From positions 124,001 to 188,000 of the forward strand of contig NZ_RCVM01000002.1 in the NCBI RefSeq assembly GCF_003686955.1: 64,000 bases of DNA, in the 5' to 3' direction. Position 1 is the first letter of the stretch. Each line of letters starts with the position of its first letter. Made by a program: the position numbers and the translations under genes. Source of the stretch: Streptococcus hillyeri (GTDB taxonomy: Bacteria; Bacillota; Bacilli; Lactobacillales; Streptococcaceae). Below the pieces are notes generated by a model that did not search any database, was not told the DNA's origin, and saw only the letters and a program-made list of their open reading frames with translations. Positions 1 through 64,000 of the stretch are shown piece after piece.

Positions 1-117
1 ACACTGACTTCGTCAGCTTCATTTCCCACCTCAAAAGGTCTCCCAGACCTTTTGAACGCCCCACACCACATTAGGAGAAGTGCTAACAAAAATACTAAAT
101 AAAAACTAATTGACTTT
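1..117. repeat. BOX-like intergenic repeat, 3' part (cut by window edge)
   Basis: This is nearly identical to 24314-24434, so the window opens inside a dispersed repeat. It contains a small hairpin (CTGAC 4-8 with GTCAG 12-16) and a larger one (30-41 with 45-56, loop CCC) whose outermost pair is lost here (C/A). It ends in the 'CCCCACACCACATTAGG' type of tail shared only with the 24-kb copy; the 10-kb and 45-kb copies have another tail. It resembles the boxA/boxC modules of pneumococcal BOX elements by memory only. Confidence 0.75.
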
Positions 118-148
118 AAAAGAGCAGGTCCTAGGATTCTGCTCTTTT
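118..148 (-). terminator. Rho-independent terminator of the FlaR-like gene
   Basis: Perfect 10-bp inverted repeat (118-127 with 139-148) flanked by A/T runs. It overlaps the last codons of the leftward gene, whose stop is at 131-133. Confidence 0.7.
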
Positions 149-652
149 AAGGTCTATAATAAATTGATCAATAGCTCTTTGATTGGTGAGCATGATGGCT
201 TTTTCGCGATAGGTTTGACAAATAGTATGAAACAGCCGCAGCCGTTTGGGTCTACGAGAATGAAAGAGTGCAAAGTACAGAAAATTCCAATTTAGTTTTT
301 CTGGACAGCCGATGGCCCTGTCAGACCGATTTTTCCCACGATAATTGAAGTAGCGTTTCAAAATACGGTAGAAAGTAGCCCGACGATTTAGATTAAGATA
401 AATAATCAAATCTGCCTGAGCTAATCTTTCTTCGAAAAGAAACTTTGAATAAATCCCATCAATGACCCAAGAGCTATTGTGAGATAAAAAATCGAATAAT
501 TTTTCTGTGAAGTCCTCGGGAGCACGATTTTCCCAGTTAGGTAAAAATTGGAGTGTATCTAAATGAAGACAGGGAATATTATAATGATGAGCCAGTTTTT
601 TGGCTAATGTTGATTTACCAGATCCACTATGTCCAATAATGATAATTTTCAT
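131..652 (-). CDS. FlaR-like P-loop nucleotide kinase (DNA topology modulation family)
   Basis: A 173-residue protein with an N-terminal P-loop GHSGSGKS (residues 7-14) and the short adenylate-kinase-like fold typical of proteins annotated 'topology modulation protein FlaR' in Firmicutes. An Asp-Gly-x-Tyr segment and Arg-rich lid region follow. The family probably phosphorylates a small nucleotide or nucleoside; the substrate is unknown and the topology name is historical. A GTAAGGAG-type ribosome site on the minus strand precedes the ATG. It is the last gene of a leftward group with rpsT but lies beyond the rpsT terminator. Confidence 0.75.
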   Translation of the reverse strand: MKIIIIGHSGSGKSTLAKKLAHHYNIPCLHLDTLQFLPNWENRAPEDFTEKLFDFLSHNSSWVIDGIYSKFLFEERLAQADLIIYLNLNRRATFYRILKRYFNYRGKNRSDRAIGCPEKLNWNFLYFALFHSRRPKRLRLFHTICQTYREKAIMLTNQRAIDQFIIDLKRAES

Positions 653-672
653 AAACTTACCTCGTAAGGAGA

Positions 673-697
673 CAAAAAAACGACCCTAAGGTCGTTC
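673..697 (-). terminator. rpsT terminator
   Basis: Minus-strand hairpin AACGACC-loop-GGTCGTT followed by seven T, immediately after the rpsT stop codon. It separates rpsT from the FlaR-like gene. Confidence 0.85.
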
Positions 698-702
698 TAA
701 AA

Positions 703-936
703 TTAACCAAGTTTAGCAGCAAGACGTGCTTTATCGCGGCTTGCTTTGTTTGCGTGAATCAAACCTTTAGTAGCGGCTTTATCGATGCTTGAAGAAGCAG
801 CACGGAGAAGCTCTTCAGATGGGTTTGCTTCAAAAGCTTTGATAGCAGTACGCATAGCTGATTTTTGAGCTGAGTTTTGAGCGTTTTGTTTAACGGTTTT
901 CTCAGCGCGTTTGATAGCTGATTTAATGTTTGCCAA
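703..936 (-). CDS. rpsT: 30S ribosomal protein S20, TTG start
   Basis: A 77-residue basic protein beginning [10 protein letters not shown] and ending A-K-L-G, the standard S20 length and ends. It binds 16S rRNA early in 30S assembly. An upstream ATG in frame at 994-996 would add 20 unrelated residues. A strong GGGAGGTAAG ribosome site lies 4 nt before a TTG at 934-936, so TTG is chosen. S20 genes in other bacteria, including E. coli, also use a weak UUG start linked to autoregulation. coaA lies directly upstream on the same strand. Confidence 0.93.
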
Positions 937-1003
937 TGTTCTTACCTCCCTTTTTACTAACCTCCTTATTATATAGAAAAAGCAGTCGTTTGGCAAGCCT
1001 AAA

Positions 1004-1924
1004 TTACTTTTTCAGGTAAATTTCATCAATTTTATGATCTTCAGACTTGTGTAAAATCAATTCAGCACGATTTCGAGTCGGCTCGATATATTTCTCAAGA
1101 TTAACGAGATTGATACTTTTCCATATGTTTTTGGCGAAAGCTAGCGCTTCGTCAGCAGACCATTCTGTAAAGCGGTGGTAGTAGTTCGTCGTATCCATTT
1201 TTGCTAAATCAAGCAGAGCCTTGAAACGCTCCAGATACCAATTTTCAATGTGTTTACTATCAGCATCAATATAGATAGAAAAATCAAAATAATCACTCAT
1301 ATAAAGGCGTTCATTTTGTGGGTTTTGAAAAACATTAATACCTTCAACAATTAAAAAGTCTGGTGCTGAAAGGGTCTGTTGTTTATTAGGAACAATATCA
1401 TAAATCTCATGAGAATAGACAGGAATAGAAGCTTCAGCTCCGCTTTTCATGGCATCTAAAAAATTGATGAGTAATTCCATATTATAACTTTCAGGAAAGC
1501 CTTTTTTGTTTAAAATATTTCGCTCAGTCAGTACCTTGTTGGGGTAAAGAAAGCCATCGGTTGTGACCATTTCAACCTTACTGTGCTTGTAAGTTCGTGT
1601 TAACAAGAGTTGTAGGAGACGACTGGTCGTTGATTTTCCTACTGCCACAGACCCTGAAACACCAATGATAAAAGGACGTTTTCCAACATCTTTTTGTAGA
1701 AAGATCCCTTTTGAGAAGGCTAAATTTTCTTGGTGATGCTTATAAATCTGAATAAGACTAATCAGAGGAAGGTAGATATCGATAACATCTTGTATATTTA
1801 TTTTATCGTTAAGGGATTTGATATTTTCTAATTCTTCCTCTGTCAATAGTGGTGTAGTGGTTTGATGGAGGTCTTGCCATCGAAGTCGCGAAATTTTTTC
1901 AAAATTTATAAATTCATTTGTCAT
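1004..1924 (-). CDS. coaA: Pantothenate kinase type I
   Basis: A 306-residue protein that phosphorylates pantothenate, the first and controlling step of coenzyme A synthesis. The P-loop [12 protein letters not shown] lies at about residues 88-99, and the following T-T-D-G-F and E-G-I-N-V-F segments match the prokaryotic type I family. The length is normal. No Shine-Dalgarno precedes the ATG; instead a TATAAT lies 6 nt upstream, so the mRNA is probably leaderless. It is transcribed towards rpsT. Confidence 0.93.
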
Positions 1925-1930
1925 AGTGCC

Positions 1931-1939
1931 ATTATAGCA
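1931..1939 (-). promoter_or_regulatory. Extended -10 promoter of coaA, leaderless
   Basis: On the minus strand TGCTATAAT, a perfect extended -10, ends 6 nt before the coaA ATG. Transcription starting 7 nt after the -10 would begin at the ATG itself. Confidence 0.65.
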
Positions 1940-2171
1940 CTTTTTCTTAATAATCTGAGCTCATAGGGTGTTTTTAAATGGAAAAAGCAAATAACTTTTA
2001 TACTTCAAACGAAATCTTCTTATCATAACTTCTAAAACGTTCGGAAATTATTAAAATTAAAATCAACTTCGAGAGATTGCAACCGTTTCCGAGGTATGTT
2101 ATAATTAAATTCCGAGCTTTAAGAGGGAATAGCTCAGAATTTCCGATTAATTTATTGAAAATGGAGAAGAT

Positions 2172-2765
2172 ATGGCAAATATGTATTACACAGAAAATCC
2201 TGATAGCGCACACGACTTACATGAGTTACGAGTGACGCTCTTGGGTGAAGCCTTTTCTTTCATGACTGATTCGGGTGTTTTTTCAAAAAAAATGATTGAT
2301 TTTGGGAGTCAAGTCCTTCTTAATTGTTTAGCGTTTGAGAAAGGTGACCGCCTCTTAGATGTTGGGTGCGGCTATGGCCCACTGGGAATTGCACTAAGCA
2401 AGGTTCAGGGTGTTTCTTCAACGATGGTTGACATTAACAATCGCGCTTTAGACTTGGCGAAGCAAAATGCAGAAAAAAATGGTGTCACACCGACAATTTT
2501 TCAATCAAATCTTTATGAGAAGGTTGAAGGACGTTTTGAGCATATCATTTCTAATCCCCCAATCCGAGCTGGTAAGGCAGTTGTTCATGAAGTTTTGGAA
2601 GGCGCCTACCATCATTTGGAAGACGGTGGTGACTTAACGATTGTTATCCAGAAAAAACAGGGTGCCCCTTCTGCCAAAGCTAAGATGGAAGAGGTGTTTG
2701 GCAATTGTGAAATCGTCAAAAAAGATAAAGGCTATTACATTTTAAAGAGTGTTAAGGAAAAGTAA
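2172..2765 (+). CDS. RsmC-like class I SAM-dependent methyltransferase
   Basis: A 197-residue protein with SAM-binding motif I L-L-D-V-G-C-G-Y-G-P (residues 61-70) and the N-P-P-I-R-A-G motif (128-134). The latter is typical of the RsmC/RlmG group that methylates guanine N2 in rRNA. It is short like the Gram-positive YbxB members, which lack the N-terminal duplicated domain of E. coli RsmC. A GGAGAAG ribosome site precedes the ATG. It stands alone, followed by a 154-nt leader before the nucleoside operon. The exact rRNA target is not visible. Confidence 0.85.
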   Translation: MANMYYTENPDSAHDLHELRVTLLGEAFSFMTDSGVFSKKMIDFGSQVLLNCLAFEKGDRLLDVGCGYGPLGIALSKVQGVSSTMVDINNRALDLAKQNAEKNGVTPTIFQSNLYEKVEGRFEHIISNPPIRAGKAVVHEVLEGAYHHLEDGGDLTIVIQKKQGAPSAKAKMEEVFGNCEIVKKDKGYYILKSVKEK

Positions 2766-2919
2766 CGCTCAGTAGAATTATAGTAGATAAATTTACGGAA
2801 AGGAAAGTAATGTGAGGAGAACTTCTAGATAGAAAAACTCTCTACGCAGTAAAATACCATTTTAATGCAAGGAGTAAAGGTCTGGTTAGGTCTTATTTGC
2901 TCACTATTATAAAGAAACT

Positions 2920-4197
2920 ATGAGAACAGTTGATTTAATCCAGAAAAAAAGAGATGGTTTTGAACTATCAACCGAAGAAATTAAATGGTTGGTTGAAGGA
3001 TATACAGATGGCTCTGTACCTGATTATCAAATGGCTGCATTTGCAATGGCAGTTTACTTCCGTGGGATGACCATGAGAGAAACACGTGATTTAACGATGA
3101 GTATGGTAGCCTCAGGAGAGCAAATTGATTTGTCTGCCATCTCAGGTATTAAGACGGATAAACACTCTACAGGGGGAGTTGGTGATAAAGTTACTTTAAT
3201 TTTAGCACCTCTGGTAGCTTCCTTTGGTGTTCCAGTAGCTAAAATGAGTGGCCGTGGTCTTGGTCATACAGGTGGTACGCTGGATAAATTAGAATCTGTA
3301 AAAGGGTATCAAATCGAACGTACTCAGGAAGAGTTTATCAAACAAGTCCAAGATATCGGCTTATCAGTCATTGGGCAATCTGATAATATGGTAAAAGCAG
3401 ATAAACTTCTTTACGCCCTTCGAGACGTGACAGCAACTGTTGATATCATTCCTTTGATTGCAAGTTCAGTAATGTCTAAGAAAATTGCAGCTGGTGCAGA
3501 TAGTATACTATTAGATGTTACTGTTGGTGATGGTGCTTTCATGAAAACCTTGGAAGATGCAGAAAAACTATCTGAAACCATGGTCGCTTTAGGAAATGAA
3601 GTTGGTCGTAAGACAGTTGCAGTCATCACAAATATGAGTCAACCTGTTGGTCGTGCTATCGGTAACCGTCTTGAAGTTCTTGAAGCTATTGAAATCATGA
3701 AAGGACAAGGACGTGAAGATGTCACTCACTTTATTTGTGAGCTTGCTCAAATCATGCTTCAATTGGCAGGTCAAGAAAAATCATTAGATGATATTCGAGA
3801 TGCCCTGGTTAATGGAAAAGCCCTTCAAAAATTTGAAGAGATGATTATTGCCCAAGGCGGTGATTTAGTAGATTTACATCGCCCATCAAGCGCAGCATTT
3901 GTCACAGAAGTAAAAGCAGAGGCAGATGGCTATATCACTGCCCTACCAGCTTTAGAATTTGGACTCTTTGCCATGCGATTAGGAGCAGGACGTGCCGTAA
4001 AAACCGATTCTTTAGATTATGAAACTGGAATAGTGTTCGACAAAAAAGTTGGAGATTCTGTGAAAACGGGTGAAAAAATCGCTACCATTTACACAAACGA
4101 AATTTTAAGTGATAAAATGCTTACAGAATTCCAAAAAAATGTTAAAATAGGTAATGAACGTGTAGAGTCACAAGAAATTTTAAAAATTATTAGCTAG
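2920..4197 (+). CDS. pdp: Pyrimidine-nucleoside phosphorylase
   Basis: A 425-residue enzyme that splits uridine, thymidine and deoxyuridine into base and (deoxy)ribose-1-phosphate. It carries the phosphate-binding [10 protein letters not shown] (81-90) and the family signature [14 protein letters not shown] (110-123). Length and ends are normal. It heads a tightly spaced set with deoC and cdd (23 nt to deoC), so released deoxyribose-phosphate can be fed to glycolysis. The ribosome site (AAAGAAACT) is weak. Confidence 0.95.
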
Positions 4198-4220
4198 TAG
4201 CAAGAAAAGAGGGAAAATTG

Positions 4221-4883
4221 ATGTCTATTAATAAATATATTGATCACACTCTATTGAAACCAGAAAGCACTCAAAGTCAAATTGATAAATTGCTTGCAGA
4301 AGCAAAAGAATATGATTTTGCGAGTGTTTGTGTTAACCCAACTTGGGTAGGTTACTCAGCAAAAGCTCTTGTTGACTCTGATGTTAAGGTTTGTACAGTA
4401 GTTGGCTTCCCACTGGGAGCAACAACTCCAGCAGTCAAAGCATTTGAGACAAAGGATGCTATTGCAAATGGTGCGGATGAAATCGATATGGTGATTAATA
4501 TCGGTGCCCTAAAATCAGGAAACCTTGTTTTAGTAGAAGAAGATATCCGTGCAGTTGTCGAAGCTGCAAATGGTAAGCTTGTTAAAGTTATTATTGAAGC
4601 ATGTCTATTAACAGAAGAAGAAAAAGTAGTAGCATGTGAACTTTCAGTAAAAGCAGGTGCTGATTTTGTGAAAACATCAACTGGATTTTCAACTGGGGGA
4701 GCTACAGTAGCTGACGTTGCGCTTATGCGTCAAACTGTTGGTCCAGATATCGGTGTTAAAGCTGCTGGTGGGGCACGTTCTCTTGCAGATGCGCAAGCAT
4801 TTATTGAAGCAGGAGCAACACGTCTTGGAACATCTTCAGGTGTGGCTATTATTCAAGGAGAAACAGTCAATGGTGGCTACTAA
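4221..4883 (+). CDS. deoC: Deoxyribose-phosphate aldolase
   Basis: A 220-residue class I aldolase cleaving 2-deoxyribose-5-phosphate to glyceraldehyde-3-phosphate and acetaldehyde. The Schiff-base lysine is K151 in V-K-T-S-T-G-F, and D-E-I-D-M-V-I-N (86-93) is the second conserved segment. A TTG directly upstream at 4218 is in frame, but the ATG at 4221 has the better spacing from AAAGAGGGA. It overlaps cdd by 14 nt, which indicates translational coupling. Confidence 0.95.
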
Positions 4884-5259
4884 TCTGGTCGAGTTAGCTA
4901 TTGAAGCCAGTAGTCGTGCTTATGTCCCTTACTCAAAATTTCCGATTGGGGCAGCACTGAGAACGGCTGATGGTTCAATCTATACGGGATGTAATGTTGA
5001 AAATGCAAGCTTTGGTTTGACAAACTGTGGTGAGCGTACGGCAATTTTTAAAGCCGTTTCAGATGGGCACCAAAAATTGGAAGAAATTGCGATTTACGGC
5101 ACTTCAGCTGAACCAATTTCTCCATGTGGTGCTTGTCGCCAAGTCATGGTGGAGTTCTTTGAACCAACAGCAAAAGTTACATTAATTGCTAAAAACGGTC
5201 AGACGGTCGAGACGACGGTCGGGGAGTTATTACCATACTCTTTTACAGATTTGACCTAA
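4870..5259 (+). CDS. cdd: Cytidine deaminase
   Basis: A 129-residue homotetrameric-type cytidine deaminase converting (deoxy)cytidine to (deoxy)uridine, the substrate of the upstream phosphorylase. Zinc ligands are C53, C86 and C89 (T-N-C-G-E and P-C-G-A-C), with catalytic E55. The start at 4870 lies 10 nt after AAGGAG inside the end of deoC. The frame is open further upstream, but that is deoC sequence read out of frame. Confidence 0.94.
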
Positions 5260-5332
5260 TCTGTATTTAGCCTTCGGGTTATCTTATTCTTGCAACATCG
5301 TTGCACAAAAATATTTAGGAGGGTTCATGAAG

Positions 5333-6403
5333 ATGAACAAAAAATTTGTTGGACTTGGTCTAGCTACTGTTGCAGCATTGTCACTTGCTGAATGTGGAAG
5401 CCGTACGGCTAAAAAAGAGGCCGCTTCGTCAGATAAAGCTGAAGCAAGCTTAAAAGCTGCTGTCGTCACAGATATCGGTGGTGTTGATGACCGTTCATTC
5501 AACCAATCAGCTTGGGAAGGTCTTCAAGAGTGGGGAAATGCAGCTGGTCTTTCAAAAGGTAACGGTTACGATTACTTCCAATCTGCATCTGAATCAGATT
5601 ACATCACTAATCTTGATTCAGCTGTTGCAGGAGGTTACAATGTTGTATTCGGTATCGGTTTTGCCCTAGAATCAGCTATCGCTGAAGTAGCTCCTAATAA
5701 CCCTGACACTCACTATGTTATCGTTGATAGTGTTGTAGCTGATCAAGATAACGTTGCTAGCGTTGGATTTGCTGACCATGAAGCATCATACCTTGCAGGT
5801 GTTGCAGCTGCTAAATCAACAAAAACAAAACAAGTTGGTTTTGTAGGTGGAATGAAGGGTGAAGTTATTGACCGCTTTGAGGCTGGTTTTGTAGCTGGTG
5901 TTAAATCAGTTGATGAATCAATTAAGATTGATGTTCAATATGCGGGTTCATTCAATGATTCTGCTAAAGGTCAAACAATTGCAGCAGCTCAATACGCAGC
6001 AGGTGCAGATATTATCTTCCACGCATCAGGTGGAACAGGTAATGGTGTGTTTGCAGCAGCTAAAGCAGAAAACGAAATTCGCAACGAAGCTGATAAAGTT
6101 TGGGTAATCGGTGTTGACCGTGACCAATCAGCTGAAGGTGCTTATAAGTCTAAAGATGGTAAAGAATCTAACTTTGTATTAGCTTCTACATTGAAACAAG
6201 TTGGTGCTGCAGTTAAAGATATTGCAACTAAAGCCTCAGAAGATAAATTCCCTGGTGGTGAAATCGTTCGTTACTCTCTTAAAGATAAAGGTGTAGAATT
6301 GGCTGAAACTAACCTTTCAGAAGAGGCTTCTAAAGCAGTTGCTGATGCTAAACAAGCTATTCTTGATGGTAAAGTTGAAGTTCCAGAAAAGCCTAAAAAA
6401 TAA
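5333..6403 (+). CDS. BmpA/TmpC-type nucleoside-binding lipoprotein with atypical lipobox
   Basis: A 356-residue substrate-binding protein of the Bmp/PnrA family for the nucleoside ABC importer encoded next. Its N-terminus is K-K plus a hydrophobic stretch, then L-S-L-A-E-C with the lipid-attachment cysteine at residue 21. Glu20 replaces the usual Gly/Ala at lipobox position -1. The mature part shows G-G-V-D-D-R-S-F-N and the ligand-site segments of the family. The ATG at 5327 sits only 3 nt from AGGAGGG; the ATG at 5333 (9 nt) is preferred. Two hairpins separate it from the ATPase gene. Confidence 0.9.
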   Translation: MNKKFVGLGLATVAALSLAECGSRTAKKEAASSDKAEASLKAAVVTDIGGVDDRSFNQSAWEGLQEWGNAAGLSKGNGYDYFQSASESDYITNLDSAVAGGYNVVFGIGFALESAIAEVAPNNPDTHYVIVDSVVADQDNVASVGFADHEASYLAGVAAAKSTKTKQVGFVGGMKGEVIDRFEAGFVAGVKSVDESIKIDVQYAGSFNDSAKGQTIAAAQYAAGADIIFHASGGTGNGVFAAAKAENEIRNEADKVWVIGVDRDQSAEGAYKSKDGKESNFVLASTLKQVGAAVKDIATKASEDKFPGGEIVRYSLKDKGVELAETNLSEEASKAVADAKQAILDGKVEVPEKPKK

Positions 6404-6427
6404 TGAAATAGTAAACACTTCCGAAAA

Positions 6428-6454
6428 GGCGACTGACATCGGTCGCTCTTTTTA
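6428..6454 (+). terminator. Partial terminator after the lipoprotein gene
   Basis: Short GC stem GCGAC (6429-6433) with GTCGC (6442-6446) followed by TCTTTTT. This probably gives partial termination, so the binding protein is made in excess over the ATPase and permeases. Confidence 0.65.
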
Positions 6455-6474
6455 GGGAACTGGGAGATTTTCTC

Positions 6475-6511
6475 TCAGTAAAGCCTATCACATTTTGGTA
6501 GGTTTTACTGA
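6475..6511 (+). promoter_or_regulatory. 16-bp intergenic hairpin upstream of the nucleoside ABC ATPase
   Basis: Inverted repeat 6475-6490 with 6496-6511, 16 pairs including two G-U wobbles and a 5-nt loop, with no T-run after it. It begins 21 nt after the T-run of the partial terminator. Possible roles are mRNA 3'-end protection or a processing site. Confidence 0.55.
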
Positions 6512-6542
6512 CAAAAAATGACAGTTTTGAAAGGAAATGATT

Positions 6543-8063
6543 ATGACACAAGATTATGTCATCGAGATGAGAGACATAACGAAGCGATTTGGTGAATTTG
6601 TTGCAAATGACCATATCAATTTAAATGTCAAAAAAGGTGAAATTCATGCTCTTCTCGGAGAGAATGGTGCAGGTAAATCAACCCTTATGAATATGTTGGC
6701 TGGTCTTCTTGAGCCAACGAGTGGTGAAATTTTAATTAACGGAAAAACTGTTAATATTGACTCACCATCGAAAGCTGCGCAGCTTGGTATCGGTATGGTG
6801 CACCAGCACTTCATGTTGGTAGATGCCTTTACCGTTACTGAAAATATCATTCTTGGTAGTGAGACAACTAACGCTACTGGCATGATTGATCTCAAAAAAG
6901 CTGTTGCTGAAATTACAGAAATTTCTAAGAGATACGGACTTGAAGTTGATCCAACTGCTAAAGTAGCAGACATTACAGTTGGTGCACAGCAACGTGTTGA
7001 AATTTTGAAAACTCTCTATCGTGGAGCAGATCTTCTGATTTTTGACGAACCGACAGCTGTTTTGACACCGGATGAAATTGCAGAGCTTCTAAAAATTATG
7101 AAGGTCTTGGTTTCAGAAGGAAAATCAATCATTTTGATTACTCATAAACTAGATGAAATTCGTGCAGTTGCAGACCGTGTCACTGTTATTCGTCGAGGTA
7201 AATCCATTGAAACAGTAGAAGTTTCCGGTGCTACAAACGATGACTTGGCTGAGTGGATGGTTGGTCGTTCAGTATCATTTAAAACTGAAAAAATTGCTCC
7301 AAATCCAAAAGAAGTTATCTTGTCAGTTGAAAATCTTGTTGTCAATGAAAACCGTGGAATTCCAGCTGTTAAAAATCTTTCTTTGGAAGTTAGAGCAGGT
7401 GAAATTGTAGGTATTGCAGGTATTGACGGCAATGGACAAAGTGAATTAATCCAGGCTATTACAGGACTTCGTAAAGTTAAGTCAGGTAAAATTACTATTA
7501 AAGGAGAGGATATCACACATTATCCTCCACGTAAGATTACTGAGCTTAGCGTTGGTCATGTCCCAGAAGATCGTCATCGTGATGGTATGATTTTGGATAT
7601 GACAGTTGCAGAAAACTTTGCTTTACAAACTTATTATAAAGAACCAATTTCTAAAAATGGTATCTTAAATTACTCTAAGATTAATGAAAAAGCGCGTCAA
7701 CTAATGGAAGAGTTCGATGTTCGTGGAGCAGGAGAACTTATTCCAGGCAAATCCCTTTCTGGTGGTAACCAACAAAAAGCGGTTATCGCTCGTGAGATTG
7801 ATCGCAACCCAGATTTATTGATTGTTAGCCAACCGACACGTGGACTTGATGTCGGTGCGATTGAATATATCCGGAAACGTTTGATTGCTGAACGTGATAA
7901 AGGTAAAGCGGTACTCGTTGTGAGTTTCGAATTGGATGAAATTCTTGATGTATCGGACCGTATTGCTGTTATTCACGATGGAAGTATTCATGGTATTGTG
8001 TTGCCAGCTGAGACAACTAAGCAAGAGCTTGGTAAACTCATGGCTGGAGATCATCTCAAGTAA
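6543..8063 (+). CDS. Nucleoside ABC transporter, ATP-binding protein (two NBDs)
   Basis: A 506-residue protein with two fused ATPase domains, the architecture of the carbohydrate/nucleoside importer class (NupA/RbsA-like). NBD1 has Walker A G-E-N-G-A-G-K-S-T (39-47). NBD2 has the degenerate Walker A G-I-D-G-N-G-Q-S, normal for this class, and the signature L-S-G-G-N-Q-Q-K. The ATG at 6537 is only 1 nt from AAAGGA, so 6543 is chosen. Permease genes follow after 14 and 3 nt. Confidence 0.92.
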   Translation: MTQDYVIEMRDITKRFGEFVANDHINLNVKKGEIHALLGENGAGKSTLMNMLAGLLEPTSGEILINGKTVNIDSPSKAAQLGIGMVHQHFMLVDAFTVTENIILGSETTNATGMIDLKKAVAEITEISKRYGLEVDPTAKVADITVGAQQRVEILKTLYRGADLLIFDEPTAVLTPDEIAELLKIMKVLVSEGKSIILITHKLDEIRAVADRVTVIRRGKSIETVEVSGATNDDLAEWMVGRSVSFKTEKIAPNPKEVILSVENLVVNENRGIPAVKNLSLEVRAGEIVGIAGIDGNGQSELIQAITGLRKVKSGKITIKGEDITHYPPRKITELSVGHVPEDRHRDGMILDMTVAENFALQTYYKEPISKNGILNYSKINEKARQLMEEFDVRGAGELIPGKSLSGGNQQKAVIAREIDRNPDLLIVSQPTRGLDVGAIEYIRKRLIAERDKGKAVLVVSFELDEILDVSDRIAVIHDGSIHGIVLPAETTKQELGKLMAGDHLK

Positions 8064-8077
8064 GAAAGGAAATCATT

Positions 8078-9139
8078 ATGCTAAAAAAATATGAAAGTAT
8101 CCTGATTCCCTTGATGGCAGTCCTTTCGGGTTTGCTACTTGGGGCAGTGATTATGTTAGTCTTTGGGTATGACCCAGTTTGGGGTTATGAAGAGCTTCTC
8201 TATACTGCTTTTGGCTCTGTTAAGAGCGTTGGGGAAATCTTCCGTGCAGTAGCTCCGCTTGTTTTTACAGCTTTAGGTTTTGCAGTTGCAAGCCGAGCAG
8301 GGTTCTTTAATGTTGGTCTATCAGGTCAAGCACTTGTTGGTTGGGTTTTTGCAGGTTGGTTTGCCTTAGCAAATCCTGATATGCCTAGACCTCTATTAGT
8401 ACTAGCGACAGTTGTGATTGCTATGATTGCTGGTGGTCTTGCTGGTGCGATTCCAGGATTTTTACGAGCATTCCTTGGGACAAGTGAAGTTATCGTAACG
8501 ATTATGATGAACTACATCTTACTCTATTTTTCTAACCACATTATTCGTGATGTTTTTGCGGATGAATTAATGAAAAATACGGACTCAAGTATCAATGTTT
8601 CTGCGAACGCTTCTTACCAGACAGAGTGGCTACGAGCTCTAACAGATAATTCACGCATGAATATCGGTATCTTCTTTGCCCTTATAGCAGTAGTAGTTAT
8701 CTGGTTCTTGTTTGCCAAAACAACACTTGGATTTGAAATCCGTGCGGCAGGTCTTAATCCGACAGCAGCAGATTATGCTGGTATGAGTACGAAACGTACA
8801 ATCGTTCTTTCAATGATTATCTCTGGTGCTCTTGCAGGTCTAGGTGGTGCCGTACAAGGTTTAGGAACATTCCAAAATGTTTACATCCAATCTGCTAACC
8901 TAGATATCGGTTTTAATGGGATGTCAGTTGCTCTCTTAGCCTCTAACTCACCATTAGGTATTCCATTTGCAGCCTTCCTTTTCGGGGCACTATCAGTAGG
9001 TTCTTCAGGTATGGTTCGTGCTCAAATTCCACCAGAATTGGTTAACGTCGTAACGGCTTCAATCATTTTCTTTATCGGTGTGAAATTTATCTTTGAACAA
9101 GTTTTAAGATCTAAACGTTTTGCGAAAGGAGGTAAGTAA
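8078..9139 (+). CDS. Nucleoside ABC transporter permease 1
   Basis: A 353-residue integral membrane protein of the BPD_transp_2 (RbsC/NupB) type, with many hydrophobic segments and the conserved R-A-A-G-L-N-P-x-A-A-x-Y-A-G-M cytoplasmic loop that contacts the ATPase. AAGAAAGGAA precedes the ATG. It pairs with the second permease, starting 3 nt after its stop, to form the channel of the nucleoside importer. Confidence 0.92.
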   Translation: MLKKYESILIPLMAVLSGLLLGAVIMLVFGYDPVWGYEELLYTAFGSVKSVGEIFRAVAPLVFTALGFAVASRAGFFNVGLSGQALVGWVFAGWFALANPDMPRPLLVLATVVIAMIAGGLAGAIPGFLRAFLGTSEVIVTIMMNYILLYFSNHIIRDVFADELMKNTDSSINVSANASYQTEWLRALTDNSRMNIGIFFALIAVVVIWFLFAKTTLGFEIRAAGLNPTAADYAGMSTKRTIVLSMIISGALAGLGGAVQGLGTFQNVYIQSANLDIGFNGMSVALLASNSPLGIPFAAFLFGALSVGSSGMVRAQIPPELVNVVTASIIFFIGVKFIFEQVLRSKRFAKGGK

Positions 9140-9142
9140 AAG

Positions 9143-10096
9143 ATGAGTTTAAACTTATTAGCTTTATTGATTTCGCAGATGTTAATCTATTCAGCACCTT
9201 TGATTTTTACCAGTCTTGGAGGAGTATTCTCTGAACGTGCAGGTATTGTTAACGTTGGTCTTGAAGGGACAATGGTTATCGGTGCCTTTGCAGGTGTCGT
9301 ATTTAACATTGAATTTGCGGAACAATTCGGCAGCGTAACACCACTTTTGGCAGTATTAATTGGTGGGCTTGTTGGAATCTTGTTCCAGTTGATTCATGCC
9401 ACTGCGACGGTTCTTTTCCGAGCAGACCACGTCGTGTCTGGTACAGTACTTAATCTTTTAGCACCAGCCTTCTCAGTCTTTCTCGTTAAAGTTATCTACG
9501 GTAAAGGTCAAACAGACTCAATTCGTCAGTCATTTGGTAAATTCTCTTTCCCAGTGCTAGAAAATGTTCCTGTTCTTGGTGAACTATTCTTCAAGAATAC
9601 TAGCTTGATGGGGTATGTTGCTATTCTAACAGCTTTCACTGCTTGGTTTGTGCTTTATAAGACTCGTTTTGGTCTTAGACTCCGTTCGGTGGGGGAACAT
9701 CCTCAGGCGGCTGATACACTTGGGATAAATGTCTACAAAATGCGTTTTGCAGGCGTAATGATTGCAGGATTCCTTGGAGGAGTTGGTGGAGCAGTAAGTG
9801 CTCAATCTGTGAACATTAACTTCTCAGCAACGACTATCGTTGGTTCTGGATTTATCGCCCTTGCAGCTGTGATTTTCGGTAAATGGAATCCGCTTGGTGC
9901 TATGCTCGCTAGTCTTTTCTTCGGACTTTCTCAGAGTTTGGCGGTTATTGGAAGCCAATTGCCTGGATTACAAAATATTCCAACCGTTTACCTTCAAATG
10001 GCTCCTTACCTAATTACAGTGATTGCTCTTGCAGCATTCTTTGGTAAAGCTGTTGCTCCAAAAGCAGATGGTGTTAACTATATTAAAACTAAATAA
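9143..10096 (+). CDS. Nucleoside ABC transporter permease 2
   Basis: A 317-residue second permease (NupC/RbsC class) with the loop R-S-V-G-E-H-P-x-A-A-D-T-L-G and Gly/Ala-rich membrane segments. Its ribosome site AAAGGAGGTAAG is inside the end of the previous gene. It closes the salvage block; a terminator follows directly. Confidence 0.92.
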   Translation: MSLNLLALLISQMLIYSAPLIFTSLGGVFSERAGIVNVGLEGTMVIGAFAGVVFNIEFAEQFGSVTPLLAVLIGGLVGILFQLIHATATVLFRADHVVSGTVLNLLAPAFSVFLVKVIYGKGQTDSIRQSFGKFSFPVLENVPVLGELFFKNTSLMGYVAILTAFTAWFVLYKTRFGLRLRSVGEHPQAADTLGINVYKMRFAGVMIAGFLGGVGGAVSAQSVNINFSATTIVGSGFIALAAVIFGKWNPLGAMLASLFFGLSQSLAVIGSQLPGLQNIPTVYLQMAPYLITVIALAAFFGKAVAPKADGVNYIKTK

Positions 10097-10100
10097 TCCT

Positions 10101-10136
10101 AAAATGAGGTTAGTAAAACACTAATCTCATTTTTTA
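10101..10136 (+). terminator. Terminator of the nucleoside transport operon
   Basis: Stem AAAATGAG-TTAGT with ACTAA-CTCAT followed by a T-run, 5 nt after the last permease. Confidence 0.85.
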
Positions 10137-10167
10137 CATAAAATCATTTAGTAGGGGAGGGAGTGAC

Positions 10168-10676
10168 TAATACTCATCCAAAATCAAAATTAGCAGTTTA
10201 AATCAAATCAAGAACCAATAAATGGATTGATTTTCCAGAGCTTCTTTCGCCATAGTGGTATTCTTATTAGTAAAACTGTCCAGTGGACAGTTTTAGCCCA
10301 AGCTCAGAAATAAAAGAGCGGGGGTAATTGGCTTGATAAGAACGGACTTTTTGGGAGAACTACAGAAATTGAGAATCAATTTCGTAGTAGTTCCCCCGCA
10401 AGGATGATTAGGTTGGACGCTGTCGAGTAGTCGACAAGTACAGCCAATCATCTACTGAGATAGAGAGGCTCAAATCTAGCAATGAAACTCCGTAGGAGGT
10501 TTTGACACTGACTTAGTCAGTTATATTTCCCACCTCAAAAGGTTCCCCAAACCTTATCGACTGTGACGAACTCTGTTCGTCTTATTTCCCACCTCCAAAG
10601 GTCTCCCAGACCTTTGGAGCGTCCGCACTTTTAAGAAAGAAACAAAAAGTAATTTTTGATTTTTGTTAAGTATAAA
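10168..10676. repeat. Composite BOX-like repeat, copy 1
   Basis: This 0.5-kb gene-free stretch matches 23968-24434 and 44811-45268. Order: a boxA-like head TACTCATCCAAAATCAAAA, an AAACTGTCC/GGACAGTTT palindrome, a long hairpin 10353-10397, a second hairpin 10403-10452, then two tandem tail modules. The tail hairpins are 10508-10520, a variant GACGAAC/GTTCGTC at 10565-10581, and CTCCAAAGGTCT/AGACCTTTGGAG at 10593-10619. Its last 60 nt (GCGTCCGCACTTTTAAG onward) match only the 45-kb copy. Confidence 0.85.
10353..10452 (+). ncRNA. Candidate structured RNA block within the repeat: two adjacent hairpins
   Basis: Hairpin one is a GAACTAC and GAAATTG stem closing on CAATTTC and GTAGTTC (10353-10397). 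Hairpin two has GATGATT pairing with AATCATC, GGTTG with CAGCC and TGTCGA with TCGACA (10403-10452). The same block occurs at 24161-24260 and 45004-45103. In the 24-kb copy the T-G pair of hairpin two becomes G-T. Whether it is transcribed as a separate RNA is not shown. Confidence 0.4.
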
Positions 10677-10716
10677 TATTTTTTTCAATTTGCCATGTGA
10701 TAGTGAGCAAATATAT

Positions 10717-10743
10717 GGAAAGCGCTTGTAATATGTGATAAAA
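10717..10743 (+). promoter_or_regulatory. Candidate cre (CcpA) site and -10 of nox
   Basis: GGAAAGCGCTTGTA (10717-10730) fits the core of the CcpA cre consensus (GAAARCGYTT). A TAAAAT at 10738-10743 with TG at -15 could be the -10. The cre overlaps the -35 region, so repression is expected if it is real. No clear -35 is seen. Confidence 0.5.
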
Positions 10744-10784
10744 TAGAGTAGTAAAATAATATATTTTTGAAAGAGGATTTTACT

Positions 10785-12155
10785 ATGTCTAAAATCGTTG
10801 TTGTAGGTGCCAACCATGCTGGTACAGCTGCTATTAAAACCATGTTAACAAACTATGGTGATGCTAATGAGATTGTTGTTTTCGACCAAAACTCAAATAT
10901 TTCATTCTTAGGATGTGGTATGGCTCTTTGGATCGGTGAACAAATTTCTGGTCCAGAAGGATTGTTCTACTCAGATAAAGAAGAACTTGAATCACTTGGT
11001 GCAACTGTTTACATGGAATCACCAGTTTCAGCTATTGATTATGAGGCTAAAACTGTTACAGCTCTTGTAAATGGTAAAGAGCATGTTGAAAGCTACGACA
11101 AATTGCTTTTTGCGACAGGTTCACAACCAATCTTGCCACCAATTAAAGGTGCTGAAATTAAAGAAGGCTCACTTGAATTTGAAGCAACTCTTGAAAATCT
11201 TCAATTTGTTAAATTGTACCAAAACTCAGCAGATGTTATTCAAAAACTTGAGAACAAAGACATTAACCGTGTTGCCGTTGTAGGTGCTGGTTATATCGGT
11301 GTTGAGCTTGCTGAGGCATTCCAACGCAAAGGTAAAGAAGTTGTTCTTATCGATGTTGTTGATACTTGTCTTGCTGGCTACTATGATCGTGATTTGTCTG
11401 ATCTTATGGCGAAAAACATGGAAGAGCATGGTATTAAACTTGCCTTCGGTGAGACTGTTAAAGAAGTTGCTGGTGATGGTAAAGTTGAAAAAATCATTAC
11501 TGATAAAAATGAATACGATGTTGACATGGTAATCCTTGCTGTTGGTTTCCGTCCAAACACTGCTTTCGCAGGTGAAGGTATTGAGCGCTTCCGCAATGGT
11601 GCATTCCTTGTAAACAAACGCCAACAAACATCACTTCCAGATGTTTATGCTATCGGTGACTGTGCTACAATCTACGACAATGCTACTGGTGACACAAGTT
11701 ATATCGCCCTTGCTTCAAACGCTGTTCGTACAGGTATCGTAGCAGCTCACAACATCTGTGGAACTGACCTTGAAGGTATTGGTGTACAAGGTTCAAACGG
11801 TATTTCAATCTATGGTCTTAACCTTGTTTCAACTGGTTTAACGCTTGAAAAAGCAACTCGCCTTGGTATCAACGCTGCTGTAACTGAATACACTGACAAT
11901 CAAAAACCAGAATTCATTGAGCATGGTAACTTCCCAGTAACACTTAAAATCGTTTACGATAAAGATTCACGCCGTATCCTTGGTGCGCAAATGGCTGCAC
12001 GTGAAGATATCTCTATGGGTATCCACATGTTCTCACTTGCTATCCAAGAAGGTGTTACTATTGAGAAATTGGCATTGACAGATATTTTCTTCTTGCCACA
12101 TTTCAACAAACCATACAACTACATCACAATGGCAGCACTTGGTGCAAAAGACTAA
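10785..12155 (+). CDS. nox: Water-forming NADH oxidase
   Basis: A 456-residue flavoprotein that reduces O2 to water with NADH, regenerating NAD+ and removing oxygen. FAD motif G-A-N-H-A-G-T-A (8-15) and redox-active Cys44 in F-L-G-C-G-M-A are present, as is the NAD-binding [10 protein letters not shown] frame-open ATG 18 nt upstream is ignored because AAAGAGGA precedes the ATG at 10785. It is monocistronic, with a strong terminator. Confidence 0.95.
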
Positions 12156-12170
12156 TTTGTGATTAGCATG

Positions 12171-12198
12171 CAAACCAGCCGATTGGCTGGTTTTTTTG
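12171..12198 (+). terminator. nox terminator
   Basis: AAACCAGCC-GATT-GGCTGGTTTTTTT hairpin with a T-run, 16 nt after the stop. Confidence 0.9.
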
Positions 12199-12248
12199 AC
12201 GCTTATTTTTCCCTATGCTATAATGTGTCTTAGAAATGGAGAGATATT

Positions 12249-13106
12249 ATGCTACGAGAAGCTACTCTTAGTGATATTAAAAGATATGGTGACACCTTTT
12301 ATCAACTAGGTTTAAATCCATTAACATCAGGTTACCCAGCCTATTTTGATGGGACAAAGACTAAGGATGATTTTGAAAGATTGTTGATGAGGCGATTAGA
12401 ACATGAGAATAGTAGGTTATTGATTGCAGAGTTTGAAGGACAAGTAGAAGGGATTATTGGGTATTTTTACCTGCCTGATGACAAGTATTTGCAAGTTGAT
12501 CTGTTAAATCTATCTTATCATGCTGACATACATCTTACGGAGTTGGTTGAGCACTTAGAATCACATTTTAAAGATTTTCAGATACTTTTTGGCATTGATG
12601 CGAGAAATGCGACTTATCAATCAGTTTTAAAGGATAAGGGGTGGATTGCAGAAGCACCTCAAGTCGTCAATCTGTTAGAAGAACCGTTTATAAGATGTGA
12701 GCCATGTGCTGTTAAGTCAGATATTATCCGTGTCAGCCATTCTAATCAGTTACACTTTCAATCTCTGTTTCCACGGGATAACTCTGAAAATGTTTAGTGG
12801 TCACCTGAACGATTGATGGAAGAATTAGACAATTGGGTAATCTATTTGTTTCCTGATAAAGGTGCCCTTTGGGCAAGACCATTTGGGGATTGTCAAATGG
12901 AAATTTATGGCTATGTCATTGCTGAACAAATGGCTGATGATTCTCAAAGCATTCTTCGTGAGTTACTTTATACTCTTATAGAAGAAGCACGTCAGTCAGG
13001 TATTCGACAAATATTATTTTTTAGTGATGAAAAGGAGTGCGAGCTGTTAAGAGCTTTAGGGTTTAAAGAAAGAGGAACTTATCTTTGCTATGTTAAGACT
13101 TTGTAG
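12249..13106 (+). pseudogene. GNAT-type acetyltransferase-like gene broken by an in-frame amber codon
   Basis: One reading frame runs from the ATG at 12249 (GGAGATATT site) to 13106, interrupted only by TAG at 12795-12797. Without it the product would be about 285 residues. The second half (E-E-L-D-N-W, then A-L-G-F-K-E-R-G) looks like the C-terminal part of an acetyltransferase with the typical L-x-x-L-G-F-x-x-x-G ending. The first part resembles no specific family I can name. Either it is a decayed gene or readthrough occurs; the first is likelier. Confidence 0.75.
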
Positions 13107-13180
13107 ATGGTTTCTTTTATGAATGTGCTTGAATTAAAAATAATCCAAATATTGTTATCGGATTTATTAGAATAATAAAA

Positions 13181-13369
13181 AGAGGTTGGGACATAAATAT
13201 CTCAACCTTCTATTTTTAATGGTAATAACAGATTGACGCAGTGGTTGATTGGAGGTCCTAAACCCTTGCTACGCAATCGTTAGCGGCCATCCTAATCAAC
13301 TGTGCGGAGGTGGGACGACGAAGTCAATTTCTTCGAAATCATGACTTCTGTCCCACTCTCTTTTTGACA
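13181..13369. repeat. Intergenic repeat family B, copy 1, with terminator-like ends
   Basis: This matches 44537-44773 almost base for base, except that this copy lacks about 60 nt in the middle. It opens with an AGGTTGGGA/CTCAACCT terminator-like stem and ends with a GTGGGAC/GTCCCAC stem around a palindromic core. Its first part also resembles 23852-23967 after ffh. Confidence 0.8.
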
Positions 13370-13689
13370 TTTAAGTAAAGAATATAGATTGCTATTAAAA
13401 AATAGATGACAATGGTGTAATAATGAGACAATGGCTTACCTAAACCAATAATCAGCATGATGCAAGGATAACTGAGGGTGACTATTACAGTAGCTAGAAG
13501 ATATTTGATACTTTCTTTTGAAATAGCTTTCCAATCGTAACTAATCCCTACAAATAGGGGAGTAAGATGCACAAGTGGTCCTAAGGTAGTTTTTTCAAAA
13601 AATGTTAGTAAATAACAGAAAAGTATGAGAATTAGCATAAGATAAAACAATCTTTTACTAAACTCTTCAGAAACTGGACGTTTTTTCAT
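13339..13689 (-). CDS. Small membrane protein of unknown function
   Basis: A 116-residue protein with four predicted hydrophobic segments, at about residues 13-28, 38-50, 62-82 and 88-108, and a basic N-terminus (M-K-K-R-P). I do not recognise the family. Its last residues (about R-V-G-Q-K-S) are encoded by the end of the adjoining repeat B, so the original C-terminus may have been replaced by repeat insertion. No operon partner; upstream is 273 nt with nothing I can name. Confidence 0.6.
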   Translation of the reverse strand: MKKRPVSEEFSKRLFYLMLILILFCYLLTFFEKTTLGPLVHLTPLFVGISYDWKAISKESIKYLLATVIVTLSYPCIMLIIGLGKPLSHYYTIVIYFLIAIYILYLNVKKRVGQKS

Positions 13690-13920
13690 TGTAGACCTCT
13701 GTAGTTATTTATATTGATTACATAATACAATGAATGAAGGTATTTGTCAACGAGAGATAGAAATCTTTAATATTTCATAATATTTGCTTCCTCTAGTATA
13801 AGAAAAATCTTTAAACCGTCTGAAATATTGTAATAGAAGCACTTTGAGGCAGCTGGTGATTGGAAGCTAACGATACAAAAGATTCTAATTGTAGGTGCTT
13901 GAACAATCATTAAAACATAT

Positions 13921-13958
13921 AAAAAAGACTAGGAATAGCAGTATTCCAGTCTTTTTCA
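13921..13958 (-). terminator. ldh terminator
   Basis: Inverted repeat AAAAGACT-GGAATA with TATTCC-AGTCTTTTT just downstream of the leftward ldh stop. Confidence 0.85.
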
Positions 13959-13962
13959 GAGA

Positions 13963-14994
<1,032 letters not shown>

Positions 14995-15136
14995 CTATTC
15001 TACCATGTTCTTTGCTGTTTGTCACGGAAGAAAGAAGAAAAATGAAAATTGCTTACAGAAAGCGATACCAATACAGATTTTCCAAGGAATTTATGATATA
15101 ATAATAAAGACTTTTGAAAAGAAAAGAGGCATGTAC

Positions 15137-17593
15137 ATGCAAGATAAAAACTTGGTAGATGTTAATCTAACGAGTGAGATGAAGACGAGTTTTATTGACT
15201 ATGCGATGAGCGTTATTGTGGCACGTGCCCTACCTGATGTTCGTGATGGTCTAAAACCGGTACATCGCCGTATTTTGTACGGGATGAACGAACTTGGTGT
15301 TACTCCAGATAAACCTCATAAAAAATCGGCCCGTATTACCGGGGATGTTATGGGTAAATATCACCCGCACGGTGACAGTTCTATCTATGAAGCTATGGTT
15401 CGTATGGCTCAGTGGTGGAGTTATCGTCACATGTTGGTTGATGGTCATGGAAACTTTGGTTCTATGGATGGAGATGGTGCGGCCGCTCAACGTTATACGG
15501 AAGCGCGCATGAGCAAAATCGCTCTAGAAATGCTCCGTGACATCAATAAGAACACGGTTGATTTTCAGGATAACTATGATGGTTCTGAACGTGAGCCACT
15601 AGTGTTACCGGCACGATTTCCTAATCTTCTCGTTAATGGAGCGACAGGTATCGCTGTTGGTATGGCAACCAACATTCCACCGCATAACCTTGGAGAATCC
15701 ATTGATGCGGTTAAATTAGTAATGGATAATCCAGAAGTCACAACACGTGATTTGATGGAAGTAATGCCTGGTCCAGACTTCCCAACAGGGGCTCTTGTTA
15801 TGGGGAAATCAGGTATTCATCGTGCCTATGAAACCGGTAAAGGATCAATTGTTTTACGTTCTCGTACAGAAATTGAATTGACTAAGACTGGTCGTGAACG
15901 CATTGTTGTCACAGAGTTTCCGTATGGTGTCAATAAAACAAAGGTTCACGAGCATATTGTTCGTTTGGCACAGGAAAAACGCATTGAAGGAATCACAGCT
16001 GTTCGTGATGAATCGAGTCGTGAAGGTGTTCGTTTTGTCATTGAAGTTCGTCGTGATGCGTCAGCTAATGTGATTTTAAATAATCTGTTTAAACTAACAA
16101 GTTTGCAGACAAACTTTAGTTTCAATATGTTGGCTATTGAAAAGGGAGTGCCAAAAATTCTCTCCCTACGTCAGATTATTGACAATTATATTGCTCACCA
16201 AAAAGAAGTGATTGTTCGTCGGACGCGTTTTGATAAAGAGAAAGCAGAAGCGCGTGCACATATCTTAGAAGGATTGTTAGTCGCACTTGATCACCTTGAT
16301 GAAGTGATTGCGATTATCCGTGGTAGTCAGACTGATGCCGAGGCACAAGCAGAGCTGATGAGTCGTTTTGAGTTGTCAGAGCGTCAAAGTCAGGCGATTT
16401 TGGATATGCGTCTGCGTCGTTTGACAGGATTGGAACGCGATAAAATTCAATCTGAATATGATGATTTGTTGACTTTAATTGCAGATTTGGCTGATATTTT
16501 GGCTAAGCCTGAACGTGTTGCGACAATTATCAAAGAAGAATTGGATGAAACCAAGCGTAAATATGCTGATGATCGTCGTACAGAGCTTATGGTCGGTGAG
16601 GTATTGTCACTAGAAGACGAAGATCTTATCGAAGAAGAAGATGTTCTCATCACTTTATCTAACAAAGGTTACATCAAATGCTTGGCTCAGGATGAATTCC
16701 GTGCCCAAAAACGTGGTGGACGTGGTGTTCAAGGAACAGGTGTTAATGATGATGACTTTGTCAAAGATTTGGTATCTACCTCGACACATGACCACTTGTT
16801 GTTCTTTACGAATATGGGACGTGTTTACCGCCTAAAAGCTTACGAAATCCCAGAATATGGTCGTACCGCAAAAGGTCTTCCTATTATCAATCTTTTGAAG
16901 CTTGATGAAGGGGAAACTATCCAGACGGTGATTAATTTAACGAAAGAAGACTTCAAAGATAAGCATTTCTTCTTCATCACCCAACAAGGGATTGTCAAAC
17001 GTACAAGTGTTTCTGAGTTTAATAACATTCGTCAAAATGGTTTGAAAGCCTTGGGCTTACGAGATGATGATCAATTGATTAATGTGATTTTAACGAATGG
17101 ACAAGATGACATTATCATTGGTACGAAAACAGGTTACTCTGTTCGTTTCCGTGAGGATAGTGTGCGAAGCATGAGCCGTGTTGCAACAGGTGTTAAAGGG
17201 ATTACCCTACGCGATGGAGATATCGTTGTTGGTGCGTCAGCTATTGCTCAAGATCAGGAAGTTCTTGTCATCACTGAAAAAGGTTATGGTAAACGTACCG
17301 CTGCAAGCGAATATCCAACTAAAGGTCGTGGCGGTAAAGGGATTAAAACTGCTAATATTACTGAGAAAAATGGACCACTTGCTGGGCTTGTCACAGTTAG
17401 TGGTGATGAGGATATTATGATTATCACCGATACTGGCGTCATGATCCGCACAGGCATTGAAAATATCTCTCAGACAGGACGTTCAACCCAAGGTGTTAAA
17501 GTGATGCGTTTGGATGAACAAGCTAAAATTGTGACCTTTGCTTTAGTGAAATCTGGAGCTACAGATGAGGATGGTGCTGATGAGACGGAATAA
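15137..17593 (+). CDS. gyrA: DNA gyrase subunit A
   Basis: An 818-residue breakage-reunion subunit of gyrase. The quinolone-resistance region reads [10 protein letters not shown] with Ser81 and Glu85 unaltered, so no classical fluoroquinolone substitution is present. The catalytic Tyr is in A-A-Q-R-Y-T-E, and the C-terminal half has the six-bladed DNA-wrapping repeats. ATGs at 15131 and further upstream are in frame, but AAAGAGG ends 7 nt before 15137. The gene overlaps srtA, as is usual in streptococci. Confidence 0.96.
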
Positions 17594-18317
17594 AAAGAAA
17601 ACCTTTAAAACGTTTTTACACAACACCCTAATTGTTCTTTTGTTTATTGTTGGTTTAGCATTGGTATTTAATAAATCCATTCGAAATACTTTGATTGCTT
17701 GGAATTCTAATAAATATCAAGTTTCTCAAGTTTCAAAGGAGACCATCAAAAAGAATAAGGAAAAAGAAGCGAGTTTTGATTTCTCAGCAGTTGAATCTGT
17801 CTCAACAGAATCCATTTTAAAATCTCAAATGGAAGCACAGCTTCTACCTGTAATAGGTGGTATAGCTATACCAGATTTAAAAATTAATTTGCCTATTTTT
17901 AAAGGTCTCGGTAACACTGAATTATCTTATGGTGCAGGTACCATGAAAGAAAGTCAGGTTATGGGACAAGGCAATTATACGCTGGCTAGCCATCATATTT
18001 TTTCGATGGTCGGTGCTTCAGATATGCTGTTTTCACCACTTGAGAGAGCTCAAAATGGTATGAAAATCTATCTGACTGACAAAGAATTTATTTACACTTA
18101 TGTGATTAACAGTGTAGAAATCGTTGAACCAGAGGCTATTTATGTCCTAGAAGATCATGAAGGTGTCAACGAAATCACACTAGTAACTTGTACAGATGCT
18201 GAGGCAACACAACGTACAATTGTGAAAGGTTTGCTTGAAACACAAGTGGCATTTAATGATGCGGATAAATCGATTCTCAAATCTTTTGAACAAAATTATA
18301 ACCAAGTTGCTTGGTGA
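17580..18317 (+). CDS. srtA: Sortase A (class A housekeeping sortase)
   Basis: A 245-residue membrane-anchored transpeptidase that cleaves LPXTG proteins and links them to the cell wall. It has an N-terminal basic patch, one membrane segment (about 15-31), L-A-S-H-H (catalytic His at 138-139), T-L-V-T-C-T-D (Cys204) and Arg212. In-frame ATGs at 17565 and 17571 are alternatives; 17580 was chosen because M-R-R-N-K-K-K resembles the start of other streptococcal SrtA proteins. It overlaps the end of gyrA, suggesting co-transcription. Confidence 0.93.
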
Positions 18318-18341
18318 GTTACATGATTGAAATAAGGTAAT

Positions 18342-18380
18342 AAAAAACGGTTCTTACTTATTAGAAGTAGGAACCATTTT
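18342..18380 (+). terminator. gyrA-srtA terminator
   Basis: Long stem GGTTC-TACTT with AAGTA-GAACC followed by ATTTTTT. Confidence 0.85.
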
Positions 18381-18457
18381 TTGTGTATATGGGGAAAATT
18401 CCGTTAATCAGATCAACATAATAAACTTATCGCATCTACGAATGCTGAAATTTATAA

Positions 18458-18488
18458 ACAATCCCCTACATGATTCATGCAGGGGGTT
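18458..18488 (-). terminator. Probable guaA terminator
   Basis: On the minus strand CCCCTGCATG pairs with CATGTAGGGG across a 3-nt loop, followed by an imperfect T-rich tract. It lies 37 nt after the guaA stop. Confidence 0.6.
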
Positions 18489-18525
18489 ATATCTCTATTA
18501 TTGAGTTAAAGATAATTACTAATCT

Positions 18526-20082
18526 TTACTCCCACTCAACAGTTGCAGGTGGTTTACTTGTGATATCATAGACGATACGGTTAACGTGGTCAACTTCGTT
18601 TACGATTCGGGTTGAGATTTTCTTAAGAACGTCCCAAGGGAGTTGCGCAAAATCAGCTGTCATGCCGTCGATAGAAGTGATGGCACGGATAGCGATGGTG
18701 TAGTCGTAGGTACGACCGTCACCCATAACCCCAACAGAACGGACACCAGTGTTTACAGTGAAGTACTGCCATACATCGCGGTCAAGGCCTGCTTTTGCAA
18801 TTTCTTCACGAAGGATAGCATCTGATTCACGAACCGTTTCAAGTTTTTCTTCAGTGATTTCACCCATCACACGAATTGCAAGACCTGGTCCTGGGAATGG
18901 CTGGCGCCAAACAACTTCATCTGGCATGCCAAGTGCAGTACCAAGTGCGCGTACTTCATCTTTAAACAAGGTGTTGAGTGGCTCAATGAGTTTGAACTGC
19001 ATATCTTCAGGAAGTCCACCAACGTTGTGGTGAGATTTGATGGTTTCGGCAGTTTCAGTACCTGATTCGATGATATCTGTGTAAAGGGTACCTTGTGCTA
19101 AGAAATCAACATCGGTGAGTTTACTTGCTTCATCGTCAAAGACGTAAACAAACTCATTACCAATAATTTTACGTTTTTTCTCAGGATCATCAACACCTGC
19201 TAAAAGACTCAAGAAGCGTTCTGCGGCATCAACACGGATAATATTAAGACCGAATTTGCCACCAAGCATTTCCATAACTTGGTCGCCTTCATTCTTACGA
19301 AGAAGGCCGTGGTCAACGAAGATACATGTTAACTGATCACCAATCGCACGTTGCAGAAGGACACCAACGACTGATGAATCTACCCCACCTGAAAGACCAA
19401 GGAGAACTTTTTTGTCTCCAACTGTTTCACGGATTTTAGCGATTTCCATGTCGATGAAGTTATCCATTGACCAGTCACCACGCGCACCGCAGATGTTTAC
19501 CGCAAAATTGCGAAGCATGTCATTACCGTAAACGGAGTGACGAACTTCTGGGTGGAATTGGATACCGTAGAAGTTTTTCTCAGTGTTTTCCATCGCAGCA
19601 AACGGGCAGTCAGCAGAGTCACCAACCAAGTGGAAACCTTCTGGAATCTCAGTGACGGCATCACCATGACTCATCAAAACAAGTTGTTCTTCAGGTGTTC
19701 CAGCAAATAGCTTAGATTCGGCACGAAGACGTAGTGTAGATTGACCATACTCACGGTTACCAGCTTCACCTGCTGGGACCACTTTCCCTCCAAGGGTATG
19801 TGTGATCAATTGCATACCATAACAGATTCCTAAAATGGGAATCCCAAGCTCAAAAATATCTTTGTCAATACCAAAGGCATTGTCAGCGTAGACAGAGTTA
19901 GGACCTCCTGAGAGGACGATTCCGATAGGATTGATGGCACGAAGCTCATCTGCTGTAATTTTATGGCTTTTAAGTTCTGAAAAAACACCAAATTCACGGA
20001 TACGACGCGCAATCAGTTGATTGTACTGGCTACCGTAATCGAGAACGATGATTTTTTGAACATCAGTCAACGTTTCAGTCAT
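18526..20082 (-). CDS. guaA: GMP synthase (glutamine-hydrolysing)
   Basis: A 518-residue enzyme aminating XMP to GMP. The N-terminal glutamine amidotransferase domain has Cys87 in G-I-C-Y-G-M and a F-H-P-E motif. The ATP pyrophosphatase domain has the P-loop L-S-G-G-V-D-S-S near residue 230. The C-terminal dimerisation domain ends K-P-P-A-T-V-E-W-E as expected. AAAGGGA precedes the ATG. It is monocistronic and leftward, between srtA and the GNAT gene. Confidence 0.97.
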
Positions 20083-20177
20083 GGATTCCCTTTCTTTTTA
20101 CGTCAGATGTTATAGACGGTTTCTATTATTCTAGCATAAATTCTGGTTTTTTGCAGTCCTTTTTTTATTAAATATGG

Positions 20178-20183
20178 TAAACT
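20178..20183 (+). promoter_or_regulatory. Extended -10 of the GNAT gene, leaderless
   Basis: TATGGTAAACT (TGnTAAACT, -10 hexamer 20178-20183) ends 6 nt before the ATG, and there is no Shine-Dalgarno. Confidence 0.6.
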
Positions 20184-20189
20184 AATCTT

Positions 20190-20834
20190 ATGATAACGAT
20201 TAAACCTTTTGAGAACCAATATGAAAAAAGTTGGGTCTATTGTAAAGCCCTTTCTTACTTATATTCAGACTTTTTTGATGATATCAGCCGTACTAAGGAT
20301 AACTTTACGGATTTTTACGAAGACAGCATTGAACTCGTTGCTTTAGAGGGAGATACTGTTGTTGGTCTGCTAGATATTGGGATTTATTCTAGGGAAAATA
20401 GCAGAGCATATGCCTATTATTCCTGTGACAAAGTCGCTTATTTTGCTAATTTAGCTGTCCATCCAGATTATCAGGGGCAGGGCATCGCAAATCAATTATT
20501 TGAACGAGCTGAGATTCTTCTTCGAGAAAAAGGGGTTGAAGCGCTAGCCATTTTTACAAGAGGCGATGAAAAAGCGAACCACCTTTATCAGAAATGGGGA
20601 GCAGAAGTCATCTGTCGTGACTGGCTGGTTGTAGGAACACCAAAATCACAGGATCAATCATTCACTTTTCAGGTGTTACCAGATCAGAAGCGACTAGCAT
20701 TTGTTACTGAAGATGGGGAGTTGCCATACTATCAGCGCGAGGGGCATTATATTGTCGCTAAAGAGACAGATTTGGAGTTGTTTGAGATTGAGGAGGTCTA
20801 TGAAGAACGCACCTACCTCAAGCGATATCATTAG
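20190..20834 (+). CDS. GNAT family N-acetyltransferase
   Basis: A 214-residue acetyl-CoA-dependent transferase. The core motif A is clear: F-A-N-L-A-V-H-P-D-Y-Q-G-Q-G-I-A-N-Q-L (about residues 88-106), with the later Y-Q-K-W-G-A-E of motif B. A C-terminal extension of some 60 residues follows the domain. The substrate is unknown. Translation probably begins on a leaderless mRNA. It lies 11 nt before a GntR regulator and is likely co-transcribed. Confidence 0.85.
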   Translation: MITIKPFENQYEKSWVYCKALSYLYSDFFDDISRTKDNFTDFYEDSIELVALEGDTVVGLLDIGIYSRENSRAYAYYSCDKVAYFANLAVHPDYQGQGIANQLFERAEILLREKGVEALAIFTRGDEKANHLYQKWGAEVICRDWLVVGTPKSQDQSFTFQVLPDQKRLAFVTEDGELPYYQREGHYIVAKETDLELFEIEEVYEERTYLKRYH

Positions 20835-20845
20835 GAGGAAAAGCG

Positions 20846-21544
20846 ATGGCGCCAGCCTATATTAGTATTCACGATGCATTGAAGGAGCAGATTGATAAAG
20901 GCATTTGGAAGATTGGAGACCGTCTGCCTAGCGAGCGTGACTTGGCAGATGATTTTTCCGTTAGCCGAATGACGCTTCGTCAAGCGATTACTTTACTGGT
21001 TGATGAAGGTATCTTAGAACGGAGAGTAGGAAGCGGCACCTATGTGGCCAGCAGATGGGTTCAGGAAAAAATGCGTGGTACCACATCGTTTACCGAGATT
21101 GTGACAGCGCAAGGGAAGACCCCTTCTACGAAAGTTATTTCTTATCAAAAGAAACTGGCGAGCCAGACGGAAATGGACCGTCTGCAGCTGAAGAAAACGG
21201 ACTATGTGATTCGAATGGAGCGGGTACGGTATGCGGATAATGTTCCTGTTGTCTATGAAGTGGCTTCTATTCCTGAGGAACTGATTCGTAATGTTGAACG
21301 ACGAGCCATTACGGAACATTTTTTTAAAACCTTAACGGATAATGGCTATGAAATTGGCAAAAGTCAGCAAGTGATTTCAGCTAAAATTGCCAGTGAGCGC
21401 GTGGCAGATTATCTTTCGATTGCTAAAGGTCATGCTATTTTAGCACTCACACAAGTTTCCTATTTCACAGATAATCGCCCATTTGAATATGTGAGAAGTC
21501 AGTATGTAGGCGATCGATTTGAGTTCTACCTAGAAAACAATTAG
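20846..21544 (+). CDS. GntR/HutC-family transcriptional regulator
   Basis: A 232-residue repressor type. The winged helix at about 7-70 contains R-L-P-S-E-R-D-L-A and S-R-M-T-L-R-Q-A, and the UTRA effector domain spans about 90-230. HutC-type members bind sugar phosphates or amino-sugar phosphates, but the effector here cannot be read from the sequence. AGGAGG precedes the ATG. Its gene pairs with the GNAT gene, a conserved-looking placement beside guaA in streptococci. Confidence 0.88.
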   Translation: MAPAYISIHDALKEQIDKGIWKIGDRLPSERDLADDFSVSRMTLRQAITLLVDEGILERRVGSGTYVASRWVQEKMRGTTSFTEIVTAQGKTPSTKVISYQKKLASQTEMDRLQLKKTDYVIRMERVRYADNVPVVYEVASIPEELIRNVERRAITEHFFKTLTDNGYEIGKSQQVISAKIASERVADYLSIAKGHAILALTQVSYFTDNRPFEYVRSQYVGDRFEFYLENN

Positions 21545-21855
21545 GTGACACCAGTCAAATTATGATTGATTTGTAACGATATATCCGCATATATGGTGGT
21601 ATCTGTGGGAGAAACGACTACTGAAGATAGTATTGCGTTAATGCTCAAGGTTGGAAATAAGGTATTTTAGATTGTGTGATTTTTATAGGTGATGTAGTGG
21701 TTTTTGGGCGCCATGCTATTTGTGAGTACCTTGAGCTTTGCAATCAGGATAGCTGGTTAGCTATTCCAGTGTTTACCTTGTCTAAACTAGAGTGTTCATG
21801 GTGGTACAGCTCAAAAGCTCTGCCATTTCCCCTATTAAAATCCTAGATATTATGG
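21545..21855 (+). other. Gene-free stretch with possible coding remnant
   Basis: No intact gene. A forward frame reads G-D-V-V-V-F-G-R-H-A-I-C-E-Y-L-E-L from about 21689 to the stop near 21845, and another reads V-S-V-G-E-T-T-T-E-D-S from about 21595. The two look like pieces of one decayed coding region. I cannot name a parent family. The segment also carries the promoter of ylxM at its end. Confidence 0.3.
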
Positions 21856-21861
21856 TAAAAT
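21854..21861 (+). promoter_or_regulatory. Extended -10 of ylxM-ffh, leaderless
   Basis: TATGGTAAAAT (-10 hexamer 21856-21861) ends 7 nt before the ylxM ATG at 21869. No ribosome site lies between. Confidence 0.6.
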
Positions 21862-21868
21862 ATAGGAT

Positions 21869-22201
21869 ATGGAAATTGAAAAAACCAATCGAATGAACGC
21901 TCTTTTTGAGTTTTATGCAGCGCTTTTAACAGATAAGCAAATGAATTATATTGAACTCTATTACGCAGATGATTACAGCTTGGCAGAAATCGCTGAAGAG
22001 TTTGGGGTCAGTCGGCAAGCTGTCTATGACAATATTAAGCGTACAGAGAGAATTCTAGAGGATTATGAAATGAAACTGCACATGTATTCTGATTATATTG
22101 TGCGTAGTGAAATCTTTGATGAGATGACTGAGAAATATGCAAACGATGACTATTTGCAAGAAAAAATCGCTATTTTAATGAGTATTGATAATAGAGATTA
22201 A
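21869..22201 (+). CDS. ylxM: YlxM/p13-like signal recognition particle-associated DNA-binding protein
   Basis: A 110-residue protein with a sigma-70 region 4-like helix-turn-helix ([15 protein letters not shown], about residues 40-54). It is always found next to ffh in Firmicutes and reported to modulate SRP assembly. The length matches the family. Its ATG is 7 nt after a -10 hexamer, so the ylxM-ffh transcript probably starts with the start codon. Confidence 0.9.
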
Positions 22202-22264
22202 GCTGGTTGTTGAGCTTATGTAGCCAGCAAGAGCGAGAAGAAAAAAGGAGAGAAATAAAAACAG

Positions 22265-23845
22265 ATGGCATTTGAAAGTCTAACACAACGCTTGCAAGGC
22301 GTGTTTAAAAATCTACGTCGTAAAGGAAAGCTAACGGAAAAAGAAGTTCAAGACGTTACAAAAGAAATTCGTCTGGCACTCCTTGAGGCGGACGTTGCAC
22401 TTCCGGTTGTTAAGACGTTTATTAAGCGTGTTCGTGAGCGTGCTGTTGGTCATGAGATTATCGAAACCTTGGATGCGTCTCAACAAATCATCAAGATTGT
22501 TAATGAAGAATTAACAGCCATTTTAGGTTCTGAAACGGCAGAAATTGAAAAATCCCCTAAAATTCCAACCATTATCATGATGGTTGGTCTTCAAGGTGCT
22601 GGTAAGACAACCTTTGCTGGTAAACTGGCAAACAAGCTTATCAAGGAAGAAAATGCTCGTCCGTTGATGATTGCAGCGGATATCTATCGTCCAGCTGCGA
22701 TAGATCAACTTAAAACTCTGGGTGGGCAAATCGGTGTCCCTGTCTTTGATATGGGGACTGATACACCGGCTGTTGAAATTGTGCGCCAAGGTTTAGAAAA
22801 AGCGCGTGAGAATCACAATGATTATGTTCTCATCGATACCGCTGGTCGTCTCCAAATTGATGAAAAACTCATGCAGGAATTGCGCGATGTCAAAGCATTA
22901 GCGCAACCACATGAAATCCTTTTGGTTGTTGATAGCATGATTGGTCAAGAAGCTGCCAATGTTGCGCGTGAGTTTAATGAGCAATTGGAAGTGACAGGGG
23001 TTATCTTAACCAAGATTGACGGTGATACCCGTGGTGGTGCTGCCCTTTCAATCCGTGAAATCACAGGGAAGCCAATCAAGTTTACAGGTACTGGTGAAAA
23101 GATTACCGACATTGAAACCTTCCACCCAGATCGTATGGCTAGCCGTATTTTGGGCATGGGTGATTTGTTGACCCTGATTGAAAAGGCTTCTCAAGAATAC
23201 GACATGCAAAAATCAGCTGAGCTTGCTGAGAAGATGCGTGAAAACACCTTTGATTTCAATGATTTCATTGAGCAACTGGACCAAGTCCAAAACATGGGAC
23301 CGATGGAAGACCTTCTTAAAATGCTACCTGGGATGGCTGGCAATCCTGCCTTGGCAAACCTGAAAGTGGATGAAAGAGAAATCGCTCGCAAACGTGCCAT
23401 TGTATCGTCAATGACACCAGCAGAGCGTGAAAATCCAGATTTACTGACACCGAGTCGCCGTCGCCGTATTGCCAATGGTTCTGGAAATAGCTTTGTGGAA
23501 GTCAATAAGTTCATTAAAGATTTCAACCAAGCTAAGTCCATGATGCAAGGTGTCATGTCAGGTGATATGGATAAGATGATGCGTCAAATGGGCATCAATC
23601 CTAACAATCTTCCTAAGAACTTGCCAAATATGCCAGATATGAGTGGCATGGACATGTCTGCTTTAGAGAGCATGATGGGAGGTTCAGGATTGCCTGATTT
23701 ATCAGCTCTGGGTGGCGCAGGCATGCCGGATATGAGCCAAATGTTTGGTGGTGGCCTCAAAGGAAAAGTTGGGCAATTTGCCATGAAGCAAATGATGAAA
23801 CGCCAAGCCAACAAACTCAAAAAAGCGAAGAAGAAGCGTAAATAA
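22265..23845 (+). CDS. ffh: Signal recognition particle protein Ffh
   Basis: A 526-residue SRP54 GTPase that binds signal sequences and 4.5S RNA and docks with FtsY. G1 is G-L-Q-G-A-G-K-T-T (about 107-115), followed by D-T-A-G-R and T-K-I-D-G-D. The C-terminal M domain is methionine-rich (M-P-D-M-S-G-M-D-M), ends in a very basic K-K-A-K-K-K-R-K tail, and is longer than the minimal family. AAAGGAGAG precedes the ATG. Confidence 0.96.
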   Translation: MAFESLTQRLQGVFKNLRRKGKLTEKEVQDVTKEIRLALLEADVALPVVKTFIKRVRERAVGHEIIETLDASQQIIKIVNEELTAILGSETAEIEKSPKIPTIIMMVGLQGAGKTTFAGKLANKLIKEENARPLMIAADIYRPAAIDQLKTLGGQIGVPVFDMGTDTPAVEIVRQGLEKARENHNDYVLIDTAGRLQIDEKLMQELRDVKALAQPHEILLVVDSMIGQEAANVAREFNEQLEVTGVILTKIDGDTRGGAALSIREITGKPIKFTGTGEKITDIETFHPDRMASRILGMGDLLTLIEKASQEYDMQKSAELAEKMRENTFDFNDFIEQLDQVQNMGPMEDLLKMLPGMAGNPALANLKVDEREIARKRAIVSSMTPAERENPDLLTPSRRRRIANGSGNSFVEVNKFIKDFNQAKSMMQGVMSGDMDKMMRQMGINPNNLPKNLPNMPDMSGMDMSALESMMGGSGLPDLSALGGAGMPDMSQMFGGGLKGKVGQFAMKQMMKRQANKLKKAKKKRK

Positions 23846-23851
23846 CCAAAG

Positions 23852-23967
23852 AGAGGCTGGGAGTATGTGTGATTTTCCCAGCCTTATTTTTTTATAGTAA
23901 TAACAGAATGCAGCAGTGGTTGATTGAAAGTCTGCAATTGGCCACTTCTATATTTTCAAGAGTCCAC
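23852..23967. repeat. ffh terminator merged with partial repeat family B
   Basis: GGCTGGGA pairs with TCCCAGCC (about 23855-23883) followed by a T-rich run; this is the ffh terminator. The sequence then continues as repeat B (CAGCAGTGGTTGATTGAA) and passes into the long composite repeat. Confidence 0.75.
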
Positions 23968-24434
23968 CTAATACTCATCCAAAATCAAAATTAGAATTTT
24001 AGAACCACTAATATCGTTGAGATGGTGACGAGCGTAACGAGAAAAAATGTTTCTTTCGCTATAGTGGTATTCTTATTAGTGAAACTGTCCAGTGGACAGT
24101 TTCAGCCTGAGCTTAGAAATTAAAAAGTGAGGGTAATTGGCTTGATAAGAACGGATTTTTGGGAGAACTACAGAAATTGAAAGTCAATTTCGTAGTAGTT
24201 CCCCCGCAAGGATGATTAGGGTGGACGCTGTCGAGTAGTCGACAAGTACATCCAATCATCTACTGCGATAGAGATAAGCTCAAATCTAGCAATGAAACTC
24301 CGTAGGAGGTTTTGATGTTGACTTCGTCAGCTTCATTTCCCACCTCAAAAGGTCTCCCAGACCTTTTGAGCGCCCCACACCACATTAGGAGAAGTGCTAA
24401 CAAAAATACTAAATAAAAACTAATTGACTTTACA
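23968..24434. repeat. Composite BOX-like repeat, copy 2
   Basis: Same order as copy 1: boxA-like head, AAACTGTCC/GGACAGTTT palindrome (24081-24101), long hairpin 24161-24205, second hairpin 24211-24260 and tail hairpin 24344-24370. An extra segment with GAGATGGTGACGAGCG is present. The last 120 nt match the window start (1-117), not the tails of copies 1 and 3. No gene lies in it. Confidence 0.85.
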
Positions 24435-24438
24435 ACAT

Positions 24439-24467
24439 AAAAAAGAAGTTCGGGATGAACTTCTTTT
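24439..24467 (-). terminator. glnPH-glnQ terminator
   Basis: AAAAGAAGTTC (24441-24451) with GAACTTCTTTT (24457-24467), overlapping the glnQ stop codon on the minus strand; T-run on the minus side. Confidence 0.85.
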
Positions 24468-25206
24468 AAACGTTTAAGACTTTATCTAAAAATTCGATAA
24501 GGCGTGGGTGTTTTGGATGGTCAAAGATTTCTTCTGGTGTCCCGTCTTCGAGGAACTGACCACCGTCGGTAAAGATGACACGGTTGGCAACTTTGCGAGC
24601 AAATCCCATTTCATGAGTTACGATGAGCATGGTCATTCCTTGTTCAGCAAGGTCTTTCATAACGTTTAAAACGTCACCGACCATTTCTGGGTCAAGGGCA
24701 GAAGTTGGTTCATCAAAGAGCATGATATCTGGATTCATAGCGAGGGAACGAGCAATCGCAACACGTTGTTTTTGACCACCAGATAGGCTAGTAGGCATGG
24801 CGTTAGCTTTATCAGCTAAACCGACTTTTTCTAAGAGTTCCATTCCTAGTTTTTCAGCCTCTGTCTTGGTTTGTTTTCCTAATTCGACAGGAGCGAAAAT
24901 GATATTTTCTAGAACAGTCATGTGCGGAAAGAGGTTAAAGTGTTGGAATACCATTCCGATATTTTCACGTGCACGGTCGATATTTGTTTTAGGGTCAGAT
25001 AGTTCGAATCCGTCTACGACAACTTTACCTGATGTAATGGTTTCAAGTAGGTTGAGTGTTCGTAAGAAAGTTGATTTACCAGAACCAGAAGGACCAATGA
25101 TGCAAACCACATCGCCTTCATAGAATTTGGCATCAATGCCTTTTAGAACCTCATTTTTTCCATAATATTTGTGGAGGTCTTGTACATCAATTTTCAATTC
25201 AGCCAT
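24466..25206 (-). CDS. glnQ: Glutamine-type amino acid ABC transporter ATPase
   Basis: A 246-residue polar amino acid ABC ATPase. Walker [10 protein letters not shown] (38-46), signature L-S-G-G-Q-K-Q-R and Walker B M-L-F-D-E-P-T are intact. The start codon overlaps the stop of the upstream fused permease gene by one base, so the two are translationally coupled. It energises import of glutamine, possibly with glutamate or asparagine. Confidence 0.93.
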
Positions 25207-27368
25207 TATTTAGTCCTCTTTTCTAAGTGTTTTGCCAAGCGGGTAAGCAGTGTAATGATTACTAAATACATTACTGCTAGGATAGCATACATGCGGAAAG
25301 ATTGGTAGTTTCTAGCGATGATAATTTTACCTGTTTGGAAGAGTTCAACAAGCCCGATTGCAGAGACAATAGTAGTATCTTTGAGTGAGATAACAAACTG
25401 GTTGATGAAGTTTGGCAACATCAATTTGACAGCTTGAGGTAAAATGACTTTACGCATGGTTGTTTTATATGGAATACCAAGGCTTCGGCTGGCCTCCATT
25501 TGACCTTTATCAACGGCTTCGATACCACCTCGAACGATTTCGGCAATATAAGCTCCGCCATTTAACGAAAGGGCAATCGTAGCAGCAAAGAAGTCATTGA
25601 TAGGGGATTGTTGGCCTGTTAAGCTTTGAATAAGATTAGGAATTCCCCAGAAAATGAAAGCAGCCACAATCATAAGAGGAATACCGCGGACCACATCAAC
25701 GAAAATGCTAGCAATGGTTCTCAGAACTCTACTTGGTGCAACGCTCATCATACCAAATAGGATACCAATAAGGGTAGCGATAGCAAAGGAAATGAGGGTT
25801 AAGCTAAGGGTTGTCCAAAGTCCTGATAAGAGTTGGCTATAGTTGTTTGAGAGAAGACCTGAAATCGTTGTCTCATCGACAGCAGTAGTGCTGTTGTTTG
25901 AACCAAGGTATTTATTGATGATGTTATCGTATTCACCAGATTCTTTTAAGACAGCTAGACCATTGTTAAACATAGCAAGGAGTTCTGGATTTGTACCAGT
26001 TTTTACGGCAAATCCGTATTCCCCAGATTTTTCCCCAGCTAGTGGTGTGTCAAAATCTCGTCCTTGTTGGATGGCATATTTGAGAACTGCTTCATCATCC
26101 ATGAGGGCATCAACTGAACCTGAGTTCAAGCTATCATACATGGTTGATGCTTCATCGAAGGCTTTTAGTTTATAGCCATACTCTTTTTCATGCTTTTCTA
26201 AGAAATTGTAAGAAGCTGTACCGTTTTTGGCGGCGACTGTTTTTCCTGAGAGATCAGCGTATTCTTTAACGACTGTCCCTTTTTTGACAGCGAGTAAAAT
26301 GTTAGAAGTGTAGTAAGGGTCTGAAAAATCAAAGATTTCGCGACGGGCATCTGTGATAGACATACCAGCAATAACAGCGTCAGCTTGTCCAGCTTGAACA
26401 GCATTTAAGGCTGCATCGAAGCCAGGGTTGGTAATTTCAATGGTGAAATCTTGTTGTTTAGCGATTGCTTTGATTAGCTCGATATCAATACCGACGTAGT
26501 TACCACTGTCATCTTGAAATTCAAAGGGTGCAAATGATGAATCAGCAACGATTTTATAAGATGATTTAACAGGTGTTGCTTTAGCAGAACTATCTCCTGT
26601 TGAGGCTAATTTAGAGGTATCAGCCCCAAGCCATTTATTCATAATCGTATCGTAAGTACCGTCTTTTTTCATTGCAGCAAGAGCAGTATTGAAATCTTTA
26701 ACAAGATACTCATACTCAGAGCCTTTTTTAACGGAAAAACCAAAGGAACCGATAGATTCACCTGCGATATTAATGGCATAGTTTTTACCTTGTTTAATGG
26801 CATATTCAACGACTGGTTGGTCATCCATAGCCGCAAAGACAGATCCAGTGTCAAGGCTGTTATTCATTAAATCACTGGTATCAAAGGTTTTGATTGTGAA
26901 GTTATACTTGTCTTTGTTTTTTTCAAGAAAAGCTTGCGCAGCAGTACCATTTTTGACTCCGACAACTTTTCCTGATAATTCTTTATAGGAAGATACTTTT
27001 TGATCAGCGCGTGTGTAAACGACAATTTTAGTATCGTAGTAAGGGTCTGAGAAGGTAAAGACTTTTTTACGGGCATCAGTGATAGTCGTTCCTGCCATCA
27101 AAGCGTCAGCTTGTCCAGCTTGGACAGCATTGACTGCTGCATCAAAACCAGGGTAGGACATGTTTAAATCCCAGCCAGAACGTTTAGCGACTTCAGTGAT
27201 AATATCGACGTCAATGCCTTTGTAAGTTTGGTCAGCATCCCTAAATTCAAAGGGAGCATAGGCAGTGTCTGAAACCACATCAACGGTATCAGCAAGGATG
27301 GTTGCACCTCCAAATAGAAGGAACAATGACAGAAAACTTGCCATCAATAATTGCATTTTTTTCATCAT
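25206..27368 (-). CDS. Fused amino acid ABC transporter: two substrate-binding domains plus permease
   Basis: A 720-residue single chain. It has a signal or anchor sequence (about 1-26), a first SBP_bac_3 domain (about 27-250), a linker, a second SBP domain (about 268-495), then a HisM-type permease with about five membrane segments (505-720). Both SBP domains carry the same P-G-F-D-A-A[10 protein letters not shown] motif, showing internal duplication. This GlnP-like architecture is known from Lactococcus and streptococci, where tandem domains differ in glutamine/asparagine affinity. Confidence 0.93.
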
Positions 27369-27549
27369 ACAGAGAACTCCTTTTTGTAAAATTAAAGACT
27401 ATTATATCAAAAAAGAAAATCAAAAGCAAATCTCACCTCTTTTATATGTTAGATTATGTGACATAAAAAGCAGAAATCTCGTTATATGATAACCTTTTAA
27501 TTTGTTTAATCTAATAAAGCTGTTAATGGTATCCTAGTTATTTTTTGGC

Positions 27550-27555
27550 TATAAT
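27550..27555 (+). promoter_or_regulatory. -10 of the 36-residue peptide gene, leaderless
   Basis: TATAAT at 27550-27555 ends 6 nt before the ATG at 27562, with no Shine-Dalgarno between. Confidence 0.5.
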
Positions 27556-27561
27556 GTCATT

Positions 27562-27672
27562 ATGAAAAAAATATTATTAACATTATTAACAGTGGCTCTA
27601 TTAGTTCTTATGGCTATAAAGATTTTTCCAGAACCTGAAGTTGCTTTGCATCATTTTTTAGGATGGTATTAG
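27562..27672 (+). CDS. 36-residue single-pass membrane peptide
   Basis: The frame reads M-K-K-I, a hydrophobic stretch of about 17 residues rich in Leu/Val, then K-I-F-P-E-P-E-V-A-L and a His-rich end before TAG. A basic start, membrane helix and short outside tail are typical of small streptococcal membrane peptides. A TATAAT lies 6 nt upstream of the ATG. It sits 72 nt before the Tet(M)-like gene. Function unknown. Confidence 0.5.
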   Translation: MKKILLTLLTVALLVLMAIKIFPEPEVALHHFLGWY

Positions 27673-27744
27673 ATATACAACATAGCATTTTTGCATAATG
27701 AGAGATATTTGGTCATGGAGAAATCAAATAATAAAGGAGGAGTT

Positions 27745-29718
27745 ATGCCCGATTTTAAATCTATTATGAATGTTGGTCTAGTTGCTCACGTTGATGCGAG
27801 TAAGACAACCTTAACTGAAAGCCTTTTGTATCATGCAGGTGTGACTCGCCAATTAGGAAAAGTTGATGAAGGTACTGCTTTGACTGATAATTTACAAGTG
27901 GAAAAAGAACGAGGAATCTCTGTCAAAGCTGCATCGGTTAGTTTTATTCATAATGATGTTCGTCTTAATTTGTTGGATACACCTGGACACGTTGATTTTG
28001 TATCTGAAGTTGAACGTGCCTTGTCTGTTCTTGATACAGCAGTTTTAGTTATTTCTGCGGTAGAAGGGATTCAAGCTCAGACAGAAGTGCTTTATGAAGC
28101 ATTAAAAGCTCAAGGAACTAATATCGTTATTTTTATCAATAAAATTGACCGTGTTGGGAGTGACAGTCAAGCCGTAATGAAAAAAATTCGAGAGACCTTT
28201 ACTCCTCATCTTTTGCCCCTTAATCAAATCCTAGCTGAAGAAACGCGTGAAGCAACCTGCCAAGGTCTAACCCCATCATCTACTATTTGGCAAGAAGTTT
28301 CAGCAGATTTTGATGAGGAGTTGCTAGAAGCCTATTTAGATGGCAAGGAATTATCTGAGCATCACGTTTTAGCAACCTTGAAAGAAGCTATTAGGAAAAG
28401 AGAACTTGTTCCCGTTGTTTTTGGAAGTAGCCTTCATGATGTTGGTGTTGATACGCTACTAAATGCCTTGTCTTCAGATTATTTTTTGTCAAAAAATATA
28501 GCAGAACAGTCAGAAAAATTATCAGGAATTGTTTGGCGAATTTCCCATGATAAAACCATGGGACGTTTAGCTCATGTTAGACTTTTTGGTGGCAAAATTA
28601 AGGTGCGTGACAGTGTTTCTATTTCTAAATTTAGAAATGATTCAATAGAAGAAGAGCCTAAGTATGCCCCAAAAGTGACTCAAATTAGAAGATATCAAGG
28701 TGAAAAATTTAACGATTTATCAGAAGCTATTGCAGGTGATGTTGTAGCACTTTGTGGTTTGGCAGACGCAGAAGTCGGTGATATTATTGGACAGAAACCA
28801 ACTCATATTAGTTATCCTTTGGCTATTCCACTTTTAGAAGTTGGGGTTTCGCCTGCTACGCCTGAAGTGATAGAGGCTTTTCGTGAATTATCTGCTGAGG
28901 ATCCACAACTTAATAGTACCTATGATTTAGAAACACGTGAACTAAACATAACGATAACAGGTCGTATCCAACTGGAAATTCTAAGTCAAATGGTTCAAGA
29001 GCGATATGGTTTGGAGGTCACCTTTACCCAACCAACGGTGATTTATAAAGAAACACCAACTGGAATTGGCTATGGTCATGAAGTCTACACCATGCCAAAA
29101 CCTTGTTGGGCTGTTATTGATTTGAAAATTGAGCCTCTACCAATAGGTTCTGGCATTGAATTTGAGTCAATTGTATCAGATGATGACATGCATTATAAAT
29201 ACCAATCCCACATTGCGGCAGAATTACCACGCGCTCTTAAGCAGGGTGTTTATAATTGGGAAGTAACAGATATTAAAGTTACCTTGATTGGTGGAGAACA
29301 TCACCGTATGCACACACATCCATTAGATTTTTTCTTGGCAACTCCTCTAGCTGTAATAGATGGTCTACAGAATGCCGGTATGACTTTGCTTGAGCCTATG
29401 CAGAAATGGCGTATTACTGCTGATGAAAGTCTAATTGGTAAAATTATCGGAGACTTGATCCAGATGCGTGCCACTTATGGGGCGCCACAAATTTCAGAGG
29501 GGATTTGTACTCTAGAAGCGAGAGTCCCTGTGGCTACTAGCCTTGATTATCCGATTCGTTTAGCGTCTTTGTCTTCTGGAAAAGCGGTGCTATCAGTCCG
29601 TTTTGATGGTTATCAACCCTGCCGTCTAGAAGATGGTGCTATCGGTAAACGTCGAGGTGTTGATCCAAGAGATCGTGATAAATGGATTCTAGTCAAACGG
29701 AGTGCGATGAGTGGCTAA
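27745..29718 (+). CDS. Tet(M)/EF-G-like translational GTPase with altered P-loop
   Basis: A 657-residue protein with the domain order of the ribosomal-protection (Tet(M)/Tet(O)) branch of EF-G: G domain, domains II-V, and a basic C-terminal tail. G3 D-T-P-G-H and G4 N-K-I-D are intact. G1 reads A-H-V-D-A-S-K-T-T, with Ser19 where these GTPases have Gly before the Lys. Sequence identity to genuine Tet(M) looks modest, so resistance should not be assumed. AAAGGAGG precedes the ATG at 27745; upstream ATGs in frame lack ribosome sites. Confidence 0.8.
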   Translation: MPDFKSIMNVGLVAHVDASKTTLTESLLYHAGVTRQLGKVDEGTALTDNLQVEKERGISVKAASVSFIHNDVRLNLLDTPGHVDFVSEVERALSVLDTAVLVISAVEGIQAQTEVLYEALKAQGTNIVIFINKIDRVGSDSQAVMKKIRETFTPHLLPLNQILAEETREATCQGLTPSSTIWQEVSADFDEELLEAYLDGKELSEHHVLATLKEAIRKRELVPVVFGSSLHDVGVDTLLNALSSDYFLSKNIAEQSEKLSGIVWRISHDKTMGRLAHVRLFGGKIKVRDSVSISKFRNDSIEEEPKYAPKVTQIRRYQGEKFNDLSEAIAGDVVALCGLADAEVGDIIGQKPTHISYPLAIPLLEVGVSPATPEVIEAFRELSAEDPQLNSTYDLETRELNITITGRIQLEILSQMVQERYGLEVTFTQPTVIYKETPTGIGYGHEVYTMPKPCWAVIDLKIEPLPIGSGIEFESIVSDDDMHYKYQSHIAAELPRALKQGVYNWEVTDIKVTLIGGEHHRMHTHPLDFFLATPLAVIDGLQNAGMTLLEPMQKWRITADESLIGKIIGDLIQMRATYGAPQISEGICTLEARVPVATSLDYPIRLASLSSGKAVLSVRFDGYQPCRLEDGAIGKRRGVDPRDRDKWILVKRSAMSG

Positions 29719-29875
29719 ATAGGTAGTGAAATAATTGATAAAAAGATAATATAGTTATCTGTTGTCAGAGTTTTTGCTACGTAAAATTTAGCTATTTAGG
29801 TATAAAAATGATCATTTGCAGATATCTATTTTAAAAAGATAAATGTTAGATCATACCGATTAATGTATAAAAGAG

Positions 29876-29935
29876 AGTGAGGTAAAAGTCCTGATTTTGG
29901 AAGCATGACTTTTGTCTCACTTATTTTTACATAAA
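29876..29935 (+). terminator. Terminator, related to the end of repeat B
   Basis: GTGAG-AAAAGTC pairs with GACTTTT-CTCAC across a 17-nt loop, followed by TTATTTTT. The wording (AAAGAGAGTG and GACTT..GTCTCAC) echoes the tail of repeat B at 13.3 and 44.7 kb. Confidence 0.65.
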
Positions 29936-29942
29936 AAAACAC

Positions 29943-29973
29943 TTGACTTGTAGTCAACTACAAGTGGTACACT
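29943..29973 (+). promoter_or_regulatory. MerR-type promoter: TTGACT, 19-bp spacer with palindrome, TACACT
   Basis: -35 TTGACT (29943-29948) and -10 TACACT (29968-29973) are 19 bp apart. A perfect 9-2-9 inverted repeat ACTTGTAGT/ACTACAAGT (29946-29965) fills the spacer. This is the classic layout activated by MerR proteins, and a MerR gene lies downstream in the same cluster. Confidence 0.85.
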
Positions 29974-30002
29974 ATCACCATCAACAAAAAAGGAGAAATA
30001 AA

Positions 30003-30953
30003 ATGACAAAACATACCGCATCAATCGTACTTGGAACATGGTCTTGGGGAACTGGAGGATTTGCTGGTGGTAATGTGGTTTTTGGCAATCATCTTGATAC
30101 GACTGACTTGAAAGATGTTTTTTCGGTTGCTATGGAAAATGGTCTCAACACCTTTGATACTGCCTTTGCCTATGCTAATGGAGAATCTGAGAGGATTCTA
30201 GGTGAGTTAGTGAGCCAATATGACCGGTCAGAAGTCGTCCTATCTGACAAATTTACACCAGGAATGCAGGATGATACCAAAGAAAATCCAGTCGCAGATA
30301 TGTTAGAAGGCAGTCTTAAGCGTCTGGGAACAGACGATATTGACATTTATTGGATTCATAACGCAGCTGATGTTGAACGTTGGACACCGTTTTTAGCAGA
30401 TTTAGTTAAATCAGGGCGTGTGAAACGGATTGGTGTGTCGAACCATAGTCTTGACCAAGTGAAACGTGTTCAGGAAATCTTGAAACCAGCTGGGGTACAA
30501 ATTTCAGCCGTTCAAAACCATTTTAGCTTGCTTTATCGCAATTCTATTGAGAATGGATTGCTTGACTATTGCAAGGAAAATGATATCCAATTCTTTTCTT
30601 ACATGGTTCTAGAACAAGGTGCGTTGTCTGGTAAATATGATAACCAGCATCCTATGCCAGCCGATTCCAATCGAGGTAAAACCTATAATCCGATGTTCCC
30701 AGCTTTGGGCGATTTACTGGCTGAATTGAAACACTTGGCTGAACAACACGAGGTTAGTCCAGCACAAATTGCGACAGCTTGGGCAATCGGGCGTGGAACA
30801 ACACCAATCTTAGGCGTGACAAAAGTTGAACAAGTTCTAGATGCGGCTAAAGCTAGCGACCTAGTTCTCAGTGCGTCTGAAATGGCAAGATTAGAAGAAT
30901 TGGCTTTACAAGCTGGTGTCGATACACGCGGTGGCTGGGAAGGACAAGCTTAA
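30003..30953 (+). CDS. Aldo/keto reductase under a MerR-type promoter
   Basis: A 316-residue NAD(P)H-dependent oxidoreductase of the AKR superfamily (TIM barrel). The active-site Asp and Tyr are in F-D-T-A-F-A-Y-A-N-G, the Lys in L-S-D-K-F and the His in W-I-H-N-A. It probably reduces aldehydes or ketones. AAAGGAG lies 8 nt before the ATG. Together with the MerR gene and the promoter type it suggests a response to toxic electrophiles such as aldehydes; the actual substrate is unknown. Confidence 0.88.
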   Translation: MTKHTASIVLGTWSWGTGGFAGGNVVFGNHLDTTDLKDVFSVAMENGLNTFDTAFAYANGESERILGELVSQYDRSEVVLSDKFTPGMQDDTKENPVADMLEGSLKRLGTDDIDIYWIHNAADVERWTPFLADLVKSGRVKRIGVSNHSLDQVKRVQEILKPAGVQISAVQNHFSLLYRNSIENGLLDYCKENDIQFFSYMVLEQGALSGKYDNQHPMPADSNRGKTYNPMFPALGDLLAELKHLAEQHEVSPAQIATAWAIGRGTTPILGVTKVEQVLDAAKASDLVLSASEMARLEELALQAGVDTRGGWEGQA

Positions 30954-31030
30954 TAGAATGAATCAACAAGGCCTGTCTGAGTAACTAAATGATGCAAGAG
31001 TTGACGTGCTAAAAAATGTAACTTAACAAA

Positions 31031-31050
31031 AATTCTAGTATACTAGAATT
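31031..31050 (+). promoter_or_regulatory. Perfect 20-bp palindrome upstream of merR
   Basis: AATTCTAGTA/TACTAGAATT without spacer, 32 nt before the merR ATG. A TTGACG-17-TAACAA promoter (31001-31029) lies just upstream, so this could be a repressor operator. It differs from the 29946-29965 palindrome. Confidence 0.5.
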
Positions 31051-31082
31051 GAAAGATACGTTTAGTAATAGAAGGTAATACA

Positions 31083-31541
31083 ATGTCAGAAACAAAAAAA
31101 TACACCATTACAGAAGTGTCACAAAAATATGATATCAATCCCAATACCCTGCGTTATTATGAACGGATAGGGCTTTTACCAGAGATTCCCCGTCAGTCTA
31201 ATGGCAATCGCTATTTTACAGATGACCTTAATAAGTGGCTTGAAATGATTATTTGCCTACGTCACTCTGGCATACCGATAGAAGCTTTGATTGATTATTG
31301 TCAGTTACTTATGCAGGGTGATCAAACGGTGGAAGCGCGTGAAGCCTTGTTACGTGAGCAACTAGCAGTACTTGTACAGAAGCAAAAAAATCTCCAACGT
31401 TCCATTGATCGCTTGACACGCAAAATTAGTCTTTATGAATCTGGAGAGATTTTAAATAAGGACACTTACTATGAAGAATATGGCATTATCTTTGATGAAG
31501 ATGGCAGCTGGAAGGAGAGACTGGATGACTTTGAAAATTGA
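31083..31541 (+). CDS. MerR-family transcriptional regulator
   Basis: A 152-residue protein with the N-terminal MerR helix-turn-helix (T-I-T-E-V-S-Q-K-Y, then N-T-L-R-Y-Y-E-R-I-G-L-L-P) and a C-terminal coiled coil (about 85-125). There is no cysteine pattern for metal sensing, which fits the aldehyde-responsive AdhR-like branch. Its likely target is the 19-bp-spacer promoter at 29943-29973. Its end overlaps the start of the broken amidohydrolase by 17 nt. Confidence 0.88.
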   Translation: MSETKKYTITEVSQKYDINPNTLRYYERIGLLPEIPRQSNGNRYFTDDLNKWLEMIICLRHSGIPIEALIDYCQLLMQGDQTVEAREALLREQLAVLVQKQKNLQRSIDRLTRKISLYESGEILNKDTYYEEYGIIFDEDGSWKERLDDFEN

Positions 31542-32420
31542 TGCTTTTGCTCATGTGCTACTCCCTGAGTTTTTTGGAAAAATGCTGGCGCTGGATAAGA
31601 ATCTAGTCTCAAAAATGCACTTTGTCCCAAATCCTGTCTTGACGGGTATGACCAAGTGTCGAGAGAGTATGCCCGATACCCCTAAACACATCGAGATGAT
31701 GTAAATACTGCTGAAGCGACTCAATTGGTAGAACTTGCGAATGAGGAATTGCTAGCGACGGTCAAAGCGAATACGGATACCTTTGCGGGTGGTGTAGCCA
31801 TGGTGGCTATGAACAATATTCCAGAAGCGGTGCGCGTGATAGAAAGTTTTGTCACTAGTCATCCTGAAATACTTGGGATTCAGTTATTTACGCGTCATCT
31901 AGGAAAATCTTTAGCAGATGAGAGTTTCAAGCCCGTCTTTGCAGCTGCTGCTAAGGCAGATATGCCAATCTGGCTCCACCCAGTTTTTGATCCACGAAAG
32001 CCAGACAATAATATTATTTTTAGCTGGGAGTACGAATTGACTCAAGCCATGCTAGACATTGTGCAGGCTGGGTATTTTCAAGAATTTCCAAATCTCAACA
32101 TCTTGGTTCATCATGGTGGGGCTATGGTTCCTTATTTTGCGGGGCGGATTGAGCATATTTTACCAGAGGAGCAGGCGAGTGATTTCAAGAAATTCTATGT
32201 AGATACAGCTCTTTTAGGCAATAGCAAAGCTCTGGAACTCTGTGTGGACTATTACGGTGTTGACCATGTTCTTTTTGGGACTGATGCACCTCTTGGGATT
32301 CTTCCAGCTGGAGCGACAGAGGTTATCCGTCACGCTATCAAAGAACTACCTTTGACGGATAATGATAAGGAAAAGATTTTTCGTGGGAATGCCAATAGGC
32401 TCTTTGGATTAGGAGGTTGA
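31525..32420 (+). pseudogene. Amidohydrolase 2 (ACMSD-like) gene, frameshifted
   Basis: The frame starts at the ATG at 31525 (AAGGAGAG site) with I-D-A-F-A-H-V-L-L-P and stops with TAA at 31702-31704. The rest continues in another frame from about 31705 (N-T-A-E-A-T-Q) to 32420, with metal or active-site segments W-L-H-P, H-H-G-G-A-M-V and F-G-T-D-A-P. The family usually has extra residues between the two halves, so a small deletion may accompany the shift. It is the third gene of the MerR cluster. Confidence 0.8.
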
Positions 32421-32422
32421 AA

Positions 32423-33055
32423 ATGACAGAAATATTTAGACTATTTCGTCTTGGTTTGGACTTAGGTTATAAAGAAGAATATAAGCAAATTGGCTATACG
32501 AATTTTACCCAATCAATGGCACTAGAACCAGGGACTTTGGCTATGTATGGTAGTCACCTTCCAGAAGATTACAGCCAGCAAATCGTTGTGGAACGCTATG
32601 ATAATGAAGAGGCTTATCAGAAGCATATTCAATCATCTCATTTTAAGGCTTTTGTAGGTTTAGCACAAAAAGCACTGACTAGTCGTGAAGTGGTAACCTT
32701 GGTGCCACAATTATTGCTTCAAAAACCAACAGCCTTGCGGATTTTTGATGATAAGCAGTTAGCTGTTCGACTAGCTACCGTGACGGTTAGCGATAGCAAA
32801 GCTTTTTCAGAGATTGTATTACCTGAAATGCAGACCAGCATGGAAAAAGAAGATGGCGTTTGGGTCATGTATGCTGGTACAGATGTGGACAATCCTAATA
32901 CGTGGTATTTCTTTGAGGTCTATCAAAATGAAACTGCTTATGAGCAACACAGAGAAACACCGCATTTTAAAGACTATATTGAACGAAGTGCTAAATTGGT
33001 CCTAGATAAACACCTTCAGACGTTGCATGGTGATATGTTGGTGAATCGAGGATAG
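32423..33055 (+). CDS. YgiN/ABM-type monooxygenase-like protein, duplicated domain
   Basis: A 210-residue protein made of two dimeric alpha-beta-barrel (antibiotic biosynthesis monooxygenase, ABM) halves. Each ends in a similar H-x-x-S/T-x-H-F-K motif (Y-Q-K-H-I-Q-S-S-H-F-K and Y-E-Q-H-R-E-T-P-H-F-K). Such small oxygenases act on quinones or related compounds without cofactors. AGGAGG is 6 nt before the ATG at 32423, directly behind the amidohydrolase pseudogene, so the cluster's last gene still looks expressible. Confidence 0.82.
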   Translation: MTEIFRLFRLGLDLGYKEEYKQIGYTNFTQSMALEPGTLAMYGSHLPEDYSQQIVVERYDNEEAYQKHIQSSHFKAFVGLAQKALTSREVVTLVPQLLLQKPTALRIFDDKQLAVRLATVTVSDSKAFSEIVLPEMQTSMEKEDGVWVMYAGTDVDNPNTWYFFEVYQNETAYEQHRETPHFKDYIERSAKLVLDKHLQTLHGDMLVNRG

Positions 33056-33189
33056 ATTTAGTAGCCTGATGACAAGTTAAAATACTTTTGAAGCATTTAT
33101 TAACTTTCATTATAGGTATTTGTCACTGTTAGTAGTTAGAGGTATACTGTAATCGAGATTAACATTATTGTAGAAAGAAGTGATGACTC

Positions 33190-33426
33190 ATGTTTAAACA
33201 TGAAGGTGTTAAAAATAATCCCTTATTTGCCTTTGGAGAAGAAAATCCGTACGGTGCTAGTTTTACGGGACAATCCTATCTAGCAATGTTGGCACAAGCG
33301 CCAGATGGTATTACCAGTGTTGGAAATGTGACCTTTGAACCGGGGTGCCGTAATAATTGGCATGTGCATTTGGATGGCTACCAAATTCTTCTTGTTACTG
33401 GAGGCGAGGAAGACGGTAAGTATTAG
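33190..33426 (+). pseudogene. Truncated cupin-domain gene (carboxymuconolactone decarboxylase-associated type)
   Basis: The first 78 residues read like a small cupin oxidoreductase-associated protein. They include the metal-binding cupin motif 1 R-N-N-W-H-V-H (normally followed by G-x-x-E-G-x-G-x-Y). The frame stops right after G-K-Y, before the second cupin motif, and the next 30 nt lead into a terminator. Family members run to about 130 residues. It is therefore a 3'-truncated remnant. Confidence 0.7.
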
Positions 33427-33453
33427 AGAGCGCCAATCGTAATATAGACAGCC

Positions 33454-33490
33454 AAAAAAACGAGCAAATCTAAAGGATTGCTCGTTTTTT
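33454..33490. terminator. Bidirectional terminator
   Basis: AAAAAACGAGCAA pairs with TTGCTCGTTTTTT; A-run and T-run on either side serve both the cupin remnant and the leftward small membrane gene. Confidence 0.85.
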
Positions 33491-33510
33491 GTTGCCGACA
33501 AGACTGTCTC

Positions 33511-33750
33511 CTAAGCTTTCTTAGTGAATTTTTGATAAGCTGTGTAGAAGAAAATAAGAGATACTAAGATAAGCAATGCCAAAACACCGTTAGCACCAGC
33601 AATGTTGTAAACCGCATAGATAATAGCATTTAGTCGTCTTGTACCGCCTGTCTGTTCCCAAAGCAGGATATCGCTACGCATCCAAAATCCTAGACCGATG
33701 AAGACGATTCCTAATATTAAGTTAGCGAAGGCTTGCATTGTGTTTTTCAT
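33511..33750 (-). CDS. Small two-helix membrane protein, unknown
   Basis: A 79-residue protein with hydrophobic helices at about 8-24 and 51-70, joined by a polar stretch (W-E-Q-T-G-G-T-R-R). The C-terminus is basic (K-F-T-K-K-A). AAGGAGACT lies upstream on the minus strand. I recognise no named family. Codon use looks normal. Confidence 0.6.
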   Translation of the reverse strand: MKNTMQAFANLILGIVFIGLGFWMRSDILLWEQTGGTRRLNAIIYAVYNIAGANGVLALLILVSLIFFYTAYQKFTKKA

Positions 33751-34145
33751 GAGTTTAGTCTCCTTAATATTTGTTTCCTTTATTGTACACTATTAGTTTC
33801 TATAGAACAAGACCACGAGTGTGGTGAAAACGGTAAACTCTGTATGATATAGTAATGGCATAAAGGCTGGGATAGCGTTAAGCCGCTTTGATCAATTTTA
33901 GTTCTATCAGTAGCTCCTTGCTCTTTCTGATTACTTTTTCAATTCAATATGACCTTGAATTGTTGTAAAGCCCTAGTCTTAAATTGACGGAGTTAAATCT
34001 GATAAAGTAGTCTTTGAGGCAAGTAGGTAGCCTCCTGAACTATTTTAAAGTAACAAATGGTCCGGTGCCTCACAGCTATCATGCACACCTGCTCGTGATA
34101 GCATAGCAATAGCAATCGGTATTAGCAGGTTTTACTAAAAAATAA
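33751..34145. other. Gene-free stretch with partial repeat and hairpins
   Basis: No coding region is visible. AAAGGCTGGGATAGCG (about 33861) resembles the repeat B head. GCTATCA and TGATAGC pair at about 34075-34106, and ACCTGCT with AGCAGGT at about 34088-34132, giving overlapping alternative stems. No known RNA family was recognised. Confidence 0.35.
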
Positions 34146-34155
34146 AAGATTTTAG

Positions 34156-34199
34156 TTGACATTTTTGTCTCTTCAACTTACACTTGTATCATAAACAAG
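34156..34199 (+). promoter_or_regulatory. Promoter and candidate operator of the Rrf2 gene
   Basis: TTGACA (34156-34161), 17-bp spacer, TACACT (34179-34184). An inverted repeat CTTGT-7-ACAAG (34183-34199) overlaps the -10 and start region and is a plausible autoregulatory site. Confidence 0.65.
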
Positions 34200-34245
34200 A
34201 ACAAGTTAGAGGATTTTATCTAACATTTGTTTAAGAAGGAGTCTT

Positions 34246-34674
34246 ATGGATACGAAATTTTCAGTAGCCATCCACATTTTAACCATGATTTCTGAGAGTA
34301 AGGAGACCTTATCTTCTCAGGCATTGGCAACCAGTGTGGGCACCAATGCCAGTTATATTCGTAAGGTCATTGCTCTCTTGAAAAATGCCGATTTATTGAT
34401 GTCACATCAAGGCAAGAGCGGGTATGCGTTAACGAAAACACCAACAGAAATCAGTCTTTTAGACATTTACTATGCGACGCAAGAAGTGACTCAAGTCAAA
34501 CTCTTTCAAGTGCATCAGCATGCCAATCTGGAATGTCCTGTTGGTAAACATATCGAAGGGGCAATCAATCCAGTATTTAAAAAGGCAGAGCGTCAGCTAG
34601 AAAAGGAGCTGGCCAGTCAAAGCCTTGCAGATGTCATTACAAATTTGTACCGTCAAGCAGGAGTTACCAAGTAA
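34246..34674 (+). CDS. Rrf2-family transcriptional regulator
   Basis: A 142-residue protein with the Rrf2 winged helix: F-S-V-A-I-H-I-L-T-M-I, N-A-S-Y-I-R-K-V and G-K-S-G-Y-A-L. The three-cysteine cluster of iron-sulfur Rrf2 proteins (IscR, NsrR) is absent; only one Cys occurs at about residue 105. A cluster-free mechanism (YwnA/SaiR type, redox or electrophile sensing) is likely. It precedes an alcohol dehydrogenase-like gene it may control. AAGGAG precedes the ATG. Confidence 0.88.
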   Translation: MDTKFSVAIHILTMISESKETLSSQALATSVGTNASYIRKVIALLKNADLLMSHQGKSGYALTKTPTEISLLDIYYATQEVTQVKLFQVHQHANLECPVGKHIEGAINPVFKKAERQLEKELASQSLADVITNLYRQAGVTK

Positions 34675-34827
34675 GCGCTTGGTAATTTCTATTATTGAAT
34701 TTGTATCTGTATCTACGACAGATACAAAAAGTTACAAAAAGATTATCATGACATTCTCTAAACGTCGTTTGAAGTTTCAACCTTGCAGACCAGCTCTGCT
34801 ATTTCCAAAAAAGAAAGAAGAAAACTA

Positions 34828-35832
34828 ATGAAAGCAGCACAATTAAATGCCTACAATAAAAACAACCTTAACCTCAATATCGTCGATGTCCCAAGGCCTG
34901 AGCCAAAAGATAAGCAAGTCTTGGTCAAGGTGCTGACAGCCGGGGTCAATCCGCTGGACAATATGATTACCCGTGGTGAGGTCAAAATGATTGTTCCTTA
35001 CAAAACACCCCTTACCGCTGGAAACGAAGTGGTTGGATTGGTTGAAAAGATAGGTACCGGCGTGAGCCAGTTTGCCGTAGGGGATCGTGTCTTTGGTCGC
35101 TTGCCACTAGATAGTATTGGCGCTTTTGCCGAGTACGTTGCTGTGGATGCGGTGGCTCTAGCTAAGGTTCCTGATTATTTGACAGATGAGGAGGCAGCAG
35201 GGGTTCCTCTGACGGCTCTAACCATCATGCAAGCGTTCGGCCTTATGGATGCTGAAGCTGGCAAGACCCTCTTTATTTCTGGTGGGACTGGTGGTGTCGG
35301 TGCCATGGCTATTCCTCTTGCTAAAGCCAAAGGATTAACCGTTATCACTAATGGGGACATCAGGAATCGTGACCGAGTCTTGGCGCTCGGGGTCGATCAG
35401 TTCCTAGATTACAAGACTCAGGACTACACCAAAATCCTCAGCAATGTTGATTATGTCTTGGACACTCTAGGTGGTACTGAGACCGAGAAACAAATGGCTA
35501 TCATGAAAAAAGGTGGTCAGATGGTATCTCTCCGTGCCATGCCAAATGGAGCCTTTGCCAAACGCATGAAACTTCCTAAGTGGAAACAAATCCTCTTTAC
35601 ACTGGTTGGTCGCCAATTTGACAAGATGGCTGACAAATATGGCGTTCACTATCACTTTATCTTTGTCGAAAGCAATGGGCAACAACTCCAAGAAGTAGCA
35701 GATATTTTTACCAAACTAGAGATTAAGCCATCTATTGATACGGTTTATCCTTTTGATGAGGTCAATGCTGCGCTGGATAAGGTGGCAAATGGACGCTCAC
35801 GCGGTAAAACTGTTCTCAGCATGAAAGGATAA
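34828..35832 (+). CDS. Zinc-less medium-chain dehydrogenase/quinone reductase
   Basis: A 334-residue MDR superfamily protein. The NAD(P) motif reads S-G-G-T-G-G-V-G (about 151-158), and the entry N-P-L-D-N-M-I-T-R-G-E is typical of the quinone oxidoreductase/enoyl reductase branch. No catalytic zinc Cys/His set is visible, so it is probably a quinone or enone reductase. An in-frame ATG at 34783 lacks a ribosome site. It lies after the Rrf2 gene and 3 nt before the broken hydrolase. Confidence 0.87.
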   Translation: MKAAQLNAYNKNNLNLNIVDVPRPEPKDKQVLVKVLTAGVNPLDNMITRGEVKMIVPYKTPLTAGNEVVGLVEKIGTGVSQFAVGDRVFGRLPLDSIGAFAEYVAVDAVALAKVPDYLTDEEAAGVPLTALTIMQAFGLMDAEAGKTLFISGGTGGVGAMAIPLAKAKGLTVITNGDIRNRDRVLALGVDQFLDYKTQDYTKILSNVDYVLDTLGGTETEKQMAIMKKGGQMVSLRAMPNGAFAKRMKLPKWKQILFTLVGRQFDKMADKYGVHYHFIFVESNGQQLQEVADIFTKLEIKPSIDTVYPFDEVNAALDKVANGRSRGKTVLSMKG

Positions 35833-35835
35833 CGC

Positions 35836-36673
35836 ATGGCTTATTTAGAAACCAAAAACCAATACCTTACTGTTCAAGAGAAGAACATTGCCTACCGTGA
35901 AATCGGTAAGGGGAAGTCAGACTATCCTTTGGTTATGTTAGTCCATCTCGCAGCAACCATGGATAATTGGGACCCTAAACTCATAGACCTTTTGACCCAA
36001 ACACAGCATGTCATTTTACTTGATTTACCTGGTGTTGGGGACAGCGACGGTAAGGTTGCAGGTACCATTCCAGGAATGGCAGAGCAGATGATAGATATTG
36101 TCAAAGCCCTAGGCTACAACAAAATTAACCTTCTCGGTCTGTCTATGGGGGGATGATTGCTCAAGAAGTGGTGCGTATGGCTCCAACTTTGGTGAATCGC
36201 TTGATTTTAGTAGGGACTGGTCACCGTGGCGGACTTGGTATTGATCAGGTAACAGCAAAGACCTTCCGTTATATGGCACGAGCTGCTTGGCATCGTGTGG
36301 ACCCTAAACGTTATATTTTTTATGGTCATGATGACAATGGCAGAGCAGAAGCAGATAAGGTGCTCAGTCGCCTAGCCAGTCGCAAGAAAGCTTATGCAGA
36401 CAAAGAGATGGCTGTGCCCAGTTTTTTGCGCCAGTTAAAAGCCATTAAAACCTGGGGGAAGCACCTGAAGATGACCTACAGTTTGTGACCCCACCAACCC
36501 TGATTGTCAATGGTGACAAGGACATGATGGTACCAACAGAAAACTCCTACATCATTCATGACAAGATTGCGAATAGCCAACTGATTATCTATCCTCATGC
36601 AGGCCATGGGTCGATCTTTCAGTATGCGGAAGATTTTGCTAAGGAGTTAGAAGTGTTTTTAACTCTAAGATAA
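35836..36673 (+). pseudogene. Alpha/beta hydrolase gene broken by two single-base losses in G runs
   Basis: Three frames chain into one hydrolase of about 280 residues. The first ends in the nucleophile elbow G-L-S-M-G-G at 36156, and the second begins M-I-A-Q-E-V-V. The second ends at 36488 and the third continues with T-P-P-T-L-I-V-N-G-D and the active-site H-A-G-H-G-S. At the first junction (G run 36145-36150) and the second (G run about 36453-36457) one missing G restores the frame. Either it is recent decay, slipped-strand variation or sequencing error. Confidence 0.85.
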
Positions 36674-36705
36674 AGTATTTTTTGCAGAAACGATAGTCAT
36701 CATAA

Positions 36706-36759
36706 GAAAAAACAAGTGGCCTCCTAGCTTAATGACGTAATGGAAGACACTTGTTTTTT
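36706..36759. terminator. Bidirectional terminator
   Basis: AAAACAAGTG pairs with CACTTGTTTT over a long loop, with T- and A-runs for the converging hydrolase and TetR genes. Confidence 0.7.
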
Positions 36760-36778
36760 GTTATTGTGTTGGACATTT

Positions 36779-37330
36779 TCACCCCACCCTCATCTGTCCA
36801 ACGATGGCAAAAAGCTTATCTTGAGCCTCTGTAAGTGACAAATCAGTCTCTAACAACCAGTATTCGACAAAGGCGACAATAGCGCCAGAGAAGATGTGGA
36901 TAGAAGCTGTGTCTATGGTCAAACCAAGTTTTTGGCTGCCATCTAGATTAGCAGTCACAATCATCTGTTGGAAAGCTGTAGAAAAGTTAGCTGGTTGACT
37001 GGTCAGAAGCTGATGAATGATAAAACGATTGTGGTCCACAGCATTTAGGATATTGTCTAAAAACTGACGGTTTTCTCCCGGTGTGATATGGCTAAGGTCT
37101 TTAGCAACAGGACGGCAAGCATCTTTGATAGAAAGGAGAAGCTCATTGAGAATGTTATCGTAAAGATGTTCTTTCGTTTCATAGTGTTGGTAAAAAGCAT
37201 TACGAGATACTTGGGCCAGTTCACAGAGTTCTTTGACAGATATTTTTGAGAGCTCTTTGGTTTGTAATAAGCTAAGAAAAGCCTTTTGGAGGGCTTTTTC
37301 GGTTTTTTCAAAGCGTAAATCTTGTTTCAA
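36779..37330 (-). CDS. TetR-family regulator (TTG start)
   Basis: A 183-residue repressor with the TetR helix-turn-helix (I-S-V-K-E-L-C-E-L-A-Q-V-S-R-N-A-F-Y-Q-H-Y, about residues 26-46). The open frame extends 49 codons upstream through the operator region, so that part is unlikely to be coding. AGAAAGGA lies 8 nt before a TTG at 37328-37330, which fits the family start. It is divergent from the nitronate monooxygenase gene, whose promoter it probably represses. Confidence 0.85.
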   Translation of the reverse strand: MKQDLRFEKTEKALQKAFLSLLQTKELSKISVKELCELAQVSRNAFYQHYETKEHLYDNILNELLLSIKDACRPVAKDLSHITPGENRQFLDNILNAVDHNRFIIHQLLTSQPANFSTAFQQMIVTANLDGSQKLGLTIDTASIHIFSGAIVAFVEYWLLETDLSLTEAQDKLFAIVGQMRVG

Positions 37331-37350
37331 TATGACAATCCTTTCTAATG

Positions 37351-37414
37351 TGTCACCTAAGTGACAAATGTTCGCTAAGTGTCCATTGACCTTTTTAAAT
37401 GACACTTGTAATAT
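37351..37414 (+). promoter_or_regulatory. Divergent promoter and TetR operator
   Basis: TGTCAC-4-GTGACA palindrome at 37351-37366 lies upstream of TTGACC (37386-37391)-17-TAATAT (37409-37414). A further half site ATGACAC is inside the spacer. The arrangement fits TetR control of both directions. Confidence 0.7.
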
Positions 37415-37454
37415 AAACACTATAACATAGTGAAACAAAGAAAGCGAGAAAAAG

Positions 37455-38435
37455 ATGGCAAATCGTGTAACAGACATTTTAGGGATTGAAAAACCAATTA
37501 TTCAAGGACCTTTAGCATGGTTAACAAATGGGAAGTACGCTGCGGCTGTGAGTGCAGCTGGTGGACTAGGTGTGTTAGGGATTAGTGCAGGTCAAAAGGT
37601 AGCTGCAACAACGGTTGAAGAAACCATTGAAAACATGCGCCGTGAAATCCGTATTGCCCGTGAGATTACGGATAAACCTCTGGGTATCAATGTGGCGCCT
37701 GGGCATGAATTAACCGATATTTTTACTGGTCCTATGCTTGAGCTCATGGTTGAAGAAAAGGTTCCAGTAGCTGTTATGGTTGGGCAATTTTCAGCTTACT
37801 GGGCTGCAAAATTTAAAGAAAAAGGCATCAAAATTGTTTTTCGAGCAGAAAACCCAACAGCTCAAAATACGGAAGAAGCCATTCGAGGTGGGGCAGACAT
37901 TATTGTGGCAACTGGATTTGACGAAGGGGGAACGGTTCCTAGTCAAGTGATTGGAACCTTCTCCATTGTTCCTATGATTGTGGATGCTGCTAAAGGTCGT
38001 GTCCCTGTTATGGCAGCAGGTGGTATCGCAGATGCAAGAACTGCCCGCGCAGCCTTTGCCCTAGGGGCAGAAGGGCTCTACGTTGGTACAGCCTTTATGA
38101 TGTCAGAAGAATCTATCGTGGCGCAAAATATCAAAGACATGGCCTTGGAAGCTGACGCTACAGATCTCTTACTATACCGTACCGTTCCGGCCTACTACCG
38201 CTCATTGCCAGGTGAGATTCCAAACAAACTGTTAGAAATGAGCAATAGCGGAGCGACAGAAGAAGAGATTTTCGCTGTTCAACGTGGCTACAATGGCATG
38301 CGTGATGGGATGCTCTTTGGAGATCTCAGCAAGGGCTTTGCCTCATTTGGTCTCGGTATTTCAATGATTGACAAGATTGAGCCTGTCTCAGTAATCATGG
38401 ACAAACTCATGTCAGGTATTGAGGATTTAATCTAA
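37455..38435 (+). CDS. Nitronate monooxygenase-like FMN enzyme
   Basis: A 326-residue TIM-barrel flavoprotein of the 2-nitropropane dioxygenase/FabK superfamily: P-I-I-Q-G-P-L-A-W near the start, A-A-G-G-L-G-V-L-G, and the FMN phosphate segment A-A-G-G-I-A-D-A-R. It differs from streptococcal FabK at the N-terminus, so detoxification of nitronates is more likely than fatty acid synthesis. It is followed after 34 nt by a flavin monooxygenase. GAAAGCGAGAAAAAG precedes the ATG. Function beyond family is inferred. Confidence 0.85.
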   Translation: MANRVTDILGIEKPIIQGPLAWLTNGKYAAAVSAAGGLGVLGISAGQKVAATTVEETIENMRREIRIAREITDKPLGINVAPGHELTDIFTGPMLELMVEEKVPVAVMVGQFSAYWAAKFKEKGIKIVFRAENPTAQNTEEAIRGGADIIVATGFDEGGTVPSQVIGTFSIVPMIVDAAKGRVPVMAAGGIADARTARAAFALGAEGLYVGTAFMMSEESIVAQNIKDMALEADATDLLLYRTVPAYYRSLPGEIPNKLLEMSNSGATEEEIFAVQRGYNGMRDGMLFGDLSKGFASFGLGISMIDKIEPVSVIMDKLMSGIEDLI

Positions 38436-38469
38436 ACGATTTAATATAGATGAAAATGAGGAAACTATC

Positions 38470-39798
38470 ATGACGGAAAAGAAACAAATGAAACTCGGTC
38501 TTGCCATGTTTGGAGCCGCTGGTTTAAACTTTAAATCTTGGACAGCACAGGAAGTGCGCCTCCAAGACTACCCAGATATTTCAGTGGATGTCAAAGCGGC
38601 ACAACTAGCTGAAAAAGGAAAATTCCAATTCATGTTCTTTGGTGATTTTCCAGGAACAAAAGCAGTGGCTGATGCTGATATGCAGACCATGGGGTTGGAT
38701 CCTTTATTGATTGCGACAGTCATTGCTAGCCAGACAAAGCATATTGGTTTAGGGATTACTAGAGCGACGTCTTGGAACAATCCTTACGAAGTTGCTCGCC
38801 AATTCAAGACGCTAGATGCGATTAGTAAAGGTCGTGTGGCTTGGAATGCCGTAACTGGTGCTAATGGCGTCAGCGCTAATGCCTATGGTGTGCACCTTCC
38901 ATCTAGCTTTGACCGTTATGGCAAGGCGGCAGAATTTACGCAAGCAGTCCAAGCCTTATGGGCAACTTGGGAAGAAGATGCGCTTAAACTAGATCATGAC
39001 AAGCAGATTTTTGCGGATTATGAGAAAGTCAAGTCTGTTACTGTAAAAGGTCAGTATGTTGAAACATCGGGAACCTTGCCAATTCCACCATCAAAACAAG
39101 GTCAACCGCCAATTTTTTACTCAGGAGGTTCTGGTAATAGTATTGCCTTTGCTGGTCAGCATGCAGATGTCTATGTCGGTGAAGTCTGGACCATTGAACA
39201 AGGGAAAGCCATGCGCCAGGAACTCAGTCAAGCAGCTGTTAAAAATGGTCGTCAACCAGGATCCGTTGCTTTTATCGCGGGTGTCATGCCTCTCATTGGA
39301 GACAGTAAAAAGGACGCCTTAGAACGTCATGCAAGATTCATTGATGAAGATACTTTTTATCAACGGGTAGCTCATATCGGCTATGCCTTGGGAGTCCAAT
39401 TTACCATGGCGGATATTGAAAAAACTATTGCTTCTGAAATTCTTGACAGCGTAACGATTACTCCATATAGCGACCCACGGACAGAAAACATCATTCGAGT
39501 AGCGCGTGAAGGTTGGACATTACGAGAAGTGGTTTATCACTCAGTTATTGACTATCACCCTGCCGCAGTCGGTACACCAGAGGACATTGCAGATCACTTG
39601 ACAGAATGGTTTGAAAGTGGCGCAGCTGATGGTTTCTGGGTTATGCCAGATGTCTATGAATCAGATTTAAAACGTTTTGTTGAGGAAGTTGTTCCAATCC
39701 TTCAAGAGCGTGGGATTTTCCATACAGACTATGAAGGGGAGACCCTCCGTGAAAATCTTGGAATCCCTTATCAATACGGGGTGAGAGAAGAAGTATAA
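38470..39798 (+). CDS. NtaA/SnaA/DszA-family FMN-dependent monooxygenase
   Basis: A 442-residue two-component-type luciferase-fold monooxygenase (nitrilotriacetate monooxygenase component A family). It shows W-N-A-V-T-G, the F-D-R-Y-G-K-A loop and Q-G-Q-P-P-I-F-Y-S-G-G-S-G. Such enzymes need reduced FMN from a partner reductase, and none is adjacent here. With the upstream nitronate monooxygenase it forms a small TetR-controlled oxidative unit with an unknown natural substrate. GAGGAAACTATC precedes the ATG. Confidence 0.88.
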   Translation: MTEKKQMKLGLAMFGAAGLNFKSWTAQEVRLQDYPDISVDVKAAQLAEKGKFQFMFFGDFPGTKAVADADMQTMGLDPLLIATVIASQTKHIGLGITRATSWNNPYEVARQFKTLDAISKGRVAWNAVTGANGVSANAYGVHLPSSFDRYGKAAEFTQAVQALWATWEEDALKLDHDKQIFADYEKVKSVTVKGQYVETSGTLPIPPSKQGQPPIFYSGGSGNSIAFAGQHADVYVGEVWTIEQGKAMRQELSQAAVKNGRQPGSVAFIAGVMPLIGDSKKDALERHARFIDEDTFYQRVAHIGYALGVQFTMADIEKTIASEILDSVTITPYSDPRTENIIRVAREGWTLREVVYHSVIDYHPAAVGTPEDIADHLTEWFESGAADGFWVMPDVYESDLKRFVEEVVPILQERGIFHTDYEGETLRENLGIPYQYGVREEV

Positions 39799-40045
39799 TG
39801 ATATCGAAAACAGATATGAGGTAACAGCGACATTATTGCAGTAATTGGATTTGATGATCGACACGTGCATGTTATTATAAAAATGACAGATTGGAATTTT
39901 TAAAGCTTTATTTGTGAGGTATAAAGTTCTAAAAGCTGCATTCATACTCAGCTTGGCTGTATTCTTTATGGTGTTTTATAATTATTTGCAAATCAGTATG
40001 GTATTCTAAGTCATTATAGGAAATAAGATACTATTTACAATGGTA

Positions 40046-41044
40046 TTATTGATGAAGTTTATACTGTATGCGGTACTTTTTAGGTAAAGTACCGTATTTT
40101 TCTTTAAACTTTTTATATAATTGGTTCTGATTGCTAAAGCCAGAAAGTAATGCTATTTCTGAGATTGGTAAATCAGAATGAATTAGGTATTTTTCGACTT
40201 CTTTTAATTTACAGTCAAATTGAATCTCTTTAAAAGATTTACCATAATTTTTACTAAGTAAAGTAGAAAGGTACTTTTCATGATAATTAAATAGATTGGC
40301 TAAATCTCTCAGAGTGATTGTTTTATAATTTTTTTCAATGTGATTTATAATTTGGAAAATACGAGTATCTAATTTATCAGAGAAATGAATTTCAGATGAT
40401 TCAAAATCTAGGTATAGTAGTTCTAAAAGTATTAATGAAAAGTAATGTTGGATAGCAATTAAACTGTAAATTTGATTTGAGTAGTACTCAATAAGAAGTT
40501 TGTTAAAGAGATTAGTTATTTGATCGTTATTTCTTGTTTTGAAAATAATGTAGTTATCATGGCTGTCATTATTTATTAAAGTTCGATTCATGAAATCTAA
40601 AAGTACATTAGTTTGATTAAATGATAGCAGAGAATTAAAATAATCATTTTTCATATTGATATTGATGATAATATCACCGTAATCAGGTCGCATTTTTGCT
40701 CGTATAACGCGTTTGTCGAAAATGCAGACGTCGCCTGCTTTTAGAGTAATTTCTTTGCCTTCTATAAAATAGGTACATGTTCCAGAATAGATATAGTTCA
40801 TATTAATATCATTATAGCAATGGAATGGTAAAAAAGTATAGCGTGAATCTTTTCTAACAAATAAAGGAGAATCATTCAACTGGGGGACATCAATAATCAT
40901 AACTTCTTTACCATTAATAAATTGCCGAGGTGTGTATTCCTCACTGTAACGAACAGATAGAGTTCCAGGATTATTAAGGTAGTAAGATTCATTTTCAGTA
41001 TGAGTAAATAGTAACTCATGTAATTGTTTTTCAGTTAGTCTCAT
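40046..41044 (-). CDS. AraC-family regulator divergent from the beta-glucoside PTS
   Basis: A 332-residue activator. The N-terminal cupin-like sensing part contains Y-I-Y-S-G-T-C-T-Y-F-I-E-G. The C-terminal double helix-turn-helix (about 230-330) has I-T-L-R-D-L-A-N-L-F-N-Y-H-E-K-Y-L and the A-L-L-S-G-F-S-N-Q-N-Q-L-Y-K-K-F signature. It is transcribed away from bglP and is the likely activator of that operon. The gene is AT-rich and lysine-rich compared with its neighbours, which may hint at transfer. Confidence 0.88.
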   Translation of the reverse strand: MRLTEKQLHELLFTHTENESYYLNNPGTLSVRYSEEYTPRQFINGKEVMIIDVPQLNDSPLFVRKDSRYTFLPFHCYNDINMNYIYSGTCTYFIEGKEITLKAGDVCIFDKRVIRAKMRPDYGDIIININMKNDYFNSLLSFNQTNVLLDFMNRTLINNDSHDNYIIFKTRNNDQITNLFNKLLIEYYSNQIYSLIAIQHYFSLILLELLYLDFESSEIHFSDKLDTRIFQIINHIEKNYKTITLRDLANLFNYHEKYLSTLLSKNYGKSFKEIQFDCKLKEVEKYLIHSDLPISEIALLSGFSNQNQLYKKFKEKYGTLPKKYRIQYKLHQ

Positions 41045-41092
41045 AAGATTATTATATCTTACTTTTTGACAGTAAACAACTTAATTAATGCC

Positions 41093-41121
41093 ATTGAATG
41101 TAAACGCTATCCATCATATAA
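41093..41121 (+). promoter_or_regulatory. Promoter of the beta-glucoside operon with cre
   Basis: TTGAAT (41093-41098)-17-TATAAT (41116-41121). ATGTAAACGCTATCC (41097-41111) matches the CcpA cre consensus at 14 of 15 positions and lies across the -35 and spacer, so glucose repression is expected. Confidence 0.8.
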
Positions 41122-41132
41122 TTTGTTCATAA

Positions 41133-44523
<3,391 letters not shown>

Positions 44524-44536
44524 GATAGATAAAGTG

Positions 44537-44773
44537 AGGTTGGGACATAAATATCTCAACCTTCTATTTTTAATGGTAATAACAGATTGACGCAGTGGTT
44601 GATTGAAGGTCTGCAACTGGACACTTCTTCATTTTCAAGTGTCCACCTAAAATAGTCCACTGGACTATTTTACTACCACGCAATCGTTAGCGGCCATCCT
44701 AATCAACTGTGCGGAGGTGGGACGACGAAGTCAATTTCTTCGAAATCATGACTTCTGTCCCACTCTCTTTTTC
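44537..44773. repeat. Intergenic repeat family B, copy 2, containing a terminator
   Basis: Opening stem AGGTTGGGA/CTCAACCT followed by TTCTATTTTT terminates the PTS operon. This copy has two extra nested palindromes (GGACACTT/AAGTGTCC and AATAGTCC/GGACTATT) absent from the 13-kb copy. It ends with the same GTGGGAC/GTCCCAC structure and CTCTTTTT. Confidence 0.8.
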
Positions 44774-44810
44774 ATGAGAGGTTACGGAAAGTATAGTTGG
44801 GCACAAGTTT

Positions 44811-45268
44811 TATACTCATCGAAAATCAAAATTAGCATTTTAGAACCTCTAATACTTTTGAGGCACTATCGAACGAAGTGAGGCTGAAATGTTTCTTTCG
44901 CTATAGTGGTATTCTTAGCAGTGAAATTGCCCAGTGGACAGTTTCAGTCTGAGCTTAGAAATACAGGAGCTCAGAGTAAACTCTTGATAAGAACGGACTT
45001 TTTGGGAGAACTACAGAAATTGAGAATCAATTTCGTAGTAGTTCCCCCGCAAGGATGATTAGGTTGGACGCTGTCGAGTAGTCGACAAGTACAGCAAATC
45101 ATCTACTGCGATAGAGATAAGCTCAAATCTAGCAATGAAACTCCGTAGGAGGTTTTGATATTGACTTTGTCAACTCTATTTCCCACCTCAAAAGGTTCCC
45201 CAAACCTTTTGAGCGTCCGCACTTTTAAGAAAGAAATAAAAAGTAATTTTTGATTTTTGTTAAGTATT
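44811..45268. repeat. Composite BOX-like repeat, copy 3
   Basis: Head TATACTCATCGAAAATCAAA is the closest of the three to pneumococcal boxA. It contains a degraded AAATTGCCC/GGACAGTTT palindrome, long hairpin 45004-45048, second hairpin 45054-45103, TTGAC/GTCAA at 45161-45173 and CTCAAAAGGTT/AACCTTTTGAG at 45187-45213. The tail matches copy 1. It runs up to the promoter of the HAD gene. Confidence 0.85.
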
Positions 45269-45316
45269 AAATTATATGGTATAATAAATCCAATTACATA
45301 CATGAGAGGTATAATG

Positions 45317-46024
45317 ATGCCTTACAACTTTCTACTCTTCGACCTTGATCACACGCTTCTTGATTTTGGTGCGGCTGAGGATGTGGCTTTAGAAGCATTA
45401 TTAACCGAAGCTGGTGTGACTGATATTCAATCTTATAAAGATTACTATGTACCGATGAATAAGGCTATGTGGGAGGATTTAGCTGCTGGGAAAATCAGTA
45501 AGCCCGACCTCATCCGCACGCGCTTTGCTAAGTTATTTGCTCGCTTCAATCAAGAGGTGGACGGTGCTTACATGGCTGAACGTTACCAGCACCACCTCAG
45601 TCAGCAGGGACAGGTGTTTGATGGGGTTCCAGAGTTTTTGGCGACCTTGTGCCAGCAGGGCTACCGTCTTTTTGGAGCAACCAATGGGGTGACCTTTATC
45701 CAAAAAGGTCGCTTAGCCCATTCAGGACTTGCCCCGTACTTTGAGAAGATTTTCATTTCTGATGAAGTTGGCCACCATAAACCTGACAAGGCGTTTTTTG
45801 AAACCATAGCAGAGCAGGTAGACGGGTTTGAAGCGCCAAAAGCTGTCATGATTGGAGATAGTCTTTCAGCAGATATTCAAGGCGGTAGCAATGCTGGGAT
45901 TGATACGATTTGGTTTAATCCGATTCAGTTGGTCAACGAAAGCACAGCCATTCCAACCTATATTGCTGAGACTTATGACCAAATCGTGGACATTTTACAA
46001 GCCGCTGAAGCGAAAACACGCTAG
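45317..46024 (+). CDS. HAD-superfamily phosphatase, YjjG-like
   Basis: A 235-residue haloacid dehalogenase-type hydrolase. Motif I is D-L-D-H-T-L-L-D (residues 8-15), motif II G-A-T-N-G, motif III H-K-P-D-K-A-F-F, and motif IV M-I-G-D-S-L-S-A-D-I-Q-G-G. The YjjG branch dephosphorylates nucleoside monophosphates, including non-canonical ones. GAGAGG is 7 nt before the ATG at 45317; an ATG directly before it (45314) is an alternative. Confidence 0.88.
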   Translation: MPYNFLLFDLDHTLLDFGAAEDVALEALLTEAGVTDIQSYKDYYVPMNKAMWEDLAAGKISKPDLIRTRFAKLFARFNQEVDGAYMAERYQHHLSQQGQVFDGVPEFLATLCQQGYRLFGATNGVTFIQKGRLAHSGLAPYFEKIFISDEVGHHKPDKAFFETIAEQVDGFEAPKAVMIGDSLSADIQGGSNAGIDTIWFNPIQLVNESTAIPTYIAETYDQIVDILQAAEAKTR

Positions 46025-46128
46025 TCACCAATGGCACATCAATCAAAAAGAGTGGATGAGTTCCATTCTTTTGTCGTTTTACAACGGCTTTAAAAAAGTC
46101 TATAATGGTCACAAGATAAGGAGAATAT

Positions 46129-47154
46129 ATGTTTGGACTACAGAAAAAATTACCTGGCTTGTTACTTTGTATCGGACTTGCTATACCAGCTTGGTTGTTT
46201 GGGAAGTGGCTTCCTTTAGTTGGGGCACCTGTTTTTGCGATTTTTCTTGGTATGCTAGTAGGACGTGTCCACCAAAACCGAGAAAAGACCCGTTTAGGAA
46301 TCACTTTTACATCAAAATACCTGCTACAGACAGCTGTGGTACTCTTAGGCTTTGGCCTGAACCTTTCCCAAGTCTGGGCTGTTGGATTAACGTCGTTACC
46401 AATTATCATCAGCACCATCGTAACTGCACTACTCACCGCCTATGTCTTGCAGAAGTGGCTCAAACTGGATGTGAATACCACAACTCTAGTCGGTGTGGGC
46501 TCTTCTATCTGCGGAGGCTCTGCTATTGCCGCGACAGCGCCAGTTATCGAAGCCAAAGATGAAGAAGTGGCTAAGGCGATCTCCGTCATCTTCCTGTTCA
46601 ATATCTTAGCTGCGCTTACTTTTCCAACGCTGGGAGAGGTGCTTGGGCTGTCCAATGAAGGTTTTGCCCTATTTGCGGGAACGGCAGTCAATGATACCTC
46701 TTCTGTGACGGCGACAGCGACAGCTTGGGACGCGATTCACGGTAGCAACGCCCTAGATGGGGCAACTATTGTCAAATTAACCCGTACCTTAGCCATTATT
46801 CCAATTACACTAGGCTTGTCTTTTTATCGAAGTTATCAGGTTTTGAAAAATGGCGGAGCTGCTCAGTCAACTTTTAGTTTTAAGCGATCTTTTCCGATGT
46901 TTCTCCTTTATTTCCTACTTGCTTCGCTGTTAACAACCGTAGTTAGTAGTCTGGGAATGACAGTAGAACTCTTTGACCAATTCAAAATCTTATCAAAATT
47001 CTTTATCGTCATGGCTATGGGAGCTATTGGCTTAAATACAGACATCATCACATTAGTCAAAACAGGCGGTCAAGCCATCGGTGTTGGTGCCACTTGTTGG
47101 ATAGCCATAACTGTTGTCAGTCTAATGATGCAAAAAGCAATGGGGATGTGGTAA
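46129..47154 (+). CDS. YeiH-family (UPF0324) membrane protein
   Basis: A 341-residue integral membrane protein with about ten helices. It has the family's conserved [15 protein letters not shown] and G-T-A-V-N-D-T-S-S segments. YeiH-like proteins are putative sulfate/sulfonate or anion exporters, but no function is firmly set. AAGGAG precedes the ATG. It stands as a single gene between HAD and AKR genes. Confidence 0.88.
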
Positions 47155-47228
47155 GACCGATGAAATGGACTAGTATAGCTCATGACCAATGCTCAACATG
47201 TAGGAGCAATACTTGAGATGCCAATACA

Positions 47229-47262
47229 AGAAAAAGCTGGGAAATCATTCCTAGCTTTTTAA
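47229..47262. terminator. Bidirectional terminator
   Basis: AAAAAGCT-GGAA pairs with TTCC-AGCTTTTT between converging yeiH-like and AKR genes. Confidence 0.8.
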
Positions 47263-47264
47263 GA

Positions 47265-48104
47265 TTACTCCATGTCTAAAGCAACTCGATGACGTGGTGC
47301 TGGAAATAGCTGGTTTAAAAGGTCCAACTGTTTTGGGGTTAATGTTATCTGTTGGCAAGCTACTAATTGTTTCATGTGCTCTAGTTTGCCGCTTCTAGGA
47401 ATGGATACCATGTTTTTCTGAGCAAGGGTAAAGCAGAGCAACAACTGGTAACAGTTTAGTTTTAAATCTGCTGCTAACGCTTGCAAATCTTGGTTGGTCA
47501 AAAGGCGACGATTCAAATCACCTGCCTGAGCTAACGGGCAGTATGCCATAGTCGGTATCTGATGAGCATCTTGAAAGGGTTTTAAAGCGTATTCAATTCC
47601 TCTTGAACCTAGATGGTAGAGAACTTGATTGGTTGCACACTGTTTACCATCTGGTAATTCAAGCAGCTCTTGCATATCTTCTAAATCAAAATTAGACACT
47701 CCCCAGTTCAGTATTTTCCCTTTCTTTTTCATTTGTTCGAGCATGTCAATTGTTTCATTCAGTGGGGTATTACCTCGCCAATGATAAAGGTAAAGGTCAA
47801 GATAGTCCGTTTTCAAACGACTTAGAGAAGCGTCAAGGCTAGCTTCTAACCGTTTAGCATTAGCATTTGAAGGCAAGACTTTTGACACAAGGTGAATCTT
47901 GTCACGTTGAAATGGCTGGATGGCTTTGCCAACTAACGTTTCGGCTCTGCCATTGCCATACATTTCTGCAGTATCAACGATAGTTACACCATTTGATAAG
48001 GCGTACTGTAACGCGGCAATTTCCTCTTTTTCTTTGTGGGGACTTTCGCCTAAAAACCAAGTACCGACACCGAGATGAGGTTGTGTGATGAGAGTGTTAG
48101 TCAT
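47265..48104 (-). CDS. Aldo/keto reductase
   Basis: A 279-residue AKR. The catalytic set is Asp and Tyr in D-T-A-E-M-Y-G-N-G, Lys in L-V-S-K-V and His in Y-H-W-R-G. It differs clearly from the AKR at 30 kb. AAGGAGAT precedes the ATG on the minus strand. It lies 42 nt downstream of the broken CdaR gene on the same strand; whether it belongs to the hexarate system is unknown. Confidence 0.88.
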   Translation of the reverse strand: MTNTLITQPHLGVGTWFLGESPHKEKEEIAALQYALSNGVTIVDTAEMYGNGRAETLVGKAIQPFQRDKIHLVSKVLPSNANAKRLEASLDASLSRLKTDYLDLYLYHWRGNTPLNETIDMLEQMKKKGKILNWGVSNFDLEDMQELLELPDGKQCATNQVLYHLGSRGIEYALKPFQDAHQIPTMAYCPLAQAGDLNRRLLTNQDLQALAADLKLNCYQLLLCFTLAQKNMVSIPRSGKLEHMKQLVACQQITLTPKQLDLLNQLFPAPRHRVALDME

Positions 48105-48146
48105 AGAAATCTCCTTTATTTGATGTTGTTTTTATTAGTTAGAGGA

Positions 48147-49275
48147 CTAATCTTGAAGTTTATAGAGGATTGAAGCCAATTTCAAGGTGAAAAAATCCGA
48201 TAAAACACGAGGATCATAACCGGTTAAATCGGTTATTTTATTGAGTTGGTATTGGACGGTGTTTTTATGAATGAATAAGGTTTCCGCACATTGTTTAATG
48301 CTGCCATTGCATGATTCGTAAGTATCAAGCAGTGACAACATGTGTTCAATGTCTTGCTTGGGAAGGTCATTAAAAAGATTGTTTAGAAAATACGATTTGT
48401 TGCCGGCATTTACATCGTGTAAAACTAAACCATAAGCCATATCAGTGAAAGCTAAGGTTTGTTGATGTGAAAAATGTTTGTTCCAACTTAAAGCAGTTTT
48501 GGCCTGATCAATGCTTTTTTTAAGCTCGCCATGTCCTTTTCCAGGAGTTCCAGCTCCAAAAATCAGTGTAATATGGTATTTTTGTTCAAGAAGTTGACAG
48601 ATTTGTTGGATGGTTGTTGTCACTTTTTGTGATTTTTGCGTGGGGAGAAGAGCTAGAAAAAGGTTTCCACGCATTTCAAAAATGGTACGTTTATCCTTGC
48701 TAAGTAGATTTTCTAAATCGAGATAGAAGTGGCTTTGTTGCTCAAAAAAGTAATCGCTGGGACTATTCAGTGGGAGGCCAGCAATGGCCGTGTAATACTG
48801 ATTGTCTATGTCGATACCATATACCATATACCATATCTAATGATCGCTGATTTTCTGCTGAATCATTATCTTGAATAATCGTAAGGATATGGGAGTGAGC
48901 ATTTCTTCGATTGTAAACAACTTCTTTGGCCATATTGTTTAGGATGAGAACTTCGGTCATTTCTTTGATGATTTCACCATATTGTGAAACCTCCTCTTTT
49001 TTACCAGTTATTCCAATGACTCCAACCATTTGGTGGTCAATAGCAACAGGTAGATTGATGCCTTGTTTTGCTCCCTTGTACTGATCATCGTATTCGATAA
49101 CGATGGCTTGATTGGCTTCGAGAACAAATTGTGCGCCTTGATGATTTTGTTGACCAATCCTGCTAGGGTCGGTACTGGCAATGATAATCCCCTCTGTCGA
49201 AAAGAAATTCAATTCTTGTTGAATAATATGTTTCATCCGGTTGACGATATCCTGAGCAAGTAGTGCATCAATCAT
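48147..49275 (-). pseudogene. CdaR-type sugar-diacid regulator, out of frame by a 7-bp repeat
   Basis: The gene starts at the ATG ending at 49275 with a sugar-diacid recognition domain (A-Q-D-I-V-N-R-M-K; V-M-I-G-I-T-G-K-type core). It then shifts frame at the ATACCAT repeat (48814-48834), and the second part holds the PucR/CdaR C-terminal helix-turn-helix (L-F-I-H-K-N-T-V-Q-Y-Q-L). Joined, it would be about 375 residues, normal for CdaR. It is divergent from the GntP permease and most likely activated the hexarate genes. Confidence 0.85.
48814..48834. repeat. Three tandem copies of ATACCAT that set the CdaR reading frame
   Basis: ATACCAT at 48814-48820, 48821-48827 and 48828-48834. With two copies the minus strand reads through as L-D-M-V-Y-G-I-D-I-D-N in one frame. 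With three the frame ends early at W-P-P-T-E. Confidence 0.95.
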
Positions 49276-49440
49276 AGGTTTTTCCTTTCGGCTTTAATAT
49301 TCTTTAGACTAATTATACTACATTTAAAGAAGAGTAGGGTCAAAAAAAGAAGATAAGCTTAATGTGTTTCGTATTTTAGGTTTTGTTACAGAGACTAAAA
49401 ATAAAGACAGAAAAAGGTTGAAAGTCTAGTTTGTGATACA

Positions 49441-49601
49441 TTGAACAAAAACTTATGAATGCGTTATCATATTAACATGAAATATAAGGACTGCAACTTA
49501 TTATCATAATATGTTGTAACCTCATCTTGTTGAGAAAGCTAGCGTCTTTACAAGAATGGTGTTACGTTGACTACACTACACTAATGTTAGCTGACATTAG
49601 T
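49441..49601 (+). promoter_or_regulatory. Control region of the hexarate cluster: promoter, cre, two inverted repeats
   Basis: TTGAAC (49441-49446)-18-TATCAT (49465-49470) with ATGAATGCGTTATCA (49455-49469) matching the cre consensus at 14 of 15 positions between them. CAAC-ATTAT-ATAAT-GTTG inverted repeat at 49494-49516 is a candidate regulator site. ACTAATGT-6-ACATTAGT at 49580-49601 lies just before the ribosome site. The rest of the 348-nt region shows nothing else. Confidence 0.6.
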
Positions 49602-49623
49602 CATTAAAAAGGAGTTCATGACT

Positions 49624-50964
49624 ATGGATAGTGGATTTATCAGTTTGCTAGGGATACTCTTAGCGCTATTCTTCCTCATTTGGGGATCATTTAAACAGAT
49701 TCCAATTTTAGTATTGGGACCGGTTGCGGCAGTCGTTGTTATTTTCTTATCAGGATTGCCACTGACAGAGACGTTGACAGGTGAATACGCTGAGTCATTT
49801 GCTGGTTTTGCGAAAAGTAATTTCTTGATCTTCTTACCAGCAACTGTTCTTGGCTCTATGCTGGGTGATTCAGGCGCTGCACAAGATATTGCCAATAAAA
49901 TCGCTGAGTGGTCAATGCGAAAAGGCGGCAAAAATGCTAAATTCTGGGTATTGATGGGTCTGTCACTTATTACAGCTATTCTTTCCTTTGGTGGTGTTAG
50001 TGGATTTGTCGTTATCTTCACCATTGCGCCAATCTGTTTCCGTATTTTTAAAGAACTAGACATTCCATGGCATTTTATCATAGCAGTATCAGTTTATGGT
50101 GGTTCAATGTGGACTGCAATTTTACCTGGTTCACCTGCTATTCAAAACTTGATTCCAATGGAGTCATTAGGAACTAAACCAACGGCTGCACCTGTTCTAG
50201 GGATTATTGCTGCGGGTGTTTCTATTCTCTTTGGGGCTTGGTATATTTGGTGGATGCTCAAGAGAAATGAGAATCGTGGCGAAGGATTTGAAAAGAGTGG
50301 TCACAAGATGGAAGCTGCTTCTCAAATTCTAGCGATGAAAGCTATGGACAAGAAAACCACAACGTTGGATTTTATTAAGGCTTTGACACCTTCAATTGTG
50401 TTGATTGTAGCAATGAATGTGTTTGATGTGGCACCATATCTTTCATTAACTTTAGGCTGCCTTGTTTGTTTTGCACTTTACTTCAATAAATTCGTGAATT
50501 TCCGAAACACAATGGCTGATGGTGTGAATTCAACCATGAAGTCAATCATGAATGTTGCAGCAGTCGTTGGTTTTGGTGGTGTTGTAGCAGTTGCACCTGG
50601 GTTTGATTATCTTGTTGCGAATTTGGATAAAATTCCTGGTCCACCACTCATTCAATTAGCTATCGCGACTAACTTGGTCGCAGGTATTACTGGTTCGGCA
50701 TCAGGTGGTGAGGCAATTTCATTGAATGTATTTGCGCCTCGTTTCCTTAAACAAGGTATTAGTGCAGATGTCCTTCACCGTATGGTAAACATTTCTTGTT
50801 ACGGTTTGGATTCATTGCCACATAATGGATCAGTTATTAACCGTTTAAATTACACTCATCTCACACACAAGGAAGGTTACTACCATGAATTTTGGCTTGG
50901 AGCTGCATTCCCACTAGTTAACTCAATATTCATTGCCGTTCTTGCCTCATTTGGTATTGTTTAA
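49624..50964 (+). CDS. GntP-family permease, probable hexarate or glycerate uptake
   Basis: A 446-residue proton-coupled symporter with about 12 membrane helices and the family's P-H-N-G-S-V-I segment near the C-terminus. GntP members carry gluconate and related acids; in this cluster glucarate or galactarate is the natural guess. ATG 49618 is 3 nt from GGAG, and ATG 49624 at 9 nt is preferred. First gene of the cluster; gudD starts 19 nt later. Confidence 0.85.
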   Translation: MDSGFISLLGILLALFFLIWGSFKQIPILVLGPVAAVVVIFLSGLPLTETLTGEYAESFAGFAKSNFLIFLPATVLGSMLGDSGAAQDIANKIAEWSMRKGGKNAKFWVLMGLSLITAILSFGGVSGFVVIFTIAPICFRIFKELDIPWHFIIAVSVYGGSMWTAILPGSPAIQNLIPMESLGTKPTAAPVLGIIAAGVSILFGAWYIWWMLKRNENRGEGFEKSGHKMEAASQILAMKAMDKKTTTLDFIKALTPSIVLIVAMNVFDVAPYLSLTLGCLVCFALYFNKFVNFRNTMADGVNSTMKSIMNVAAVVGFGGVVAVAPGFDYLVANLDKIPGPPLIQLAIATNLVAGITGSASGGEAISLNVFAPRFLKQGISADVLHRMVNISCYGLDSLPHNGSVINRLNYTHLTHKEGYYHEFWLGAAFPLVNSIFIAVLASFGIV

Positions 50965-50983
50965 AAAGTAAAGGAAGTATCGT

Positions 50984-52327
50984 ATGGGTAAAGCACCTAA
51001 AGTTGTTGAAATGGATATTTATCCTGTAGCGGGTCATGATAGCCCACTCTTAACCTTGAGTGGCTGTCATGCGCCGTATTTTACGAGAAACATCGTTGTT
51101 TTAAAGGATGAGACAGGTAACCTGGGCATTGGTGAGATTCATGGTGGTGAACATATTACTGAACAACTAAACAGTTATAAGCCATTTGTTATTGGTGAAC
51201 GTGTTAGTGAATATCGTAAAGTTCTAACCAATATTCGCCGTAGTCGTCAACAATCTGCCGCTGACGATGGCAGTGGACTTCAAGAATTAAATATTTCAAA
51301 TTTAAAATTCGTGGTTCAGTCTGAGGCGGCCATTGAATGTGCCATGCTTGATCTATTTGGTAAATTTTTAGAGTTACCGATTGCTGCACTGCTAGGAGAA
51401 GGTGGTGTGCAGCGTGATGAAGTGGAATTTTTAGGCTATCTCTTCTATTCAGCAGATTCAAATAAAATAGATTTGCCATATGAAAAACCAGATGGAACAG
51501 ATTCGTGGGAGTCACTTCGACGGTCTGAGATGATGACACCAGAAGCGATTGTAAAGCAAGCTAGTGTTCTAAAAGATAAATACGGCTTCAATAATTTTAA
51601 ATTAAAAGGTGGCGTCCTTTCTGGTGAAGAAGAAATGAAATCTGTAGATGCTCTAAAGGCTGCTTTCCCTGATGCCAGAATCAATATTGATCCTAATGGG
51701 GCTTGGTCACTAGAAGAAGCGATTCGTTTGTCGCAAGGTCGTAAAGATGTTCTGACCTATATCGAGGACCCTTGTGGACCAGAGTCTGGTTTCTCTAGTC
51801 GTGAAGTTATGGCAGAATACCGTGATGCCACAGGCATTCCCGTAGCAACCAATATGATTGCAACTAACTGGAGACAATTTCATCATGCGGCAGCGCTAAG
51901 AAGTGTGAATATTGTGTTAGCTGATCCTCATTTCTGGACATTAGATGGCAGTGTTCGTATGGCTTATCTGCTTAATGAGTGGGGACTGACGTGGGGGTCA
52001 CATTCGAACAATCATTTTGACATTACTTTGGCTACTTTCGTACACGTTGCGGCAGCTGCACCAGGTAACATTGCTCCAGTTGATACTCACTGGATTTGGC
52101 AAGATGGTGAGTCCTTACTGAAAGAACCAATTGAAATCAAGGATGGTAAGATTAAGCTGTTTGACAAACCTGGATTAGGAGTCGAGATTGATCTTGACAA
52201 GTTGAAAAAACAGCATGAACTTTACAAACAAATGCCGTTTAAAGATCGTGATGATACGATTGCCATGCAATATTTAGAAGAAGGTTGGACCTTTGATCCA
52301 AACCGTCCCGTTTTTTGTCATAAATAA
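50984..52327 (+). CDS. gudD: Glucarate dehydratase
   Basis: A 447-residue enolase-superfamily enzyme dehydrating D-glucarate (and L-idarate) to 5-keto-4-deoxyglucarate. It has the K-L-K motif (N-F-K-L-K-G-G), metal ligands in D-P-N-G-A-W and Y-I-E-D-P-C-G, A-T-N-M-I, and the catalytic His in W-G-S-H-S-N-N-H-F-D. All match E. coli GudD. GGAAG precedes the ATG; the next gene starts after 18 nt. Confidence 0.94.
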   Translation: MGKAPKVVEMDIYPVAGHDSPLLTLSGCHAPYFTRNIVVLKDETGNLGIGEIHGGEHITEQLNSYKPFVIGERVSEYRKVLTNIRRSRQQSAADDGSGLQELNISNLKFVVQSEAAIECAMLDLFGKFLELPIAALLGEGGVQRDEVEFLGYLFYSADSNKIDLPYEKPDGTDSWESLRRSEMMTPEAIVKQASVLKDKYGFNNFKLKGGVLSGEEEMKSVDALKAAFPDARINIDPNGAWSLEEAIRLSQGRKDVLTYIEDPCGPESGFSSREVMAEYRDATGIPVATNMIATNWRQFHHAAALRSVNIVLADPHFWTLDGSVRMAYLLNEWGLTWGSHSNNHFDITLATFVHVAAAAPGNIAPVDTHWIWQDGESLLKEPIEIKDGKIKLFDKPGLGVEIDLDKLKKQHELYKQMPFKDRDDTIAMQYLEEGWTFDPNRPVFCHK

Positions 52328-52345
52328 TGGCAAGAGGTAAGGAAT

Positions 52346-53482
52346 ATGACTTATCAAGTAGATAAAATTACAGAAATTGAAGTTAAATTAATTTGTGTTC
52401 CGTTGAAGAAAGCTGTTAGCGATGCCAAGGTTATCCAAGGGAAACAGACGCCCTTAAAAGAAGTCATGATAACTGCTGCAATAATCAAAACAGAAGCAGG
52501 ATATACAGGAATGGGGTACACTTACTGCAAACGGTTTGGTGGGCCCGCTCAATATGCTCTTGCTAAAGAATATGCGCCGTTGTTAATTGGGGAAGATCCA
52601 AATGATATTAGTCGTTTATGGGATAAATTGCTTTGGTCAAGTATTTCAATTGGAGATTCTGGTGTTGCTGTTCAAGCTATCACACCGTTTGACATCGCTC
52701 TCTGGGACATCAAGTCTCAGCGAGCAGGGTTTTCTTTAAGTAAATTGCTAGGACAACATAAAGAATTTGTACCTTGTTACAATACAACAGGAGGATTTTT
52801 ACAAGACTCTATTGATGAAGTTATCGCCCATGCCCATTCTGTACTGGAACAAGGAGTTGGTGGGATAAAAATCAAAGTTGGACAAAAAGACTACATGGAA
52901 GATGTTCGCCGTGTAGCAGCCCTACGAAAAGCATTAGGGGATGATGTCCCAATTATGGTTGATGCTAATCAACAATGGGATGTTTCAACAGCGCTTAAAG
53001 CTGGGAAGTATTTTGATGAATATAACCTAGTTTGGTTAGAAGAACCAGTTAAAGCTCATGATGTTGACGGTCACTTACGATTATCACAAGTGCTAGGAAC
53101 ACCGATAGCGACTGGTGAAATGTTAACCAGCTTTGCTGAAGGATTACCATACTTTGAAAAACGTGCCTTTGATGTCTGTCAGTTGGATTGCCCTCGAATT
53201 GGTGGTATCACACAATACCGTAAGGTCATTCAGAGAGCAGAAGAGAATAATATCACGTTAGCACCGCATTATAGCATGGAGTTGCATTTACCACTAGCAG
53301 CTTGCTATATTGGTGATGCTTGGGTTGAACATTTTGAATGGTTTGAAACCGTTGGATTGTTCAATGAAAAAATTGAATTAGTTGATGGAAAAATGAAAGT
53401 GCCAACGCGTCTTGGTTTGGGATTGAGCTTTAACGAAGCTACCTTACCAAGTCTTCAATTGGATGCGACTGTATTTCATTAA
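52346..53482 (+). CDS. Mandelate racemase-type dehydratase, probable talarate/galactarate dehydratase
   Basis: A 378-residue enolase-superfamily member of the mandelate racemase subgroup. K-I-K-V-G supplies the base lysine, V-D-A-N-Q and L-E-E-P-V the metal ligands, and P-H-Y-S-M-E-L the His partner. The pattern resembles L-talarate/galactarate dehydratase of Salmonella. It would convert galactarate or talarate to the same 5-keto-4-deoxy acid made by gudD, widening substrate range. AAGAGGTAAGG precedes the ATG. The exact sugar acid is inferred from context. Confidence 0.82.
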   Translation: MTYQVDKITEIEVKLICVPLKKAVSDAKVIQGKQTPLKEVMITAAIIKTEAGYTGMGYTYCKRFGGPAQYALAKEYAPLLIGEDPNDISRLWDKLLWSSISIGDSGVAVQAITPFDIALWDIKSQRAGFSLSKLLGQHKEFVPCYNTTGGFLQDSIDEVIAHAHSVLEQGVGGIKIKVGQKDYMEDVRRVAALRKALGDDVPIMVDANQQWDVSTALKAGKYFDEYNLVWLEEPVKAHDVDGHLRLSQVLGTPIATGEMLTSFAEGLPYFEKRAFDVCQLDCPRIGGITQYRKVIQRAEENNITLAPHYSMELHLPLAACYIGDAWVEHFEWFETVGLFNEKIELVDGKMKVPTRLGLGLSFNEATLPSLQLDATVFH

Positions 53483-53519
53483 TCAGAAGTTAGTATAAGA
53501 AAGTGAAGAGGAGAAAATA

Positions 53520-54709
53520 ATGTCAGTACCTACAGTTGTTAAAATGGATGTCTACCCTGTTGCAGGATATGATTCAATGCTATTGAATTTGAGTGGTGCA
53601 CACGGCCCATACTTCACGAGAAATATCGTGATTTTGGAAGATAGTTCAGGAAATCTCGGTGTTGGTGAAGTACCAGGTGGTCAAAAAATTACAGATGTTC
53701 ACGTTCAAACAGCAGTTGAAACGCCACTTCTTGATCTTCTTGGTCAACATTTGAAAGTGCCAGTAGCTGCCCTTCTTGGAGATGGTCAAGTGCGTGAAGA
53801 TGTGCCATTCCTTGGATACCTTTTCTACGTTGCTGATCCAAATAAAACAGATCTACCATACCTTCAAGGCGATGATGAATCAGATGATTGGGGACGTCTT
53901 CGTCGTAAAGAAGCAATGACACCAGAAGCGATTGTTGAGTTGGCAAAAGCAGCTTACAAACGTTATGGTTTCAAAGACTTCAAACTGAAAGGTGGAGTAT
54001 TAGAAGGAAAAGAAGAAGCTAAAGCTATTAAAGCGCTTAAAAAAGAATTCCCAGATGCTCGTATCACCCTAGATCCAAATGGTGCTTGGTCACTTAAAGA
54101 AGCTATTGAAATTGGTAATGATTTAAAAGGTATTGCAGCTTATGTTGAGGATCCATGTGGTGCTGAGGATGGTTTCTCAGGACGTGAAGTTATGGCAGAA
54201 TTTGTGAAAGCAACTGGCATTCCAACAGCAACAAACATGGTTGCTACTGACTGGAGACAAATGCAACATTCTGTGGCCCTACATTCTGTAACTATTCCAT
54301 TGGCGGATCCTCACTTCTGGACAATGCAAGGGTCTACACGTGTTGCTCAAATGTGTCATGATTTTGGTATGACATGGGGAGTTTATTCAAACAACCACTT
54401 TGATATTTCACTTGCTATGGTTGCTCATGTTGGTGCCGCTGCGCCTGGAACAATTAACGCCTGCGATACACACTATATCTGGCAAGATGGTCAATTCTTG
54501 ACAAAAATCCTCATAAAATTGAAAATGGTGTGATTCATATTGCTAAAGATTCTGTCGGACTAGGTATCACACCAGATTTGGAAGCTATTAAAAAAGCAAA
54601 TCAACTTTACCTTGAAAAAGGTTTAGGTGCGCGTGATGATGCAACAGCTATGCAATACTTGATTCCAGGTTGGGAATTTGACAATAAAAAACCAAGTTTA
54701 GTTCGTTAA
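53520..54709 (+). pseudogene. Second glucarate dehydratase copy, decayed
   Basis: Clearly homologous to the gudD at 50984 along its length ([22 protein letters not shown]). Against that copy it lacks 50 residues after G-G-Q-K-I-T-D (about 53694), in frame. It has G-V-Y-S-N-N-H where the intact copy has catalytic G-S-H-S-N-N-H. It loses frame near 54500 at an A run: one extra A restores N-P-H-K-I-E-N-G through to TAA 54707-54709. A good ribosome site remains. Confidence 0.88.
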
Positions 54710-54720
54710 GGAGATCTATA

Positions 54721-55629
54721 GTGATTGATAGAAATACTGTCAAGGGGATTGTAGTACCAATTATTACCCCCGTTGATGATAATGAAAATATCGATGATGT
54801 GCGACTTAGAAAAATCGTTAATCATGTGATTGAAAATGGTGTTCATGGCATACTAGCATTTGGTAGCAATTCAGAGTTTTACATGTTTGAAACAGATGAA
54901 ATGCTCCATGCCTTAGATGTCATCATTGAAGAAACTGCGGGACGAGTTCCAGTTTACTTTGGAATTGGTGCTATTAGAACGCGCAAATGTGTTCAAATTG
55001 CACAAGAAGCTACTAAGCGTGATATTGCTGCTATCTCTGTTTTAAATCCGATGTTTATTAAACCAACATCGGAAGCTCTCTACAATCACTTTAAAACAAT
55101 TGCAGAGAGTGTTTCTGAGACAGCGGTATTGATTTACAATAATCCTGGTCGTTCAGGATACAGCGTTCCACTTGACATTATTGTTCGTTTAGCGCATGAT
55201 GTAGATAATATCGTTGGTATTAAAGATTCTAGTGGTGATATTACATTTTGTAGTGAATTGATTCGACAAACACAAGATGTTGATTTCCGTGTGATGACTG
55301 GTAAAGATACCACTGTTTTCCCAGGGTTATGCGTTGGAGCTGTTGGAAGTGTTTGCTCAACGGCTAATATGTACACTAAATTGGTAAGTAGCATTTATGA
55401 TCATTATGTAGCTGGAAATATTAAAGAATCACTAGCAGCGCAATTTAGGCTAAATCCGATTCGCCTATCACAAGATGCTGCAAGTTTCCCTGCTGCAACA
55501 AAAGATATGGCGAACTTAATGGGATTAGATGTAGGAAAATCAATTTTACCAACTGAAGCAAGTACAGGGACTGTATTAGAAAATATGAAGGCTGAAATGC
55601 GTAAAGGTGGTTTTTTAGCAGATAGTTAA
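54721..55629 (+). CDS. DapA-family aldolase, probable 5-keto-4-deoxyglucarate aldolase
   Basis: A 302-residue class I aldolase/lyase of the DHDPS/NAL family. The Schiff-base Lys is in G-I-K-D-S-S-G-D and the Tyr in Y-N-N-P-G-R-S-G-Y. It lies exactly where the pathway needs 5-keto-4-deoxyglucarate cleavage to pyruvate and tartronate semialdehyde, since a reductase and kinase for those products follow. In enterics GarL (HpcH family) does this. A dehydratase role (KDGDH) is the alternative but no ketoglutarate semialdehyde dehydrogenase is nearby. Start is GTG 8 nt after AAGGAG. Confidence 0.75.
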   Translation: MIDRNTVKGIVVPIITPVDDNENIDDVRLRKIVNHVIENGVHGILAFGSNSEFYMFETDEMLHALDVIIEETAGRVPVYFGIGAIRTRKCVQIAQEATKRDIAAISVLNPMFIKPTSEALYNHFKTIAESVSETAVLIYNNPGRSGYSVPLDIIVRLAHDVDNIVGIKDSSGDITFCSELIRQTQDVDFRVMTGKDTTVFPGLCVGAVGSVCSTANMYTKLVSSIYDHYVAGNIKESLAAQFRLNPIRLSQDAASFPAATKDMANLMGLDVGKSILPTEASTGTVLENMKAEMRKGGFLADS

Positions 55630-55642
55630 CAGGAGGAGTCGT

Positions 55643-56785
55643 ATGGGAAAAAAAATTGTCATTGCATCTGATTCATTTAAGGGCAGTGCCAGTTCTAAAG
55701 AAATTGGAACCTATATTGCTGATGGTATCCATAGCCTATACCCTGACTATGACACAACTATTTTTTCAATTGCCGATGGTGGTGAAGGAACTGTAGATGC
55801 CATTCTTGAGGTTAATAAAGGCCATAAAGTAACGATTGAAGTACAAGGTCCTTTAGGAAATCCAGTGGAAGCTTCCTATGGCATCATTGATGATGGCAAG
55901 ACTGCTGTTATGGAAATGGCAGCCGCTTCAGGAATTACTTTAGTCCTTACTTCAGAACTTGATGTCTTGAAAGCGTCAACTTATGGTACTGGTCAAATGA
56001 TTAAAGAGGCCATTGAAAAACATGTTGAACGCATTTACATTGGTATTGGAGGTTCTGCTACCAATGACGGTGGTATGGGGATGGCAAGTGCTTTAGGAGC
56101 GAAATTCTTTGACGAAGATGGTCTTTCACTTGAGGCTAAAGGAGAAAACCTTTCTAGAATTGTTAACTTAGATATTTCAGAACTTGAAACATTGGTAGAT
56201 GGTGTTGAAGTGATTATTTTATCTGATGTCACCAATCCTCTTTGTGGGCCAAATGGTGCAACGGCAGTCTATGGTCCACAAAAAGGTGCAACGCCTAGTC
56301 TCATTCCTGTTTTGGATGACGGACTTGCAAATTTTGCTCAAGTTATTGAAAAGTATCTCAAAAAAGATGTTAAAGATCTACCAGGGGCAGGTGCTGCGGG
56401 TGGCTTAGGAGCTGGTTTAATGGCTTTTCTAAACGGAAAAACAGAACGTGGCATTGATAAAATTTTAGAGTTAATCCATATCGAAGAAGATATTGCAACA
56501 TCAGACCTAGTCATTACTGGTGAAGGTAGAATGGATGGTCAATCGATTAATGGGAAGGCACCGCTTGGCATAGCGACTATCGCTAAACGCTATCAAGTTC
56601 CAGCTGTTGCTATTGTTGGAAGTTGCTCGAATGATTTGACTGAGGTTTACGATTTAGGAATTTCAGGTGTCTTTGATATCATTAATCGACCAATGACTTT
56701 AGATGAAGCGATGCTCCAAACTCCAGAACTTGTGAAATCAGTCAGTCGCAATGTAATCAGTTTATTTAGTTTTCTAAACAAATAA
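55643..56785 (+). CDS. garK: Glycerate 2-kinase
   Basis: A 380-residue GarK/GlxK-family kinase: I-A-S-D-S-F-K-G-S near the start, A-D-G-G-E-G-T-V, G-I-G-G-S-A-T-N-D-G-G-M-G and G-E-G-R-M-D-G-Q. It phosphorylates the glycerate made by the tartronate semialdehyde reductase, feeding glycolysis at 2-phosphoglycerate. AGGAGG precedes the ATG, 13 nt after the aldolase gene. The gap to the reductase gene is longer (101 nt). Confidence 0.93.
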   Translation: MGKKIVIASDSFKGSASSKEIGTYIADGIHSLYPDYDTTIFSIADGGEGTVDAILEVNKGHKVTIEVQGPLGNPVEASYGIIDDGKTAVMEMAAASGITLVLTSELDVLKASTYGTGQMIKEAIEKHVERIYIGIGGSATNDGGMGMASALGAKFFDEDGLSLEAKGENLSRIVNLDISELETLVDGVEVIILSDVTNPLCGPNGATAVYGPQKGATPSLIPVLDDGLANFAQVIEKYLKKDVKDLPGAGAAGGLGAGLMAFLNGKTERGIDKILELIHIEEDIATSDLVITGEGRMDGQSINGKAPLGIATIAKRYQVPAVAIVGSCSNDLTEVYDLGISGVFDIINRPMTLDEAMLQTPELVKSVSRNVISLFSFLNK

Positions 56786-56821
56786 TCACGTTAAAATGGT
56801 ATGAAATATAGTATGTGTACT

Positions 56822-56841
56822 ATATCATGGTTATATGATAT
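56822..56841 (+). promoter_or_regulatory. Inverted repeat between glycerate kinase and reductase genes
   Basis: ATATCAT-6-ATGATAT, 45 nt before the reductase ATG. This could be an operator of an internal promoter; no clear -35/-10 pair is seen. Confidence 0.35.
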
Positions 56842-56886
56842 TTGTTAGAATTATAGCTATAGAAGTCAGAAAGGAAATAAGAAAGA

Positions 56887-57768
56887 ATGAAAATTGGTTT
56901 TGTTGGTCTAGGAATCATGGGGAAACCTATGGCAATCAATTTGGTTAAAGCAGGGCATGAAGTATATGGCTTTGACTTTAATCCAAAAAGTGTTGAAGAA
57001 TTAGTCGCAGCAGGTGGACATGCTGCAGAAAGTGGTAAAGTAGCAGCTGAAGTTGCTGAGCTTGTGATTACCATGTTACCAAATTCACCACACGTAAAAG
57101 CAGCCTTGTTTAATGAAAATGGTATCGCAGAAGGTCTTTCAGCTGGTAAAACAGTTATTGACATGAGTTCAATTTCACCAGTAGCAAGTAAAGAATTCTC
57201 TGAAAAATTGAAAGAATTGTCAGTTGATTTCTTAGATGCTCCTGTTTCTGGTGGAGAACCAAAAGCTATTGACGGTACTATTGCGGTTATGGTTGGCGGA
57301 GATGAGACAGTCTTTAATCGCTATAAGAATGTTCTTCAGGCTATGGCAAGTAGTGTAACATTGGTGGGTGAAGTTGGTGCAGGTAACTTGACTAAACTTG
57401 CTAATCAGATGATTGTGGCGGTTAATATTGCTGCCGTTTCAGAAGCTTATTCATTGGCTAAAAAAGCTGGTGTTGAACCATCACGTGTTTATGAAGCGAT
57501 TCGTAGTGGTTTAGCTGGCTCAACAGTTATGGATCAAAAATCTCAAAAAATGTTTGATGGAGATTTTGCTCCAGGTTTCCGTATTGACTTGCATATTAAA
57601 GATTTGCAAAATGCTTTGGATGCCTCACATTCCTTTAATGTTGCTACACCATTTACAGCACAAGCAATGGAAATACTTCAGGTCTTGAAAGCTCATGATT
57701 ACGGTTCAGAGGATCACTCTGCTATTGCTCGATACTATGAATTGGTTAATGGGCAAAAGTTACAATAA
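56887..57768 (+). CDS. garR: Tartronate semialdehyde reductase (2-hydroxy-3-oxopropionate reductase)
   Basis: A 293-residue beta-hydroxyacid dehydrogenase: N-terminal G-L-G-I-M-G-K-P-M (7-15), substrate motif D-A-P-V-S-G-G, and catalytic Lys in G-N-L-T-K-L-A-N-Q. It reduces tartronate semialdehyde to glycerate. It is the last gene of the cluster, followed by a terminator. AGAAAGGAAATAAG precedes the ATG. Confidence 0.92.
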   Translation: MKIGFVGLGIMGKPMAINLVKAGHEVYGFDFNPKSVEELVAAGGHAAESGKVAAEVAELVITMLPNSPHVKAALFNENGIAEGLSAGKTVIDMSSISPVASKEFSEKLKELSVDFLDAPVSGGEPKAIDGTIAVMVGGDETVFNRYKNVLQAMASSVTLVGEVGAGNLTKLANQMIVAVNIAAVSEAYSLAKKAGVEPSRVYEAIRSGLAGSTVMDQKSQKMFDGDFAPGFRIDLHIKDLQNALDASHSFNVATPFTAQAMEILQVLKAHDYGSEDHSAIARYYELVNGQKLQ

Positions 57769-57778
57769 TCAATCGTTT

Positions 57779-57806
57779 AAGCCGGTTTTACTGCTGGCTT
57801 TTTTTC
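57779..57806 (+). terminator. Terminator of the hexarate cluster
   Basis: AAGCCGG with CTGGCTT (one G-U pair) followed by a T-run. Confidence 0.8.
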
Positions 57807-57874
57807 AGTAAAGGTTAGATATTAAAGTCTAGTTATGCTATGATAAATTATCATTGGTAATAAGAAAGGCTCAC

Positions 57875-58639
57875 ATGACCCCTATTTATTTTTTAGACGG
57901 ATTGGGTAGTAACCGTCATTATGTTACCCGCTTGGAGGAGGCTTTGGTTGAACAAGGTTTTGAGTTGACCTATCTAGCCTTGCCTGGGCAGCCTGATAAT
58001 TTTGATTGCCCTATAGAAACCTTAGAAGATTTGACTGCATGGTTTAACAAGCAGACTCCAAATACTCCCTTTATTTTGATGGGATTTTCTCTAGGAGCGG
58101 ATTTTGCGGCTTATTTAGCGAAACAGTCTTCCCATGTCTCGCATCTCATTTTACTTGATGGTGGCTTTATGGATTTTGACGTTTTTGGGTATTCTTTAGA
58201 GCAAGAGTTGGCGGACACTAAGGCTTATTTTGCTTCTGAGACCTTTGCGGATTTGGGAGAAAAGCTGCGCGAAGAGGAGAAGAGTGCTGACTATTGGGGT
58301 GAGGATTTGGAAAAAGCAGTGCGTCATGCCTATGTCAAAAAAGAAAATCAGTACCAGTTAAATCTTAATTCAGAAATTATTCTTAACCTCCTAAAAATCA
58401 GACGTGACTGCCAGTTTGTGATTTCAAAACCAGATTTTTCAGTCCCAACACTGATGATACTCTCAGACAGTCCCGCTGAATTCTTAGACTTCAAACAAAC
58501 ACAATTAAGTAAAATTAAAAATAACCATATCACTAGTAAGATTCTTTCAAACACCACCCATCACCTCTATCTTGAAAAACCTAATCAAGTGGCAGTAACG
58601 ATTAAAGATGTCGTGTCAAACTTTTCCAAAACTCTTTAA
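57875..58639 (+). CDS. Alpha/beta hydrolase
   Basis: A 254-residue hydrolase with nucleophile elbow G-F-S-L-G-A (about 79-84), an aspartate in the L-I-L-L-D-G-G strand and a late His in T-T-H-H-L-Y. Early F-L-D-G-L-G-S-N-R is the oxyanion region. The ATG at 57854 lies 21 nt upstream without a ribosome site; AAAGG precedes 57875. Substrate not predictable; this family includes esterases and thioesterases. Single gene. Confidence 0.82.
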   Translation: MTPIYFLDGLGSNRHYVTRLEEALVEQGFELTYLALPGQPDNFDCPIETLEDLTAWFNKQTPNTPFILMGFSLGADFAAYLAKQSSHVSHLILLDGGFMDFDVFGYSLEQELADTKAYFASETFADLGEKLREEEKSADYWGEDLEKAVRHAYVKKENQYQLNLNSEIILNLLKIRRDCQFVISKPDFSVPTLMILSDSPAEFLDFKQTQLSKIKNNHITSKILSNTTHHLYLEKPNQVAVTIKDVVSNFSKTL

Positions 58640-58694
58640 ACGCTTATTCTTTTGTGATAGAATGAAACAAAACCCCATAAAAAGGAGAAAATAA

Positions 58695-59672
58695 ATGGTT
58701 GAAAAGCGTTTTAAAGGGATAATGAGATCTATTGTTCCAGGGATTTTGTTTCTTGGGATTGCAATCCTTTCAACAGTTGCTTTTATGGTAACGACAGGTG
58801 TCGATAATCTTTATCGAAAAGGGGAGATAGTCCAAAGCAGTAACTTATCAAATGGTAGTAAGGCGCTAGTAGTGACAGCGATTATACCAGAACCTCTAAC
58901 GACAATTGAAGGCTATAATAGCAACCTCTACTTGGTAGAATATGACAATACGGATGGGACATTTGGCTACATTGGATTGGATGCAAATGAGAAAGACCCT
59001 GTTCTTGAGCGTCTGATTGCTAAGGGTGATGAGCTGATTGAAAAACCAGAACGCATTGAAGTAGAACTCGTGACAAGCTCTAGTCAGGAAAACGGTATTG
59101 AAGGCTACGAAAGTTTTATTCAGGAGACGTTTGCTGGAACAGATTTAGAAGGACATGTTAGCCGAACTTATTACGCTTCCTTACGTGAAGTAAGTAGTAC
59201 ACGCTGGATGTCTTATGCCCTCATTGCTGTAACTGGACTTATTGGTATTGCCTGCTTAGTAGGTGGTGTATTGACCGTGCGCCAAAACAAACGCAACTAT
59301 GAGGCGCTTTATCTTGCTTATCCAGACTTGCATGGCAACTTGGACAATATCATTAGGGAAGCTACTTACCATGATGAACGTCTAGGGCTCTTGGTTTATA
59401 AGACACACTTGATTTCTTATAAAGTGAAATTCTACGCCATTGACCTAACACAGGTGACCTCTCTTTATCATCATATCATTTCAACTAAAGCTTACGGTTT
59501 GATTACGACCTCACGCCATTCACAATTGATGGTAACTTTGGTTAATCAGAAGAAAGTGCAAAAGGTTTTCTTTAAAAATATTGGTAAATCAACAGATGAT
59601 GAACTCCAACCTTTATTTGCTCTGATTGAACAAACGTATCCTAATATTTCTTTAGGTTACGACCAAAAGTAA
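58695..59672 (+). CDS. Membrane protein with a large extracytoplasmic loop, unknown
   Basis: A 325-residue protein. It has a membrane helix at about 12-33, a 140-residue outside part, a second helix at about 175-195, then a cytoplasmic C-terminal domain of 130 residues with Y-H-D-E-R-L and K-V-F-F-K-N segments. AAAAGGAG precedes the ATG. I recognise no family. The soluble C-terminal domain could bind a ligand or partner, but nothing identifies it. Confidence 0.7.
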
Positions 59673-59690
59673 CACAGTCATTTACTGCTT

Positions 59691-59716
59691 AAAAACGAGG
59701 TTATTCCTCGTTTTTT
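59691..59716 (+). terminator. Terminator immediately before the uvrC promoter
   Basis: AAAAACGAGG with CCTCGTTTTTT. The T-run runs straight into TGTTATAAT, the -10 of uvrC. Confidence 0.85.
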
Positions 59717-59724
59717 GTTATAAT
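59717..59724 (+). promoter_or_regulatory. Extended -10 of uvrC, leaderless
   Basis: TGTTATAAT ends at 59724. The ATG at 59731 is 6 nt downstream; an ATG abutting the -10 at 59725 would lie before the expected start of transcription. Confidence 0.65.
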
Positions 59725-59730
59725 ATGACT

Positions 59731-61518
59731 ATGAATAATACGATAAAACATAAATTAGAATTACTTCCTGATAGCCCGGGGTGTTATCTCCACAAGGATA
59801 AGAATGGGACGATTATCTACGTCGGTAAGGCTAAAAATTTAAAGAATCGGGTGCGCAGCTATTTCCGTGGAAGTCACGATACCAAGACGGAGTTGTTGGT
59901 ATCAGAAATTGAAGATTTTGAATTTATTGTTACCGAATCTAATATTGAAGCTCTGCTATTGGAAATCAATCTTATTCAAGAAAATCTTCCTAAGTACAAC
60001 ATCAAACTCAAAGACGATAAATCCTATCCGTTTATTAAACTAACGAAGGAGCTCTATCCACGGCTCTTGATTACCCGCCAAGTTAAGAAAAATGATGGGC
60101 TCTATTTTGGTCCATATCCTGATAGTGGCGCAGCCAATGAGATTAAAAAGCTCCTCGATCGAATTTTTCCTTTTAAAAAGTGTAAAAATCCTGCTAATAA
60201 AGTCTGCTTTTATTATCATATCGGTCAATGTAACGCTCACACCATCTGTAAAACCGATAAGGCCTATTGGGATGGTCTGGTAGATGATGTTAAAAACTTC
60301 TTAAATGGTCATGATGATAAAATTGTCAATGATTTGAAAGCTAAGATGATGGCAATGGCAGAGCAGATGGAATTTGAACGGGCTGCCGAATATCGTGATT
60401 TGATAGAGGCAGTAGGTACGCTACGCACCAAGCAGCGCGTTATGAATCAAGACATGCAGGATAGGGATATTTTCGGTTACTATGTTGATAAGGGATGGAT
60501 GTGTGTACAGGTTTTCTTTGTTCGACAAGGTAAGCTCATTCAGCGTGATGTCAATCTGTTTCCTTATTATAACGAAGCTGAGGAAGATTTTTTGACCTAT
60601 CTAGGGCAATTTTATAGCGACAGCAATCATTTAATGCCTCGCGAGATTTTTATTCCTTCAGATATTGATCAAGAATCTGTTGAGGCCCTCGTTTCTGCCA
60701 AAGTGATAAAGCCACAGCGTGGTGAGAAAAAACAACTGGTTGCTCTAGCCACAAAAAATGCGCGTGTTAGCCTCCAGCAAAAGTTTGATTTACTCGAAAA
60801 AGATTTGGTTAAAACACAGGGCGCTATTGAAAATCTTGGAAGTCTGCTTGGCATTGCGACTCCACGTCGTATTGAAGCCTTTGATAACTCCAATATCATG
60901 GGGACCAGTCCAGTTTCTGCCATGGTCGTTTTTGAAAATGGTAAACCCAATAAAAAAGAGTATCGCAAATACAAAATCAAAACTGTTGACGGACCTGATG
61001 ACTATGCTAGCATGAGAGAAGTCATTCGCAGACGATATAGTCGTGTAAAGCGAGACGGCTTAGTGCCACCAGATTTAATTATCATTGATGGTGGGCAAGG
61101 GCAGGTCAATATTGCTAAAGATGTTCTGAAAAATGAGCTCAATATGGTCATTCCTGTAGCAGGTCTTCAAAAAAATGACAAGCACCAGACGCATGAATTG
61201 TTGTTTGGAGAACCTTTAGAAACCATTGACCTTCCAAGAAATTCTCAGGAATTTTTCCTTCTCCACCGCATCCAAGATGAGGTGCACCGCTTTGCCATTA
61301 CCTTCCACCGACAAGTCAGAAGTAAAAACAGTTTTTCTTCAAGATTAGATGGTATTGAAGGATTGGGTCCTAAACGTAAGCAAGCTTTGTTAAAACAGTT
61401 CAAATCCTTGACCGCCATCCAGCAAGCAAGTGCGGAAGAGATTAAAGCTCTAGGAATTCCAGAAAAAGTGGCGGAAGCTGTTTTGGAGAAATTGAATCCA
61501 ACAGAAGAAATGAATTAA
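59731..61518 (+). CDS. uvrC: Excinuclease ABC subunit C
   Basis: A 595-residue nucleotide-excision repair nuclease. The N-terminal GIY-YIG domain contains P-G-C-Y-L-H-K-D and I-I-Y-V-G-K-A-K-N. The UVR motif ([10 protein letters not shown]) lies near residue 210. The C-terminal RNase H-like part has E-A-F-D-N-S-N and I-I-D-G-G, and ends with helix-hairpin-helix I-E-G-L-G-P-K-R-K. The start at 59731 is chosen because the frame's earlier ATG overlaps the promoter. No ribosome site, so initiation is probably leaderless. Confidence 0.95.
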
Positions 61519-61533
61519 TGAGGAGACTTTGAG

Positions 61534-61767
61534 ATGAATGCATACCTTATGTTAATTGTCTTGATCATTTTATTGGTCTTGGTTATTTCAAATTTATGCC
61601 TAAATCCCTTGTCGAAAACCAGTTGGTCAGAGCCTTTGTTTGTTCAGAGAAGTATCGGTGTTGGGATAACCATCAATCTGAAAAACCGCTTGGGATGGTG
61701 GATTTACATGATTGTCTCAGTCGCTTTGGTTATCTTACTAGCTATGGTGCTTCTAGATAAATCTTGA
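61534..61767 (+). CDS. Small two-helix membrane protein (possibly DUF5808-like)
   Basis: A 77-residue protein with helices at about 4-22 and 54-72. A middle segment G-I-T-I-N-L-K-N-R-L-G-W resembles the G-x-T-I-N pattern of DUF5808 membrane proteins. GAGGAGAC precedes the ATG, 15 nt after uvrC, so it is probably co-transcribed. Function unknown. Confidence 0.65.
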   Translation: MNAYLMLIVLIILLVLVISNLCLNPLSKTSWSEPLFVQRSIGVGITINLKNRLGWWIYMIVSVALVILLAMVLLDKS

Positions 61768-61846
61768 AAGTGTAGCTCCGCCATTTCCCTAAACCTTAAA
61801 ATATGATAGAATGTAAGGGTAATCATAAAGAGAAAGAGGAAGTCAG

Positions 61847-62449
61847 ATGAAATTCCTAGAATTAAATAAAAAGCGCCACGCGATTAAGCAATTTAATGAT
61901 CAGCCTGTTGATGTCAAAGATGTGCGCACAGCTATTGAGATTGCAACATTAGCGCCAAGTGCTAATAATATTCAGCCTTGGAAGTTTGTGATTGTTAAGG
62001 AGAAAAAAGCAGAGCTAGCTGAGTTGGCGTATAGTACCAACAAAGACCAAGTTGAAGCTTCTCAATACACCATTGCACTCTTTACAGATACTGATTTAGT
62101 AAAACGGTCACGCAAAATTGCGCGGGTCGGTGTGAAAAATTTGCCAGATGATTTGATTGGTTACTATATGGAAACCTTACCGCCACGATTTGCCCAATTT
62201 ACAGAGCAACATAAGTCAGATTATTTAGCTCTTAATGCTGGTATTGTAGCTCATAACTTGGTTATGGCTTTGACAGACCAAAAGATTGGCTCAAACATCA
62301 TTCTTGGTTTTGATAAGAGCAAGGTCAATGAGATTTTGGAAATTGACAGTCGTTTCCGTCCAGAACTCTTGATTACTGTTGGTTACACTGATCTTAAGCC
62401 AGAACCAAGCTACCGCCTACCAGTTGATGAAGTGATTGAGTATAAGTAA
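61847..62449 (+). CDS. Nitroreductase family protein
   Basis: A 200-residue FMN-dependent NAD(P)H oxidoreductase. The N-terminal K-K-R-H-A-I-K-Q-F and A-P-S-A-N-N-I-Q-P-W-K-F are family hallmarks, and a later N-A-G-I-V-A-H-N-L-V-M-A-L segment is present. Such enzymes reduce nitro compounds, quinones or flavins. AGAAAGAGG precedes the ATG. It may pair functionally with the nearby ACT protein only by position. Confidence 0.88.
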   Translation: MKFLELNKKRHAIKQFNDQPVDVKDVRTAIEIATLAPSANNIQPWKFVIVKEKKAELAELAYSTNKDQVEASQYTIALFTDTDLVKRSRKIARVGVKNLPDDLIGYYMETLPPRFAQFTEQHKSDYLALNAGIVAHNLVMALTDQKIGSNIILGFDKSKVNEILEIDSRFRPELLITVGYTDLKPEPSYRLPVDEVIEYK

Positions 62450-62512
62450 GTGAATTTTCAACTGTGATTGAAACATTTCGCTTATTGCAAAATAGAATGA
62501 GAGGCTAGTACA

Positions 62513-62917
62513 TTGACGAAACCGATTAGGGACTTATCACAATTGTTAGCAGGCATGGAGCCTGTCCTCCGTGATGGTATTTATGTCTATGCCACAGTGA
62601 GCGATGATGTCAGCCTTCCTTGGGATAAGGTTGAAGCAACGGTTCGGGAAGATGAAGGATTGTCCGTTGTCGTAACAGAAGCAGTTGCTGACTCATACAA
62701 CTTGAATAGCCAATTTCGTTCGGCGTGGATTACCTTGATGGTGCATTCAGACTTGGAGGCGGTTGGTTTAACGGCGGCATTTTCAAAAGTGTTAGGTGAG
62801 GCTGGCATATCGTGTAACGTGATTGCAGGAAACTATCATGACCATATCTTGGTACCGTATGAGAAAGCAAATCTTGCACTAGAGACGTTAAAAAAATTAC
62901 AAAATGGATTAGAATAG
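62513..62917 (+). CDS. ACT-domain protein, TTG start
   Basis: A 134-residue protein of the small ACT_7-type family: about 60 residues of open strand-helix pattern, then a second ACT-like part with A-F-S-K-V-L-G-E-A-G-I-S-C-N-V-I-A-G-N. These proteins bind amino acids or act as regulators, with no defined target. Start is TTG at 62513 after GAGAGG (7 nt). pepV starts 9 nt after the stop, suggesting an operon for amino acid or peptide metabolism. Confidence 0.78.
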   Translation: MTKPIRDLSQLLAGMEPVLRDGIYVYATVSDDVSLPWDKVEATVREDEGLSVVVTEAVADSYNLNSQFRSAWITLMVHSDLEAVGLTAAFSKVLGEAGISCNVIAGNYHDHILVPYEKANLALETLKKLQNGLE

Positions 62918-62926
62918 GATAGAACG

Positions 62927-64000
62927 ATGACAATTGATTTTAAAGCAGAAGTTGAAAAACGTAAAGACGATTTGATGGCAGATTTGGTTAGCCTTTTGGA
63001 AATCAATTCTGAGCGTGATGACAGCAAGGCTGACGCTGAGCATCCATTTGGACCTGGACCTGTTAAAGCCTTGGAAAAATTCTTGGAAATTGCAGAGCGT
63101 GATGGCTACAAAACGCGTAATATTGACAACTACGCTGGTGATTTTGAATTTGGTGAGGGCGAAGAAGTTCTCGGTATCTTTGGTCACCTTGACGTGGTGC
63201 CAGCTGGTAGCGGTTGGGATACTGACCCATATAAACCAGTCATCAAAGATGGCAAACTCTATGCGCGTGGGTCATCAGATGACAAAGGTCCTACCATGGC
63301 ATGTTACTATGGCTTGAAAATCATCAAAGAACTTGGTTTGCCAACGTCTAAAAAAGTGCGCTTTGTTGTTGGTACAGACGAAGAGTCTGGATGGGGTGAC
63401 ATGGATTATTACTTTGCCCACAATGGATTGAAAGACCCTGACTTTGGATTCTCACCAGACGCCGAATTCCCAATCATCAATGGTGAAAAAGGAAACATCA
63501 CCGAGTACCTTCACTTCACAGGTGCTAATGCTGGTGAAGCAGTGCTTGAAAGCTTTGCAGGTGGTTTGCGTGAAAACATGGTTCCAGAATCTGCCACAGC
63601 AGTTGTCTCAGGGTTAACAAAAGATGATGTTGAAACTGCTCTTGCTGCCTACGTTAAAGCAGAAGGCTTGCGTGGTGAAGTCGTTGAAGCAGACGGCAAA
63701 TTGTCTGTAACTATTTACGGAAAATCAGCTCACGGTTCAACACCAGAAGCGGGTGTCAACGGTGCAACTCACTTGGCACGTTTCTTGAGTGTGTATGACT
63801 TTGAAGGTGGCGCAAAAGCTTACCTTGAAGTAGCTGGAGAAATCCTTCACGAAGACTTTGCTGGTGAAAAACTTGGTGTAGCCCATACAGATGACAAAAT
63901 GGGTGCCCTTAGCATGAATGCAGGTGTCTTCTCATTTGATAAGTCTAGCGAAGACAATACAATTGCCCTCAACTTCCGTTATCCAAAAGGAACAGATAAA
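62927..64000 (+). CDS. pepV: Dipeptidase PepV, 5' part (runs off the window)
   Basis: The first 358 residues are seen and the frame stays open to the window edge. It is an M20-family dinuclear zinc aminopeptidase/dipeptidase. Ligand region G-H-L-D-V-V-P (His87, Asp89), bridging Asp in S-S-D-D-K-G, and catalytic Glu in T-D-E-E-S-G are intact. It cleaves dipeptides inside the cell. The start is ATG 62927, after AGGATAGAACG, a weak ribosome site. Full length should be near 465 residues. Confidence 0.93.
   Translation, partial: MTIDFKAEVEKRKDDLMADLVSLLEINSERDDSKADAEHPFGPGPVKALEKFLEIAERDGYKTRNIDNYAGDFEFGEGEEVLGIFGHLDVVPAGSGWDTDPYKPVIKDGKLYARGSSDDKGPTMACYYGLKIIKELGLPTSKKVRFVVGTDEESGWGDMDYYFAHNGLKDPDFGFSPDAEFPIINGEKGNITEYLHFTGANAGEAVLESFAGGLRENMVPESATAVVSGLTKDDVETALAAYVKAEGLRGEVVEADGKLSVTIYGKSAHGSTPEAGVNGATHLARFLSVYDFEGGAKAYLEVAGEILHEDFAGEKLGVAHTDDKMGALSMNAGVFSFDKSSEDNTIALNFRYPKGTDK

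Follow-up and report, generated by a model that had tools for sequence, protein, structure and literature searches.

In the sequenced isolate of Streptococcus hillyeri, the gene of a CdaR-type sugar diacid regulator changes reading frame at three perfect copies of the 7-base unit ATACCAT. A second gene of the same glucarate/galactarate cassette, gudD2, is also broken, and the whole cassette is absent from the closest relative found, G106. Inactivation of the regulator by 7-base slippage is probably part of a recent and ongoing loss of a dispensable glucarate/galactarate pathway. Positions refer to the window, that is, the whole stretch of 64,000 nucleotides that was analysed.

The three full copies of ATACCAT occupy positions 48814-48834. 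The complete array measures 23 bases (3.3 copies, 100% match; Table 1), and on the minus strand, which is the coding one, its unit reads ATGGTAT. Translation of the N-terminal ORF of the regulator continues through the array and stops 51 bases beyond it. The start codon of the C-terminal ORF, an ATG, lies inside the array. Diacid_rec is found in the N-terminal ORF (133.4 bits, cut-off 23.6), GGDEF_2 (34.7 bits, cut-off 24.5) and HTH_30 (60.2 bits, cut-off 27) in the C-terminal one. All three domains exceed their Pfam cut-offs, but they are distributed over two ORFs of different frames. Their order, as well as the divergent orientation of the gene with respect to the glucarate/galactarate gene set, is that of CdaR-type sugar diacid regulators, from which this gene differs in that the 7-base array divides it between two frames. 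A second Diacid_rec match, as expected of a spare regulator, is not found in the isolate's own draft genome (G000), where the domain is matched only once.

Table 1 Positions of the repeat array, the two regulator ORFs and the surrounding cassette genes in the window
Feature	Position	Strand	Evidence or remark
Whole glucarate/galactarate cassette, 10.8 kb	47102..57872		Absent from closest relative found, G106
Aldo/keto reductase gene	47265..48104	-	Neighbour of the regulator in the five cassette-bearing relatives
C-terminal ORF of CdaR-type regulator, 226 aa, GGDEF_2 and HTH_30	48147..48827	-	Start within the array
ATACCAT array, 3.3 copies, frame-change site	48814..48836	-	Sequence, tandem repeat finder, comparison with random contigs
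N-terminal ORF of CdaR-type regulator, 170 aa, Diacid_rec	48763..49275	-	Last ~18 aa out of frame
Putative sugar-diacid transporter	49618..50964	+	Divergent from regulator; role inferred from position and hydrophobic sequence
gudD1, full-length, glucarate-dehydratase-like	50984..52327	+	TIGR03247 623.1 bits, below the 828.7 cut-off
L-talarate/galactarate dehydratase	52346..53482	+	NF047820 521 bits, above the 500 cut-off
gudD2, broken glucarate dehydratase gene	53520..54533	+	138-base internal deletion and later frameshift
DHDPS-family protein, probable pathway aldolase or dehydratase	54721..55629	+	Role inferred
Glycerate kinase	55643..56785	+	TIGR00045 458.5 bits, above cut-off
2-hydroxy-3-oxopropionate (tartronate semialdehyde) reductase	56887..57768	+	NF008592 424.7 bits, above the 397 cut-off

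Orthologues of the regulator were sought at the DNA level in 284 genomes of the genus, one per species and the isolate's own included, a search that may miss more diverged orthologues. Ten genomes gave a match: its own, five of the 283 others with an orthologue (G121, G043, G211, G042 and G073; stretches L050-L054) and four in which only 23-43 bases matched the query. With a shorter query, 335 genomes of the family yielded four of the same five orthologues and one 23-base match. In a set of 98 genomes, the regulator matches of G042, G043 and G073 each form one open frame without stops, of 381, 376 and 377 amino acids. The array flanks have no match among viral contigs. A search of plasmid records produced 52 matches, with identities of 60-80%; the 20 listed all lie over the gudD genes. 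In the same collection, the 16S match ranked first is to a Streptococcus agalactiae record (94.4%), in keeping with the genus Streptococcus.

In all five orthologues the two halves of the regulator are in the same frame, and none of the five carries the ATACCAT array. The starts of the two matched parts are 448 bases apart in the window, against 441 in four orthologues and 438 in G073; the orthologue spacings are multiples of 3 and 448 is not. MAFFT placed the 7-base gap slightly upstream of the array, as the repeats allow, and it is the net difference that counts. The preliminary description had proposed that the gene is split at the three copies and that losing one of them would rejoin the halves. 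The position of the frame change confirms the first point, and we agree with the second. Relative to the five, other indels in the gene are multiples of 3 only, and no stop or frameshift is present other than at the array. Since the halves are in frame and the array is lacking in these orthologues, three copies are the derived state. The orthologues' codons aligned to the array region encode Met-Leu-Tyr-Gly-Ile; in the lineage of the window, a run of codons for Met-Val-Tyr-Gly-Ile makes up the two-copy precursor.

Within the stretches retrieved, the five relatives share the gene order of the cassette. Only L051 and L053 extend to the tartronate semialdehyde reductase, the stretches of the other relatives ending before it. 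The putative transporter has no Pfam or NCBIfam match at an E-value of 0.001. Its sequence is conserved in the five relatives (86.9-89.8% identity).

Judged by uvrC, the closest genome is G106 (88%), followed by one at 79%. The regulator has no match in G106 in either the genus or the family DNA search. On the two sides of the cassette site, G106 DNA is 94.6 and 92.5% identical to that of the window, and the counterparts of window positions 47101 and 57873 are 97 bases apart. Because the flanks adjoin in G106, there was either a gain of the cassette in the window's lineage or a loss in that of G106. G204 is more distant, and its matches to window positions 46141-47132 (71%) and 58079-58277 (69%) are 288 bases apart, which would make a gain in the present lineage the simpler reading.

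The second broken gene of the cassette is gudD2. Compared with all five relatives, it shows a deletion of 138 bases after position 53695 and, near 54502, a gap of 1 base. When the full-length gudD2 of G121 was used as a query against the isolate's own draft genome, only the three pieces of gudD2, in two frames, and gudD1 were found. The 7-base repeat change can undo neither lesion. The lesions of gudD2 could be private to this isolate. On the glucarate dehydratase profile TIGR03247, gudD2 obtains 750.4 and 751.0 bits in two of the five relatives and 739.7 in Atopostipes, and gudD1 obtains 619.3 and 619.0 bits in two relatives; none of the gudD1 and gudD2 proteins scored, including gudD1 of the window, reaches the curated cut-off of 828.7. 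As gudD2 scores higher than gudD1, the broken paralogue is the more GudD-like one. The best solved-structure matches of gudD1 are glucarate dehydratases (555.8 bits, against 532.9 for a glucarate dehydratase-related protein). On the strength of this similarity gudD1 may be active, and it may replace gudD2. In the cassette genes other than the regulator and gudD2 the frames are open, and the galactarate branch may survive a reversion of the regulator.

Codon-position identities to the five relatives are, on average, 83.4% at positions 1+2 and 47.8% at position 3 for the N-terminal part of the regulator, 72.1% and 38.9% for its C-terminal part, and 94.7% and 47.3% for what remains of gudD2. Positions 1+2 are still more conserved than position 3, so the lesions would be young compared with the divergence from the relatives, although they cannot be dated closely: over the greater part of this divergence the genes were constrained, and the constraint mostly reflects the time before the lesions arose. 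The C-terminal part of the regulator is further from the relatives than these are from one another (72.1% against 88.2%, the latter between L054 and the other four). The neighbouring aldo/keto reductase behaves likewise (78.0% to the relatives, 86.6% among them).

We propose the following course of events. Codons for Met-Val-Tyr-Gly-Ile would by chance have formed a two-copy 7-base repeat, to which replication slippage would have added a third copy. The regulator would then end early, its sensor parted from its DNA-binding half. The cassette would presumably no longer be induced, and growth on the sugar acids would be lost. The duplication could be reverted by the same slippage route, but probably rarely, and a revertant regulator would still leave the cell without gudD2. 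The regulator has lost its frame relative to intact orthologues, and further lesions are present in a functionally linked gene. As the regulator lesion is one of several in the cassette, it would be a sign that a dispensable pathway is being lost. The counterpoint is that the regulator itself carries only one lesion, and a reversible one.

Two other genes of the window are also broken relative to G106. Among 21 G106 ORFs listed with matches of more than 70% identity, some of them overlapping and probably spurious frames, two have a split counterpart in the window. One is an amidohydrolase-family gene (31525-32417), out of frame with 25 bases fewer than in G106. The other is an alpha/beta hydrolase gene (35836-36661), which has 1 base fewer than in G106 at two places, both at or near G-runs; these two losses could be real decay or sequencing error. 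Comparison with G106 also revealed a repeated element: window positions 10242-10681, 23971-24375 and 44808-45267 all match, at about 87-92% identity, one G106 region located at about 14.5-15.0 kb of the joined stretch.

The significance of the array itself was assessed on its 199,992-base contig, by comparing perfect runs with those of 20 first-order Markov random contigs. For period 7, the ATACCAT array is the only run of at least three copies, and the random contigs contain none. Runs of at least two copies number 14, the ATACCAT array included, against a mean of 12.65 in the random contigs, so that there is no enrichment. When periods 5, 7, 8, 10 and 11 are pooled, 7 of the 20 random contigs hold a run of at least three copies. 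The three-copy array therefore exceeds chance for its unit length, but it is not in itself rare for some short unit to form three copies. Besides it, no perfect array of at least three copies with a unit of 4-12 bases is present on the contig other than a 12-base TTCG run, and none with a unit of 5-12 bases. In the whole draft genome (2,147,614 bases, 83 contigs) the three-copy pattern occurs once. The reversed pattern, used as a control, likewise scores 1, which is explained by its being a rotation of this array. The tandem repeat finder additionally reports imperfect arrays, each with about three copies, at 34098-34116 (period 6) and, within gudD1, at 51287-51309 (period 7, 81% matches). A two-copy 10-base repeat (TACAAAAAGT) at 34723-34741 lies between ORFs and corresponds to a 13-base insertion relative to G106.

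The preliminary description regarded the array as a slipped-strand phase-variation switch and mentioned simple decay as an alternative. Its idea that a slippage-type 7-base duplication breaks the regulator frame is supported. A switch in the full sense, with copies gained and lost often and usefully enough for populations to hold both cdaR-on and cdaR-off cells, is unlikely. The array has the first feature of a contingency locus, as it is perfect, lies in coding sequence and has a unit that is not a multiple of 3, and the regulator gene bears no second lesion. The second feature, presence in related species, is lacking in all five orthologues. Moreover, three copies make a very short array, two-copy runs of the same period occur at chance frequency, and the contig contains no other perfect array of at least three copies with a unit of 5-12 bases. 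Such a three-copy array is a mutation hotspot, not by itself evidence of an evolved switch. The E. coli lacI gene provides a parallel: its tandem-repeat frameshift hotspot, a short unit present three times within a regulator gene, is not an evolved switch; the differences are a unit of 4 bases instead of 7 and its description in laboratory mutants. The state of gudD2 also bears on this choice. Further disabling mutations had been named earlier as evidence against a switch; none was found in the regulator when compared with the five orthologues, but gudD2, elsewhere in the operon, carries two. With a second gene of the pathway broken in ways that the array cannot undo, ordinary gene loss is the better reading.

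Streptococcal precedents for reversible duplications exist. Titles cited by PMC4022640 report that sequence duplications in pneumococcal capsule genes cause phase variation, in one case at high frequency (Waite et al. 2001, 2003). As far as these titles tell, they share with the present case a coding-sequence duplication with loss of function, reversible in principle; here, the duplication is of 7 bases only, affects a metabolic regulator instead of a capsule gene and is known from one sequence. PMC4022640 gives reversion at about 1e-5 or less for insertions of up to 9 bp, which speaks against frequent switching. Each of the three copies in the array carries an ATG, each in a different frame. 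A low-frequency bistable activator, in which gain or loss of a copy would shift both the frame and the start of the DNA-binding half so that a few cells induce the galactarate branch, is accordingly conceivable, but we give it very little credence.

It is also very improbable that the three-copy call is a sequencing or assembly error and that the gene of the isolate is intact. The genome is a draft of 83 contigs, and G-runs, a source of errors on some platforms, lie at or close to both 1-base losses of the nearby hydrolase gene. On the other hand, a duplication of 7 bases within an array of 23 does not resemble a typical homopolymer error, and a short read spans such an array. The nearby differences of 138 and 25 bases are also unlike homopolymer errors.

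Least credible is a two-part regulator, in which the C-terminal half would start at the array ATG and act as a sensor-less DNA-binding protein, so that regulation would be changed and not abolished. The C-terminal ORF does possess this ATG and retains HTH_30 and most of GGDEF_2 (profile positions 15-115 of 116), but inspection by eye detected no Shine-Dalgarno-like sequence just upstream of the ATG, and none of the five orthologues is split. Programmed ribosomal frameshifting was rejected, as it would require a +1 shift, the site contains no stop and the array is missing from the orthologues.

Loss of glucarate/galactarate use has a precedent in typhoidal Salmonella. According to PMC11077982, gud and gar genes of the same pathway are pseudogenes in Salmonella Paratyphi A, and CdaR is reported to be functional in S. 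Typhi; in the window, by contrast, it is the regulator and a gudD that are broken. The passages of PMC12817950 consulted on copy-number change concern long promoter repeats and have no bearing on the ATACCAT array. Among the literature matches listed, no title or abstract opening describes the regulator gene, and a search for 7-bp reversible frameshifts gave no match.

As it stands, the split regulator gene is a modest example of pseudogene formation, and it shows that a slippage site can arise from a few ordinary codons. Copy-number variation within populations, if it occurred, would make the gene an unusual example of a phase-variable catabolic activator. Under the preferred reading of pathway loss, the cassette would record how a streptococcus recently lost an accessory sugar-acid pathway, with the traces still readable.
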